Below are positions 1 to 64,000 of a DNA stretch of 64,000 nucleotides, piece after piece (position 1 is the stretch's first letter; the number at the start of each line of letters is the position of its first letter). The notes beneath the pieces are model-generated. The model saw nothing but the letters and a program-made list of their open reading frames with translations, ran no database searches and had not been told where the DNA came from. Location: positions 93,083 through 157,082 of the forward strand of contig JANBRJ010000034.1 of assembly GCA_027577595.1 (NCBI GenBank), read 5' to 3'. This DNA comes from Coemansia sp. RSA 487 (Eukaryota > Kickxellomycota > Kickxellomycetes > Kickxellales > Kickxellaceae). Made by a program: the position numbers and the translations under genes.

Positions 1-1118
1 AAGACCTTTGCTCCCCGCTGTCCATGCCACTGGAATGCCACACGGTCCAAGTGCGTGTTATCGCTGTTCTCCACGCCAATGGATCCGCCTTTGTCTAGCT
101 CCACGGCGCGTGTGATATGCGGGTTGTCCTGCTGGTTGAACCAAGAGGACCAAAGTGAAAAGGCGCTTTTGCGGTGGGCCTCTTCGTGGAATGCTATGCG
201 CACGACTGTTGTGTATGATGTGCAGGAATGCGATGTGTCCACAATGGAGATGCCGTATGGCTGGCCCTTGTTCAAATAAGTGAGTCGCTCGGAGGTTTCG
301 ATCTTTTGAGACGGGGAGGTCGGTGCTTCCATGATGCACTCAAAGAGCATGTTGGAATTGTTCTCGCTATTTCTGTTGTTGACTGTGGTAATGGTGGTGG
401 TATTGAGTTCAGGATCGGCATGGGCGTCACTGCTGCCAGCATCAACAGAGTTGTCGTTATTTGTTGTAGAGCCACCGATAGCAGCATCCACACGCGCGCC
501 AAGATGCTGGTGGAGTTGGGTGGGCGGGGTGGTCGGGTGGAATGAGCTGGTTGCTGACATGGCAAAGTAGTCATTGTCAACGGCGCTGTTGACAGACAGC
601 CCAGCCGATGAGGGATCAACCGCGGGGGCCGAATGCGGGGTAGCAGCACTGTGGTGCGCATAGTATGTAGCAGGATGGGCATAGTGCGCAAGAGCGCCGG
701 CCTGGTAAGCACTGGACGGGTCGCCAACCCCAACCCCAATAACACCCATAGAGTGGTGCTGGACCTGATACTGGGCCATTGGTGCATGGGAGGACTGCGG
801 ATGCTGCTGCTGCTGCTGCTGCTGCTGCTGATGGTACTGGGGAGCGGGGTTATGTACCATTGGCGACTGGTATGGCTGCTGGTGTTGATAGTGGTGGTGG
901 TGGTTGTGCTGTTGGTGCTGCTGCTGCTGTTGCGGCTGGCCAGACTGGGTATGGAAAAACTCATGAGGAGCAAACGGCTGAGCATTGGATGTGGCCGTTG
1001 TGACAGCGGCCGAGACGACATTTTCAGCGCTAGCACTCCGTTCAGCGCCATTAAGGTTGTAGGTAGCATAGTACACCGCAGCATCTGCCGGGATCGATGT
1101 CATGTGGGCGCCAGACAT
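1..1118 (-). CDS. CP2/grainyhead-family transcription factor (partial; C-terminal part beyond the left edge)
   Basis: This reads open on the minus strand from an ATG at 1118 to the window edge, about 372 codons. The first 250 residues are low complexity: Gln/His-rich runs (a 9-Gln tract from CAG repeats near 804-830), then Ser/Thr/Pro/Asn-rich sequence typical of activation regions. From about residue 257 the sequence becomes ordered and matches the start of the CP2 DNA-binding domain: MLFECIMEAPTSPSQK, then LTYLNKGQPYGISI, VVRIAFHEEAHRK and WFNQQDN. The phrase 'EAPTS..QK....LTYLNKGQ.Y' is a hallmark of the grainyhead/LSF family, which has a p53-like immunoglobulin fold. The gene should act in the nucleus as a sequence-specific factor; in filamentous fungi a grainyhead-like protein has been tied to cell-wall remodelling genes. 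A pyrimidine-rich TAG just upstream of the ATG resembles a splice acceptor, so a 5' exon may exist. Domain call confident; targets unknown. Confidence 0.85.
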   Translation of the reverse strand, partial: MSGAHMTSIPADAAVYYATYNLNGAERSASAENVVSAAVTTATSNAQPFAPHEFFHTQSGQPQQQQQHQQHNHHHHYQHQQPYQSPMVHNPAPQYHQQQQQQQQQHPQSSHAPMAQYQVQHHSMGVIGVGVGDPSSAYQAGALAHYAHPATYYAHHSAATPHSAPAVDPSSAGLSVNSAVDNDYFAMSATSSFHPTTPPTQLHQHLGARVDAAIGGSTTNNDNSVDAGSSDAHADPELNTTTITTVNNRNSENNSNMLFECIMEAPTSPSQKIETSERLTYLNKGQPYGISIVDTSHSCTSYTTVVRIAFHEEAHRKSAFSLWSSWFNQQDNPHITRAVELDKGGSIGVENSDNTHLDRVAFQWHGQRGAKV

Positions 1119-3486
1119 GCTATGACTACAACAACAAGAGATACATGTCAGAGGGAATAAAGTCGCGGGTATTAACTTTGTATGTTTCGTAAATGGAAAA
1201 GCATAGAGATATTCCAGAATTATAATCAATATCGAGAAACTACCTCGATTAATGACATTGTGCGTCGATATTGGTGGCAGGTCATTTGGTAGACAAATAC
1301 CACATGCAGTACCCTCAATAGCCTCAAAATGTACATGCTCGGGATATAGAGGGAGGGAAGGGATATAGGCAATATAGAAATTGCAGAACATGAGACATTG
1401 GACGAATATAGTAACAAATACATAAAAATACATCAACAAGCAGGTGCACAATTTAATAACAAGATGGGAGTAAATAGGCTCTGGATTGTGCACATGGGGG
1501 AAAGCCGTAGAGGCAAGGCGGGAGGGTTGTATAGAAGGTTATATTACACAAAAAGATACCTTACCTATTGTCGTATGAATATGACATTGTCAGAATGGGC
1601 TGGTCTTTATGACAAGCAGCTCGATTAGAGAAACAAAAGTAGAGTAAATAGGAGTAACAGCGTGTTGGACAAGATATCAAAAGTAAATAAACAAGATAAT
1701 GATGTAGAGAAGGCAGGTAGAGACGAGTTTGAGGATGAATTGGAAAAAGGAAGGAAAAAGGAGAAGGTTTGTCCAAAAGAGGTTAGGAGACCTTGGTCCT
1801 GTTGTAGATATTCGATGGAGGAGGCCGATGGAGAGGGGGGAGCAAAAAGGAAGCGAAGGGGCACAAGAATCGCGAAAGGAGAGATCTACACGCAGATGTG
1901 CGTTGTTTTAATACTTTTACACGGCTGACAACACGATGCCTTTCGCGCTCAAAGGGGGAGATGTAGATGTGGCAACAGCAATTCTCAAAGAAGAAAGAAG
2001 CGGTGTGCGGCTCTTTTCTTTTTGCCGAGGGGCACAGATGTGCTATGTTCAGAGAGTCAGCAACCCAGCAGACGCAGGTATAGGAAACGGGTTGCGGAGG
2101 GCTTGGGATTGGACCGAGTTCCTGTTTCTATGTTGACCATAAGAGCCAAAATAGATTTAAGCTTTTTAGAGGGGAGGTGGGTGTGTGGCAGGCGAAGCTC
2201 TTTTGCTGACAGGATGGGTTGCTCCAAAAAAAGGGAAGCGAGCAAAAAACAAAAAATAAATAAACAGGGCTTCCAAATGGGGGCTGTGTGCAGAACTTTG
2301 CTGAAAAAAGACCAAGGAGTGCAAGCGGATGCAGACGCAATAGTTGACAAAGCAGAAAGAAGGAAAGTGAGTTTTTGCAGGCAGGGGAGAGTCAGCTTGT
2401 TTTAAAGCACGGATATGATGCCTGCTGTGCCCGATTTGCAGCCATCGTGTCTTGGGATACTTTTCTTTCCTTGGTTGTGAGTGCTTGGTACGCCATGGAC
2501 GCAACAGCCCGATGCAAAACGCACTCATTGCCATGCTCCCGCTATTGTTCGTGCAATTGTTCATGCTGAGTGAGCTGGAGTGGACGCTGAGTATGAGCTG
2601 CTCACTTGAAGATGATAGCCAAAGAGCGCTGACTCGGCCAGTGCGCGTGTGGCATGTGGAAAAAGGGGGGTGTTGCTGCGCCTGCCGGCCAATTTTTTTT
2701 TAGAATTTGGGCGCGGGGCTCGTTCATGCGAAGCAGCTGTGATTTGCTTGATGTGTCCCATCAACGATAATCGGGTGAAATGTTGGGCGCAGCGGGGGAC
2801 ATGCGCACTAATTTGCATGCTTTTCTCCAGTGTTTTTGCAAAGCGTTGTTGGGAGGCTGCCAGTCTACGTCCGACGGCGGGTCTTTTCTTGTGTAGATCA
2901 CTTTGCAACCTCGCATCGCCACCAATGTCAATCACAATTTGGCACCGCCAGCCGGCACTGTTCTACCTCCCTGTCCGCCCTCTCGGCCAGGAGCTCTCTC
3001 CTATTCTTCAAAGAGTGCTGCTCCGGAGCCCTGGGAGTCGTGCTCTGGGCACCCATTGTACCGCAACAAGTCCATGCACGCGTGTTCGTTTCGGCCAGCC
3101 AACAATAATGCCTGCAACACAATGCCTCCCCCGCCCTGCGTGACGGATGCGGCAGGACCGCCTCTAGTTGTGCTGCCTCCAACAGGCGCCCTTTCTGCAA
3201 AAGGCCAATTTCAGAAGGTGCGCTCGACGCTGTGGCTTGCAAATCCTCCAAATTGCCTTGGTGCGTGGATTGACACCTGTCTTCTTTGTAGGGGTCTGTA
3301 TGCCCAATAGCCGCTTTTGGTTTGCTGCTTTAATACCCGGGCGATTCTGACAACCCGCACACACCCCGCCTACTCCCATCCCCATCCCAGCCAGTCCTGG
3401 AAGTGGTCTGCCTGCGAAATCTGCTTTCTTGGCGTGGAATTTATACTATGCTGCGAACAAAATAAAAAAAAACAAAAGATCGCCGT
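1119..3486. other. Long non-coding stretch upstream of the CP2 gene
   Basis: About 2.4 kb with no reading frame that resembles a protein. Short frames exist on both strands but have biased, non-protein-like composition and no recognisable motif. The left half is AT-rich; the right half (about 2700-3400) is more GC-rich. The stretch lies 5' of the CP2 gene and 3' of the RNA-binding protein gene (both minus strand), so it probably holds the promoter and 5' leader of the transcription factor, possibly with a leader intron ending near 1123. Confidence 0.5.
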
Positions 3487-5851
3487 CTATTGTCCGGCGC
3501 CAATGGCCAGCTGTGCCTCGTCGACGATCTGCCGCAGCCGCGCCGTATCATTCAGCGTGTAGGCCAGTGTGCGCACATCTTGGCCCATGTGGTCCAGGAT
3601 CCACACCGTCAGCTTGGTGGATTCGCTGTAGCCCATGCCCTTGATCATCGGAAACAGCTTTGATCCAAGCTTCATCTTGCGCACATTCTCTGCCTTCGAC
3701 AGCAGCATCTCGATGAACTCCTCGGTCTCCGTGTCATAGTCCCGTAGGTGGATCCCTCCGCGCTCCGGCTGCTTCCTGCCCTCGTCCGCAACAGTAGCCG
3801 CTTGCAGCTGGTGCGCAACCCGCCCAACGCTACCATCCGCTTCGTTCGCTGCGCCTCCAGTAGGAGACGTCGTCTGGCTGGCAGGCGTGGCCATCGTCTG
3901 CAAAGGCTGTGGAAGGTGTGTGCTCGCTCGCTGTTCGTGCTCCCACTCCGACGCCAGAAGCGCTGGATCACTCAGCATTGCAAGCACGTCCTCTAAAGGT
4001 CGCTGGATAAAGCTGCTGACAATTTGGCTGGCATCGAGGACATCAACTGCTGGACTGGCTGCAACCGCTGCAACCAGCTTCTGCATCAGAATCTCGTTGC
4101 GTGAGCCCTCAGACAGATTGCGCAACATTGCTGGATCGAGCAGCGGATCGCTCTGCTGCGTGCTGGACACAGAATCGGACCGTGGAAACGGCACTGTACC
4201 TATTTGGCCGCTGTCTCCTGGCTCCAGGTCCGGCTCTGTTCCGTGGCCGTTGCTGTTCTGGGACGAGCCGTCTGCCACGTGCGGCGGCGACGACACCGGA
4301 TTTCTGTTGACGTGCTCGTACTGATACAGCGTGATCTTTCTTCCTTTGATATCTGCGTTCTGGCACTCGCGAAGCGCTTCCAATGCTGCGTTTGGATCGC
4401 TGAACTGCACGATCCCGTGTCCCCGCGATTTCTTCGTCACTGGCTCTATGCTTACCCGTGCCGACTGGATGTATCCGTACCTTTTGAACAGCGCAAATAG
4501 CTCCTTATGCGATACTGTCGGATGCAGGTTGGTGACAAACAGCTTCCCTGGAACAATGACGCCACCAAGCCCACCGCCCGGCCCTTCTGATGTCGACGAT
4601 CCTGGACTTGTTGCATGATGGGAGCTGTTCTGCTGTTGCTCTTGTTGTTGCTGTCGTTGTTGTTGCTCGGGTTGTTGTGATTCATGTGGTGGTGCTGAGG
4701 GGTGTGACATCTGCTTTGCTTGTGACGTGGATGCCATGCCTGTAGTACGGTTGCTATTTGCCTTTTCGCTCCGATTAGATGCCGGCGATCCCTGTACAGT
4801 GGGTTCAGGCTTTTGTGGCTCAGTCGCCGAGCCATTGGCGCTGACTTTTTCACTGCCTTTGGCTTTTTCATTGCCACTCCCATCGCCGGAAGAAGACGTC
4901 CTGCTGCGAGCCTGGCGTGGCTGGCGGGCGAGCTGAATGGAGACAGTGTTCCCAAGGTACTCTGTAAAATTGAGCTGCGCAATAGCCGCCTCGGCATATA
5001 CAAGTTCGACAAAGCACGCGTATGCGGTCCCCTTGGATTGTTTGCTCGGCTGCGTGGGAATGCTGCACGAATATAATGTTCCCGAGGGTCGCAGGAGATC
5101 GTAGAGCGACGCCTCGGTAGCATCGTCAGGAATGTGTTTGATGCAGACAGATCCTGCGTTAGGGGGTGGCCCGATCTCGCTGTCTGTCAGCGGTGTCATA
5201 ATAAGCGTGCCCTTTGTCTCCTTAAGCCTGCGGTTGTTCAGAATGGCCATTGCCTTTTCAGCTACACAAGAAAGAGGAGAGACGAAAAACCGTAAATCAG
5301 AGAATGGGGCCGATTCAGTGCAGAGAAGAAAATGGTGTCAAGAATGCTCGACTCCTCAGAATGGATAAAAAATAATACATGCGTACGCACGGTATGTTTC
5401 ATTAAACGTCAAGCAGGCAATGGAAAAGAAGAGCCGTGCATAGCACCTTCCCAGCCTAGTCGCAGCAGCAGCAGCAGCAGCAGCACAAAGATAGCTAGTA
5501 CTTACTGTCGTACACATTGCGGAACTCGACGTTCCCCGAAATATCCAAGGACTCGTGGGGATCCACGTTCAGCCGGATACCACGACAGGATTTGAACAGC
5601 CGTTGCAGCTCTGGTAAGGCATCCTCGGTGACACCCCTAAAGTATAAAACCTTATTGTGTAGCTTGTCCCAGATGCGCAGCCACTCCTCGGGACTAGTTT
5701 GGTTACTCGACCGGCGCCTGCGAGCCGAATGACCTGCTTTGGAGTTCTTTCTGGACTTGAGGTCGCTTTTCTGCGGAACCGGGTCGCTTAAGTCGACGGC
5801 AACAGGTGTCTCTGGTTGTTTCAATGGCAGCAAGTCTGTGTAGGAGACCAT
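3487..5851 (-). CDS. Three-RRM plus MLLE RNA-binding protein (Rrm4/PABP-like)
   Basis: Two exons, 5506-5851 and 3487-5261, join across a 244-bp intron with a GTAAGT donor and a TAG acceptor. The join restores the end of RRM1 (NVYDTEKAMAILNN) and gives 706 residues in frame. Layout: RRM1 about 67-140, RRM2 about 152-227, a Gln/Ser-rich linker, RRM3 about 355-431 with a clear RNP2 (KLFVTNLHP) and RNP1 (SRGHGIVQF), a long disordered spacer, and a C-terminal MLLE/PABC domain about 636-703 (KLFPMIKGM, KLTVWILDHM). MLLE domains bind PAM2 peptides. Classical poly(A)-binding protein has four RRMs; two tandem RRMs, a separate third and a C-terminal MLLE instead match Rrm4 of Ustilago maydis, which carries mRNAs on moving endosomes. 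A CTGCAG acceptor-like site lies 18 bases upstream of the chosen ATG, so a short extra 5' exon is possible. A divergent PABP is the alternative. Confidence 0.8.
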
Positions 5852-6707
5852 TGGCTTTAGCTTGTGTGTCTGCAGAACAAGGATGTGTTTGAATTTAAGC
5901 AAGGAAATTGTGGTGGAAAAAACTAGAAATAAAGCGTTAAATTAGAGCAAAGAGAGAAAAAGAACACAAACAGGTACATCAAAAACAACAGTACTTTTCA
6001 CTCTGCATTTTTCGGTCTCCCCCAGATGAAAAAGACTTTTGCTTACTGCTCAAAGCTATTTCAACTAGTTCTCATACAAATCGGTGATGCACTATTATTA
6101 TTTTCTTTTTCAAAGCCTTATTTTGAAAATTAGATGTTTTTTTGAACTGTTTTGTTGTCAACTTGATTCAAAGCCGATATTTACGTTTTTAATATAAATC
6201 TGGATGATCCTGAAAGCCTAACCCAAACGCTAACTTATTGCTCCTGTGGTAGCTGTGGTAGCTGTGGTCCCAATCCAAGCAACCAATGCAGGAGTTTAGT
6301 TGCTTGTCGAGGCTTTAATGCTTTGGAAACAGGTTCTCAACGAGCTGTGAACCCGATTATCATACATAAACGTCACCAGCCCTTTATGATTAACACTCAA
6401 CCAATCGCTGGGGCTTTTATCAATCCGCACACCCCTCGTGACCTGAAAGCAGCGAAAGCCTGTTGGTCAAACCTTTTTCCCTTGGCGGCATTTTTTTGGG
6501 GGAAAAAGAAAAAAGCAGCTTTTTTTTATCAGATAGTGGAAAAGACCTATTTTTCATCAAGCTTATCCACTCTCTCTTCTTTAAACTATTTTTTATATTT
6601 TTTCTCCAACCTTGTATATTCCGCACACTTTTTTATCACATTGAATCAGTTGTTATAACTGAATCTTGATTTCAATCGCCAGCAGAAACGAAAAAAAGTG
6701 ATTAACA
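5852..6707. promoter_or_regulatory. Divergent intergenic region between the RRM/MLLE gene and ISU1
   Basis: About 0.85 kb of AT-rich DNA between two genes reading away from each other, so it should contain both promoters. A small tandem repeat (GGTAGCTGT, just over two copies near 6246-6264) and T-rich tracts from 6480 to 6610 precede ISU1. Nothing here is convincingly coding; a short 5' exon of the RRM gene may lie in its left part. Confidence 0.4.
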
Positions 6708-7265
6708 ATGTATTCCCTAGTCAAACAATTTGCTGCCTCGCCCTTGGTACGCCAGATGCCTGCTGCTCTGCGTAACGCCACAGCATCCACTGTAGGTCCA
6801 TCATCTGCACTTTCTGCAAGGAGGTTCTACCACGAAAAGGTCATCGACCACTACGAGAACCCGCGCAATATGGGCTCGTTAGATAAGAACGATCCCACTG
6901 TTGGCACAGGACTGGTCGGCGCCCCTGCCTGCGGCGACGTCATGCGGCTGCAGATCAAGGTCGACGATGCTGGCAATATTGCTGACGTCAAATTCAAGAC
7001 CTTTGGCTGCGGCTCTGCCATCGCCTCGTCGTCGTACATTACCGAGCGCGTTCGGGGAATGAGCCTCAACGACGCCCTCAAGATCAAGAACACCGACATT
7101 GCAAAGGAGCTCTGTCTGCCTCCTGTCAAGCTTCACTGCTCAATGCTTGCCGAGGATGCAATCAAGTCGGCTATCAAGGACTTTAGGAAGAAGCGCGGCG
7201 GTGAGCTTCTCCATAGCAGCAGTACCAAGCCCGCGCCAGCCGCTGCATCCGCAGGCAGCGCCTAA
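6708..7265 (+). CDS. ISU1: Mitochondrial iron-sulfur cluster assembly scaffold (IscU type)
   Basis: A 185-residue single-exon protein. Residues 1-39 form a basic, Ser/Ala-rich mitochondrial presequence; the conserved IscU fold begins at RFYHEKVIDHYENPRNMG. The three cluster-ligand cysteines are present: Cys75 (GAPACGDVM), Cys101 (TFGCGSA) and Cys144 (KLHCSML). The LPPVK motif at 137-141, bound by the Hsp70 chaperone that releases the cluster, is intact, as is Asp77 beside Cys75. The protein should receive sulfur from NFS1 and assemble [2Fe-2S] clusters in the matrix. The tail after about residue 170 is a short Ala/Pro/Ser extension. It is divergent from the RRM/MLLE gene and convergent with the next gene, whose end is about 110 bp away. 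Confidence 0.97.
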   Translation: MYSLVKQFAASPLVRQMPAALRNATASTVGPSSALSARRFYHEKVIDHYENPRNMGSLDKNDPTVGTGLVGAPACGDVMRLQIKVDDAGNIADVKFKTFGCGSAIASSSYITERVRGMSLNDALKIKNTDIAKELCLPPVKLHCSMLAEDAIKSAIKDFRKKRGGELLHSSSTKPAPAAASAGSA

Positions 7266-7377
7266 ATGTTTCGAGTAGCAAACAAGAATACCTAATCTGT
7301 GCAATAATTTCCACTTTGTCTTTTTATTCTTGAAAAAAAAAAAAGTAAACCCAGCGGAAGTGGCATGCCTCGGGAAT

Positions 7378-9384
7378 CTAGAAAACATGTGGCTCCTTAA
7401 GGTATTTATCTAACGTTGTCATTATCGTGCTAGTGCTATCGCTGCTGCTATTGTATAGCATATCTAGCCGGTCTTTGGAGTCGGAAATGGCCGTCATAAA
7501 AACCCGAACAAGCAATGTCTGGATTGCATCCTTTGCCAGCGTCTTGTCGATTCTGCTTGCCATGCCGTCATTGATCTTTCTGTTCATTTGGCTCAGCCGT
7601 TTGTATATCTCCCGTGCCTCATCCTTCACATCGCAAAGCGCCTGCACATTATCCAGCACATGGCCCAGCAGTCCCACAGCAGCTTCAACATTGCAAAAGT
7701 TGGTGCTGCGCTCGATTCTGAAAAGATCTTCACTAGTGTCCATCATTTCGCCAACAACACGTAGCACGATCTGGCTTGGCAGAGTCGCCGCAATAGCAAG
7801 CTTTTCCATAGGATTATCGTCAGCCATGACCATATCCGACGTTTGCAACCGCAGAAATAGAAACGCAAGGCTGTGACGGATCTGCATGCACCGCTTACTC
7901 GACATGGGCAGACTTTCGATAACGCGAAGCAGGGCTGGTAACCGCAAATGAGATAGCTGCTGGCCGATCCGGGTCACACACGCTGTCCACACAAGCGTCC
8001 ACTTGCTTGCTGGCGCAACTCGATCAATGACAGAAGCAAGGCTGTGCTGCATGTGCACAATATACAAACTGTTTTTGTGCTCAAGCAAACAATCGACGAA
8101 TGTGCACACTACCCAGCATATGTCCTCTACAGATGCCGAGTCAAGCGCCAGAGAAGCTACCTGCATCAAAAACGGCATTCGTTCCGCGTTTGTCCGTTTT
8201 AGATTGCGTTTCTGCCGCTGATATATGTGTGCTTTAGGCGGTTTTCTCTCGATTTCAACATATACACTGGGTAGTGACTGGCGCCTTTCCAAATCAGCCA
8301 GCTCATCATCGGATTCAAAAGACACAACATGATCCCGCTTCCTGCCCTGAACCCTTGCTATCAACATCTTCAGAGTCGTCATATCCAGCTTCCAGCTCGA
8401 GTGCTGCAGTTCCAGAAACAGGCAGAGTGTCTGCAGTCCACAGCGCGCAGCCTGCAGATCCTCATTACAGCAAACAGTCCTTAAAAGAACGTCACCAACG
8501 CCCTGTGTAAGCTTCCACCCTCGATGACCCTGTGCCTGTATCCAGCGCGACACAATTAACTGTCGGAAAAAGTGTGTATCGCTCCGGTGCTCCTCGCAAT
8601 GGCGGTCGACTGCATCGCGCGTGTCAAACACAATGTCTTTGAGTGCGTCATCTTTGCGCAAAAACTGCGGGTTTTCGGGGCTATCAAATACTAGAAACCT
8701 TATTGGAGTATGCCTTGAGCCCGTATCGACATTGAGTTGTGCTTTGATCCGTTGGATGTCCTCCGCTTTTGTCTCGCTGCGATGCGTCCCATTCATTCCT
8801 TCGTTTATATCGTTAAAACATAGCGTCACATCCTCGTTGCTGCCGTTTTCATGCTTTCCATCTGAGCTATCATCACTATCGCTGTCTGACATTCCCGACT
8901 GCTTCTCAATATGTGCTTCCAGAAATCCAAGATCATACTTCTTTTGCACAGAGGCACGCACGAGTGATTTTAGAGTGTTGCGATAGGTTGGGCCAGGTGG
9001 TGGTTCCTTTTTGCTTGTAGCATCCTGCTTGGTGCCGACCGAACGCGAAATGCTGCTTACAGAGCTACGTGACCGTAGCCCCTCTCTGCGCGGCGGCGTA
9101 TTTAGCGCGATGCCGCCAAGTATGTTATCCGGGTCGACCAACTCGTCGTTTTCGTCGTCAGATATTACAAGCACTTCAGCATTGCTGTTCTTGATATCCA
9201 TTATTTCTTTCTCTGCAGCCATTTCGTCGACTGTTGTTTCCTCTTTATGTTTGTTGAAAAAATCATTTAGTGTCTTTTGTTTTGGCTGCTGTGCTTTGCT
9301 CGGTGTTGCGTTGTTTATTTTGAAAAAGTTCCCAAGCGCCGACATTTGTGCCGCATGCGTGTCATTTCTTGTTTTGCGCCCCAT
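7378..9384 (-). CDS. Nuclear protein with PIP-box and SUMO-interacting motif; possible Smc5/6-linked (SLF2/Nse6-like) factor
   Basis: A 668-residue single-exon protein. Near the N-terminus is a textbook PCNA-binding PIP box, QKTLNDFF, at residues 36-43, preceded by a degenerate copy, MSALGNFF, at 14-21. At 71-78, VLVISDDE is a classic SUMO-interacting motif: a hydrophobic core followed by acidic residues. Residues 90-210 are charged and disordered. From about 220 to the end the protein is helical, with regular leucine-rich segments and no catalytic motif I recognise. PIP, SIM and a helical C-terminal domain suit a replication-fork or DNA-repair adaptor. The C-terminal part faintly resembles the helical domain that brings SLF2/Nse6 proteins to Smc5/6, but I cannot confirm that by eye. 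The motif calls are direct readings; the complex assignment is a guess. Confidence 0.55.
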   Translation of the reverse strand: MGRKTRNDTHAAQMSALGNFFKINNATPSKAQQPKQKTLNDFFNKHKEETTVDEMAAEKEIMDIKNSNAEVLVISDDENDELVDPDNILGGIALNTPPRREGLRSRSSVSSISRSVGTKQDATSKKEPPPGPTYRNTLKSLVRASVQKKYDLGFLEAHIEKQSGMSDSDSDDSSDGKHENGSNEDVTLCFNDINEGMNGTHRSETKAEDIQRIKAQLNVDTGSRHTPIRFLVFDSPENPQFLRKDDALKDIVFDTRDAVDRHCEEHRSDTHFFRQLIVSRWIQAQGHRGWKLTQGVGDVLLRTVCCNEDLQAARCGLQTLCLFLELQHSSWKLDMTTLKMLIARVQGRKRDHVVSFESDDELADLERRQSLPSVYVEIERKPPKAHIYQRQKRNLKRTNAERMPFLMQVASLALDSASVEDICWVVCTFVDCLLEHKNSLYIVHMQHSLASVIDRVAPASKWTLVWTACVTRIGQQLSHLRLPALLRVIESLPMSSKRCMQIRHSLAFLFLRLQTSDMVMADDNPMEKLAIAATLPSQIVLRVVGEMMDTSEDLFRIERSTNFCNVEAAVGLLGHVLDNVQALCDVKDEAREIYKRLSQMNRKINDGMASRIDKTLAKDAIQTLLVRVFMTAISDSKDRLDMLYNSSSDSTSTIMTTLDKYLKEPHVF

Positions 9385-9541
9385 CCCACAAAAAAAGAAG
9401 AATTGAAAATTATACAGACAAGATTAGCTTAAAGACAAAAGTAGTTCCGGCCCCTGAAAGGCTGCTTGTACGCTTTATTTTAAAACTGGGGCATGATCAG
9501 TGATGTAAATCCATAGTCTAATTTTTGGGTCCTGTAGCAGG

Positions 9542-9551
9542 AAAAAAAAAA
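9542..9551 (-). terminator. RNA polymerase III terminator (T run)
   Basis: A run of ten T on the minus strand lies ten bases past the 3' end of the tRNA, the expected Pol III termination signal. Confidence 0.8.
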
Positions 9552-9561
9552 GAAAAATAAA

Positions 9562-9633
9562 GCCGAACGCGGGGGTCGAACCCGCAACCTTGAGATTAAG
9601 AGTCTCACGCTCTACCGATTGAGCTAGCCCGGC
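9562..9633 (-). tRNA. tRNA-Lys(CUU): tRNA-Lys (anticodon CUU)
   Basis: The 72-nt minus-strand sequence folds as a full cloverleaf without an intron. The acceptor stem pairs GCCGGGC with GTTCGGC (two G-T pairs), the D stem GCTC with GAGC, the anticodon stem TGAGA with TCTCA around the loop CTCTTAA, and the T stem GCGGG with CCCGC around TTCGACC. The anticodon is CTT, giving lysine. The internal A and B boxes are intact and a T run follows. CCA is not encoded, as expected for a eukaryote. The minus-strand reading frame through it is a shadow, not a protein. Confidence 0.97.
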
Positions 9634-10263
9634 TCCACCCTCTCCGGATCGGTGCCTGGGTCCTCTCAACCTGACCCAGTTTTCATTGCTGGACATGGGA
9701 TTCTTAAATATGTAGCGCCTCCATTTACCACGCACCTCACCAATTAGCAAATGGTTGCCGTCCTGTCTTTTTTTTTTTTAATATTTTCACAACACGCTAT
9801 TTCAAATACCCTTTTGTCTCGCCGGCGTCCGCAACTTACTATTGATTGCAATGGCCTGTACATGTTTGCAATGACCTATCGGATTGATCGATTGATCTAT
9901 CAATCTGCCAGTATTCAAGTGTCAGATAATTTCAAATGTCTCCGATGTGAGCGTTACAAAAAAAACATATTGAAGATGCCCAGCTCGCAATTAACAACAA
10001 TAGCAGTGTGCCGGAATCTATCCTCGGAATCTGTTCTACCTTTTAAAAAGAAAAATGGATCCCAGACATTGGCAATGACGCCGCCCTTTATCCTCCTACA
10101 GGCTATATGTTGTTTTGTGTTGGAACAATTAACTCTGCATATCTGTATCTTTCCCATTCCAGTAATTTCTAGCTATTCTCTTCCAATGACCCAAGTAAAA
10201 ACATATATAAAGTACATAATTGCTCCGTTATTCCAAAATTGTAGCTAAGATATATAGACAGCA
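9634..10263. other. AT-rich spacer without a supported gene
   Basis: About 0.6 kb between the tRNA and the decarboxylase 3' end. An open frame of 165 codons at 9751-10248 begins in a T tract and has no domain or ordered pattern; I read it as chance. The palindromic run ATCGATTGATCTATCAAT near 9886 is the only local structure. Confidence 0.4.
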
Positions 10264-11757
10264 TTATCTAACTGCCTTGTCCTTAATGATGCTAGTTGTA
10301 AGCTCCTTGATAACCTGCAAAAGTAGCTTTACGTTTTTCTGTGTATCAAATGTTGCACCAATAGCTGCACGTAAAACACTTAGTCCCTTGACATGCGTGC
10401 CAAGCAAGAAAACGCGGTTATCTTCGTGAATACGATTTACAAGCTCTGTATTGGCGATGTTGGCTTCTTCTGTGCTAACATTGCTGCCAAGTGCGCAGGG
10501 CTTAATTCGGAAAACTACCAAGCCAAAAACAACTGGCGCTATTATTTCAAAGCGGTTGTCAGCTATAAGCTGCTGTTCCAGCCATTTTGCCTGGATGATA
10601 TGTGCTTTGACATGCTTACGGATTCCCTTGGCGCCATACATTCTCAGAACAAACCAAACCTTTAGCGAGCGAAACCTTCGACTAAGTGGGATTTGCCAAT
10701 CGCGGTAGTCTTTGGCAAATGATGTTTCTGTTTTCGTCCGAGGAAGATACTCCCGCTGTATGCTCAGCGCTTTGGTCAGATACGTAGCATCTGCAAGCCA
10801 TAGTGCCGAGCAGTCAAAGTTGACTGGAGTCCATTTGTGAAGATTAAGGTCAAAAGAATCAGCACGCTCAATTCCAGCAGCAAGTGGACGAATTTCAGGA
10901 CAAACCAACGCAGACCCTGCATATGCTGCATCCACGTGGAACCACATATCTTCCGAAGAAGCGACGTCGGCAATTCCAGTAATATCGTCGATAGCAGTGG
11001 TGTTTGTCGTGCCAAATGTCCCACATACGTAAAACGGAATTAGACCCAAGCTTCTATCCTCTGCAACGGCCGCCTCTAAAGATTCTTTGGCTAGGCTGCA
11101 GTTTTTGTCTGAGGGAACGAGGCGTATTCTACAGCCAATAACCTTAGCATTCTTCTGCGTTCCCGAATGTGTTTGATCGGATCCATATGCAACAAATTTA
11201 CCCTTTAGTTGCTCGGCGTCTTCAATGTCCATACCTTGAGATATTAGATGCGAGATTTTTCTTTCCCGTGCCGCAAGCATCACAACACACTGTGCCTCGC
11301 AAGCACTGCCCTGGATCACTCCACCGCCATTCGACTCTGTGCCATCTTCGTTTAAAGCCATAAAGCGCTTATTCAGTCCAATCAACTTTCCAAGGCTATC
11401 CATAACAATAGCTTCCAGCTCGGTTGCTGCCGGCGAGCTTCCCCAGCTGAACGCAACAATACTAAACATGTTGCAATACATCTCGCCTAGCATACACGGA
11501 AAGGAGTTAATGCTTGGGAACCAGCCAAAGAAATTCCCCGATTGCCAATGCGTTATTCCAGGCATTATTTTTATGTCAATGTCTGACTTGATATCCTCGA
11601 ATGTCTCAGGTTCTTCGGGCACTTCCCGTGATATAACCTTGGAGAGATATCCCGGGCTTACAGTTGATCTTGGAGGAATGCTGTCGACGTTATCGTAGTA
11701 ATCGGCTATTATGTCGACCATTTTCTTACCGTATATTCTAAACTGATTGGTATCCAT
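10264..11757 (-). CDS. Aromatic-L-amino-acid decarboxylase (PLP group II)
   Basis: A 497-residue single-exon enzyme close in length and motif order to animal DOPA decarboxylase. The PLP-binding lysine is Lys308 in LNLHKWTPVNFDCSALW; the ring-stacking His197 sits in SDQTHSG, and the pyridine-binding Asp276 in FHVDAAYAGSA. The catalytic-loop tyrosine that separates decarboxylases from aromatic acetaldehyde synthases is kept: Tyr351 in DYRDWQIPLSRRFRSLK. The expected reaction is decarboxylation of L-DOPA, tyrosine, tryptophan or 5-hydroxytryptophan to the amine; the exact substrate cannot be read. There is no targeting signal, so it is probably cytosolic. Base composition is clearly more AT-rich than the DET1, dehydrogenase and importin genes to its right, which may reflect a different origin or weak expression. 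The family is certain, substrate and origin are not. Confidence 0.93.
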   Translation of the reverse strand: MDTNQFRIYGKKMVDIIADYYDNVDSIPPRSTVSPGYLSKVISREVPEEPETFEDIKSDIDIKIMPGITHWQSGNFFGWFPSINSFPCMLGEMYCNMFSIVAFSWGSSPAATELEAIVMDSLGKLIGLNKRFMALNEDGTESNGGGVIQGSACEAQCVVMLAARERKISHLISQGMDIEDAEQLKGKFVAYGSDQTHSGTQKNAKVIGCRIRLVPSDKNCSLAKESLEAAVAEDRSLGLIPFYVCGTFGTTNTTAIDDITGIADVASSEDMWFHVDAAYAGSALVCPEIRPLAAGIERADSFDLNLHKWTPVNFDCSALWLADATYLTKALSIQREYLPRTKTETSFAKDYRDWQIPLSRRFRSLKVWFVLRMYGAKGIRKHVKAHIIQAKWLEQQLIADNRFEIIAPVVFGLVVFRIKPCALGSNVSTEEANIANTELVNRIHEDNRVFLLGTHVKGLSVLRAAIGATFDTQKNVKLLLQVIKELTTSIIKDKAVR

Positions 11758-12935
11758 CTTTTAACAAACGTGGAGTCGCTTTTAATATAGTATAACTGGT
11801 ATCCAAGATACAACTGAAGCAAGCTTGAAATATATTTCAGATTGGAAAAATGAAAAAACTTTAATATATTTGCACTTCGTTTGGCCATGCAAACGTTTGA
11901 ACAGGGAGAGTTTATATATTGTTGGAAATGAAATACAGCCAAATATGGCAACATAGGTTTCCAATAAAGACACGATGACGACGACGAATGGGTTCATTCT
12001 TGATGGCTTGACATTATGCAATACTATATAAGTATACAGCATAAAGTGTGTGGGTGGCAATTTTGACCATGTTATTGTGCTTGAACGTTTTTAAGGAGCT
12101 TTAATGCGCAATATAGCACAGCGCCACTAAAGCAACCTGTTCCTGCCAGCTCCTAATAGTAAGCAACGACGTGGGAACGAACATCTCGAACACTTATCAA
12201 ATCGCAAGTAATTTCTTTGTAAATACAAATATTTCTAAACATATAACTTTAATATCTCCACTTTGGGGTGCTTTGGCGTTTACGAGCTCAACTCGTCGTC
12301 CATTTATATTGGTGGCAAATAGGTGAATCTGGGCGTGGCTAACAACCAAATGCCAATAAATAAGCAATCAGTTGCTAAAAATAATAAATTTGACTTACTG
12401 ATCGCATTGAGTCGACGATAACAGCAAACCTAGCATTTGATTAGGTGGGAGAGGCGTGTGATTGCGTTAATTGTTTGGGCATCATCCAGAACAATAGCCA
12501 CAGCTTTAAGCCCTACCTGCCAAGAAGGCTCCATTATACTTGGTTGCTTTAACAAGATCGACATTGGCCCGCACTTAGGCAGTCGTATTCGCACAGAGTT
12601 TTTGTCTCAAGCATTGTGGTTTGATTTGGAAAAGGGCAGTGGCCAAGTGCCACAAGAAGCAAGTAATCTTGTGCCATTAATATTGAATACCAAGCAAACA
12701 TTTTGTATATAAATCTCCCTAGGTGTTTCGCATTCGCAAATCGATGGCTGAGTGGGAGAAGCATGCGACTTGAATATAGGATTCTTGCCATATTGTCTTT
12801 CTGGTAGTGTTCTTATAAGTCAGATTCGTAAGCTCTATGCGCAGTCGGTTGAGATGTAAATTAAAAAAATAAAACAAAAGAGATAGTATGTTACAGATAG
12901 GTGGCGATAGACAAACAGCACGAACGCTTTGTTCT
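11758..12935. other. AT-rich spacer upstream of the decarboxylase
   Basis: About 1.2 kb with no coding signal on either strand; short frames look random. It should contain the decarboxylase promoter (minus strand, start 11757) and the 3' flank of DET1. Composition stays AT-rich to about 12900 and then changes sharply at DET1. Confidence 0.4.
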
Positions 12936-15470
12936 TTAGCCTCGCCAAAAGTGAATGTTTGAAGTGGGCAAAGAGTTTGGGCCATGATCGCTGCGCGTTG
13001 ACAAAACCAGGGGAAGAAACGGGTGGAGCAAATACATGATTCCAGCCTTACCACTACCTCCGCCACCGCTATTGTTGCTGGTGTTGTTGCTGGTGCTGCT
13101 GCTGGAGCCATTGTTGCTATCGGCTGCAATGCTCATATCCTCCGTGCTGCCAGAAGGCAGTAGAATTGCGCCGCTGGGCAACACACCCCTGACAGCATCT
13201 GAAGATCCCACAAGCTCTAGTGGGCAAAGCGCAGCGGGGTCGTCTTCCGAAAGCGGAGGCGACGAGTGGTATGGCGCTGGAGAGAGCACAAACTTGATTC
13301 TGCCGGTGGATCGGTCATAGAACCTAATGGGCGACATGCTTGCTGGGCGGAACCTTTCGATCATCTGGCGCACTCGCAGATTGCATTTGAATCGGGACGG
13401 ACTGAGTATAGGAGACTCTTGCGTGCATTGTGGTGCAAAGGGGAGCAACGCAGATGCCTTGCGCGACGCCTGCACAGGACCTCCCGATCTTGCCGTCCGG
13501 ATCGCTGACTGCGTGAACTCGAACGAGTCGCGCAAATGGACGTCGTTGGATAGCGACGGCGCATGGGAGTTCGCAGCACCGCTAAGCCGACTGCTAGAAG
13601 ACATGGGCGCTCTGTAGACGTCTAGGCGGCTTTCAACCTCCCTGTACAAGTCCTTTTCAGCGGTGTCCCAGATCCTCGCAAATCGTGCTTCAGCAATGTC
13701 GTATTCGGCAAGCACAGTGAACGAGTTTGCCATGGTGCTGCTGCTGATAACCGACGATCTGGGCACATGCGAGCGAGACGTAGCGACCTGCAGAGGCACA
13801 AACCGCAACAGAAGCCTGTTGCGCGTCACAAACTGCGCTCTCCACAAAACGAGCCCCTCGTATTGCCTAAAGGTGCGGTAAAAGTACTTTAGCGATAGGC
13901 CGGCGTCGTTCCTGTTCTTGGCGCGCATGAACAGGGCGCCAAGCAGTCGCTGCTTGAGCCCGCTGTATGGCGCAGACGTCAGCGAGGGCTCGATCAGCGG
14001 AATATCGCTGTCTGCCAAGCTCTCCAGTCGCCCAGACGGCTGCATGGCCCGCGTAAGCATCAGGCGGTAGTGTGGAGGCAGCCTCTGGAGCGCTTGCAGG
14101 GGCATAAACGCAGCGGTACGGTCAGAGGTCATCGCCAGTAAGGGATTCAGAGATTCGGCAAGCGAATTGATCCGAGCCCCGCCAGAAAAGAGACTGGACT
14201 GCATCGGTGCAAGCGCATCTTCAGCCTCGTTTTCGCTGGCCAGGGCTTCTTGGCCCTGCGACGAGAATGGAAAGATAAACGGCAGGCGCTCTCCCGTGCT
14301 CCCCGACGAGAAGCAGACATTGGTTGCGCTGGACATAAAGGAGTTTGTGGGCATTTCCGGGCAATAGACATCGTGGGCGTGTGTGGAGTCTATTGGCGGG
14401 GACTGTGGCACAGGCTGCATCGACGAGGCAGGGATGTGCTGCTGGAGGCCGCTGCCACGCGGTTCGGCGGGGCCGAGATCCAAAGCCTCGGGCGTCAGAT
14501 ACACGGGGCCATCATGTGTATTAGTAATCCGTATCCCGTCTGCAGGCGGTGTGTGTGTTGGGTGCTGCATGGTAGCCGCGTCTGCGTGGCTGGCCCTTTG
14601 GCGCTTGATGGCTAGTGGGAGGTCGGCTTCATCGAGACAGCCGCCAAAACCCCAGCCAGTTGCCAGCTCACGCTTGCGCTTAAGCGCTGTTTCTCGCATC
14701 GAAGCAAGGAGCTGCTCCTCACGCGTGCAAAGTGAGTCGTCATAGTACGCATCGTCGGGCTGTGTGTGCCAGCCAATCTCACGCTCGTCAGCTAGCGTGC
14801 CGTTGCTGTTGATGCGTAGTATCCGCAGGCACTGGTTCTTTAGCGACAAGAAGCACAGCTTGTCGTCGTACATGCTGATGCCGTTGTGGCCGCTTAGATA
14901 TATGATATCACTCGGGTACTCGCGCTTATCGACGATATCGCCGTTGGAGAGAGCGACGACCAAAATAGTAATGTCTTCCATGGCCTTGATGCAGCTGAGG
15001 GCGCTTGGAAGCTGGGAGGTGGGCTGCTGCTGCCGCTGTTGTTGGCGGTCAGTGGTGGGAGCAAGGTCGGCTCGCCGGAGGCGGACAATGATGAGATGGC
15101 GCATATTTGGGGTGACGAGGCACAGGTCGCGGTGGAGGGCCTCGCCAAACCCTGTGTAGCTTCGGGACCAGGCGAGGCTGAAGAAGTGCCAGAACTCACT
15201 CTTGTTTGCGACGTTCCCTGCGTCGACAAGCTGCTGGACGGAGGCGCTGGGGCTCAGCACACGGAACACATGCAGGCCGCTCATGTTGCGGCCAAAGCCA
15301 ATCAGATACTTTCCGTCGGGCGTGAAGCGGCGGAAGTAGCAGTCGGGGGACTCGACGTTATAGAGAGTGCGGTTCGGATAGACACAGGCACCCGGGGCGT
15401 CACGCGGGGCGCTGGGTACGGCGGAGCGGTGCCGGAGTAGCGCAGGAAGGCTGGTCGCTTCAACGCGCAT
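12936..15470 (-). CDS. DET1: DET1 homologue (CRL4 ubiquitin-ligase cofactor)
   Basis: An 844-residue single-exon protein with the order of conserved blocks seen in DET1. N-terminal: VESPDCYFRRFTPDGKYLIGF, equivalent to the 'FSPDG.Y.IAF' start of the family. Middle: HNGISMYDDKLCFLSLKNQ and GLKQRLLGALFMRAKN followed by YFYRTFRQYEGLVLWRAQF. C-terminal: AEYDIAEARFARIWD, SPIRFYDRSTGRIKFVLSP and HPFLPLVLS. Plant and animal DET1 (about 550 residues) binds DDB1 and DDA1 in a complex that regulates CUL4 ligases with COP1. Here Ser/Pro/Thr-rich inserts at about 280-440 and 620-660 and a Ser/Asn/Gly stretch near the end account for the extra length. The fold predicted for the family is a beta-propeller. 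DET1 is absent from model yeasts. DDB1/CUL4 partners are not in this window. Confidence 0.85.
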   Translation of the reverse strand: MRVEATSLPALLRHRSAVPSAPRDAPGACVYPNRTLYNVESPDCYFRRFTPDGKYLIGFGRNMSGLHVFRVLSPSASVQQLVDAGNVANKSEFWHFFSLAWSRSYTGFGEALHRDLCLVTPNMRHLIIVRLRRADLAPTTDRQQQRQQQPTSQLPSALSCIKAMEDITILVVALSNGDIVDKREYPSDIIYLSGHNGISMYDDKLCFLSLKNQCLRILRINSNGTLADEREIGWHTQPDDAYYDDSLCTREEQLLASMRETALKRKRELATGWGFGGCLDEADLPLAIKRQRASHADAATMQHPTHTPPADGIRITNTHDGPVYLTPEALDLGPAEPRGSGLQQHIPASSMQPVPQSPPIDSTHAHDVYCPEMPTNSFMSSATNVCFSSGSTGERLPFIFPFSSQGQEALASENEAEDALAPMQSSLFSGGARINSLAESLNPLLAMTSDRTAAFMPLQALQRLPPHYRLMLTRAMQPSGRLESLADSDIPLIEPSLTSAPYSGLKQRLLGALFMRAKNRNDAGLSLKYFYRTFRQYEGLVLWRAQFVTRNRLLLRFVPLQVATSRSHVPRSSVISSSTMANSFTVLAEYDIAEARFARIWDTAEKDLYREVESRLDVYRAPMSSSSRLSGAANSHAPSLSNDVHLRDSFEFTQSAIRTARSGGPVQASRKASALLPFAPQCTQESPILSPSRFKCNLRVRQMIERFRPASMSPIRFYDRSTGRIKFVLSPAPYHSSPPLSEDDPAALCPLELVGSSDAVRGVLPSGAILLPSGSTEDMSIAADSNNGSSSSTSNNTSNNSGGGGSGKAGIMYLLHPFLPLVLSTRSDHGPNSLPTSNIHFWRG

Positions 15471-15842
15471 TTGCTCAGCTCACCGTTTCTGTGTGTGTAT
15501 GTGTCCAAATGTAGAAGGAACCAGGGAATTTGAAGCGTCCACTGAATTAAGAACTGCAAAGAGTTTTGCCTGGGTAACAGAGCTTCCAGGTTAGATACAT
15601 AAAAAGAGAGTAAACTTCTAAATGGAAGTGAAACGAGAGAAATACACCATTTGAAGAGTGCAAAAGAGAAAGCGCAAAGATGAAAAAGGTTCAGCAAAAA
15701 ATCCAGCAAATAGCATGCTCTGCGCCTGGGTCACACTTTATTTAATTTCTGGCAAATATCCAAGGGTAAAAAAAAAGCACTGGGCAAGAATCCATACACT
15801 TCCGCTGCAGGCCGCAGGAGTTGTAAGGTGACCGACCATGCG
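15471..15842. other. Spacer between DET1 5' end and the dehydrogenase 3' end
   Basis: About 370 bp. Nothing recognisable beyond DET1's likely promoter; a short TG-rich run lies near 15490-15500. Confidence 0.4.
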
Positions 15843-17345
15843 CTAAGACATCCATGACGCATTCAGCGGCGGGGCCCACTTTGTGGTTATCTTGCGCCTG
15901 TAGGAGAAGAACTCGATGCCGGCGTCGCCGGTGATGTCGCCAGAGCCGAACCTGCTGCGATTGATGCCGCCAAACGAGAAAGGCTCGCGCGGCACAGGCA
16001 CGCCGATATTGACGCCAACCATTGCCGCCTGGAACCTGCGCGCGCAGTACTCGGCGGAGGAGCCGGATGATGTGTACACGCAGGCGGCATTACCGTATTC
16101 GTTGGCGTTCTCGATGGCCAGCGCCTGGTCGACGGAGTCGCAGTGCAGCACCGACAGCACAGGGCCGAAGATCTCAAAGTGCATGGCGGCGTCGGACGCT
16201 GCTCGGTGCATCATGATAGTGGGACCAACCCAGAAGCCGCCGGTCTCGCGCCTGCGCTCAGCAAACACCTGCGATTCACGGCCGTCGAGCAGCAGCTGCG
16301 CGCCGTCGGCGGTGACTGCATGGGTGATAGATGCCTCGATGCGGTCGACAGCCTGCTGGTCGATGACTGGGCCCATTGCGTGCGCGCCGTCGGAGCCCGG
16401 CACCAGGGCGCGTGCCCTGTCGACAATATGCTTCAGTAGCTCGGGCTGGTCGCCGACGACAAGCAGCACAGACGCCGCCATGCAGCGCTGGCCCGCACAC
16501 CCTGTAAACGAGTTGACGATATCCTGTGCAGTCATCTTGACATTGCAGTCGGGCAGCGCCACCAGGTGATTCTTTGCGCCGCCCAGCGCCAGCACGCGCT
16601 TACCCAGTGCCGAGCCCTCCGTATGCAGGGCGCGCGCAACCTCTGACGTGCCGACAAATGCCAGCGCACGCACGTCCTTGTGCCGCACAAGCGCCTGCGC
16701 CGTGGAGCGGTCGCCATGGACGATGTTCAGCACACCGGGCGGGAGCAGGCGGCCTGCGAGCTCTGCCACGCGTGTCATCGTCATCGGCACCTTCTCGGAC
16801 GGCTTCAGCACATACGTGTTTCCCATGGCAAGCGCAATGGGAATCGTCCAGAACGGCACCATGAACGGGAAGTTGAATGGCACGATTCCCGCCACAACGC
16901 CCAGCGCCACACGCTCGTCCTGGCACTGCACGCCGCTGCTGACCATCTCCACAGATCCACGTGCCAGCTGCGGCACGCTCAGCGCATACTCCATTGTCTC
17001 CAGGCCCTTGAGCACGTCGCCCAGCGCCTCTGCGCGCGTCTTGCCGTGCTCGCGCACGATAAGCCCAACCAGCTCGTCTTTGTGCGTCATCAAGGCGTTG
17101 TACAGCGTCAGAAGATACGCCGCTCGTGCCTTGAATGTCAGTCCCGACCATTCCGGGAACGCCGCTCTTGCTGCTGCAACCGCATTGTCGACGTCGGCAG
17201 CCGTGCACAGCGGCACCCGCGCGATTGTCTTCCCGTCATGCGGCCCGATCACTGCCAGCGTCTCAGTCGGCCCCGTTGGATCCGAAAAGCTGTTGCCATA
17301 AAAGTTGCTTAGCGTTTTCACAACGCTTTCTGTGCCTGCTTCCAT
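15843..17345 (-). CDS. Methylmalonate-semialdehyde dehydrogenase, CoA-acylating (ALDH6 family)
   Basis: A 500-residue single-exon enzyme with a complete aldehyde dehydrogenase fold. The NAD-binding part carries VAGIVPFNFPFMVPFW and GNTYVLKPSEK; the catalytic cysteine is Cys288 in GCAGQRCMA. Two features point to the CoA-acylating ALDH6 class. The usual general-base Glu of 'LELGG' is missing (here LALGGAKNH, with the AKNH of methylmalonate-semialdehyde dehydrogenases), and the FNFPFMVPFW signature is that of the class. The enzyme converts methylmalonate or malonate semialdehyde plus CoA and NAD+ to propionyl- or acetyl-CoA in valine and uracil breakdown. Known members are mitochondrial, but the N-terminus (MEAGTESVVKTLSNFYG) is acidic at the start and has no clear presequence. 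Either an upstream exon is missing or the enzyme is cytosolic or peroxisomal; no PTS1 tail is seen. Confidence 0.9.
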   Translation of the reverse strand: MEAGTESVVKTLSNFYGNSFSDPTGPTETLAVIGPHDGKTIARVPLCTAADVDNAVAAARAAFPEWSGLTFKARAAYLLTLYNALMTHKDELVGLIVREHGKTRAEALGDVLKGLETMEYALSVPQLARGSVEMVSSGVQCQDERVALGVVAGIVPFNFPFMVPFWTIPIALAMGNTYVLKPSEKVPMTMTRVAELAGRLLPPGVLNIVHGDRSTAQALVRHKDVRALAFVGTSEVARALHTEGSALGKRVLALGGAKNHLVALPDCNVKMTAQDIVNSFTGCAGQRCMAASVLLVVGDQPELLKHIVDRARALVPGSDGAHAMGPVIDQQAVDRIEASITHAVTADGAQLLLDGRESQVFAERRRETGGFWVGPTIMMHRAASDAAMHFEIFGPVLSVLHCDSVDQALAIENANEYGNAACVYTSSGSSAEYCARRFQAAMVGVNIGVPVPREPFSFGGINRSRFGSGDITGDAGIEFFSYRRKITTKWAPPLNASWMS

Positions 17346-17694
17346 CCTGCGTTCTTGTTTCGGCGCGAGTGCTTGGGTGCTTGTGTGTGGGAAGTGTAGT
17401 TAATACAAATAGTAGATAAGCTCGAGTAGTATAGTATAACTATCTGTGCAAACAGCAAGAAGAAGACGAAAGAGCGCAAAGCAGGCTTTCAAAACCAGCG
17501 GGTGCCACTAATGTTTCCATTTCTCACGCCAGAAACCGATGAAAAAAGGCACATGCATTTGCCAAAGTCTCTGTCACTGGTGACGTAGATCACAGGCTCC
17601 ACCAATGAGCTAAAATAAGCAGATATTAGATGGCTTTTTGATGTAGGAGAAAGACAGAGCAGAAAGAAAATAGATAGTAGGAAACCTGGCAAAA
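17346..17694. other. Spacer between the dehydrogenase start and PSE1 stop
   Basis: About 350 bp without coding signal; presumably the dehydrogenase promoter and the importin 3' untranslated region. Confidence 0.4.
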
Positions 17695-20600
17695 TCAGAT
17701 ATAGCCCTTGGACTGCAGCGCCTGCTGCTGCTCGGGCGAAATCGATGCCCACAGCGACGCCTTTGTGGAATCGTCCAGAGACGCCATGGTCTTTTGCATA
17801 ATGCTCACAAGCGCCTGCGCCAGCTCTGGCGCAAAGCTGCACGACGCCAGCGCCTCGACGACCACCTTGACCAGGTGCTTCAGCGCCTGCGGGTCGTTTC
17901 CTGCCAGCAGCGCATCCGGCTGCTCGCTAAGCACCTGCACCAGGTACTCGTACGTTGCCGGAGCCTCGTCTTCGTCGGCGCACACCGGCAGCGCCTTGAA
18001 CCACGTCTGCAGCAGCGCCTTGGCGTCGGGCAGCTTGGCCGCGTAAAAACGCAGGACCTTGGCCAGCGCCGCAATAATGTTCTCTGTGGCATAGATGTTC
18101 TCGGAGTCGCGTGCGTCGCTCCGAGCCAGCGCCTCCAGCATCGCTGGCAGCGCCGCATTGACAACAAAGTCCGCATACGCGTCGCCGCCGAACTGCGCCA
18201 TCACGCCGACGCCGTACGCCGCAGCCTGGCGCAGGTCGGGTGCGCCGGTCTCGCGCAGCGCCTGGCCAATCGGCTTGAGGAACTCAGAAGCGTACTGCGC
18301 AGAGGCAGGGCCCGCGTACTCAATCAGGTCGTCGAACACGCAGATGGCCCACTGGCGCGCTACAGGATCGATCTCCTGCAGATACTTGTGCGCAATCGGC
18401 AGCACATTCTGGAACACCGCCACAAAGCTCGATCCGTGCGTAGCCAGCACCGCATGCAGCGCCCGCGCAACCTCGTCGACGGCAAGGCCCTCCAGCATCT
18501 CCTCCTCCACAAGCTGCTCCTCGTCGTCCTCATCCAGCTCCTCGGCTGCCCGGGCCGCCTCGCGCGTCTTCATGCGCTCATAGTACTTATTCATCTGCTC
18601 CACGCACGCGCCGACCAGGCCCTGCATCTGCTCGGCAGTCAGCGACTGCTCGCCCACAATCTCAACAACATCCGCAAACGACGCAAACAGCTGCATCGTG
18701 AAGGTATCGTCGTCATCGTTGCCCAGCACTGCAATGTACTTGTCGCACATCGAGCCCCACACGCGCCGCAGCGCCGCCTCGTCGCCAGACTGCTTGACCG
18801 CCAGCATCACCGGAGGCACGGCTGCAGCCGCCGCCGCCCGCACTCCCTCGTGGAAGTAGAACTTGAACAGCGGCACAAGAATCTCCAGCACCTCGGCGGC
18901 GTACGGCAGGAACGCAACACCCAGGTCTTTGGCATACGAAACAATCAGCTCCACTGCCGTGCATTTCTCCTCCAGCGTCGTCGTCTTGATGCCGATATGC
19001 TGTCCGCCGATGGTGGCAAACTCCCACCCGTCCTCTGCCGAATAGCTGGTTTCGGGATCCTCGTCGTCATCCAGAATCGCAAAGTCCGGCTGCTGGCTGG
19101 CAGCGGCGATCAGCGGCGGCATAACGACCGGCAGAATCGGCGCAAAGTCAGCACCCATAAGCTTGCACAGCCGCGCCCACGCAGACTGAAGGTAGCTGGC
19201 CTGCGGGTCGTCAGCATCGGCCACCGACTGCTGGATGTGCGTTAGCAGCTCCACCACGCGCGCCACGTCCGGCGCAAACGTCTCCTTGCCGACAGCCAGT
19301 GCAATAAACGTTGCGCACTCGATGGCCTTGCCGCGCAGCACACGGTGCTCCTTGTCCGACGCCTGCGACAGCACGTTGAGCAGCATCGGCATGATGGTGC
19401 TGTAGTACTTGCTGAACTTGGCCTGCGCGTTGTCGGCAAGCGTGGCAATTGTGGTAATCGCCTGCTCTTGCACGTAGCGCTTGGGGCTGCTCAGCATCGC
19501 CAGCAGCCGCTCAAACAGCGTGTCCAGGTACGGCTCCAGAACCACCTTTGTTGCCTCCTCGGCAAAGTTGACCATTGCCGCCGCCGCATGCGCCTGCACG
19601 CGCGGGATGCTAGCATCGTTCATCATCGGGACCAGGCTGGACAGCACCAGCTGGTGGTGCTTCTCCTGCAGCTGCGGCGCAAAGTCCGTCGCCATCTGCC
19701 CCACGCAATTGCACACCGCGTAGCGCACGCGCGCGTTCGGGTCTTTGAAGAACGGCAGAATCAGCTCCAGGATCTTCTGCAGCTCGCTGCGCATGATCTT
19801 GTAGCATCCTTCGCCAATCGACGAGATGGCCATCAGCGCCGCGTGGCGCTGGTTCCACTCCTGCGACCCCAGCATTTGCGGGATGAAGTTGAAGGCCGTC
19901 GGCAGCAGCTGCTTTCCGCCCAGCGCAATCGCCAGCCGGTCCAGCGCCTGCTCGCCAAACACGTAGTTCTCCTCGTTGTCGCTGTCCTCCAGCACGTCCG
20001 TCGAGTACCATTCCTCGCTGTCCTCGATGCTGCTCATCATTTCCATGCACACAGGCACAATCGCCTGGCAGAATTGCGTGTTCTTGCGGCACATGCCGGG
20101 CGCCGCCTCCGCCAGCGTCACCAGCAGCTCCAGCGCCGTCTGCCGCGTCGTGTTCTCCATGTCGCTGTTCTTCCCAATCTCAGTTGCAAACGTGATCAGG
20201 CTGCCCAGGACCGCCGAGAACAGCTTGGGCGCCTCGTCTGCCGCCTCGATCAGCGCGGACACCGCCTCTACCAGCTCCGCCTCGTCCCTGTCCCGGTACA
20301 GCGGCTCCAGCACACTAAGCATGTGCGGCACCATCGGCGCCAGTCCAAGCCGTGGCTTCGGGTCGTTTGCCAGAATGTACGCCACGGCCGCCTGCAGAGC
20401 TGCAAGGCGCACTGCTGAATCCGAGTCCTGGAACGCTCCGATAAACGCAGTGTTGACAGAGTCTGCGCTCTGCGTGGTTAGCAGATACGCGCACGAAGAG
20501 AAGATGCGGTATGCACTCTCGCGCAGAAGCGCGTTGGAGTCTTGTGCACACGCATAGAGCGCTGTGATCAGCTCGGGCCAGTCCTCCTCGCCTACAAACA

Positions 20601-21204
20601 GTCCAAGCACAGATGCATTAGCCGATGAAAAAGGGTTAGTAGTAGGATCAGCAAACCGGAACAAGGCAGTAAAAACAAACAAACATCTAGTCAGGGCAGA
20701 GGGGATGCTGCAAAAGCCACGTTACAAAGGAGAGAGCAACAAACATAAAGGTCGATCTTGCCCAATCCACAAGAAAGAGAAAATAAAACAACAACAAAGT
20801 AGCTTACCTTCGTGGTTCACAATCTCAGAAATCGTATCGCAGAGCTTGTGGCGCGCACCGCGGTCGCTTTCGTTCTTCAGCGCGCCCAGGAGCTCTGCCT
20901 TGACTGCCTGTGTGACAGTGCTGGGAACAGCGCTCCACACCGTGCGCTCGTCCTCTTTGGTGTCTGCGTTGGGCATGTTCTGGAACGAGATTCGGCGCAG
21001 CAGAACAGACGCAAAGGCGCGCGCCTGCGCATCAGGGTCCTGGTGCACCAGGAACGCTAGGCTGCCGAGCAGCGTCTGCGGCTGTGCTGCAAGCCATTCG
21101 CTGTTGAGAGAGCTCTCTGCCTGTGTGCGCACATTGTTGTCCGATGACATGAGATTGCTCATGACGTTTTTGAGTAGTGCCGCAGTATCCTTGAATGAAC
21201 TCAT
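17695..21204 (-). CDS. PSE1: Importin beta-3 karyopherin (Kap121/importin-5)
   Basis: Two exons, 20808-21204 and 17695-20591, are separated by a 216-bp intron. The donor is GTAAGC, the acceptor TAG, and a perfect TACTAAC branch site lies upstream of a pyrimidine tract. Joining them reads EIVNHEGEEDWPELITALY, the conserved passage of the second HEAT repeat, and yields 1097 residues, close to yeast Pse1. The protein is HEAT repeats throughout, with the N-terminal AESSLNSEW and ARAFASVLLRR helices and an acidic loop (LDEDDEEQLVEEEML) near residue 800. It carries ribosomal proteins, histones and other cargo through the nuclear pore and releases them on Ran-GTP. Codon use is strongly GC-rich, which produces long antisense open frames over this gene; these are not real genes. 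Confidence 0.96.
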
Positions 21205-23323
21205 CCTTATTTTTTAACAAGCACAGGTAGATTTCTGTTTAAAGTTCTGGCTTTCGGCAGTACGTGAATAAAAGGATTAGGTGGCTCTGCGCTACTTGGA
21301 TAGTGCCAAATATGAAAATGTACAATAGACAGAAAAGAGAAAGCTAGTGCTCTAGTACAAGTAAATTGCTATAAGAAAGGATAAAAGGAGAGAAAGAGCT
21401 CTCTTGCCAAAACCATTTGCTTTCTTGTTTTATTTTTATCGTTTTCAGATATTTCTTCCTCCCAGCCCAGCTCCACACTTTTGCTTGGTCTTTTTGGCTT
21501 TGTATTTATTTGAATTTTTTTCTGCCTAAAAAAAATTGTTTTTCATGTATCACCGTTCCAACAGATTCTGATCAAATCACGCCATCAACGCAGGAGGGAC
21601 AAGCATTACCTACACCATGAAAAGTTTTTGCTATAAAAACCACTACCCCACATTCTAATTGCTTGAGAACAGTTCTTTGTCGAATAATATTACATCAAAA
21701 TTATATACAGTTCCATCGCCCTGTGTGGGACTGTTTTGACAGCTATATAGACTCATTAGTAAGCCGGAATCTGCAATACATGACTGGAACAGACATATGC
21801 CAAAGCAGATTTTTGCTTCTATTTTTAACACACAAAGTGGCAAATGCGTTAAAGTGCCAGAAAAATTGGAAAAAAAAACAAGTACAAAACGTTAATAATA
21901 AGTTCATGCTTTGAAACAGTGAAAAAAGCAGCACATATTGGACAGCCAAAGAGTGCTTGCTTCATCCCCTCAGTAAACTTCACTAGAAACGGACAATGCC
22001 TATTTTGCCGCATTCACAAGGCTGCTACCATGGCAAATATTCCTATAAATGCTTTGGTCACACTCTAGTGCTATATCGCAAGAGCTGAATATCATACAAG
22101 TGGTTTTCAGGTCATAATAAAGCATTAGCACTCACAATACCAAAGGAGATTAGCTTTAACCCAAAAACTTTACAAAAGATAATAAAATAGGAGGTTCTAT
22201 GATTCACCGAAACATCCCTTGGCATCTGCACCAATCTTCAGTGATGCTCGCTGAAAGTTGATGCAGATCCCGTGTTCTATGGTTTGGATGTGCAAGTTTA
22301 TTACAACTTCCAATGATTGAAAAGCACTGGAAGCTGATTTAATGTAGTGAGGCAGGTTTGGTGGACCAAATCCTCCTCGCGTGTACTATATTTTTATAAT
22401 TTAAGATATCCTCCATAGACTATATCATCAGCAGCCATGGCAAGCCTGGATTGTTGGCTGAAGCAGTGATCAGACGCCCTTCTGCATAGATATCTGGTTC
22501 ATGCTCAAAAGAAATGTTTTGTTTTCTATCCAGAGATACCGCACCATACAGTGTCCAGCACTGATGGACAGCTCATCTCGGGGCCCAGTGCTCTGTTCTG
22601 GCATCTGCAATGTTAGTATTCTGTATAATAGCAATATCCGCCTTCAACATTGATTGGAGATAAGCCAAGGATTGTGCTCTGTTCGCAGCATCGCACAACC
22701 CAATCTCCCTTCCGCTTCCAAAATCCGGCTGGCTAATAAAAAAGCCAATCATTTTTACATGATTGTGGATCAAATCGCTGGCCGTGATCTCCTTGATCTT
22801 GTAAAACACAGGTACATTCCATGTCCGCAGCAGCCAATCGCACACTGGAGGTACAGTCCAAAAAACAAACAAACTGCCACACGCTTTGACACAATACGCG
22901 TTTCGTGTGAGGAAAAAGCGCAATTCATGTACTCTCCTTTCCCCCAAAACCTTTCTCTCCTCCCTTCGCTTTGGCTTTCTTTGTTAAATATATCAAACTC
23001 TAAATACCTGTCGTACTTACCTGTCCCTCAATATCATATTTTAATCCATTCCACTCTTAGTTCCGCTCTTGAGGCTTTCCTGTGGATGGGCGTGTGCGCG
23101 TAAACGCGTGTGAAAAAGTTCTTTACCACTTACTCTAACTGATTATTATCACTGCGACCATTAGCATACGTGCATGCTTTGCAGATTTCCAAGACACCTC
23201 CTAAAGTCATATTATCACAACAGACCAGTTTTATCAGTTCTTTTATCGCGTCTGAATACGCCATCACTGGCTTATAGTCTAAACACACAATTCCAGTCCC
23301 GTACTTTCCATCCTGCTTTGATA
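21205..23323. other. 2.1 kb divergent region between PSE1 and TOP2
   Basis: It holds the promoters of two highly expressed, divergently read genes. AT-rich from 21205 to 22400 with nothing coding. A possible small minus-strand gene lies at 22470-22844 (separate entry). A pyrimidine-rich stretch at 22940-23050 lies upstream of TOP2. Confidence 0.4.
22470..22844 (-). other. Possible small gene or gene remnant, OB-fold-like
   Basis: On the minus strand, after a CTCCAG acceptor-like site, a protein-like passage reads VPVFYKIKEITASDLI, HVKMIGFFISQPDFGSG and REIGLCDAANRAQSLAYLQ. That is the beta-strand/loop/beta-strand rhythm of a small OB fold such as Ten1 or RPA14. It runs to a stop at 22573, but a TACTAAC followed by CAG at about 22605-22618 suggests an intron end there. 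The frame after that CAG (MPEQSTGPRDELSISAGHC, VRYLWIENKTFLLSM) also looks protein-like and stops at 22470. I cannot place a good donor or a first exon, so the model is incomplete. It could be a real telomere or replication protein, a decayed gene, or chance. Confidence 0.2.
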
Positions 23324-26300
23324 ATGTCTGACTATTACGATTCCGACGGCTCAGACTTCAACGCTGGCTATTCGGTAAGAAACTCCACATGTTGGGTAGC
23401 CCTAGTACATATGAACAATGCACATAAACCTTTGATTATACTAATATTCCAAGAATGACAACCTTCTTATATAGCCAGCCAAGCCCAAAAAGGCACCAAC
23501 CAAGCCCGCAGCCAAAGGCAAAGGGAAGTCGCCAGTAGCAGATTCGGGTAACGCAAGTTCTGCAAGTAACGGAGTTCGGAACGGCCAGGCGATCGAATCC
23601 ATCTACCAGAAAAAGACCCCGGTCGAGCATGTCCTGCTGCGTCCCGACACGTACATCGGCTCAGTTGAACCTATCGACGAGGAGATGTGGGTCATGGATA
23701 CGAATATCAAGCGCATGGTTCGGCGCAAGCTGCACTACACGCCTGGTCTGTACAAGATCGTCGACGAGATCCTCGTCAATGCTGCCGACAACAAGTCGCG
23801 CGATCCGTCGATGAAAAAGCTCGAGGTCACTATTGACAAGGAAGCTGGCATCATTTCGATCATGAACGACGGCAAGGGTATTCCGGTCGAGATCCACCGG
23901 GACGAAAAGGTCTATGTCCCCGAGCTGATCTTTGGCCATCTGCTTACCTCGTCAAACTACGACGACAAGCAAGAGAAGATCACCGGTGGCCGCAATGGCT
24001 ACGGCGCCAAGCTCTGTAACATCTTCAGTACAGAGTTTATTGTCGAGACTGCCGACACAACCGTGCAGAAGAAGTATGTTCAGACGTTTACCGCCAACAT
24101 GAAGAACATCGGCAAGCCAAAGATCACAAAGTACGGGCTGAAGAAGGAGTACACAAAGATCACCTTCAAGCCCGATTTTGCAAAGTTCCACATGTCGCAC
24201 CTGGACGATGACGCCGTGGCGCTTATCACAAAGCGCGTCTACGATCTTGCAGGGTGCGTCGATGGTGTGAAGGTATCGCTCAACGGCGAGGTCATTCCTC
24301 TGAGGGGCTTCAAGTCCTATGTTGAACTCTTCCTAGTGCCGGCTGCCAAGCCAGAGGAGGACGGCGTTAGCGTGCTTGCTTCAAAGCCGCCAGAGATTAT
24401 CTACAAAAAGTTCAGCGACCGTTGGGAGGTTGCGTTTGCCGTTTCTGACGGCCAATTCAACCAAGTCAGCTTTGTCAACAGCATCAACACCATCCGGGGC
24501 GGAACTCATGTGAATTATATCGCTGACCAGATCGTCAAAAACTTTATTGCCGCAAACAAGCGAAGCAAGATCGACATCAAGCCGCATCAGGTCAAGAACA
24601 ACATGTGGATTTTTGTCAACACACGGATTGTCAACCCGACATTCGACTCGCAGACCAAGGAGACGCTGACGCTACGTTCGTCCTCCTTTGGATCCAAGTG
24701 CGAGGTCACCGACGACTTTATGAAGAATGTGCTAAAGTCCGATCTCAAGGAGTTTGTCGAGATGATGGTCAGGCGCAAGGAAGAAAGAGAGCTGAGGAAG
24801 ACCGATGGCACACGCTCGAGCCGCCTTACTGGGATCGACAAGCTTGACGACGCTAATTTAGCTGGCTCCAAACACAGTGGCGACTGCACTCTCATTCTGA
24901 CCGAAGGAGATTCAGCCAAGACGCTTGCTGTCGCAGGTCTTGGTGTGCAGGGTCGAGATAAGTTTGGTATCTTTTCACTGCGAGGAAAGCCGCTTAATGT
25001 CCGTGATGCGAGTGCAACACAGATATCGGCAAACCAAGAGTTTACCAACATTAAGCAGATCCTTGGGCTCAAGCACGGCACAAAGTACACGTCTACCTCG
25101 CAGCTGCGCTATGGCCATGTGCTTATCATGGCCGATCAGGATGTCGACGGAAGCCATATCAAGGCACTTATTGTCAACATGTTTGATTCAATGTACCCGG
25201 GACTTCTCGAGGTCAATGGGTTCCTCCAACAGTTTATTACGCCAGTTGTGCGTGTCACGAACTCACGCACAAAGGAACGTATAAACTTTTACACAGAATC
25301 CGAGTTCAAGCAGTGGTACGACGCGCAGCCAAACTCGGCAAAGGGATGGGTGCCAAAGTATTACAAGGGTCTCGGTACATCCAAGGAAAGCGATGCACTC
25401 GAGTACTTTAGCAAGCTCGATTTCCACCGCAAAACCTTTGAGACAGCGCAAGTCGATGACCGCAAGCTTCTGGATATGGCCTTCAACAAAGCCAAGGCGG
25501 ATGCACGCAAGGAATGGCTTGCTGCGTACAAACCTGGCGAATGGATCGATAATAACAAGTCGTCAGTTGGTATTGGCGAGTTTATCAACAAAGAGCTAGT
25601 TCTGTTCTCGATCGAAGACAATGCGCGTTCGATCCCATCTGCTGTTGATGGCCTGAAGCCCGGCCAGCGCAAGATTCTGTGGACATGCTTGGATTCAAAC
25701 ATAAACAAGGAAATCAAGGTTGTTTCGCTTCAGGGCAAGGTCACCGAGCGGGCATCCTACCACCATGGCGAACAGAGTTTGGTATCTACCATTGTGAACA
25801 TGGCACAGGACTACGTCGGCAGCAACAACATCAACCTTCTTGTCCCCGAGGGTGGATTCGGCACTCGTTTGCTCGGCGGCAAGGATGCTGCAAGCGCTCG
25901 TTACATTTCTACATATCTTAGCAAGATCACACGCGCTCTCTTCCACAAGAGCGACGACGCACTGCTGGAGACTCTTTATGACGATGGCAAGCCTGTTGAG
26001 CCTCGCTGGTATATCCCGGTTATTCCAACGGTTCTTGTAAACGGCGCCGACGGTATTGGTACGGGATGGAGCACAAACATTCCCAACTATAACCCGACTG
26101 ACATTATCGGCAACATACGCAGGCTTATGAACAAGGAGCCTTTGGTGCCGATGACTCCTTGGTACCGCGGATTCCGTGGCGTGATTGAATACGAAGCATC
26201 CGGCAAGTATAGGACGTGCGGTATTATTGAGAAGATTTCGGACACCGAGCTGTATATCTCAGAGCTTCCTATCCGCACATGGACCGACACATACAAGGCA

Positions 26301-27764
26301 ATGCTGAACAAGTGGATGTCCAACGCGGAAAAGTCGGGTGCGATTATCAAGGACTACCGCTATAATTCGTCCACACTGACTGTAGATATCACGATGACTC
26401 TGACACTCGACCAGATGAGCAAAGCCGAGACAGAAGGGCTGGAGAAGCGCTTCAAGCTTGTGTCCAACATCAATACGACCAACATGGTGTGTTTCGACCG
26501 CGAGGGTCGTCTGCGGCGCTATGGGTCTCCAGAGGAAATCATCGAGGACTTTTACCCCCTGCGCCTGCGCTACTACCAGCTGCGCAAGGAAAACATGGCG
26601 GAGAAGCTTGGCCGCGACTTGCAGATCGCAGACAACAGGGTTCGCTTCGTGCTTGAGATCATCCAAAAGAAGCTCATTGTCAGCAATCGCAAGCGCAAGG
26701 AACTCGTCAAGGAGCTGAAGGATCGCAAGTACACACCTATTCCAAAGAAGGTGAGGCAGGCTGTTGCTGGCGATCCGGATGCCGAAAAGGCTGCTGAAGC
26801 CGAAGCAGAAGAGCAGGAGCAGGAAGGCTCAGACTTTGACTATCTTTTGTCGATGCCCATCTGGAACCTTACGATGGAGAAGGTGGAGAAGCTGACGAAG
26901 GAGAAGAAAGACATCGAGATGCGTCTAGAGGAGCTTCTTGCGCGCACGCCAGTCGAGATCTGGGAGGATGATCTTGAGGAGGTCGAGAAGCTCTGGCACG
27001 ATATGGTCGTTGAGTATCGGGGACGACTGGAGACTGATGAGGATAATCGCAATAAACAGAAAGGCGGTAAGGGTCGCGGTAAAGGCAAGGGAAAAGCAGC
27101 CGCACGTACCAAGAGCACCAGCGCTGCAAAGCGCAAGCCAGATGTTGTGGATTTGGAAGACAAGAACAAACAGACTATAAAGGTCCAAAAGACATTGAGC
27201 TATGGAGGAGCCGGCAAACCAGCAGCCAAGAGTAAAGCAGAGCCGATAGCAAGTGAGTCCAAACCCAAGATCACACCTCCAGCCACTGCATCAAGTGCTG
27301 CCAATCTTGGATCTGATCTGGACGACAGCGACGACGATGTGACTTCAAATATATTCAGCAAATTTAGTATCGGCGTAGGAGGAGGCCGCTCGGTGTTGAA
27401 TGGCAGCATCACCAAAGCGCCTACAAAATCGATAAGTCCTAAAGTAGCGCCGTTGCCTAGCGGAGGCATAAGTAGCAGAAGCAAGGCATCTGGTTCTTCA
27501 GGATCCAGCGCCGTGACGAAAACTGCAAAGCAGCCACTTACTTCAGTAAAGAAGCGGACCGTCACTAAAAAAACCGTTATTGACAGCGACGATGATGACG
27601 AGTCTGACGGTGGTGGCTACATGGATAGTGACTCTGCAGGCGAATCGCCACCGCCCAAACGCTCGGCACCGCCAAGAAAGCGTAATGCGGCGTCATCGGC
27701 CAAATCAACCGCGTACGTGGACATATCAGACAACTCTGACGATGGCGATTTTGAAATGGACTAG
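23324..27764 (+). CDS. TOP2: DNA topoisomerase II
   Basis: A 51-bp first exon (23324-23374, MSDYYDSDGSDFNAGYS) and a second exon (23475-27764) flank a 100-bp intron with a GTAAGA donor and a TAG acceptor. The total is 1446 residues. The GHKL ATPase (LVNAADNKSRD, GRNGYGAKLCNIFS), transducer, and Toprim domain (EGDSAKTLAVAGL with Glu494; DQDVDGSH with Asp571) are complete. The winged-helix domain has the catalytic tyrosine at about residue 827 (SARYISTYLS). The C-terminal 250 residues are Lys-, Ser- and acidic-rich, with basic nuclear-localisation-like stretches, and end in an acidic tail (SDDGDFEMD). The enzyme passes one duplex through another to untangle chromosomes. The tiny acidic first exon followed by a Lys/Pro-rich linker precedes IESIYQKKTPVEHVLLRPD, the conserved start of the enzyme core. 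Confidence 0.98.
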
Positions 27765-28410
27765 TGCATTTGGTTTGACACATGCTTGAAATAAGATCGA
27801 ATTATAAACTCTGCATGGTCAGAAAAATCCGGAAGCCCTTTTGTAGGAAATTTCATGCAAGTTTCTGAACCAGACAAAGGCAAGCTTTTCCAGGAAAAGC
27901 CGCGGCCGAGGGCTGTGCAAGTTGAATTTCTTTCATTTTCTGCTATATGGTGTTTACAGTTTCAGATTGTTTTTGTCTCTGAAGTGTACTAGGCCACCAT
28001 CCTCCCACACAGCAGTTGCATTCTATCTTTCTGTCCTTTTTGGTTTGCAGTTTCCGATAGAATGGCGTGAACAAGTCAGAATTTCCAAAGAAAACGAAAG
28101 CAAACGCATCGCGACCTTCTTTTTCATTAACACAGGTTTGGTTGGATGGCTACACTGTTTTCTTAGTGCATAATATGAGATTGCTGCTCCTCACTAGTGA
28201 CAAGTATAAAGGGGGCAGAGCTTTTAATTGAGGGCATTTTGGTTCTACTCTGTTTCTAATTTTTCCTTGTTTTTTTTTCGCATGTATGCATTGGTTCCTA
28301 CTTTTTGCTTTTGAACATGTCTAGAACCTTATATAGCTTTTATATAAACACCACGGTAGCATCAGGTTTACTAGTACTATTGAACCACATATAGAACAGC
28401 ATCATCTCGT
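27765..28410. other. AT-rich spacer downstream of TOP2
   Basis: About 0.65 kb. No trace of the N-terminal half found in the longer paralogue at 51820-52890 is visible in any frame. The in-frame TGA 27 bases before the next ATG excludes a simple upstream extension. Confidence 0.5.
28341..28347 (+). promoter_or_regulatory. TATA-like box before the short PPxY paralogue
   Basis: TATATAA lies 64 bp upstream of the ATG at 28411, within an AT-rich run. The spacing suits a short 5' leader and suggests that the short gene is transcribed. Confidence 0.35.
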
Positions 28411-29016
28411 ATGGTATTGACGTACGGGTTTCTACAAGGCACTTTTGGTCTGCCGTATGGAGGCTATTGTGTTCGGCCGTTACAGTTGAGCGACATAGTA
28501 CTGAGTGCAGATAACCCCAGCCTAAGTATGTTTTGCGTGCTGGGAAAGTACAACGAGGTGCTAAAGTGGCTGCAGGGAAACGACCGGATGGTGGCCAATC
28601 TATGCACTGCGCAAGACACATTCACGCATGACTTGACGGTGGAGGTCTACAACAAATCATCGACCCTGTCGCGGATGCTGAGAGGGGTAAAAGGCATCGA
28701 CGCACAGCTGGTGATTCGGATTGCGCGGGTCTGGGATAGAGATGCGATGGATCAGCCCGGGATAGCTGGCCCTTCACGCCAGTTCAAGCCAATGCTCAGA
28801 GTTCTTGTGCCGTCGGGGATTACGCTGTCGGAGATAAAAGACGAACTTGAAAGAGCTGAGCTGCACACATTGCTGGACGCCACGAGGGACAAGAACTTGC
28901 TTGACGTTGTGCTGACGAGAGTGTCGACGAGGGGATCTGCGCAGTCTGGCGATATACAGGCGGCGCCTTTGCCCAGATATCAGCGCAGTATAGAGCAGCC
29001 TCCAAGATATACATAG
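28411..29016 (+). CDS. Short member of a two-gene family of unknown function, C-terminal PPxY
   Basis: A 201-residue frame. It begins almost directly with YGFLQGTFGLPYGGY, a block shared nearly letter for letter with the 357-residue protein encoded at 51820-52890. The match continues through MFCVLGKYNEVLKWLQ, THDLTVEVYNKSS, PMLRVLVPSGITLSEIKDEL and the ATRDKNLLDVVLTRV segment, and both end in a PPxY motif (here PPRY at the very C-terminus). The N-terminal ~135 residues of the longer copy are absent. I do not recognise the family. PPxY motifs bind WW domains, for example those of NEDD4/Rsp5 ubiquitin ligases, so an adaptor or ligase substrate is conceivable. The retained open frame, conserved motifs and TATA-like box argue against a pseudogene, but a truncated copy cannot be excluded. 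No signal peptide or clear membrane segment. Confidence 0.7.
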   Translation: MVLTYGFLQGTFGLPYGGYCVRPLQLSDIVLSADNPSLSMFCVLGKYNEVLKWLQGNDRMVANLCTAQDTFTHDLTVEVYNKSSTLSRMLRGVKGIDAQLVIRIARVWDRDAMDQPGIAGPSRQFKPMLRVLVPSGITLSEIKDELERAELHTLLDATRDKNLLDVVLTRVSTRGSAQSGDIQAAPLPRYQRSIEQPPRYT

Positions 29017-29279
29017 TGAGATGCTGGCCCTCCACTTAAACTATCGCTAAGCTTTTTATGCCTTTTTTTGTCTGCCTTCCTTCCCCACATTAGCACACAT
29101 GCCAGCTAATCCATTGCATCTACAGCGTTGTCCATTTATATATTGTGCAACGTACACGCGCTCTGCATTCAGCAATTTGGGGGTTGTTTTTTGTGTATTC
29201 CGGAATATACGGAAAAACTTCTGCTTTCCAATAAACCAAAACCAGAACCACGTTCTGTATGTACATCAATGGTGGCTAT

Positions 29280-29813
29280 TCATGGAACCTGTTTGTTGAT
29301 ATCGCGAAGGTAGAATACACTCCCATTCTTTGCATCTAGATGCCTGAATGTATCTCTGTCAGCGGAAACAATGTGTCTGCCGAACAGCACGAATTTTCTT
29401 TTTAGCACAAAGCCATGTCTTTTGAGTTCATTGAATATCAGGCCATCGGCGTTTACATAAATTGTCTCTATACCTTCGACTCTACGTCCAAATCTAGAGT
29501 ACACATCCACACGTAGTATATTTACCGCAAACATTTGCACACTCTCTTGCGGGATATTGTGCTTGTCGTTGTACACTGTGGCTGTTGGGACGTGACATAG
29601 GACAATGTTTTCCTTGGGCACTCGGGTCATTTCGGCGGCATAGGCCTTTATGTCCCCGATTGTTTTGATATCTACCTTTTCAGCATAATGGATGGTCAGG
29701 ACAAGCGACCCGTTTCCCCACAGCTCTATCGTCTCGAATGACTTGTTGGATATAGATTCATTGGAGGCAAATATGCCACTACCGTGGCTCCACCTTTTAA
29801 CTGCCTCAGACAT
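29280..29813 (-). CDS. Tandem ubiquitin-like domain protein, divergent
   Basis: A 177-residue single-exon protein that I read as two beta-grasp units. Unit 1 (about 26-100): a first hairpin (ETIELWGNGSLVLTIHY), a helix (TIGDIKAYAAEMTRVPKENI) and strands ending NIPQESVQMFAVNIL, which lines up with the 'TIENVKAKIQDKEGIPPDQ ... NIQKESTLHLVLRL' pattern of ubiquitin. Unit 2 (about 101-172): RVDVYSRFGRRVEGIETIYV, then FVLFGRHIVSADRDTFRHLD and NGSVFYLRDI, matching the 'IFAGKQLEDGRTLSDYN' half. There is no C-terminal diglycine (it ends NKQVP), so it is unlikely to be conjugated; a scaffold or shuttle role is more likely. DNA here is AT-rich relative to the housekeeping genes. Identity to any named family is not visible; the fold call is an inference from pattern. 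Confidence 0.6.
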   Translation of the reverse strand: MSEAVKRWSHGSGIFASNESISNKSFETIELWGNGSLVLTIHYAEKVDIKTIGDIKAYAAEMTRVPKENIVLCHVPTATVYNDKHNIPQESVQMFAVNILRVDVYSRFGRRVEGIETIYVNADGLIFNELKRHGFVLKRKFVLFGRHIVSADRDTFRHLDAKNGSVFYLRDINKQVP

Positions 29814-31166
29814 GGTGTATGGGTTTCCTTTTTATGTACGTGTGAGTACTCTAGAATAAAACAATATTAAAAATGGTCGGAGTTTGATTCTGGTAATAAA
29901 AGCAGCATGAAAATACAAAAGAGGAAAAGGGCTGTCTGGCACCTCTTTAATTTTTATCGTTCATTGGGCATTATCTGTAGCACTCTTTCTAGGCGCTGAC
30001 TGGAAGGCCTGATGTAATAATAGATAAGTGGATTCTACAGAAAGAAAATACAAAAAGAGGATATTGGAAAAGGAATTTCAAAGGCTCATAAAGTCACCAG
30101 CGTGCAAGACACTATTTGCCACTCTAGCTGTTAATTGTACATGGCTTTTAGCAAAAAAAGAAAAGAAAAAGAAGTACGAGCGAGCCTATGTACAGGCAGA
30201 GTTTCATTGTAGCTTGTCCAGAAATAGGACTTTTTTATTTGACTGTCAGATTAACGCTTGAGTGGCTCTCTGAGAAAAGTAAGAATAGATGGCAATTCTA
30301 CAATCACAGCCAACCCTGGTATGTAGCGATTAGCATGTTCAATTGCATGTAATTTTTTTAAGTGCTTTGGGGGGTTTATCTGTATGTCGTTGGCTTACAC
30401 CAACGCTGCAAGTGTTATATAGCCCTTTCGAATGCTAGCTTTAGAAGCTATCAAGTGATGGCAGAACGAGATACCCAGCATGTTTGTTTTAATATGAACA
30501 ACAACTTTGTGGGCATTGTTTCAAAGTCAAATGCTCAGAATTGGTCATGTGGCAGATTGTTTTACTGTAGAGCTACAGTAGTAGTTTTGCATGGAAAACA
30601 GTCAGCATTTGGCTGTCTCATGACTAGCTCCAGTACCTTGGGATACTGTATATCTGGATTTGCCTCGATTCATTTTCCCTGATGAAGCCGCAATCATTTT
30701 TGAAATGTGAGATGGCCATATGGCGTTTACGCCATTTCGAAACCACATGTCGCCAGTCTCGAGTATGCGGAGGAAGCTCATGCAAGTGCGGATGTGCTTT
30801 TCTTTTCACCTCCACACTTTCCGTATATTTGGTCTTTAGTCGGAAACATATCGACTGCAATATTTGCCAAAATATAAAACTCAAACATGGCATCCCCCCA
30901 CATTCATATTGATATTGTTGCAAACAAAAACTACTAGGAATATCGGTTATTCTGACAAGTAGGTAGAGTTTTCGCACTTGCATATAAATAGATGACTTGC
31001 AAGAGATGCACTGAAGCCGGTATACTTCTTTATAGATACTGCATATTTTCATCATCATTAACATATATACACATTTTCAAAGTAAAAAGCAACAGCCAAA
31101 AACACACATTCTATCCATTTTTATTGCATACAGTATACTCAACATAAATATACTACAACATCCACA
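29814..31166. other. 1.35 kb AT-rich spacer
   Basis: Between divergent genes (UBL protein on minus, secreted protein on plus). Frames of up to 146 codons exist (30624-31064 minus) but have no domain, start in repetitive ATG-rich sequence, and I read them as chance. No RNA gene recognised. Confidence 0.4.
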
Positions 31167-31787
31167 ATGAAGGCTATCATCAGCGTCTTTGCCGTCCTTG
31201 GAGCTTGCGCACTCGCTGCTCCCGTTCTTCCTCCAATCGATCCGAACAACCCTCTCACCAACCCGGCCACCAACAAAGACCTTCTTCTGGTTAACCCCGC
31301 GTGGGCTGGCTCTGTCAATGGCAAGAGCACTGGAAACGAGGTTAAGCTTACCCCCGAGCAGGCCCAGACGATCCAGAACCAGCTGATCACCCAGAAGAGC
31401 CTTGAGGCCTATGCCGCCCAGCTTTCCGCTCAAGCCGGCGTCCAGCCACCTGCCGGAATTGCCGCGGCCGGTTCCAACGCCCACGCAGCTGCTGTTGCCA
31501 ATCACGCACAGGCCCAGTTCCAGGCGCAGACCCAAGCCCAGCTCCAGGCCCAAGTACAAAGCCAAGCTCAGGCTCAAGCCCAGCTCCAAGCTCAGGCCCA
31601 AGCCCAAGCCCAAGCCAATGCTCAGGCCCAGGCCCAGAGCCAGGCACAGCTCCAGGCACAGCAAGCTGCGGCTCAGCTCCAAGCCAGCGTCCCTGTTTTC
31701 CAGGTGCCCAACCCGGCTGCACTCTTTGGCCAGAACAAGCCAAGCCAACCACAGAAGAATGCTTCTTCCGGAGGAAAGAGGATCTAG
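31167..31787 (+). CDS. Secreted Gln-Ala repeat protein
   Basis: A 206-residue protein. Residues 1-18 form a clear signal peptide (MKAIISVFAVLGACALAA), with cleavage expected at or just before Ala18-Pro19. A Pro/Asn/Leu-rich segment follows (VLPPIDPNNPL), then a helical stretch (LTPEQAQTIQNQLITQKSLE). From about 114 to 172 the sequence is an almost strict QA dipeptide repeat, broken by single L, S, N, T or V residues. A short tail with PVFQVPNPAALF and a basic end follows. The mature protein has no cysteine and no GPI signal. Alternating Q and A would put glutamines on one face of a beta strand and alanines on the other, so a cell-wall or self-assembling matrix protein is plausible; a coiled-coil helix is the alternative. 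The codons within the repeat vary (GCC/GCT, CAG/CAA), so it is not a fresh microsatellite. Function unknown. Confidence 0.8.
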   Translation: MKAIISVFAVLGACALAAPVLPPIDPNNPLTNPATNKDLLLVNPAWAGSVNGKSTGNEVKLTPEQAQTIQNQLITQKSLEAYAAQLSAQAGVQPPAGIAAAGSNAHAAAVANHAQAQFQAQTQAQLQAQVQSQAQAQAQLQAQAQAQAQANAQAQAQSQAQLQAQQAAAQLQASVPVFQVPNPAALFGQNKPSQPQKNASSGGKRI

Positions 31788-32001
31788 ATAGCCAGCTTGT
31801 AGGCTGTGCTTTTTTTATTGCATTTCGAATTAAATACAGTCGATATTCGCTAAACTACATTTTGGCAGACATTAAAGAATCATCTGGTTTGATCTTCAGA
31901 TCATTTGCTTTTGCTAGATACGTGGCGAATGTTTGTTGCAAAAATATGGTTATGGAAAAATGCACCTTGCGTTTTTAAAGTCTCCGGTATAGTGAGTGCT
32001 A

Positions 32002-33201
32002 TTATTGCCTACACTCCATCATTGCATCGTATCCATACGCAGCACTGCCTTGGGTTACAATGCCGAGGACGATACCAGCACATGCACGAGACGCCAGCTT
32101 GTCAAAGCGTGTAAAGAATGCAAGGATGTAAAAGATCTGCCAGTGATGCAAATGGAGCCTGTAGCGGAACAACGGAAGCGTGCCACTGGGTGGGACATTG
32201 AGGTAGTGCAGCCTTTTCAGCCTCTCCTCAATGATCTCATGCTTTTGCTTGCAAGGCTCCGGAGGCATGTTTAGCGGTATGGCGTTGGTGTTGTTTAGCT
32301 CGCCATCCGAAGATTGTATGTCATCTTCACAATGGCCGTGGGAGCTGCTGTGCCTCTTGTTGATTACGTGCATAGATATTGCCTCTCCGTCATCGGCATT
32401 GTACTGGTCTGCAGCAGGTTTGTGAGCGAGCAAATCGGACGACGATTCTGGCGAAGAGGAAGAGCCAGCAGGCTTGGCGCGTCTGGAAGCGGCATACTCT
32501 TGGGAGCGAGCACGCAGTTGCATGGCCAGAACTCTCTGTTCTGTGTTTTGTCCTGCATCGCTCCTTGTGAACAAGACAAGCGCAGCCTTCCGTGCACGGC
32601 GCTCAATGCCCAAGCCATTCGGACGATTGTCCACACAGTAGTGGTGAAGAGATTTGGCAGGAATGGTCGACAACACAGTTGCTGTGGCCAGCAAGAACAG
32701 CGGCAGGTACCAAGCCAGAAAGCCAGCGCCATACGCCCATCGGATGTGAAACCCAGCGGCGGCAAGCACCAGCGCAAGCCCAATAAGGTTGACCGCCCAC
32801 GCACCCTTGCTCCACCTACGCCATGAGGGAAGACTTACGCGCAAGAATGGCACCTCCACCAGTGCGCTGTACGCTAGGATCCCCGCAAAATAAAACGCCG
32901 CCATAACCCAGTCAAACGTATGCGCGTAGTTTCCCAGCGTAAACACTATGTACGTGTATATCAGTCCGTTTGTGACGTCGTTGTAGTGGTCAACCACGCT
33001 TTTAAAGTCGCGCTCCAAGTCGAAGAATGCCGCTACGAGGCGGTAGAAGCATGGGCCGGCTATTGTAAACATAACCGTAAAGAGGATAAAGCGTACAAAA
33101 TGGAATGATACCAGCGTTGCAGCGCCATTGTAAGCGTCGCCATGTAGGTAACAGCCGTCCAAGAACCCGTGGTTTTCTGGAACCGTGTCGTTTGTGCCCA
33201 T
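32002..33201 (-). CDS. Multi-pass membrane protein with paired-histidine motifs, unknown function
   Basis: A 399-residue single-exon protein. Hydrophobic segments lie near residues 28-60, 84-100, 103-125, 138-158 and 163-185. A hydrophilic Ser/Lys/Asp-rich loop (about 190-335) follows, then two more segments near 352-370 and 378-395. So about seven transmembrane helices, with the loop probably cytosolic. Two histidine motifs sit at membrane boundaries: SLHHYCVDNRPNG after helix five and LHLHHWQIFYILAFF at the start of helix six, followed by a Gly-rich GIVLGIVTQG helix. The shape 'H-x-H-H-W/Y + F-x-R-F' recurs, as far as I recall, in uncharacterised membrane proteins of fungi and protists, but I cannot name the family. 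Paired His near the bilayer could bind metal. It shares a 425-bp divergent promoter with NPL4. Confidence 0.7.
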   Translation of the reverse strand: MGTNDTVPENHGFLDGCYLHGDAYNGAATLVSFHFVRFILFTVMFTIAGPCFYRLVAAFFDLERDFKSVVDHYNDVTNGLIYTYIVFTLGNYAHTFDWVMAAFYFAGILAYSALVEVPFLRVSLPSWRRWSKGAWAVNLIGLALVLAAAGFHIRWAYGAGFLAWYLPLFLLATATVLSTIPAKSLHHYCVDNRPNGLGIERRARKAALVLFTRSDAGQNTEQRVLAMQLRARSQEYAASRRAKPAGSSSSPESSSDLLAHKPAADQYNADDGEAISMHVINKRHSSSHGHCEDDIQSSDGELNNTNAIPLNMPPEPCKQKHEIIEERLKRLHYLNVPPSGTLPLFRYRLHLHHWQIFYILAFFTRFDKLASRACAGIVLGIVTQGSAAYGYDAMMECRQ

Positions 33202-33626
33202 GAGCTAGTTCCGGCCAGGTGGAAATATCAGAAAGTACACATAGACTACAATGTATGGTCCTGAAGCAAAAAAAATATTGAATAAAAAGTGGAAGAAAGA
33301 GACGGCACGCAAGAGAAAGAAGGCCACAAAACAAACAGCATCTCCACAATTCGAGACGCTGGAAATACTATTATATTATCAGCACAGAGGCTTGGCAATA
33401 TAAGAAGGGGGAGTATTTTCAGCTGGTCATGGTTTGCTATTGACGTCATATTAGATTTTGATTTTATGGCTGATCCATTTCGTTTCAATATTATAAAAAA
33501 ACGCAAGCACCCGTTTGAACCCAGCCATTTTTCTTCCTTTTCAGCTTTTCTCCTTTCTATCGGCTGTTGGTCTTTATTGTCTGAATTTCGCAATTTCTGT
33601 TCTTTTTTATTTTACTTTCTCTGAAA
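33202..33626. promoter_or_regulatory. Divergent promoter region between the His-motif membrane protein and NPL4
   Basis: A 425-bp region between divergent start codons. A TATAAAA at 33492-33498 lies about 130 bp before the NPL4 ATG, followed by a pyrimidine-rich leader. No coding signal. Confidence 0.4.
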
Positions 33627-35600
33627 ATGATTATTCGCGTAAGAACGCCCGAGGGCACACATCGGATTGAGATGGAGCCGCAGGAATCGCTAGCGTTGCT
33701 GCTTCAAAGGCTAGCTCCAATTATGAAGGCACCGGCACCCGATGCAATTCTTTTGACGCGAGACCCGGATGGACAGGACATAGTAGCTGAGTTTGAGCAG
33801 AGCATTGTCTCGCTTGGGCTGAAACACGGCGACATGCTTTTTGCTCGGATTGCTGCGTCGGCCCGTCCAAGCGAGGAGCCCAGAAGCAGCGGAGGCGCAC
33901 AGCCAAGACCTGGAAATGCACATTCAAACAAGCCTGCCTTTGTTAAGCAGGACCCGGTTGACTACGAGCTCGAAAAGGACGATGGGCTGATAAAGCGAAA
34001 GCGCGATACAAAGTTCTGCAAGCACGGGCCCAACGCCATGTGCGAGTACTGCTTGCCTGTGGAGCCCTACGACAAGGAGCACCTGGTGAAAAACAATATC
34101 AAGCATATGCCGTTCTACGCATACCTACGCCAGATCCTTTCCCAGTACAAGGTCAGCGGCGACATCAGCGGCAGTGTTCCGCCAAATCTGCCTCTGCCAC
34201 TGGAAGACCCAAACTACTGTGTGAAGCCAAGCTGCAAGAGCGGCCATTTGCCATGGCCTGGGGGCATATGCTCCAAGTGCCAGCCCCCGGCAATTACTCT
34301 GCAGCGCCAAACGTTCCGCATGGTCGACAATGTCGAGTTTGCAACCTCTGATATGATCCAGCGACTGCTCTCCTTTTGGAGAAATTCACGCTGCCAGCGT
34401 TTTGGGCTGCTTTATGGCCGCTATTCGCGCTCCACAGACATTCCGCTGGGCGTCAAGGCGGTTGTAGAAGCCATATACGAGCCCAAGCAGTCGTGGGAGG
34501 AGGATGGAGTCAAAGTTGCGATCGAGAGTGCCGAGTTTGAGGACGAAATAAAGCGCGTCGATGCTGTCGCTGAGGCGTGCGGAATCAAGCTCATTGGTAT
34601 GATCTTCACCGATGTTGAGGCCGCGGATGAGCCAAATAAGGTCATTTTCCGCCGCCACATCGACTCGTATTTTTTGACCGCGCTCGAGTGCAGGCTAGCT
34701 GCCTACATGCAGAACAAGCACAAGAATGCCAGCCGCTGGGCCAGCGATGGACACTTCGGCAGCAAGTTTGTCACTTGCTGCGTTACAGGTAACCAGGATG
34801 GGGATATTGACGTAACGGCATGGCAGGTCTCAAACTCGGCGATGGCTATGCAGGAAGCCGATTTGATTGTGCCCAGCAATGTCCCGTCCAAGATGTGCGT
34901 CCATACAGCAACAAAGACGCGCTATGTTCCAGACGTATTCTACACATACATGAACGAGTACAATCTAAAGGTATCGGCAAATGCCAAGCCTGCGTTCCCA
35001 ATCGAGTATCTGCTTGTAAATCTGACGCAGGGGTTCCCTCTGGATCCTCATCCGCTGTTCAGCAGTAGCAAGCCATTTGCCATCGAGAACCGCGACCATG
35101 TCCACCAGAGACAGACGCTAGGCATGCTTAAACAACACGTAGAGAGCGCGCAGGCGTCGCCAGAGACGCTGAGGCAGCTGTTTATGGACTTCCACTTTTT
35201 AGTGTATATTTCTAGTCTTGGATTCCTGAGCCCAGATGAAGTGCAGCTTGCTGGGAAAGTTGTGAGCGAGTCCGATCCCAGCACCTCTGTTCGGCTCGCC
35301 AGCCAGCTTATCGAATCTGCGGGCTGGCAGACGCTCCAGCTAGCGCTTCAGGAGGCGTCAGCATCGGATCTGGGGCACACGGGTGCAGGATCGGCGATGG
35401 AGCACATGGCGGGTGCCGGATCCTCCGGTACTGGAGCGGCAGACACGCCGCAAGGCGCTGGAGCTAGAGCTGGAGCTGGAGCTAGCGGGCAAGGAGGTGG
35501 TGGTGGCGCTGGCAACAGCGCATGGGCATGTCGTCATTGTACCTTTATGAACAGTGCCGGGAAGGACTCTTGCGAGATGTGCGCACTGCCCAGGGACTAG
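33627..35600 (+). CDS. NPL4: NPL4, ubiquitin-binding cofactor of Cdc48/p97, with C-terminal NZF finger
   Basis: A 657-residue single-exon protein. An N-terminal UBX-like domain (MIIRVRTPEGTHRIEME) should dock on Cdc48. The zinc-finger region contains KFCKHGPNAMCEYCLP and CVKPSCKSGHLPWPGGICSKCQP. The inactive MPN domain and C-terminal helical region follow (FGLLYGRYS, KLIGMIFTDVE, FGSKFVTCCVTGN). After a Gly/Ala-rich linker, the last 25 residues form a complete NZF finger: WACRHCTFMNSAGKDSCEMC, with four cysteines and the Thr-Phe pair that contacts ubiquitin. With UFD1 it delivers ubiquitinated proteins to Cdc48 for unfolding, as in ER-associated degradation. Budding-yeast Npl4 lacks the NZF, whereas animal NPL4 has it; this gene keeps the animal-like form. 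Confidence 0.96.
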   Translation: MIIRVRTPEGTHRIEMEPQESLALLLQRLAPIMKAPAPDAILLTRDPDGQDIVAEFEQSIVSLGLKHGDMLFARIAASARPSEEPRSSGGAQPRPGNAHSNKPAFVKQDPVDYELEKDDGLIKRKRDTKFCKHGPNAMCEYCLPVEPYDKEHLVKNNIKHMPFYAYLRQILSQYKVSGDISGSVPPNLPLPLEDPNYCVKPSCKSGHLPWPGGICSKCQPPAITLQRQTFRMVDNVEFATSDMIQRLLSFWRNSRCQRFGLLYGRYSRSTDIPLGVKAVVEAIYEPKQSWEEDGVKVAIESAEFEDEIKRVDAVAEACGIKLIGMIFTDVEAADEPNKVIFRRHIDSYFLTALECRLAAYMQNKHKNASRWASDGHFGSKFVTCCVTGNQDGDIDVTAWQVSNSAMAMQEADLIVPSNVPSKMCVHTATKTRYVPDVFYTYMNEYNLKVSANAKPAFPIEYLLVNLTQGFPLDPHPLFSSSKPFAIENRDHVHQRQTLGMLKQHVESAQASPETLRQLFMDFHFLVYISSLGFLSPDEVQLAGKVVSESDPSTSVRLASQLIESAGWQTLQLALQEASASDLGHTGAGSAMEHMAGAGSSGTGAADTPQGAGARAGAGASGQGGGGGAGNSAWACRHCTFMNSAGKDSCEMCALPRD

Positions 35601-35885
35601 CGTCTCTGATGTATAGCAATGTTCTCTACTGCCTTTGTTCGGATCACCGGACGTGGGACTGCTACTTTTGATAGACTTGTGCTTGTGGAGGCATTGCCCA
35701 CAATCGATATACATGTGATTAAAATAATATACACTGGAGATTTTCGAGCCGAAAATGCTGGCAAAGTGAATTAACGGCATTCCCAGTTTCGCTAGACTCT
35801 ACCTACTACTAAAGCATCAAAGCTCGCCTCTTATATTGTCGTTTTTTTTTGCTATTTGTTAAAATATTGACAGACTCGGCCCACC

Positions 35886-36455
35886 ATGTCGACAAAGCAA
35901 TACAAGGCTATCGGCGAGGAGGCCTGGAAAAACAATGTGGAGAAAGTAAACGCAGAGCTATTTATATTCACGTACGGATCGCTTGTCGTGCAGCTAGTGA
36001 AGGACTATGAGGACTACGGCGCAGTCAACAAGCAGCTGGACAAGATGGGGTACAGCATTGGGATGCGCCTCATCGACGACATCCTAGCGCGCACAGGGCT
36101 TGAAAAGTGCGCAGACTTTCACTCGACCGCTGAAGTGATCTCAAAGGTCGGATTCAAAGTGTTTCTCAACATCACGCCGTCGGTGCAGAACTGGTCGTCC
36201 GATGGCAAGGAGTTTTCGATCATGATGGACGACAACCCACTTAACGACTTTTGCGAGCTGCCACCAAAGGCTATCCAGGACGGGCTCTGGTACAGCAACG
36301 TTCTGTGCGGCGTGATCCGCGGCGCCCTCGAGATGATGCAGATGCAGACCGAGGTGTTTTTCGTCCGCGATGCCCTGCATGGGGCTGACGTGTCTGAGAT
36401 TCGCGTCAAGCTCGTAAGGATTCTTGACGAGGAGGTTCCGGCAAATGACGAGTAA
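35886..36455 (+). CDS. BET3: TRAPP complex core subunit Bet3 (TRAPPC3)
   Basis: A 189-residue single-exon protein matching Bet3 end to end: AELFIFTYGSLVVQLVKDYED, MGYSIGMRLIDDILART, EVISKVGFKVFLNITPSVQNW and LCGVIRGALEMMQMQTEVFFV. Cys75 (GLEKCADF) corresponds to the buried palmitoylated cysteine of mammalian Bet3. It is the core of the TRAPP complexes, which activate the Rab GTPase Ypt1 at the Golgi and in autophagy. The start is set by the ATG after a short AT-rich leader. The 3' end faces the TrhO-like gene, convergent, about 150 bp away. Confidence 0.97.
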   Translation: MSTKQYKAIGEEAWKNNVEKVNAELFIFTYGSLVVQLVKDYEDYGAVNKQLDKMGYSIGMRLIDDILARTGLEKCADFHSTAEVISKVGFKVFLNITPSVQNWSSDGKEFSIMMDDNPLNDFCELPPKAIQDGLWYSNVLCGVIRGALEMMQMQTEVFFVRDALHGADVSEIRVKLVRILDEEVPANDE

Positions 36456-36499
36456 ACCGGCCCACGTACTTACTAGCTGTTTCGTGTATTTGATCGTGT

Positions 36500-36541
36500 C
36501 CCATTAATACCTTTTCTTTACCCATTAATACCTTTTCTTTA
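36500..36541. repeat. Perfect 21-bp tandem duplication
   Basis: Two exact head-to-tail copies of a 21-bp unit (CCCATTAATACC followed by TTTTCTTTA) lie in the 3' flank between the convergent BET3 and TrhO-like genes. Most simply a recent slippage or repair duplication in untranslated sequence. Confidence 0.9.
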
Positions 36542-36606
36542 TAGCAATGGCTTGTGCTTTCTTCCCATGTTGCAGAAATGAAACAGAGAAGACGGTGCCT
36601 CTTTTC

Positions 36607-37971
36607 CTAGCTCTTTGCTGCGGCAAGCTTTTCTATGCGAGCAATCCAGTCCCGGCCAAAGACCTTTTCCGGGTGGATCCTTGTGCGATAGTCCCAGATC
36701 GGCGGCATTCGGTTCTTGACAAGCTCGTCGTGGGTCATATTGGCACGGTCTATGCAAAGCTTGCTCCCGCAGGTGTGGTGGTGCTTTTCGGCACACGAGG
36801 CGCACTGGATGAACAGCAGGTTGCACGATGTGTTTGCGCAGTTTGTAAACACGTCGCAGGGGTCGCCGCACTGGTCGCACGCGGCCAGCACCTGGCTGGT
36901 GACTGTCTCGCCCAGCCGCTTGTCGAATGTAAAGTTTTTGCCCCTGAAGAGCGACGACTTCTCGCCATCGGACCGACCGCGCACGTGTCTTCCATAGGCG
37001 ACCACGCCGCCCTTGAGTGTCTTGACGTTTTCGTAGCCTTTGGTTTTGAGAATGGCGCCGGCCACTGAGCACCGGATCCCGCCAGTGCAGTACATGTATA
37101 TGGGCTCGCTCTTGGCCCTGCCCTTGCACATTTCACGCACAGCGTTCATTTCGTCGCGGAATGTGTCGACGTCTGGACACACAGCGCCCTCGAACTTGCC
37201 TATCCGGGCCTCGTAGTTGTTGCGCATGTCAATCAGTAGCGGTGCCGGCTGGTGCTCTGGATCGTCTTTGTTTTTGGCTTGCAGCGCACGCAGTTCGCTG
37301 TCCCACTCCTCTGGATCCAGATACTGGGGCTCGTGGCTCAGCGTCTCCATGTCCAGCTGCCCTCCAGTAGCAACTAGCGGGCGGACCCGCACATGGAATG
37401 CCTTGAACGCCCGCCTGTGCTCGATGGCCCAGTTGAAGCGCGGGATCCGGCCCCTGAATATTGCGTTTGACTCGAGCCACTCGCGCAGCCTTTGCGTGTT
37501 ATCCCGTGGTATGCTTAGCTGCGCATTGATCCCCTCGCCGCATACGTAGATCCGCCCAACCACACCAAAATCCCTGCTCCACTCTAGCTGGATCTTGTCT
37601 CTAGTCGCAGCCACCGACTCTTCTGGGATTACAAAAAACGAGTAGAATGAGATTGTGTAGTACCCGTCCTCCGTTATCTCTGGGTACGGCTGGTCCATGC
37701 CGAGGGGCTGTGGCTCGAGCTCCTCCTCCTTTTGATTGCGGAAGTACGGCGACCGCGTCTCAAACTCCGTACTGTGTATCGCAGAGCAGTGCATTGACCG
37801 GATGCCCCCTCCGCGTGCTGCTTCGGTGTATGTAGCGGCACGAGATTTGTAAATGCATTTGTGTTGCTGCCGTTCTTTGAGCAGCTGTTGGACGGTGCTG
37901 GTGTATCGCTGCTGGCATCGTAGCCGAGACGACAGGCCGTTGTTGGCAAGGAAGCCAGGTCGAGCTAGCAT
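36607..37971 (-). CDS. TrhO/YceA-type rhodanese, probable mitochondrial tRNA U34 hydroxylation enzyme
   Basis: Chosen start ATG at 37971 (454 residues); an in-frame ATG 17 codons upstream exists, but MLARPGFLANNGLSSRLR is a better start, being a basic, amphipathic, mitochondrial-type presequence. An N-terminal acylphosphatase-like domain (YYTISFYSFFVIPEE, YVCGEGINAQLSI) is followed by a rhodanese domain: LLIDMRNNYEARIGKFEGA and the active-site loop CTGGIRC, with catalytic Cys295 and a second cysteine at 301. A cysteine-rich C-terminal region follows (CDQCGDPC, CANTSC, CASC). This order defines the bacterial TrhO/YceA family and human TSTD2. Bacterial TrhO makes 5-hydroxyuridine at tRNA position 34 without oxygen. 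The Cys-rich tail probably binds zinc. The tRNA role in fungi is inferred. It is divergent from the coiled-coil protein gene. Confidence 0.85.
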   Translation of the reverse strand: MLARPGFLANNGLSSRLRCQQRYTSTVQQLLKERQQHKCIYKSRAATYTEAARGGGIRSMHCSAIHSTEFETRSPYFRNQKEEELEPQPLGMDQPYPEITEDGYYTISFYSFFVIPEESVAATRDKIQLEWSRDFGVVGRIYVCGEGINAQLSIPRDNTQRLREWLESNAIFRGRIPRFNWAIEHRRAFKAFHVRVRPLVATGGQLDMETLSHEPQYLDPEEWDSELRALQAKNKDDPEHQPAPLLIDMRNNYEARIGKFEGAVCPDVDTFRDEMNAVREMCKGRAKSEPIYMYCTGGIRCSVAGAILKTKGYENVKTLKGGVVAYGRHVRGRSDGEKSSLFRGKNFTFDKRLGETVTSQVLAACDQCGDPCDVFTNCANTSCNLLFIQCASCAEKHHHTCGSKLCIDRANMTHDELVKNRMPPIWDYRTRIHPEKVFGRDWIARIEKLAAAKS

Positions 37972-38293
37972 AATGACAGTACCACGAAAAAACACAAGTA
38001 TAGACAAGAACTGGCAGAACACTGAAGAAGAAAAAGGGGGAGCAAACTATTTAAAAAAAAAAAGTGGCATGACTTTTGTAGTGCCTCAATATTTTTCCAG
38101 GGGCCATTATTTCTCGATCGATTTGCAGACCACAACGATCAAATCACAGCAAGATAAACGAAAGTCACAAAGGCCAAGATAGATAATTTGCAGAAAGCGA
38201 TTTCACATTCAGACCTCTTTTTTTCCTTCTTTAATTCGTCGTTTACTTTTGCTGTGTTGTTTATACGAAGGATAGACTTTTTTATCTTTAAGA
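37972..38293. promoter_or_regulatory. Divergent promoter region between TrhO-like and mitochondrial coiled-coil genes
   Basis: A 322-bp region between start codons of two predicted mitochondrial proteins, AT-rich, with T tracts on both strands. The shared promoter could co-regulate them, but no defined element is visible. Confidence 0.35.
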
Positions 38294-39003
38294 ATGATTG
38301 CTCGTCGACTTTTTGCATCTCGGACTGCGCTTGCTGTGCTGAACAAGCCAACAACAACAACAGCAACAACACGCGCTGTTGGCCGTCGTTTTGAATCCAC
38401 AGTCAAGGTTGGCGAGTCGAGCTCAGAGTCGGTGCGTCCGCCTCAGCAGGTGGCCAGAAAGAAGCGACCGATTGGCGGGTTCCGTGGAGGGTATGGCTCA
38501 ATTTTCTGGGTGTCTAATTAATAAACCAGCATGGTTTGTATTTGTACATTTCGAATGAACAGAATCAAACTAACATAGCAAGCTTTTGGTTGTCTGTACA
38601 TTGTTGATATGAAAAAAAAAAACAAATTGGCTATTGTAGTGTTGTCGGGTTTCTCCTCGGAGTCACAACAGCCGGTGCGTTCGGATTTATATACCTCATC
38701 GAGGAGTACCAGAAGGCGACCAGCCTTGTGCTGTGTTCTGTGGATGAGCTGGAAAGGTCGTCTCTGAAGGTCAAGGAGTACGTGAAGAAGATCGAGGCAG
38801 TCGAGTCCGATCTGGAAAAGGTGCGTGCAAACAGCGCTACGTCACAGCAGGTTGCGCAGCTCAAAGCTGACTGGCGCAAGCAGTCGGACATTCTTGCGCG
38901 CGACCACCTGGAGCTCAAGGCGCATGTGTGGGAGATTGAGCAAGACGTTGATTCGGCACTTGGGCGGTCGCCCTCCAAGCCTGCTTCAAGCAAAAGCAGC
39001 TAG
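38294..39003 (+). CDS. Mitochondrial single-pass membrane protein with coiled coil, unknown function
   Basis: Exons 38294-38490 and 38640-39003 join across a 149-bp intron (GTATGG donor, TAG acceptor) to give 186 residues in frame. Residues 1-35 are a typical mitochondrial presequence (MIARRLFASRTALAVLNK). The join creates GGFRGGVVGFLLGVTTAGA, which starts a single transmembrane helix at about 64-85 rich in glycine. Next come EEYQKATSLVLCSVDELERS and a coiled coil of about 80 residues (ELERSSLKVKEYVKKIEAVESD to the end). 'GGFRGG..GFLLG' followed by an acidic-aromatic segment and a coiled coil resembles a small, uncharacterised inner-membrane protein conserved in fungi. Without the splice the two halves would look like unrelated frames. 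Exact role unknown. Confidence 0.75.
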
Positions 39004-39221
39004 CCATGAAGCTCCATGCGGTTCTGCCCTTGGAGCGGTATATTTTTGTTGGTGCTATTCCAATTCTTTGAATATATCCTTCCTTTTCCATCGATGGCAG
39101 CTGCTTTTTTTTAAGCAGCAGAAGGCGGATCTGAGCAAGAGTATAAATATTTAATACAGTATTTTTACCACCTCTCAACCGCAATATAGCAGAGAAAAAA
39201 GTTAGAAAGGTAGCAGTACAG

Positions 39222-41393
39222 CTATTCTGAAATGTGGGTGTTCGGATCAGAGTCATATCCAGGAGACGGCGTGGCTGGCATAGGCATCTTTCCCTTTGCT
39301 TTGGCGCTGAAGCCGAAGCTGATGACAGCGCTGTCGTCTCTTGCGCTGCGGGCGGCAAACGACGCATTGACCTCCTCCCGCACACGCAGCGCAACAAGCA
39401 GCCGGCGCCACCGCTTGAGCGCGCGCTGTTCGATGAGGCCTCGCTGCTTGTCGCAGACATTGCGGCGATGCTCTGCTACGGCGTCCCTGACGAGATCGAG
39501 CGAGACCTCGGGGATGACGACGCCAACAAGAATTGGCGTGCTGGCTCCTCGGCGGAAGTCAAAGCCCACCACAGCATCAACAGCATCGATGCCCAGCTCT
39601 TTGCACACCTTCTTTGCCTCGGCTTCGCGCACATGAACAGCGCCTTTGGGGAGCATCGTGGGCTTGAACAGGTCAATGCGTCCGTACTCATTCCTTGGCA
39701 CACAGCCGTCGCATACCGGTGGTGGTTTGAACAGATCCGTCTGCCACTCACCAAACAGCTCAGAAACAGGCTCCCGTCCGGCGGCAATCTCTGCATCGGC
39801 CGCCATCCTTGCCCGCGCAGTGACCGCCCGCTGCTTGACAGACTTGACAGGCGTGGCCCCAGCACGCACAACACGGCCCTCGCGCATCCATGCCATCCGC
39901 GTGCGTAAGGTTTTGACGTTTTCTCGCAAGTAGACAGACTCGCCGCGCACAGTGCCAACCACGGGCTCTGGCGGGTGTATGACCTCGTTCTGGTTGAGGT
40001 TGCGCGCCAGCACGTAGTGCGGGTTGTTGGCAAAGTCGGAGATGCGCTTGGGCATTGTGCTTCGCAGCGCCGACTGCTCCATCTCTGCGTCCTCCTTTTC
40101 ATCGCGGTCGCAGCCGTCCGGATTCTTCCACCGCGAGATCCACTGCTCCCACCATATGCGCGCATACGCGTCGGTGCCGGCGTCCACGCTCTCCAGACGC
40201 TGCCGCATCGTCGTGTTAACAAAGTCCTTCGTGTATCGCCGTGTTATGTCGCGCATGTACCCGTGGTTGTCCAGCGCCACAATGTATGGGTACACGCACG
40301 CTTCCGATACTTTGCTGGAGCGGGCTATCTGCGTGGCGCGCTCAACAGTCCCCGTGTACGCGTTCACCGCCATCCAGCGCTCCGACACCTGGTCAAACAC
40401 CTCGCTCCAGTACTGCGGCGTCGCTCCAGCACCCTGCTTGGCGGATTTGGCGCTGCTTTTCTCGGGCGACTGCAACGCAGCACTGGGCTTGCCAATGTGT
40501 GCAAACATCGTCCCGGGGATCAGCGGAATGTCGACCACCGCCGATTCGGCCAGCCGCATCTCCAGCTCCGCACTCTCCTGTGCAGTGATCTTCAGCGGAG
40601 CAGGCGCCAAGCCAACACACAAGCGGGCATCGAACGAAAGCGCACGCAACATGCCAGTCAGCAACATGGGCTGGTGCCACGGCCGCGTAGCCACACGCGA
40701 CTCCAAAAAGGAGACGAACTCCTGGAGCACTGATCCGCCGCTGCACTTCTTCGTCCTGGTCTTTATCTTCAGTGCCTGGTACGAGGACAGGAAATAGTGC
40801 AGATCCGACGATGCCCACTCGCGCCGGAGCTCCAGCCTTCCGGGAACCAAGTGCTCGGCGATGCGCGACGCCGCAAATGGAGAGACAAGCGATAGGCACC
40901 GCGCAACTATTGTCTCTGCCCGGCACACTTGGTTCATCACACGTGCTCCAGACGCCTGGCACATCAGATCCGCCATGTGGTGGCATCGCCGTACCGTCCG
41001 TGCGCGCTTGGTGACTGCTGCGCGCCGCTTCTTTGATCGGGGCGCAAGCACTGATGCTGTGGCATCGCCTACTGTTAGCTCCACCGTGCCCAGCTCCGGC
41101 AAAGAGCTATCTGACTCGTATACACTATTATTATTATCATCATCATCATTAGCAGAGTTTGTCGTTTGCGCTAGCATGTCGCCATTTTCAGTTGCTGGTA
41201 GGTAATTTGAGATGTCGGCAACGGCCTCGAACTGATCATCATCATCATCACTGTCGCTCATAACGTCGCTGTGCTTTTGCCGTTTTACAGACACTTCTGT
41301 GTCTGAAACGGAAGGGCTTGGGGGCCGACAGCGCTTCTCGGATATATTAACATCCAGGCTGTCTGTTCCCAATGAATTGTTCTTGGAGTTCAT
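39222..41393 (-). CDS. RAD4: Rad4/XPC nucleotide-excision-repair damage sensor
   Basis: Start chosen at ATG 41393 (723 residues); an in-frame extension upstream is AT-rich and non-protein-like. The acidic N-terminus (VSDTEVSVKRQKHSDVMSD) is followed by the transglutaminase-like domain (FVSFLESRVATRPWHQPMLL, FDARLCVGLAP, YWSEVFDQVSERWMAVN). Then come the three beta-hairpin domains that insert into damaged DNA: PKRISDFANNPHYVLARNL, ESVYLRENVKTLRTRMAWMRE and NEYGRIDLFKPTMLPKGAVHV. These are the standard BHD1-3 signatures. The protein, with Rad23 and centrin, recognises helix-distorting lesions and recruits TFIIH. Transglutaminase-fold catalytic residues are not expected in this family. The C-terminus ends with a basic helix (KRWRRLLVALRVREEV) and a short acidic tail. 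Confidence 0.95.
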   Translation of the reverse strand: MNSKNNSLGTDSLDVNISEKRCRPPSPSVSDTEVSVKRQKHSDVMSDSDDDDDQFEAVADISNYLPATENGDMLAQTTNSANDDDDNNNSVYESDSSLPELGTVELTVGDATASVLAPRSKKRRAAVTKRARTVRRCHHMADLMCQASGARVMNQVCRAETIVARCLSLVSPFAASRIAEHLVPGRLELRREWASSDLHYFLSSYQALKIKTRTKKCSGGSVLQEFVSFLESRVATRPWHQPMLLTGMLRALSFDARLCVGLAPAPLKITAQESAELEMRLAESAVVDIPLIPGTMFAHIGKPSAALQSPEKSSAKSAKQGAGATPQYWSEVFDQVSERWMAVNAYTGTVERATQIARSSKVSEACVYPYIVALDNHGYMRDITRRYTKDFVNTTMRQRLESVDAGTDAYARIWWEQWISRWKNPDGCDRDEKEDAEMEQSALRSTMPKRISDFANNPHYVLARNLNQNEVIHPPEPVVGTVRGESVYLRENVKTLRTRMAWMREGRVVRAGATPVKSVKQRAVTARARMAADAEIAAGREPVSELFGEWQTDLFKPPPVCDGCVPRNEYGRIDLFKPTMLPKGAVHVREAEAKKVCKELGIDAVDAVVGFDFRRGASTPILVGVVIPEVSLDLVRDAVAEHRRNVCDKQRGLIEQRALKRWRRLLVALRVREEVNASFAARSARDDSAVISFGFSAKAKGKMPMPATPSPGYDSDPNTHISE

Positions 41394-44300
41394 TTTTAGG
41401 GTTTGTTGGAATACCAGAAAAAGTATTAAAAATGCATTGGGAAAAAAAAAATAATCAGAAAAGAGATTGAATGTCCAGAATTCCGCAGCATCGATCACTG
41501 TTTCCAGTTTCGGAAGATTGTAAATCCAAATCAAATTACATTTGATCAATAGCTCCTACATTGGAATGGAGAGCATTTTGTATCGTTCAGGTTACTATCG
41601 CCCTTAATAGAGGTTTTATCTGTTTTGTTTTGTTTTGTCTTGTTTAAGCAACAAGGAAATTGACATGGCCTTGCTATGTTACCTTTGTTCAGACAATAAA
41701 GAAGTAAGAAAAACGCAAAGAATGGGCGATTTAGTCAATTTTCCTTCTCTCTGTGCACATACATTGACACCCGCATGTAATCAAATGTGCTGGTGGCACA
41801 ATACAATGGTCAGTACAATGACACATATTGTTCTTTCTGCCATTCCTAGAGGTGCAGGATGAAGCACCATTGTTCAAAGCATAACACAGACTTGGGAGGA
41901 AAATAAACATTTCACCAATGCTTTAAATAATATACAATCCCGTTCACCAAACATTTTATTTGTTCTCTTTCTGTATGGACGATGGGGGGAGAGAAACGAC
42001 AAATAGTACTGTGAAAAAGAAAGAAAGAAAACATTAATTCAGTGACATGTGTGCAGCAAAAAAAAAAAGCAAGCAAAATTCACACGATAAAGCTAAAGCA
42101 CCGATATATGGCCATTGGAGTGGAAGGTACTTGTTTTTAGTTGCAAAACAATTTACCAAACGTCGGAAAAAGGAAGTATAGCACATGCCCTTCGATTTGC
42201 AAATATAAATAGATAAATGGACAAGCCTTGCAACCGGATTCTCGGTTACTCAATGCCGATAGAAATATGAATGGCCAAAGATAAAGCCGCACAAGTAGTG
42301 CGCAAAATAAGAACAATGACCAGAGGGGCAGATCGTAATGGTGAACACAAAATCGCGTCCCGTGCCAGAATAATGCATTAATTGGTTATATTGTATATGA
42401 GTAACTCATTCTATACATATTGGCTGCTTGGTGGGTTATTTTCCAACCATCACGGCACCCAGGATACAAAAGGAAAGAAAAAGAGGGACTGGCGAAGAAT
42501 GAGTTCGTGGAAACATCTCTCACGAACGCAACTAGCCGCAAGCAATGAGTCTTTTCCCTTTATCCTATTTTTAACTGGAAACAGAAGTGAGCTATTTTCG
42601 CTCTGGAAAATAAAACAAGTGCCCTTTGGACAGTGCGTTGATCTTTATTGTTCTACGCCAAAGCCATGGTAGGAAAAGATTACTATGCACAGAACTTCGG
42701 AGGCAATATTGCGACCCAAAAACGCTGTGCAGAGTCTGTTCACCAGTGGCATGTTTATGGACAAGAGGGAGGGGGTTATATACAGCCGCATTTGCGGCTG
42801 TTCTTCGGCTGTGATGCTGTGCTTTGTGACCAGGAGGAATAAACGAAAACGCCACTACCAGAACAGATTAAGCAGGTGAAAGCGGTACTCTAAAGCAGCG
42901 GCAAATTAGCTGGCAAATAAGGGGGTGGAGTGACATGGACAAAAACGACATACCGTATGGCTCGACGCTGTGAATGAAGTAACATTTTGGCCTTTCCTTT
43001 GACCAAGACGAACGCACGACCCAGAATCGATGCTAGCCACAGCTGCGCCTTGCTTTCCAGCCATATTTGCGGATTCACAGTGGAGAAGCGGAATGCTGTG
43101 AATAGTGCAAAATTGGGTGAGGCTTTTTGCATTGAATGTACGGGAAATATCCTAATGTAGCTATGAAATAAAGAAAGAGGTTTGTGGACAATCCCGCATT
43201 GTATGCTGATGGCGCGTAGTTACAACATGCAATTGCGTATGTTGTTTATCGACAAATACAAGAATTAGCACGTATATTCCTATGGTAGCCCAAGTCTGTT
43301 GAGTGGCCCTGCGTTGTTGGTTGACTGCTGTGGTTGAGCCGCAAAGAGAAAAGTGCCAACAAATTAAAAGGGTGGTGTTTCAAACTTTTACATGCTGCCA
43401 TGACGGCGGCAGCACCGACGAAAGGAGACTTTAAATTATATTAGCATACATTTTTACAAATGCATGCCATTCAGCAACGCATTATGTCGAGGAAAGATCA
43501 AACGGGATGCTGGTGTAGACAAATGATGGCAAATACGTGATCGATGGAAAGATGTGGAATGAGAACAATAACAAGGAAATATAGACAGTGCGTTAGAATG
43601 CTGCATAATCCAGCAAAGTCTTGTTTGGGTGGAAAAAGATGGTCATCGCACAAGGGGGATTTCATATGCCTACCGTTTGGACATGTGCAGAGGAAGGGGC
43701 AAGCGCCAGTGCGGTTTGGCTTTAGCATTATTCCCCCCTTGTTCATATTAATGGATGTTTAAGGATGCAGTGAGCCAAAAAGGGAATTCAGGCAAAGCCC
43801 ATTGCTCACTTTAGCCACCGACGCTTCCACACGCATGTTTGCCAAAGAAGTCCTTTTCTTTGTCCTGGCCAGAACATGCCTGCTGCCTTTTTGATGCAAT
43901 TTGCAGCCATCATCGCATTTTGCTCTTCGCTAGCACTGATAACAGTGTCTGAAAATGATGCTGCCGCAGCGCCAGAAGATAAGATTGGAGATTGAGCGTG
44001 CAAGGCAACACCCTGAAGATAGAAGAGATTTGAATGCACTTGGGAGTTTGTAGGGTCTCTCTAGATGGTCAAGACATTTCCTCAAAAGGGGCTCGGAAGA
44101 AAAGCGTGCCCAAACCAAGAAGCAGGAAAAGCACGGGCGATTCATGTTTCCCACCAATTCAAACGAACAGCAGTCTTTGTCCTTGTCCCTTATGCAGACT
44201 GCACTGGCAAGACAATTTTGTGTATAAAAGCAGCTCGGTTTGCACAAGAACCACCACCACTGTCACAGCCTTTGTCATTCGCCATTCCTCTCTCCCCCTT

Positions 44301-45136
44301 ACTCAATCCGCTTGCATCCACATTAGTGTCTTTTGCGACAGGTACTTACTTGTCTCCGTTGCTTAGTGTGTCTTTGACTCTGTTTTTTTCTTTTCATATC
44401 CTTTGGTTCGCTATTATTAACATACGCGCATCCCCAATTGCTCTGTCCTGCGCATTGGCATCAATTGCTGCTGTTCCTGTGTGTACTGCGCCAACTCCTG
44501 TCTTTCTGGTCTTCATACGCTATTAATAAACAAAACTTTTGCAGCATCCCCGAGCCATCACTTTAAACTCAGTCTCGCAGTATCTTACAAAAAAGCCTGC
44601 TCAAACAAGCACAGCTCTTTTTTTTTTTTTTTAAAAAAAAAATTTGTTGTGGCTAAAGGCTGTCCAACCAGGAAGCACACACATATTGCGTGTGTTAATA
44701 AAAAGCTCTTCTTCTACCCCCTGATCAGCAGGCAATAAAAGTAAAACCTTATCACGCCTGTTCCGGCCTTTTCTATTATTTTATTTTTTTGGTGGGCTTC
44801 TGTTTCAAGACTGATATAAAAGCACAAACTCGCCGTCACTTCTTTCTTTATTTCCCTTGCAGCAGCTGGGCCATTATTGTTGTAAATTATTTGGCACTGT
44901 TTCTGATTAATCTTTTGTTTGGTTGCAAGCAAGTGCACAAAAAACCGCTCTCTTTTTTCTTTATATCTGCTTCTGTTTCCTCTATAAAATTAATTTTTCC
45001 TTTTCCTTTTCACCCTAAACGGAACTCTGTTTTCTCTCGTTCAAGTCTTGTTGCCTTTTGCTTCACTTCTACGCAAGAAAAATAGGCGCAAGACTGGCAA
45101 ACCAAACAAACAGCAAACATAACACATACTGGCGGG
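41394..45136. other. 3.7 kb divergent intergenic region between RAD4 and phospholipase C
   Basis: The longest non-coding stretch in the window. Both strands were read; frames of up to about 150 codons (for example 44065-44526) are T-rich and have no domain. TATAAAA motifs at 44223-44229 and 44815-44821 point toward the phospholipase gene. Sequence from 44530 to 45130 is strongly pyrimidine-rich, typical of a fungal 5' leader. No tRNA, repeat family or transposon remnant was recognised. A long leader, with or without introns, or an unrecognised non-coding RNA would fit. Confidence 0.45.
44815..44821 (+). promoter_or_regulatory. TATA-like box upstream of the phospholipase C gene
   Basis: TATAAAA, 316 bp before the ATG at 45137 and followed by a pyrimidine-rich tract. 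A second copy at 44223-44229 could serve a longer leader. Position alone supports this. Confidence 0.25.
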
Positions 45137-48100
45137 ATGACCGACCGGATACATAGCCAGCTGGACGACTTTCACCGTCGTATTGTCCGGCATCGCTACA
45201 GCATAAGCAGCTTCTGCAGTAACGAGAGCACCAGTAGCACCAACAGCACTATTAGCGATAGCAGCGCCGATCACCCCTCGCTATTCAACAGCACCAGTAG
45301 TGTAGCTGGCAATGTAATAGCAACCCCTGATTCGGCGACTGGTGCTGCTACTGCTTCTGAGCACGACCACGATTCGGCAAACTGCCTGTCGTGTACGCGC
45401 CGCAACGTCATATCAGTGTTCCCACGCTTTCGTAAGGTTTCCAACCGCCTGCTCAGCCCGTTCTTCAGAGGCTCCCAGCAGCGCCCGTCCGCCACCTGTC
45501 CCGTCGAGCTCCACAGCAACAACGGCGACAGCAGCGCTACCGACAACGCAGCACACACCGAAACAAAACACTTTGCACCTGTCGCCAGCGATGCCGCGCA
45601 GACGGGGCGTGTAGCTCCTCTGCCGCTGCATTCGTCGATACCGTCTCCGTTGCATGTGTACCCCACCCATCCGGCAAGGGCCGCCCTGTGTCTAGGCGTG
45701 TGGGGTGCCGACTTCAAAGACATTGCCAATTCTGCCAAACAAGCACCACCACCACCACCATCATCGTCGTCTGCTGACCGCCAGCCAGCGTCGTCGGCGG
45801 CGGCAGGGCGCAGCAACGGGATCACGCCGCTGCCGATAATCCCTGAGCGCCTGGCCAGGGGCTGTCCGCTTCTTAAAACAACATCGCGCGGCGCACACAT
45901 TCGGGACTTTCGCCTAGACATTGCTCAGCAGCGGATCACATGGAACTCGCCCAAAAAGAAGAAGCTCGCACATAGTAAGTAGCACGCCCCGCCGTTACCT
46001 TTCTTTGCCTAATGGCCATCGTCCGTTGCTTGTTGTCTTCAGGTCTCAGGACGTACCTGCCCTGCCAAACAGACCAATAGGCAGTTGGTTACCTCATTTG
46101 TATTTCATTGCGTGGCCTGGCCTTCCCCTTTGCATAACCGAGATGAGCGGAGGAGACAGCAAGTGCTGCTGCGCACATTCTGTTTGTGATTGTTTGCATG
46201 TGTCTGTCAAACCTGAAACGCCTCACCCCTTTACTCCAGCTCCCCCCTGTTTCTTTGGCTGTCTTTGTAAGGGTGGCACGGTTCCTGTATTGTTGCTTTA
46301 TGCTGGTGAGCGCCATTCATCACATTCTTTGAATCTATATTTGAACATGGCTCAGGCAAGCGCTCATTGGTAGCCAGCGTGCTGCCTACAGTACAGAGCA
46401 GCGGCCCAGCCTTTGGCTGGAAAACAAAAATAAACCACTCTGCTCAATCCGCTTTCCCGGGCCAGAAACACATTGCCCAAATCCGGCCGTTTCTGTTTAT
46501 CGCTGGACAAGCAGCTCGTTTAGTCTCTCTTTCCATTGCAGCATGGAGAAAAAGGCAGCTGTAGCTGTGTGTGCCGCACGTGAGGTTCTTTCTGCTTGCT
46601 TACTTGCTTGCTTGTCATCATTCGTTTGTGGTGCTTTGCAGTTCGATAGTGATCATTATGAAGAAAAAGAGTTTCCTCGGTTCATCATCGGCCAAAAAGC
46701 CGTTGCTGCACAACATCACGCAATATCCTACATCTCACAAGAGCATACTACTATCATGGCCTTCATCTTCAAGCAGCAGCTGGAGAAAGAGAGCTTGTGG
46801 CAGCATTGTTCGCGACGTATGCATATGCGCTGCAACTTTGCAACCTTCCGCATGGCTGGAATTCCTCTTCTTCTGAGGAGGGGTGCCCCTTCAATTTATT
46901 TGAAGACACATGGACAAGAACAAAAAGCGCAGATGCCATTCTTTATGGATTTGTTAAGCAACCTCTTGCTTGTAGTATATATGCCTTCTCCTTTCACATT
47001 GCTCGTGGATGTATTGTCTGCTGCTCTTTTCTTTCCTTTCCCTTGCTCGCTGCACATACTTGGCTGCTTTCTCCAGCAAGAACAAGAAGGCGCTTATTGT
47101 GAACAATGCCAGCTACTGTGCTCAGAATGTCCCAAACAAAACATGCACCATCTATTCGGACATCTCTGCTGTGTGGTTGGTGTTGATTGTGTTTTTGACA
47201 AGCGCAATTCGCATGGCTTACTCTGAAATCATTATATATCCCAACTTTGATATTCATTGTGAAGCCTGCACAACTAATTGCACCCGTTGCTGTATCGGCA
47301 TATGCCTTTCTTCTTTTTGCTTCTGTGCTACTTAGTTGATCTTGAGCGCATTGTCGAGATTCGCGTTGGCCATCCAGCACTGTGGGCGGTTGCAGACGAG
47401 GACTGTCTTCCCAACGGCACGAAGAGGCTATTTGCAATCGTGTTCTACAACCACATGGAGCTAAAGACCATCTGCATGGTTGCGCAGTCGGATGACGATT
47501 TCTGCGAGTGGATGGACGCGCTGACATGCTTGCTGTCAAGCAGGCAGCCCATCACCACCATGGCTCAGTTCCAGCGCTGGCGGATGGTCATGCTGTGTCG
47601 TCAGTGGTGGGTGTCCGACCAGTCGAACCAGTCGGCAACAGATGCGCTGCAGTGTATAGAGGCGGCGGTCTGCGACAAGGAGAGCCAGCACGCTGTGCCC
47701 ACCGCCACCACCGCCACAAGCTACCCGCTGCCAATAAGCCGGGTGCCCCACGTACGGAGCGAGCAGTTCCTTGACGAGCTGGCTGTGCTGCGAGCGCTGA
47801 CGCCGCCAAAAAGCTCTGGCATGCGCAAATGGCTTTCTGGAAGCAGCGGAGGACCGTCAAAATCGCCATCGCTTGCCAGCATAATGACGTACAGCGCGTC
47901 GACAGCGTCGCCATCGCAGCGGCATTCGCAGCATATCCAGCAGCAGCTACATGATATACTGAAGGCACAGCAGCTGCTTGGCTGCGACGACTGGGTTCTG
48001 GGAACGGCCGAGTCCATATATGCAGAGCATCCCCAGCGCAGCAGCAACACGCTGTACGAGGAAATTGCCCTTTCCTTTGTAAATAACACAGCATGCCAAA

Positions 48101-50720
48101 CACCGTCGTCCGCACTCGCTGCCGAACACAACAGATTTGATTCGCTGGGCAACAGCGATAGTAGCAGCGACAATGGCAATGACAATGGCAATGACAATGA
48201 CGACGACAGCGCCAGCGCCAGCGATAGTGACAGCGACGAATTGACTATGAATGGCAGCGCCAAACGCATCCGGAAGCTGCGCATGCCACTGCATTTGGAA
48301 ATCCCCAAGGAGCAGTCGTTCGGGCTTACTCTGCCGGTGTTTGCGCGCTTTCTGCGCGAGGTGCAGAAGGAGGACGTTGGTGATGCCGATACCGAGCGCC
48401 GATTCCGGTCGTTCGTGCCGCCTGGCGCTGAAGTGATGGCGGCATATGAACTCGAAGCATACCTCTTGTCTGAATTCAACCTGCTCGACTATTCGTCTCC
48501 AGCCTCTGCAAAGGGTTCGGGAAATGACAAGGGCAGCACCGAAACAGACATGGATCTGCCGCTCAATCAGTACTATGTATCCACATCGCACAACACATAT
48601 CTCACCGGAGATCAGCTAGTTGGAACAGCAACGGTAGAGGGCTATGTACACGCAATGCTTCGCGGATGCAGGTGTCTGGAACGTAAGTACAGCAACCAAT
48701 TCCTGTGTGTTTGTTTATGCATGCGATATGTGGTGGGGAGAGGGGAGCTGAAATGATATGATAGTTTGAAAATTTGGTGCGGCATGCGTTTCCGATTTCC
48801 CTTACAGTTGGCTGTGCATTTGTCTTTTTTTATTATGCGCAGCAAAATGTCGCTAATAATCCTTTTTGCTTGAGTTTTGTTCTGTAGTTGACTGTTGGGA
48901 CGGTCGATGCGGGGAACCAGTCGTTTGTCACGGACATACATTGTAAGTATAAGTATGAGAAGCAGGCTGTCTTTGCGTTTTCTTGTCTTTGATTTTTGCA
49001 TTGACAACTGGAAGCTAGCTGCAACAAATGAGAACAATGTTCCTGAATGCACTTTCCCACGCCTGTTTGTTGCATCGATGACTGCAAAAACAAATGCTGA
49101 TTTCTTTCTAATTACGCTCATGAGCATACATATCGCTGTCTGCTTTGTCTTTTTTATTTTTAATGTTTTAGCACCACACGCATTCTGTTTGAGGATGTGA
49201 TCATTGCCATTTCGCGCTACGCCTTTGCTGCGTCACCATATCCAGTCATACTCTCTTTCGAGACGCACTGTTCGCTGCCGCAGCAAGCACGCATGGCGGA
49301 GATCCTCAAAAAGTACCTCGGTGGCATGATGGTACTGGCGCCGGTTGGCGGAGATCAAGAGACAGAGCTGCCTTCGCCGAACCAGCTCAAATACCGTATA
49401 ATTATCAAAAACAAGGTGCTTGAACCGCCAAAGAGGAGATGGTCTACAGTGACTGGCGGCCATTCGAGGAGCAAGTCTGTGCGGCCAGAAAGCACGCAAC
49501 CGAATCAGCAAGAGCGCTGCGTTTCGCCACGCACCTCCACAGCACAGCTCAAGCGCAAGGTTGCTCCAGAGCTTTCGGAGCTGATTGTGTATTGCAAGGC
49601 TGTTCACTTTGAGGGCTTTGAGAGCGAGAAAGGCCCAGAGCCAGCGTTCGACCAAATTACGTCAGTGTCCGAGTCAGCCTCGAACCAGCTGATGCGCCAG
49701 CATCCGAAGCAGTATGCGAACTACAATGCTATGCAGATGACGCGCGTCTATCCGTCGTTCTCGCGGTTCACATCAACAAACTTTAATCCGATCAACCACT
49801 GGGCTACCGGCTGCCAGCTGGTGGCGCTGAACTTCCAGACCCTCGACCGTAACATGCAGCTGTACGAGTCCATGTTCCACAGCTCGCTTGGAACCGGCTA
49901 TGTGCCAAAACCAAACCACCTGCGCGAGCCCAAGCCCAATCACAGCACGTGTGGCGGAGACAACGATACAGATACGATGCTGTCTCCGCCGCAGTCTCAG
50001 GGTGCAATGAACTCGCCGACGCTGAAGCAAACAATGTCATGGAGTGCGTCGCTTGCGTCGCCGATGGAGACGACCGAACCAACATCGGCGCTGCCGCCAT
50101 CTCTGGCGCCTAGGCGCACCACAGTGCACGTCAGCGTTATTTCTGCGTACAATGTGGCGATGGAGGCTGCCGGATTCGCCAGTGCCGGAGGCAACAGTGG
50201 TAGTGGCAGCGGCAGCTCGCGCAGGGCGTCGAATGTTGGGCTGATGATGGGTGGCAACGGTGCTGGTGCTGGTGCTGCAGCTTGCGGCAGCGGCGGCGGC
50301 AGGCGTGGGTCGTTTTCCGCGGATCCCAGCAGCTTCGTGTCAGGCTCACATTCGCCTCACAGATTGTCCCCGTCGCCGTCAGACGTGGCAATGTTTGCAA
50401 ATGCGGCTCCATCGGCCACGCCGTTTACGGCGGATTACTCGCTGCTTAATGCTGCTGCAGCTGTAGCAGCAGCTGATGCTGTGGCCAATCTGGCAGCACT
50501 GCAGCAGCATCAAAACCAAGGCCATCACCAAAGTCAAAACCAAAATCAAAAACCCCCGTCTGGCGGAAGTAGTAGCGGTAGCCAGAGCACTGCCGCCAGT
50601 CGTATTCGGATTGTGATTGAGTGGATCTGTGAAGGATCGGCAAGCGGACAGCAGAAGACAAGTAATAGACAATCGGTGGAGGATCCAGCAACACTAGCAT
50701 CTGCTCTTGGAGGCAGTTCT

Positions 50721-50762
<42 letters not shown>

Positions 50763-51293
50763 GGAGGAATAGCCATGGGATTGTCTGCGATCCATTCGCT
50801 CCACGGAACAGCGCCAAGCTCGCCGCTTATGCAGCCGCAGCAGGCCCCACAGCACCAAGGCGGCAGTGCACTGACCGGATATCCGTTCCTGGCAATGAGC
50901 ACCAGTGGCAGCAGTCTGGTGACGCCGCTCCATGCGCCGCCACCGGCGCCCACGCCGCTTGCGCACAGCAGCACAGCAGCGTTCAACAAGGGGCAGTCAA
51001 GCAAAAACCGCTACGTAACCAGGAATGGCACGGTCAGTGGCAGTGAGATCTGGTGGAAGGACGAGTCGCTGTTCCGGGTGGTTAACGATCCAGAGATCTC
51101 GTTTATGCGGGTAGCACTCATGGATGATGATGTGGAGGTTGGATCTGCATGTATGTCGGTGGACTCGCTGAAGGAGGGCTACAGATATGTGGAGCTGTGT
51201 GAGAACGAGAAATCCACAAGCTTTTGCAGACCTATCCAGGTGCTGATTCATGTACAAATGTCGCAGCTACATTGTCTGGTTTCGCCAAACTAA
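45137..51293 (+). CDS. PLC1: Phosphoinositide-specific phospholipase C (delta type)
   Basis: Four exons: 45137-45974, 47336-48682, 48888-48942 and 49172-51293. All have GTAAGT-type donors and TAG acceptors in consistent phase, giving 1453 residues. A Ser/Thr-rich N-terminus precedes a PH domain (about 238-342; the join [25 protein letters not shown] rebuilds it). The X half holds both catalytic histidines, His698 ([13 protein letters not shown]) and His743 ([17 protein letters not shown]). Calcium ligands include Asn699, Glu728 and Asp730 (LELDCWDG). The Y half (about 880-1000) has [10 protein letters not shown] and [16 protein letters not shown], followed by [12 protein letters not shown]. 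The C2 domain starts at about 1064 ([15 protein letters not shown]) but resumes only near 1350, split by about 250 low-complexity residues including 13 Gln. It cleaves PIP2 to IP3 and diacylglycerol. Confidence 0.94.
45975..47335 (+). other. Unusually long first intron of the phospholipase C gene
   Basis: A 1361-bp intron, against 100-250 bp for the other introns seen here. Donor and acceptor are in phase and the join restores the PH domain. It contains internal acceptor-like sites (for example TTCCATTGCAG near 46541) and a 227-codon open frame at 46543-47226 without domain features, so alternative exons or an intronic regulatory element are possible. Confidence 0.7.
50721..50759 (+). repeat. 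CAG trinucleotide repeat (13 units), coding for poly-Gln
   Basis: Thirteen uninterrupted CAG codons in frame within the low-complexity insert of the phospholipase C2 domain. The purity of the run suggests recent expansion and likely length variation between isolates. Confidence 0.95.
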
Positions 51294-51819
51294 ATCTAGA
51301 TATTGCATTGCTTTTCTAGAGCACACATAAACATTGCATATAGGGTTTTCTCTAATTCTTCAGTTTTTTTCACATGCATTATACAAAGTAATACAACACA
51401 TTATTCAAGGATGTAAGTTGTATCATCAACAGAATAGAGTGGTGTGCGTGTGTGTGTGTGTGTGTGTTACAAGTAAATAAGTCGTTGGCTTTTTATACGT
51501 ATTTTAAGGTTTGAAAGAACATGAATAGAAAAGAAAAAGAATGCAGATAAAAGCGATTTGCACATCCGAATCCAAAAATGGAGCCAAACCACTGGGGGAG
51601 AAAAGCAAATGTGGGAAACGTTAAAAAAAAGCACACCCTCCACAATCTGCTACCAAGTGTGTGGAAGACAGAGGAAGCAGAATTGGTCTGTAAATGTGTG
51701 GGAAGAAAGAAAGAGAGAGGAGCAAGGTAAATAATAATTTAGACACACAAAGTGAAGAAGCACAAGACACTTGTAGCTCAAGTACATCAATGCAAAAAAA
51801 CACAAGCTTTTTTTTCCTT
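51294..51819. other. Convergent spacer between phospholipase C and the long PPxY paralogue
   Basis: About 0.5 kb shared 3' flank. It contains a (GT)10 microsatellite at 51448-51467 and A/T-rich sequence; nothing coding. Confidence 0.5.
51448..51467. repeat. (GT)10 dinucleotide microsatellite
   Basis: Twenty bases of perfect GT repeat in the 3' flank between convergent genes. Confidence 0.9.
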
Positions 51820-52890
51820 CTATGGTGAGTAGTAGGCTGGAGGAGGAGGATGCGATGACGAAGCCATGGTTGACGATGAATGGGCCAAAGCACCGTCGTA
51901 GCGCTGGTACGGGGGCAGGGAGCAGGCGGCGGCGTCGGCGTCAGTGTCAAAGAGGTCGTCAGAGTCGTCCGAGCAGCCGATGCCCAGCAACGATGCGGAC
52001 CGCGAGCGACCCATGACCCTGATGTTGATGGCCTTGTCCCTTGTCAGATCGACGTTCCCGTCTCTTGCAGCAGCGTGGGGGGAGTCGATCGACGACTCCA
52101 GGACGCCTGCTATTTCGCTGAGCGTTACGCCTTGCGGGATGCGGATGCGCACCAGAGGCTTGAGGTCGGATGGCATGAACGTGCGGCCCGAGCGAATGAC
52201 AAGCTGGCGCTGCTGCGTGAACAGCGAATCGAACCAGTGGCCCAGAAACGGGATTGCATGGTAGCCCCATCCGGTGCCGGGTGCCTGGGACCGAGGCTTC
52301 GTGTACATCTCGACCACAATGTCCGATGTGAAGGAGCGGGCCATGGTTTTGCAAAACACCATGGCGTGCATGTCGTGGAGGCACTGGACGATCTCTGTTT
52401 GCGTGCCCAGCACACTAAACATGTTCATGGAGTCTGACAGAACCAGCGTCGAACCCAGCGCCCCGCGCGGCGGCTGCACCAGATAGCCGCCGTACGGAAG
52501 CCCAAAGGTGCCTTGGAGGAACCCGTATTGCAGACCCGGATACTGGGGCGGCGAGTCGGTGGTGTTTCCAGAGCACCACCACTGCCGCCAAAGCTGTGTA
52601 AAGGCCGACACCGGACTGCGTGGCACAACCGATGCGGCTGTCCATTTCATTGCCGAGTACATACTGGCCCACACCAGATTTCCGATTGTCTCGGCCATCG
52701 AGGGCATCACGGGGAACTTGAGCTCACTGTCGAGGGTGTAGACGCTGCGCCCGGTCAGTGCGCTGGTCATCCGCCCAGCGTTGACGTCATGTGTGCCCGA
52801 AGGCGGCATGCTGTTTGTGCGGAGCGTAGTGGTTAGCAGCTTCACCGTCGATGGTGTGCTGGCGCAGTGGTTGAGGATATCTGTCGGCAT
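51820..52890 (-). CDS. Long member of a two-gene family of unknown function, with PPxY motifs
   Basis: Chosen start ATG 52890 (356 residues); a second in-frame ATG ten codons upstream is possible. The N-terminal ~130 residues (KFPVMPSMAETIGNLVWASM, WTAASVVPRSPVSAFTQLW) are unique to this copy and include amphipathic helices but no signal peptide. From YGFLQGTFGLPYGGY onward the protein parallels the product at 28411-29016: SMNMFSVLGTQTEIVQCL, FTSDIVVEMYTKP, KPLVRIRIPQGVTLSEIAGV and NVDLTRDKAINIRVMGR. There are two PPxY motifs, PPQY before the shared block and PPAY near the C-terminus (HPPPPAYYSP). The shared C-terminal PPxY suggests WW-domain binding, for example by an Rsp5-type ligase. An acidic stretch (SDDSDDLFDTDADAA) lies near the end. 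I do not recognise the family; it may be lineage-specific. Confidence 0.75.
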   Translation of the reverse strand: MPTDILNHCASTPSTVKLLTTTLRTNSMPPSGTHDVNAGRMTSALTGRSVYTLDSELKFPVMPSMAETIGNLVWASMYSAMKWTAASVVPRSPVSAFTQLWRQWWCSGNTTDSPPQYPGLQYGFLQGTFGLPYGGYLVQPPRGALGSTLVLSDSMNMFSVLGTQTEIVQCLHDMHAMVFCKTMARSFTSDIVVEMYTKPRSQAPGTGWGYHAIPFLGHWFDSLFTQQRQLVIRSGRTFMPSDLKPLVRIRIPQGVTLSEIAGVLESSIDSPHAAARDGNVDLTRDKAINIRVMGRSRSASLLGIGCSDDSDDLFDTDADAAACSLPPYQRYDGALAHSSSTMASSSHPPPPAYYSP

Positions 52891-53088
52891 TAGGATGAAG
52901 AATATTCGTAAAGAAAACACCCCCTCTTCTTCGGTATGGAGTTTTGAGGGAAGTTTATAATTTATAGTATAGAAATTAGGATTGCTAGCCGATTTCCATT
53001 GAAAACAATGGACATCAAATATCTGTTGTGGCGTTGCAGTGCTGAACAGTCAGACAGGCAAGATAATGAGTAAAAAGGGCAGTTTTGC

Positions 53089-53119
<31 letters not shown>

Positions 53120-54538
53120 CTATGCCAGATAGAATAAACAGGTTTCTCGAAAGAAAAGGCGTAAATGACAGAAAAGCGAACAACGAGTGTTAGAGTAAAC
53201 GTGTCAAAAAGAAGGACATCAAAATAGAAAAAGAACAAAAGAGAAGGCGTGAAATAAAAAAAGGCCCAAAAAGGCCAAAAGAGGAGGAAATAGGTAAATA
53301 AATAAATGGGTTAAGATGCGCCAAAGAGCACGAGAAGAGAAAAAGGAGCTGTATAAATAATAATAATGAAGGCAATGGAGAAGGGCGGAGTTTCAGACCA
53401 TACGCCTTTGCTTTTGGGGAGGATATGTATGTGGATAAGTTAAAGTGATGGTAATAATATCTGCAGGTTTGAAGGAAATGAGGAAGGGGGGACAAACAAA
53501 GCTGTAAGGTCGTCGTCATCTGCGGTATTTATAGAGCGGCCAAGGAAATGTGCTTTTTTTTTTTTGACAAGATTTGCTTGGGTTTTGCAACACAGTAGGG
53601 GATTGTTTTGACAAGGAGGCCACTTACTCCCTCCTTATTTGCAAGCACACGACACAAATATAGAATAGCCAAACAAATGGCTGAAATAAAGCGAGAGAGA
53701 AAAGTGGTCGTCTTTCTGATGATCATGCACGCAATTAAAATCCCACATTTCCTTCTCTCTTTCCAATGCAGCCAACGAGAAACCCCGAGAGCGAAAGACT
53801 TGAAAACAAAAACAAATCTCCCAAATACCTCAGAAAGCTTCATCGAACACGGGAAATGCTGCCTCGGCCCAACCAAAAAGGGACAGTTTGCCAATACAGC
53901 CGGATGCCGTTTGTCTTTGCGGAGTTTCTTTCAATCCTGTACGAACACGAAAATTGGGGACTGAGGACGGTCCCTGTCTCGATCTGTTCTTTGCTGAAAG
54001 CAAAACAAACGTATATCTTTTGAGAGGGAGGATTTTTCTTTGGAAAATAGCCCAATTTTTCATACATCCCTTTCAGGAAAAATCGATCTTCACTGCATTG
54101 AAAGAGTTCAAATCCATTCTGTTCCGATGTGCTTTGTTTTGAATTTAGGTTTCTACGAGAAAAAAAAAAGATTCAATCAGAATGAAAAAAAATGTTCGTG
54201 TTCACTCACTGGAAGGTGCAAAGACCGAGGATTGGGACATGTAACTGAAAACACATTTTTAACACAGACCATGCACGACCTGCAGGACACACAAACAAGC
54301 AAACAAACAAATCAAGACTCACATATCCAGAAATGAACGAAGAAAACAACGCCAACCTAAAAATGCTATAGATCCACACCAAAAACACGGGATTATGCAT
54401 TTCGGCGATACTTGCATTGTATCACGGTGAGGAAATGATCCAAACACGCGCTGTCCATACTAATCTGATCTTGCATATTCGTGCATCATCCCGGAGCAAT
54501 CGCACTATACCTCCAAAGCCCCCCTTTTGGATTCTCGA
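52891..54538. other. 1.65 kb spacer between the long PPxY gene and the mannosidase stop
   Basis: AT-rich, with purine-rich tracts at 53170-53400 and a (TTG)n run near 53088-53115. This should be the PPxY gene's promoter plus the mannosidase 3' flank. Short frames on both strands look random. Confidence 0.4.
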
Positions 54539-57500
54539 TCATTTTGAGCGGACTTCAAACTGGAAAAGCGCCTGCGCGCCAGGAAGCAGGCTTACGGCGC
54601 GCTCGACTTTGTGCTTGAGACGCTGGTGCTGCCACTCGCCAATCGACCAGTCGCCAGGTTCTGCCGCATAGACGTCCACACGCTGCTGCGGCCCAACAGC
54701 GAGAAGGCCCGGAACGTTGATAACGCCCGCTCCGTGCTCATCCAGGCAGCGCGCATCGCCTGCCAGCAACTGCACGCGTGCATAAATGTCCAAACCATCC
54801 GAAGCACGCCGGCGCCCACGCTGGATACCAACAAAACGCACGCATCCATTATGCACGGTGCTGCTCGCCTTGTCGTCTCCAGCCGCTCCAAGACCCGAAT
54901 GTGCTGCCAGTGAGACGTTGCTGTCGGGCATCGCCATCAGAAACGCCAGCGCTGGTGCATTGAGGGCTGCGTTTGCTAGCAGACCCGAGCGCGCAGGCGC
55001 GCGATCCATGCCAGTGTCGACAAAGTGCGTTATGCTGGCCATACTGTCGTCGATGACCGGCTCGTCAAGTCCGCGGAAGTCGTTGCCCGACATGCTGCGA
55101 TGCATACCGACCTCCAGCGTATTTGCAGCAATACACGTTGCGCCTGTCGCCTGCCGCGAATGCAGCGTCAGATCGCCCGACGCCAACGCAACATGCGACA
55201 CCGCGGGATAGTAGTTTCCAGGCACTGGCGTCCACCGACTGTACTTGCGGCGCGTAACACCAACACCGTCAAACACATCAAATGCACACTGCTTCGCCAT
55301 GCTGCGCATGGCACCGCCGCTGGCCAGCTCAAAGTGTGCAACCACATCGCGATCCACCTCTGGCCGCACGCGTGCAGTCACCTCGACCATGTGCGACCGA
55401 CCTGTGCACAGCCGGTACGTAACGCTGGCGCTGTCTGTGACGTCCACCGTCGCTGTGTCGCAGACCGGTCCGCCGGCTTCGATGCGGAACCCAGACATCC
55501 GGTGCCCGCCTTCGAGCGCCAGCGGCCGTGACTGCCATGCTGGCACTCCGAACAGAACGGCAATAATTGCTGCTGCCACGCCATACACGAAAAGGATACA
55601 TAGGCGTGTGCGTGCCCCAAGCGCTACAGACACAGCATACCCGATCGCAAACGCAGCAACGGCTAGTCCAGCGGACGACACTACGTCGCCCCCAGCCCAT
55701 CGGTTCAGTGTTGCAACGCTGGCAACCTGCTCGACAAAGTAAGCAAGTGCAAAGCCTACAGCCGCACCCAGAGCAATCGCTAGCATTGGCGAAAAGCGGG
55801 TTGCGGGAATCGACTTTGCTTGTTGCATTCGGGCGGCTGCTACAACAACAGAAGCGGCCAAACCAGCGCACAGCGCACCACCAAACACATAAAAGACAAC
55901 TGCGTACATGAGCATGAACGAGTGCATGACGTAAGCGCCGGATGGCTGAATACGCGGATTGATGGAGTATTGCCGCAGCTGGTGCACAACCTCGCTCCTG
56001 CCTGAACCACGCTCCATCGACATCCGGACCCCAGAACCACGGCGGTCTATTGCCAGGCGCACGCGTGTGCCGTCCTTTTCTAAAACAGCCTCAGTGGCAA
56101 GTGGTCCAGCAGAAGACGTCTGTGTGTGGAACGCATCGCGAAGCATCGCCATCCGAGCATAGTCACGCTCCGCTACGGTTTCGTTGACCAGAACATAGTT
56201 GCGCCATCCGAGCGGAGGCACATCGCGTGCAACAAAGTCAACCTCAAATCCAGTGTCGTGTGTGGCGGGACGCACCGCAACTGCATCGACTGCACGACGA
56301 GTCGTCGGGTCGATCAATGCGACGTCCAGCGACGGGACATGCAGCCGCACCGCCTGGTCCTGCGCACTCAAGCGGTTTGCATTGGTAACAGTGACAACCA
56401 TAGGCTGCACAGTGTCTGACACAACCAGACGTGCTTCGGCATCATCAGCTGTGTTGTAGCCACGCGGTGCTGCATCCGTGCTGGCTTTAGCGTCTTTGAT
56501 CTCGCGTTCCATCCGATCGGGATCCAGATCCAGATCCAGATCCAGATCCATTGTACCTGACTGTGCCAGCTGCAGTGCATATCGACCGATGTGCATCGCT
56601 ACACGCTGTGCTGAGCGCAGACGCAGCTCGTAGTCTTCGGTCGCCCTGCGCGAGCACGTACCTGTGACTGCGTCATGGTGGTACCCGATGGCCACCTGCT
56701 TGCGGCAGTACTCGAGCGAATGCTCCAGAACGTCCCACGCTGCCTCAATATCCTTGCCCGTGCCCGAGCAACGCACTCGCGCCACCGCCACCAGGGCCTC
56801 GACATGCTCCACTGCCTGCTCGGTGCTCCTGACTAGTCGCTTGAGTGTTGGCCGTGTCGTATAAAAGCCGCTCCAGTACTGCTCATAGGGCTTGTCCTGG
56901 TACGGGTAAAAGTCGCCGCGATGCAAACGAAGCTGCGTCTTTCCTGTCTCCTTCTTATGTGTACTCGCCACACGATCGTCGATCTGCGCCATATACGGGC
57001 GTATCGCCTCCAGATACTCGGACGGCGTCGAGTAGCGCAGCGTCATGTCGCGCCACGCGTGCGGGCGCTCCCCTGGCGACTGCGCTTTGTCGACTATGTG
57101 ATCCAGGCACGCGAACGCCCACGATGCTTTCATGTACCGAAAATCGTCGCCCATCATCACCAGAACATGTCCATGCCCTGGATACTTGCGCGTCTGAGTG
57201 CGCGCAAACCGCACCAGCTCATCCAGAAGCTCCTCTGCGTTGCATAGCGACGTCCTGTCAAAGTCAAAGTTTGCGCTGGGCGCCGCGTACCCGACCGAGA
57301 GAAAATGTGTCAGTATTGGCGGCGCCTGCGAGTATGGCGCCTGCCAGAGGAACTCGTAGTCCCCGTGTGCAGCAAAGCCAAAGCGCTCGCGGTAGTCCAT
57401 GCGGCCCAGTATCAGACCCGTGTACCCAGTGTTTGCCAGCAAGTGTGGCGTCACTCGTGCATGTCCAAACGGGTCGATCTGCCATCCAACCCGCGTGGTT

Positions 57501-58165
57501 GTGTTGAGCTCGCGCGCCACAAAGCGGCGCCCCACGTCGACTATTGCATTGTGCGCCCACCATGTCGTCAGCCCCTCGTCTGGGCTGACATACGTGCCGC
57601 CGACAATCTCCCACTGGCCGCGGCTGATCAGCTCCCCCAGGGCCATGCGCCACGTCATCTCCCGTGCGCGGCCTGGCAGGACCCTATTGGCCTTGTCGCC
57701 CTCGTCATCCATCCACAGATCAAGGAACGCAACATCGCCCCATGTGAACTTGCGCTCACGGTTCATCCACAGCGTCGCCACCACGTTGCGCAGCACCTGC
57801 CGCACCCACATCTCGTAGTACTCGCCAAAGCTGTAGTTCCATCCGATGTCCGAGTGACTGTGTGCCACGATATGCAGCGTCAGGTTCTGTGGTCTCTCGT
57901 GCTGTGTGGCAAAATCTCTGTCCACTGGTGGCCCGGCTTCGCCGAGCTTTGCGACCCATGAAGGTTTACCCCATGGAACCACTGACCGGTTAGCAAGAAA
58001 TAGCAGCCATACAAACCCTATGGCCAGAAGCGCTCCGCCTCGTCTTATATACCGCCGTGGCACAAGCATTGCACAAGTATGTTTCTTTTGCCCGCTCTTC
58101 CAAGGGGGTATATAATATATGCAAATGCGTAATAAGCGCCTGCTGCTTTTGTCTTCTGTCGTCAA
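54539..58165 (-). CDS. GH38 alpha-mannosidase with an internal four-helix membrane segment
   Basis: A 1208-residue single-exon protein; the ATG at 58069 (residue 33), with a TATA-like TATATTATATAC about 40 bp before it, is an alternative start. A basic N-terminus and hydrophobic segment (about 44-60) form a type II signal anchor. The catalytic domain is a clear GH38: zinc ligands in AHSHSDIGW (His104, Asp106) and nucleophile Asp231 in WQIDPFGHARVTPHLL, then LGRMDYRERF and VMMGDDFRYM. Motifs are nearest the lysosomal/vacuolar class. After QPSGAY (740-745), where lysosomal enzymes continue into their beta-sandwich, about 140 residues of four predicted transmembrane helices intervene, e.g. YAVVFYVFGGALCAGL and ILFVYGVAAAIIAVLF. 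The mannosidase C-terminal region then resumes (YSRWTPVPGNYYPAVSHVAL). An even helix number keeps both halves lumenal. It should trim alpha-mannose in Golgi or vacuole. Confidence 0.9.
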   Translation of the reverse strand: MTTEDKSSRRLLRICIYYIPPWKSGQKKHTCAMLVPRRYIRRGGALLAIGFVWLLFLANRSVVPWGKPSWVAKLGEAGPPVDRDFATQHERPQNLTLHIVAHSHSDIGWNYSFGEYYEMWVRQVLRNVVATLWMNRERKFTWGDVAFLDLWMDDEGDKANRVLPGRAREMTWRMALGELISRGQWEIVGGTYVSPDEGLTTWWAHNAIVDVGRRFVARELNTTTRVGWQIDPFGHARVTPHLLANTGYTGLILGRMDYRERFGFAAHGDYEFLWQAPYSQAPPILTHFLSVGYAAPSANFDFDRTSLCNAEELLDELVRFARTQTRKYPGHGHVLVMMGDDFRYMKASWAFACLDHIVDKAQSPGERPHAWRDMTLRYSTPSEYLEAIRPYMAQIDDRVASTHKKETGKTQLRLHRGDFYPYQDKPYEQYWSGFYTTRPTLKRLVRSTEQAVEHVEALVAVARVRCSGTGKDIEAAWDVLEHSLEYCRKQVAIGYHHDAVTGTCSRRATEDYELRLRSAQRVAMHIGRYALQLAQSGTMDLDLDLDLDPDRMEREIKDAKASTDAAPRGYNTADDAEARLVVSDTVQPMVVTVTNANRLSAQDQAVRLHVPSLDVALIDPTTRRAVDAVAVRPATHDTGFEVDFVARDVPPLGWRNYVLVNETVAERDYARMAMLRDAFHTQTSSAGPLATEAVLEKDGTRVRLAIDRRGSGVRMSMERGSGRSEVVHQLRQYSINPRIQPSGAYVMHSFMLMYAVVFYVFGGALCAGLAASVVVAAARMQQAKSIPATRFSPMLAIALGAAVGFALAYFVEQVASVATLNRWAGGDVVSSAGLAVAAFAIGYAVSVALGARTRLCILFVYGVAAAIIAVLFGVPAWQSRPLALEGGHRMSGFRIEAGGPVCDTATVDVTDSASVTYRLCTGRSHMVEVTARVRPEVDRDVVAHFELASGGAMRSMAKQCAFDVFDGVGVTRRKYSRWTPVPGNYYPAVSHVALASGDLTLHSRQATGATCIAANTLEVGMHRSMSGNDFRGLDEPVIDDSMASITHFVDTGMDRAPARSGLLANAALNAPALAFLMAMPDSNVSLAAHSGLGAAGDDKASSTVHNGCVRFVGIQRGRRRASDGLDIYARVQLLAGDARCLDEHGAGVINVPGLLAVGPQQRVDVYAAEPGDWSIGEWQHQRLKHKVERAVSLLPGAQALFQFEVRSK
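56521..56550 (-). repeat. Hexanucleotide repeat coding for Leu-Asp dipeptides
   Basis: Tandem copies of a six-base unit (GATCCA on the plus strand) encode an alternating Leu-Asp run, DLDLDLDLDPD, within the mannosidase between the catalytic and C-terminal parts. Probably a recently expanded surface loop. Confidence 0.85.
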
Positions 58166-58825
58166 GTCTCTAAATAGACAAGCGTTTGTATAGGTTTAAA
58201 GAGCAATGCAAATATCAAAAAAGCAGTGCTCCAAAATACTCTGCCAAAAGTCGCAAAGAATGCTAAATGTTGAAGCCTTTTTCCAGCACCGGAAAAAATA
58301 TTTCCACCAGGGGCGGAGTGTGTTTGATGTCAGCGGCAAAAGTATGCAGCCTCCAAAGATATAAGGCACCAAAGAATGATAGATAAAATACACAACTCCA
58401 ATTAAAACTATGCATGCACGCCTATATAAAAGCCCACTCTATACCTTTGGTTTCTTTTACACTTTATGAATCAAAAAAGAGTGACGAAGAAAAGAAAGGG
58501 GGAGGGGAATGTAAATATTATATAGCGTTCTGTTACAGCATGTCTAGCTTTTATAGTAAAGCGTCAACGCTACCTGGGCCATGAGCACCAATACCTAAAC
58601 GTCGCTTCTTTTTTGTGAAAAAGGGTCTATTGTACAAGCACCCAAAACAAGCCACGCTTGCGGGAATTGAATTGCCACACAATCAGAGATGCCTTTGCCT
58701 CGTTGGAGCAAAAAAAAAGCCACATGCAGCGCAATTCCTCTTTGAACTCCGCATTTGCAATTAGATCAACAGGTATTTCGTAAAGGTTTGTTCCATGAAT
58801 ACAAAACCTCTCTCCTCCCTCTGCT
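58166..58825. other. AT-rich spacer between mannosidase and PPR genes
   Basis: About 0.66 kb, containing the mannosidase promoter. A TATATAAAAG near 58422-58431 points rightward (plus strand), but no plus-strand gene follows; it may be chance or mark a non-coding transcript. No coding signal. Confidence 0.4.
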
Positions 58826-60313
58826 CTAAGACGCAGGTGGGCTGTCGGATCGACTCTTCAGAGAGAAGCCAAGGAAAGAAGATGGACGCTGTGCCTCCGA
58901 TATCCTGATACTCTCTTCCATTTTATCGTTCTCTTCGGTGGCCCATTCAAGCATCTTGATTAAGTATGGCGACGGATCGATCTCGTAATCGGAAACCATG
59001 CGAAAGGCCAGTTCGCTGCATTTCTGCAGGTCGCGGGCCACAGTCTTGTACGTGATCATCAGCTTGAAGGTTTTTGACACGGGCGCAAACCCACAGGCGT
59101 CCATAAGCTGCACGTACTGCTCGGCTGTGTCAAGATCCCAGTACTCTGAGCGCCATTTGATCAGCGTATGGAACGTATCCATGTTCGGTGCTAACGGCCC
59201 ACGCGGCAGCAAGAAGGACCCGCTCTGGATCATGCGCGTGATCTTGTCGGGACCAGGAACACCGGCGCTTGTGTCGAGCTTACACATGCGGATCAGCAGT
59301 TCGTGCATCTCGTCGACCAGCCCGTTCATCCCAAGCACATCCAGCATTGCGTTGCATGTTTGGACAGTACCGCCGCACAGACAAAGGTCCTCCACTGCAT
59401 CGTCCCAGTAGCTGTGCTTCTTATCGGAGTATCTTGTGGCCGCCTTAGTAAGGTCTCCTGGGAAGCTGCATGTAAAGGCAAATGTGTCCTTGGCAGCCTG
59501 CAGATTGCCTGTAAGGCCGTGCAGCTTGATCAGCAGATTCTGAGTCAACGTGTTGGGCTGAATGCCCGAGGACTGCATCTCTTGCACCAGCGCAAACGCC
59601 TGATCGTACTGCCGCGCCGCCGTCAAGCATGCGATAAACGAATTGTAGTTTGTCACGTCGCGCGCAAGGCCGCTGAGCGCCGCGTACTGCCACACTTGGT
59701 GCGCCGCCTGTGCATCGCCGCTAGCAGTAAAGAGAAGTATTATTGCGTTCGCCTGAGTCGACGACAGTGTCCCGCCTACCCTCGTTATGCCGCCTAGCAC
59801 TTCCCTGGCCATCACGCCCAGCTGTCGCAATTCAAGCTTGTTGTACCCAAACTGGTGCTTGACGCATAGCGTATCGAGCATACATGTGTGTGCGCGTATC
59901 ATCCGCATCTCTGCACTGTTGGCCACTCGCCGCGGGACTACTGCGCTTGGAACCGGGGGTGCGCTCATGCGGGGTTCGCGCTCGTTTCGGCTCACTAGTT
60001 CCTGGTACCAGCGCCACGATTCCCCGATATTATGGCTACGCATGTTCGTTTCCAGCATACGCATCACCTTCCCGTTGCTTGCATCTTGTATGTCCTGTGT
60101 GCTTGCTGCTTCTCTGATCTTTTGCTTGGCTGATCTGTTTGCTGTCCTGTTGATCTCTTTCCTAGTTGGTCTGTTTTCCCCATTGCTAGTCTCTTCTTCC
60201 CTGGTTGGGCTGTTTGCTGTCTTGCTGGCCACACGGTGTACATCACGCTTGGTTTGCGATAGGACGTATCTAAGCAAAACGTTCCTGCCTGGGAATACCA
60301 ACCGACTGTTCAT
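58826..60313 (-). CDS. Mitochondrial pentatricopeptide repeat protein
   Basis: A 495-residue single-exon protein. Residues 1-35 are a basic presequence (MNSRLVFPGRNVLLRYVLSQ), followed by a Lys/Asn/Thr-rich, disordered stretch. PPR-type helix pairs occupy about 160-440; the clearest are VTNYNSFIACLTAARQYDQA with FALVQEMQSSGIQPNTLTQN and LLIKLHGLTGNLQAAKDTF. A further repeat reads TFHTLIKWRSEYWDLDTAEQY with VQLMDACGFAPVSKTFKLMI. PPR proteins bind single-stranded organelle RNA and act in processing, stability or translation of mitochondrial transcripts. The specific target is not readable. An alternating basic and hydrophobic N-terminus supports mitochondrial import. Confidence 0.85.
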   Translation of the reverse strand: MNSRLVFPGRNVLLRYVLSQTKRDVHRVASKTANSPTREEETSNGENRPTRKEINRTANRSAKQKIREAASTQDIQDASNGKVMRMLETNMRSHNIGESWRWYQELVSRNEREPRMSAPPVPSAVVPRRVANSAEMRMIRAHTCMLDTLCVKHQFGYNKLELRQLGVMAREVLGGITRVGGTLSSTQANAIILLFTASGDAQAAHQVWQYAALSGLARDVTNYNSFIACLTAARQYDQAFALVQEMQSSGIQPNTLTQNLLIKLHGLTGNLQAAKDTFAFTCSFPGDLTKAATRYSDKKHSYWDDAVEDLCLCGGTVQTCNAMLDVLGMNGLVDEMHELLIRMCKLDTSAGVPGPDKITRMIQSGSFLLPRGPLAPNMDTFHTLIKWRSEYWDLDTAEQYVQLMDACGFAPVSKTFKLMITYKTVARDLQKCSELAFRMVSDYEIDPSPYLIKMLEWATEENDKMEESIRISEAQRPSSFLGFSLKSRSDSPPAS

Positions 60314-60524
60314 TGCGCTATGGATAGGACGAGCAATCTAGCGATCCGGCAGTGGCTTTACGAATGATGCTTTCTTGCAAATTGGCAACCGACAAATAAT
60401 AAAGACAGTGTTAAAGATCAATAGAAGAAAGAAAGAAAAAAGAAAAGGTCTTTATTGCTTGAGGCTGATCGCACTGTCCGCAAAAGCAGCAAAATTAGGC
60501 TGATTAAATTAAAAATAGATAACA

Positions 60525-61301
60525 TTAGTTGTGGCGAAAGAACTTCATACCGATCCAGTTCCAAAAGACAACAAAGACAAATGACAGGCCAGTGATTGGC
60601 ATGAGGAGGCAAAAGTACCTGTCGTCCTTGACTGCATCAACGAAAGCCATGCCTGTGTACGGCATGAACTTGGACACCACGAGCGCGTACATTGAAGCTA
60701 CGAAAACGACAACAGTCAGCGCAAGCAGAGCGTACCCGAACGCAGGCGTGGTGTCAGGGTCGTTTGCAGGAAGCCGCATCGGCTGGTTGCGCGTGTACCG
60801 CGGCGCCGCATAGAACTCGGGGTGTCGCAGTGGGTCGATCAGGTGCGCGCGAAACAGCGACAAGTTGCCTGGCATCGACGACACTCGCTTGATCAGCCCA
60901 CTGCTGGCATTGTTGTCAAGCACCGATTCGGACGCTACGCTGGGCTCCTGCGATGCTTGCAAGCTCCACAGGTCTGGTGCTCCATCAACTGGCGCATCCT
61001 CAGGATCTGCGCGCCCTAGAAACGGCACACGCACAGGTAGTCGGCGCGCATACTCGGCCAGCTTGGTCCGTTCGACAGCACCATTGCTGACCACAGCGGG
61101 TGCCTCGCACTCGGCTGTTTCTTCGCTGGCTGCTGCTCTATAAAACGTTGCGGCAACTCCCCCTTTATCTTCCTCCACAGCTGGCGACCCCGCAGTGTCG
61201 AGCCGTCGCAGCTCGCCCGCCTGATACTCATCATCAAGGCCTGTTCTGCTTGCAGTCGGCCTTCGCTTCCGTGGCAATATAGCGCTCGTAAACGTCCGCA
61301 T
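60525..61301 (-). CDS. ERI1: GPI-GlcNAc transferase subunit PIG-Y/Eri1 with a long N-terminal extension
   Basis: Start at ATG 61301 (258 residues). Only the last ~75 residues look like PIG-Y: a first transmembrane helix (FGYALLALTVVVFVASMYAL), a loop, then YFCLLMPITGLSFVFVVFWN and the terminal WIGMKFFRHN. As I recall it, human PIG-Y ends in the near-identical pattern 'LLLPIT....F..W.W.GIK.FRHN'. PIG-Y binds PIG-A in the ER complex that makes GlcNAc-PI, the first GPI-anchor intermediate; yeast Eri1 in that complex also interacts with Ras. Human PIG-Y has about 70 residues, so the ~180-residue N-terminal part is extra. It is basic at first (ILPRKRRPTAS), then acidic and Ser-rich, and probably cytosolic. 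A pyrimidine-poor TAG near 61321 could be an acceptor for an upstream exon. Domain call firm, extension unexplained. Confidence 0.8.
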   Translation of the reverse strand: MRTFTSAILPRKRRPTASRTGLDDEYQAGELRRLDTAGSPAVEEDKGGVAATFYRAAASEETAECEAPAVVSNGAVERTKLAEYARRLPVRVPFLGRADPEDAPVDGAPDLWSLQASQEPSVASESVLDNNASSGLIKRVSSMPGNLSLFRAHLIDPLRHPEFYAAPRYTRNQPMRLPANDPDTTPAFGYALLALTVVVFVASMYALVVSKFMPYTGMAFVDAVKDDRYFCLLMPITGLSFVFVVFWNWIGMKFFRHN

Positions 61302-61508
61302 TGGCCTTCTTTCCTTTGGCCTAATGCAAAAGAATGGCCCTATTAGCGTGGTTATAATACAATAGCAGAATGTGGAAACAAGAACAGAAGTTGTACTTTT
61401 GAAATGCAGATGCAGGACTTGTGGAAACAAAACGCAAAAGTGTTTTATATTGGCTGTGGTCTGGAATTTCCTAAAGTGCTTCTTCTGCTTTGACTCTACT
61501 GAAAAATA

Positions 61509-63737
61509 CTATGTCTGTTGACAGCCCAAGCATGAATCGCTCGGAATCACTCGTAGCCCGGTCTTTGAGCTAAGCTTTGTCTGGTGCCCAGCAGCGGTCT
61601 CCTGGCGCATCAGCTCGCGCAGCAGCATCGTGGCATAGGCGCTTGACGGCAGGTCGAAGGCGAGCTTGAGCGCCACGTGCTGGCCGAAATCAATCGACTC
61701 CGGCTCATGCTTGCCCTCAATGGCGTCCGAGTCGGACCGCGCCAGCGGCTGCATATCGTCGTTGTAGCGCATCCACTCGTGCGAGAACACGCGCGGCTTG
61801 ATGACCATATGGCGGTACGCTCCGGCCAGCTTGTACTCCTTGAGCGGGTGCCTGTCGAGCCCTGACGCCGACAGCCCGTCTTTCTCCATATTCTCCACGT
61901 ACACGCCCTTGACCTCGTGCTCAGGGTACTTGATCGCCCACCCGGGCAGCGGAAGCACCACATCGTAGATCGAGTACTCGCTGATGTTGTCCTTGGTGAC
62001 CAGCGTCGGCACAGCGCGGCAAACCTCCTCGGGTCCCTCGCTCGCTTCGCTTTCGTCGCTGTCGGCTGTAGAAAGCTCGTGTGCCTTAATAACAAGATCA
62101 CCAGGAACCACTTTGTCGACTCCGTACAGCCGGATTCTCTCGCTCACCGCAGAGTTCCAGATATACGACTGGTATGCGTGCACGTACATCAGACGCAGGT
62201 TGCGCGGAATCGCAGCAAATGCACTGGCTGCGTTACTCGCGCCTCCGTTCTTTGCAAACGCTTGCAGAATAGAGTACTCTGCCAGCGCAGCCCTCTGCGG
62301 AAGCAGCTTGAGCGCAGCAGAGGCGTCGTTGGTCTGGTACCACGTGTCGCGCGCATCACGCACCTCCTTGCGGTCGCCAGGCCGTGGTTTGAGGATCAAA
62401 TCCACAGCGCCTTGCCAGTCGGCCTTGAGCACAGCTACGCCGACAGCGTGCGAAGAGATGCTCTGCGTGCCAAACCGCTGCATCCCGTAGTAGTTGATGA
62501 ACCCTGTGGCGCGGATGCCCTCCAGAACTGGCGCCAATGATTCTGCGTCGGCACCCTCGACATGCCGCAATATGATCCGGAACTGATTGCCACCCAAGTC
62601 GCCTAGCTTCAGCTCGCTTGCAGCGTAGCTGTAGTTGCCAAGACGCGCACCTCTGAGTTTCTTGGACGCCCAGATCAGCCTCCCGTGATCCACGCGGTAC
62701 GCCGAGCACCGCTGTACAGTGATTCCGCGTTTGTCCTTGGTCCCTGCCACTCCCAACGATCGGGAGGAAATGCGTAGATGCCGTGCTATCTGGTTCAGCA
62801 CATCCATCGTGTCGTGGTTCTCCTTCTGCATCACAAAGTGGCAGTAGTCGCCGATGTGCCGCCACTGCGAACCACGGCCCCTTCTACGCGCCTGCTGCTG
62901 CTGCTGCTTCTTGTTCTGCTTCGATCGACTGTCTTCGGCTTCCTTGTCGCTTTCAGTATTGATGTTCCTGCGGATGAATTTGAGCTTCCCTTCTACTGTT
63001 TCGCACGTCAGGCGCACAGGGATAAAGTTGTTGGTCACAAAATATACCTGCTTGCGCTCGTCCTTGGAAAGCTCGTGATCGATTAGCAGACTGCGCTCTT
63101 CGAGTGTTTGGCGCTCAGTGATCTCAAGATGCGCTCTGATGCGTGCAGAGTCTGCTTTGCCCAAAATTCCTTCAAGCCGAGCTATACCTTGCTCAAACGC
63201 TTCCTGTGGATCGTCCGGAACTCCAAGCTGCTCGATCTCCTTTTCTTCCTCAGTGGCTGGTGGCTCTGGGTCCACTGCATCTGTATACGACGTCAGATGC
63301 TCGACTCTCCCGGCCCGATCAATTTCGTTGACGAAAAAGTCGGAAAACCGGTGCTTGATGATCGCATCGAACCCGCCCCATCCAGGAGTCACAAACTCTG
63401 TGATACCAACATCAGCTTCACGCAAATACTGCTGCTGTTGTTTCTGTGGCTGTATGTTCTTAATATTCGCCTGTGCGCTAGAATCGTCCTTGATCCGCTT
63501 CGCTGCGTTGCTCGATTCGTTGTCAATGTCGATGGTTGCGTCGTCGGGCTTACGCTTCCCCGCGCTATCATCACCAGCCAATTGCTGTTGTTTAGGTGAT
63601 CCTGGCATCGTTCTTTTGTCTACTTTTGCCAATGGCCAGAGATACTCTGTTAGTTGCTTGATACACGATGGTGGTGCGTTCGGCGTTTCACCTCTAGTAT
63701 TTCCTTTACGCACAATATTTGCAATGATCCTCTGCAT
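61509..63737 (-). CDS. PUS7: tRNA pseudouridine synthase Pus7 (TruD family)
   Basis: A 742-residue single-exon protein. Catalytic Asp335 lies in AGTKDKRGITVQRCSAYRVD, and the other TruD signatures follow: LGDLGGNQFRIILRHVEG and GFINYYGMQRFGTQSISSHAVG, then the C-terminal RVFSHEWMRYNDD. An N-terminal GFDAIIKHRFSDFFVNEI block matches the family start. Gln/Lys-rich inserts at about 95-105 and 270-290 break the fold, as in other eukaryotic members. Pus7 makes pseudouridine at tRNA position 13 (35 in pre-tRNA-Tyr), U2 snRNA and mRNA. The first 43 residues (MQRIIANIVRKGNTRG) are basic and could be a mitochondrial signal; the in-frame Met44 (ATG 63608, MPGSPKQQQLAG) would give a nuclear form. Alternative starts giving dual targeting are possible but unproven. 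Confidence 0.95.
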   Translation of the reverse strand: MQRIIANIVRKGNTRGETPNAPPSCIKQLTEYLWPLAKVDKRTMPGSPKQQQLAGDDSAGKRKPDDATIDIDNESSNAAKRIKDDSSAQANIKNIQPQKQQQQYLREADVGITEFVTPGWGGFDAIIKHRFSDFFVNEIDRAGRVEHLTSYTDAVDPEPPATEEEKEIEQLGVPDDPQEAFEQGIARLEGILGKADSARIRAHLEITERQTLEERSLLIDHELSKDERKQVYFVTNNFIPVRLTCETVEGKLKFIRRNINTESDKEAEDSRSKQNKKQQQQQARRRGRGSQWRHIGDYCHFVMQKENHDTMDVLNQIARHLRISSRSLGVAGTKDKRGITVQRCSAYRVDHGRLIWASKKLRGARLGNYSYAASELKLGDLGGNQFRIILRHVEGADAESLAPVLEGIRATGFINYYGMQRFGTQSISSHAVGVAVLKADWQGAVDLILKPRPGDRKEVRDARDTWYQTNDASAALKLLPQRAALAEYSILQAFAKNGGASNAASAFAAIPRNLRLMYVHAYQSYIWNSAVSERIRLYGVDKVVPGDLVIKAHELSTADSDESEASEGPEEVCRAVPTLVTKDNISEYSIYDVVLPLPGWAIKYPEHEVKGVYVENMEKDGLSASGLDRHPLKEYKLAGAYRHMVIKPRVFSHEWMRYNDDMQPLARSDSDAIEGKHEPESIDFGQHVALKLAFDLPSSAYATMLLRELMRQETAAGHQTKLSSKTGLRVIPSDSCLGCQQT

Positions 63738-64000
63738 AAATCAGCTTTCTTGAATCGACATGCACTATTATTAACTGGAAGTAAAACTAGAAGGTGAGTG
63801 TCGGATTTTGGAATGCTTTTCTTAGGAATAAGTTTTAACTTATTATTTGCATCTTTCTAATATTTTGACAAAATGTGTATGGGATATTAAACAGGTGATT
63901 TTTGCGCACTATTTTATTTGTCCCTGTCACGCTAGTGTGTTGTCATATGCAGGGCTGATTTCCATACAGATGGGTTGGGGCAACCACTGGTTGTGGACAT
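63738..64000. other. Right-edge flank upstream of PUS7
   Basis: 263 bp of AT-rich sequence with the PUS7 promoter. No coding signal; a neighbouring gene may begin beyond the edge. Confidence 0.4.

Follow-up and report, generated by a model that had tools for sequence, protein, structure and literature searches.

GH38 enzymes are, to our knowledge, soluble or singly anchored proteins. Type II Golgi enzymes have an N-terminal signal anchor, and the known class II alpha-mannosidases of lysosomes and vacuoles are soluble. A polytopic GH38 enzyme was not found described among the matches listed in our literature search, which covered titles and the openings of abstracts. The stretch of Coemansia sp. 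RSA 487 DNA analysed here (64,000 nucleotides, the window) carries a gene whose product can be compared with both types. As in fly Golgi alpha-mannosidase II (PDB 1hty/1qwn), the zinc ligands, the nucleophile, and the equivalents of Tyr727 and Arg876 are kept; unlike that enzyme, the protein has four extra predicted spans and a spacing of 239 residues between the motifs SGAY and NYYP, against 100 in the fly. With the lysosomal and vacuolar class II enzymes (bovine, 1o7d; jack bean, 6b9o) it shares the N-terminal and middle domains and the motifs SGAY...NYYP...RG, but their spacing is 114 (bovine) and about 115 residues (jack bean). Hydropathy predicts five spans in total, one at the N-terminus and four in an insert, where Golgi alpha-mannosidase II proper has a single N-terminal anchor; compared with the soluble lysosomal type, the N-terminus is hydrophobic and the four further predicted spans argue against a soluble protein. 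The explanation that we propose, and to which we give a probability of about 0.7, is a divergent class II-like GH38 alpha-mannosidase with five predicted spans, in which a bundle of helices would anchor the beta region in the membrane, close to the active site.

The gene lies in an uninterrupted frame of 1208 codons on the minus strand (54539-58165), which opens at a TTG; the start codon is likely the first ATG (Table 1). Residue numbers throughout refer to the 1208-aa frame. By its domains, the predicted product is a divergent class II-like GH38 alpha-mannosidase: the Pfam GH38 N-terminal domain scores 140 bits against a curated cut-off of 25, and the middle domain 53.9 bits against 31.1, which upholds the GH38 identity given in the earlier note. 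The GH38C domain remains below its curated cut-off (12.1 bits versus 25, E 0.23), and the piece downstream of the insert matches no Pfam family. Because GH38C is below the cut-off, we describe the protein as a class II-like GH38 enzyme and not as a full member. The nearest solved structure to the whole protein is that of fly Golgi mannosidase II (E 9.2e-40), and the other solved relatives are the lysosomal mannosidase of cattle (bovine) and the mannosidase of jack bean. Of the remaining frames in the window, eight were also scanned with Pfam, with ordinary families in seven and none in one.

Table 1. Features of the gene, with positions in the window and residues of the 1208-aa frame
Feature	Residues	Position	Strand	Remarks
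Coding sequence from first ATG		54539..58069	-	1176 aa + stop; open frame extends back to TTG 58165
N-terminal hydrophobic segment	45-63	57977..58033	-	after MLVPRRYIRRG; hydropathy 1.95
GH38 N-terminal catalytic domain	96-390	56996..57880	-	Pfam PF01074, E 1.3e-40
Alpha-mannosidase middle domain	429-529	56579..56881	-	PF09261, E 2e-14; with YHHDAVTG
SGAY motif	742-745	55931..55942	-	Tyr745 = fly Tyr727 by motif identity
Insert with four hydrophobic segments	746-878	55532..55930	-	133 aa, directly after QPSGAY
Predicted membrane span 1	757-775	55841..55897	-	hydropathy 2.14
Predicted membrane span 2	793-811	55733..55789	-	hydropathy 2.05
Predicted membrane span 3	833-851	55613..55669	-	hydropathy 1.94
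Predicted membrane span 4	856-874	55544..55600	-	hydropathy 2.69
GH38 beta region returns, NYYP to NDFRGL	984-1033	55067..55216	-	Arg1031 = fly Arg876 by alignment
Fly His90, Asp92, Trp95	His104, Asp106, Trp109
Fly Asp204, Arg228	Asp231, Arg255
Fly His471, Asp472	His497, Asp498

All nine active-site positions of the fly enzyme that we compared by alignments and motifs are kept, including zinc ligands, nucleophile, and substrate-contact residues (Table 1). Tyr269 and Asp341 lie outside the alignment comparison, and the equivalent of the acid Asp341 is one that we presume only from a motif, GDDF. SGAY occupies residues 724-727 of the fly enzyme (1qwn), and QPSGAY residues 740-745 of the window protein. 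According to PMC13204073, from which the roles of the fly active-site residues are taken, Tyr727 hydrogen-bonds the substrate (further references of the analysis are PMC5225481 and PMC6690862). The insert therefore begins immediately behind a tyrosine whose fly counterpart belongs to the active site; span 1 starts about 11 residues past this tyrosine, a tight geometry. QPSGAY had previously been described as the entry to the beta-sandwich, a description that fails: about 200 residues separate the middle domain from SGAY, and its tyrosine is, in the fly, part of the active site. Both the adjacency of insert and active site and the N-terminal hydrophobic segment are absent from the earlier note.

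We counted as hydrophobic segments the non-overlapping stretches of 19 residues with a Kyte-Doolittle mean of at least 1.6. The insert contains four of them in 133 residues, close to the approximately 140 residues with four segments first reported, and the remainder of the protein has only the N-terminal one. For comparison, 65 further long open frames were taken from the same genome: four or more segments occurred in none of their 280 windows of 133 residues, and four of the 65 whole frames reached at least four segments. When the insert was shuffled 4,000 times with preservation of dinucleotides, 95 shuffles were open, four had four segments, and none had both. The excess of the SGAY-NYYP spacing over the bovine and fly enzymes is 125-139 residues, which brackets the length of the insert. 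The family motifs do resume after the hydrophobic stretch, as had been claimed, with NYYP beginning at residue 984 and NDFRGL at 1028. The beta region matches chain D of the bovine lysosomal mannosidase (E 1.9e-5, alignment over residues 974-1041) and the fly enzyme (E 7.4e-4). Residues 879-960 were compared pairwise with three GH38 fragments, and the scores were reached by 1,058, 633, and 794 of 2,000 shuffles; because this part lacks a significant alignment, the exact point at which the fold resumes is uncertain.

The earlier note had raised the concern that the hydrophobic stretch is an unspliced intron. The insert is also free of stops in forward frame +2, so that openness alone is weak proof and the frames must be separated by codon usage. 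Its codon log-odds is 0.20 in frame, versus -0.26 and -0.33 when the two remaining forward frames are read. Coding windows (n = 280) have a median of 0.32, a 25th percentile of 0.21, and a 5th percentile of 0.06, and the 99th percentile of off-frame windows of coding DNA is 0.06. The insert, just under the coding 25th percentile, is thus clearly on the coding side, though in the lower quarter of coding windows. When only synonymous choices are scored, its own frame is the best of the six, with a value (0.052) that exceeds 97% of the 560 windows read off frame and 63% of the 280 read in frame. The signal extends over the whole insert: its thirds score 0.167, 0.262, and 0.171, all above the 95th percentile of off-frame windows of this length (0.07; 99th percentile 0.18; coding 25th percentile 0.19). 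The GC content (0.557) exceeds that of all 157 noncoding windows (maximum 0.537), which overlap and, being chosen to lack frames of at least 90 codons, are biased to low GC; it also exceeds that of all 11 modelled introns (0.30-0.52). At the third codon positions of seven amino acids, GC falls to 44/99 in the insert from 315/505 in the remainder of the gene, and this drop begins upstream of the insert, near residue 520. The 11 introns, read in three frames, have a median codon score of 0.00 and a maximum of 0.29. Three of these 33 readings surpass the insert (0.21, 0.23, and 0.29), each of them interrupted by stops and belonging to an intron of 106-131 nt; the longest intron (391 nt) scores at most 0.04. 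Coding-like codon usage, frame preference, and GC content thus favour a coding insert over an unspliced intron.

The same data bear on the rival explanation that survives best, in which all or part of the stretch is a retained intron, free of stops and a multiple of three in length, whose removal leaves an ordinary GH38 enzyme as the mature protein. Its splice signals were evaluated with a model built from 11 introns, one from an actin gene and ten from Ras-family genes, with borders assigned from the reading frames (least surely for L042). The ten come from 12 intron stretches, of which two (L044 and L049) had no assigned donor/acceptor pair and were set aside; three more GTAAGT donors, one from a second actin site and two from the window's PI-PLC gap, are also outside the model. 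All 11 donors start with GTA, seven of them with GTAAGT, and 10 of the 11 acceptors end in TGTAG. Genuine introns here are 106-391 nt long, and one of the 11 (L047, 174 nt) is itself divisible by three and stop-free in frame; it scores 0.08 for codon usage in the frame of its gene. Within the insert lie the acceptor-like motifs that rank first and second in the gene (13.28 and 9.57 bits), along with four donor-like sites of 5.0-5.8 bits and a GTTTGG of 3.17 bits, and three of the 11 true donors, when left out of the model in turn, scored as low as 1.63, 2.82, and 4.10, below those four sites. Yet the insert has neither a GTAAGT nor a GTATGT donor, and TGTAG would arise naturally from Val-Ala codons in a helix. 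Excision of exactly 55532-55930 keeps the frame and would give near-canonical spacing, but its borders, with -4.85 for the donor and -5.46 for the acceptor, are outscored by all of the left-out introns (minimum 1.63 and -3.01). Two other solutions keep the frame, a cut of 240 nt and a pair of 68 and 136 nt: the former is the best in-frame pair and joins the GTTTGG donor to the good acceptor (13.28), the latter requires an intron of 68 nt where the shortest modelled one has 106, and by their coordinates both would leave span 4 in the protein. Higher-scoring pairs disrupt the frame, and the other six of the nine cut sets examined, each with a single intron, truncate the protein. Overall, under the 11-intron model, the insert has no donor and acceptor of this genome's type in a frame-keeping pair. 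A CTRAY branch point is absent from residues 700-920, but several accepted introns also have none between their borders, and we therefore do not use this as an argument. We conclude that a retained intron is unlikely, and that the insert is probably translated as a membrane segment of a GH38-type enzyme.

In another rival explanation the frame is translated but the insertion has destroyed catalysis: the gene would be decaying, or its product would be a membrane protein that serves a different function, e.g., mannose binding. The divergence of the protein, with GH38C under its cut-off, and the position of the insert against an active-site residue fit this scenario, as does the presence in the genome of two other GH38 loci with stronger scores. 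The intact frame, the codon bias, and the conservation of every active-site position compared speak against it, and we regard it as improbable. That an assembly error or gene fusion joined a fragment of a membrane protein to a mannosidase gene is very improbable: the viral and prokaryotic collections scanned hold no relative of the insert, which is flanked by an imperfect direct repeat (14 nt, 86%) and a 13-nt inverted pair, but the frame is held and GH38 sequence continues on both sides, a search of the genome with the insert returns only itself, and the repeats are short, two-copy, of a kind that often occurs by chance, and away from the insert edges.

If the insert is a membrane domain of a GH38 enzyme, as we propose, the charges around the hydrophobic segments give indications of its orientation. 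The N-terminal segment is a predicted signal anchor with a cytosolic N-terminus, although a cleaved signal peptide is possible; it is preceded by four basic and no acidic residues. Loops 1 and 3 of the insert have three and two basic residues, respectively, and no acidic one, while loop 2 has one basic and two acidic. This pattern fits an enzyme that lies in the lumen and has its N-terminus and two of its loops in the cytosol, except for the stretch after span 4, which has three basic and two acidic residues. The proposal of the earlier note that an even number of helices keeps both halves of the enzyme in the lumen is in this way favoured by the loop charges, whereas the stretch after span 4 is of no help to the lumenal assignment. 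Six N-glycosylation sequons are present in the protein, none inside the insert and one within the anchor segment. An alignment-free AlphaFold prediction for the complete protein was not usable (mean pLDDT 36.9); for the insert and its flanks (155 aa) AlphaFold returned four helices with a modest confidence of 62.6. Foldseek with the insert model found 28 PDB matches at E <= 10 and none at E <= 0.001. We do not weigh this model and the Foldseek result as strong evidence.

The insert had no match in Pfam, the PDB sequences, or NCBIfam. Neither the whole protein nor the insert found a relative in the viral and prokaryotic contig collections, which are uninformative on conservation. Three GH38 loci, this gene included, and seven GH47 matches are present in the 17.8 Mb assembly. 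The other two GH38 loci also have the GH38 N-terminal and middle domains, and by their motifs we take them to be of the Ams1/MAN2C1 type; they are distant from the window protein, since a protein search of its own genome with the latter returns only itself. GnT-I (PF03071) had no match in the assembly, in a search whose control genomes were prokaryotic, with no eukaryotic positive control; lacking this match, the usual Golgi role in complex glycans is unlikely.

From these observations we infer the following translation, topology, activity, location, and substrate. An N-terminal signal anchor would be followed by the catalytic barrel and the middle domain, and four helices would be inserted directly behind the active-site SGAY. 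The barrel, the middle domain, and the beta region with both its parts would be lumenal, in the secretory or vacuolar system, with two short, positively charged loops toward the cytosol, and two segments, passing out of the membrane and back into it, would fold together as the beta region. The bundle may hold the active site near the surface of the membrane, which would serve either for retention of the enzyme or for a preference for membrane-borne substrates. More tentatively, the bundle could be beside the catalytic pocket and the active site could work at the bilayer surface on mannose borne by lipids or membrane proteins (e.g., GPI anchors and mannosylated sphingolipids), a doubtful proposal for now.

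A GH38 member whose beta region contains a multi-span bundle would demonstrate that a membrane domain can be accommodated in the middle of a large fold made of two parts. If the insert is a former intron, at which its two acceptor-like motifs could hint, it would represent a membrane domain born inside an enzyme. Such a member would also suggest that mannose is trimmed at the surface of the membrane.

The two highest-scoring acceptor-like motifs of the mannosidase gene both lie inside the insert that carries the four predicted membrane spans, on Val-Ala codons, and they may be either a chance product of helix codons or a leftover of intron ancestry. Elsewhere in the same gene, a GATCTG repeat that lies between the middle domain and the beta region encodes LDLDLDLD. 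The seven matches to GH47 mannosidases in this genome (G000) are grouped: contig C85 holds three of them and C11 another two.

Coordinates of the features
Feature	Location	Strand	Length	Basis or borders
Short GATCTG repeat, mannosidase gene	window 56520-56552	minus		gene sequence
Two acceptor-like motifs, mannosidase insert	window 55624 and 55840	minus		splice-model scores
L047, stretch of a Ras-family gene with an intron	G000:C31:102490-102710		174 nt (intron)	GTAAGT donor, TGTAG acceptor
PI-PLC gene, two apparent introns	window 48683-49171	plus		GTAAGT donors

The PI-PLC introns are apparent ones, judged solely from their motifs and the broken reading frame. The L047 intron, one of the 11 in the splice model, has a length divisible by three and contains no stops, so an unspliced intron of this genome can pass for open reading frame.
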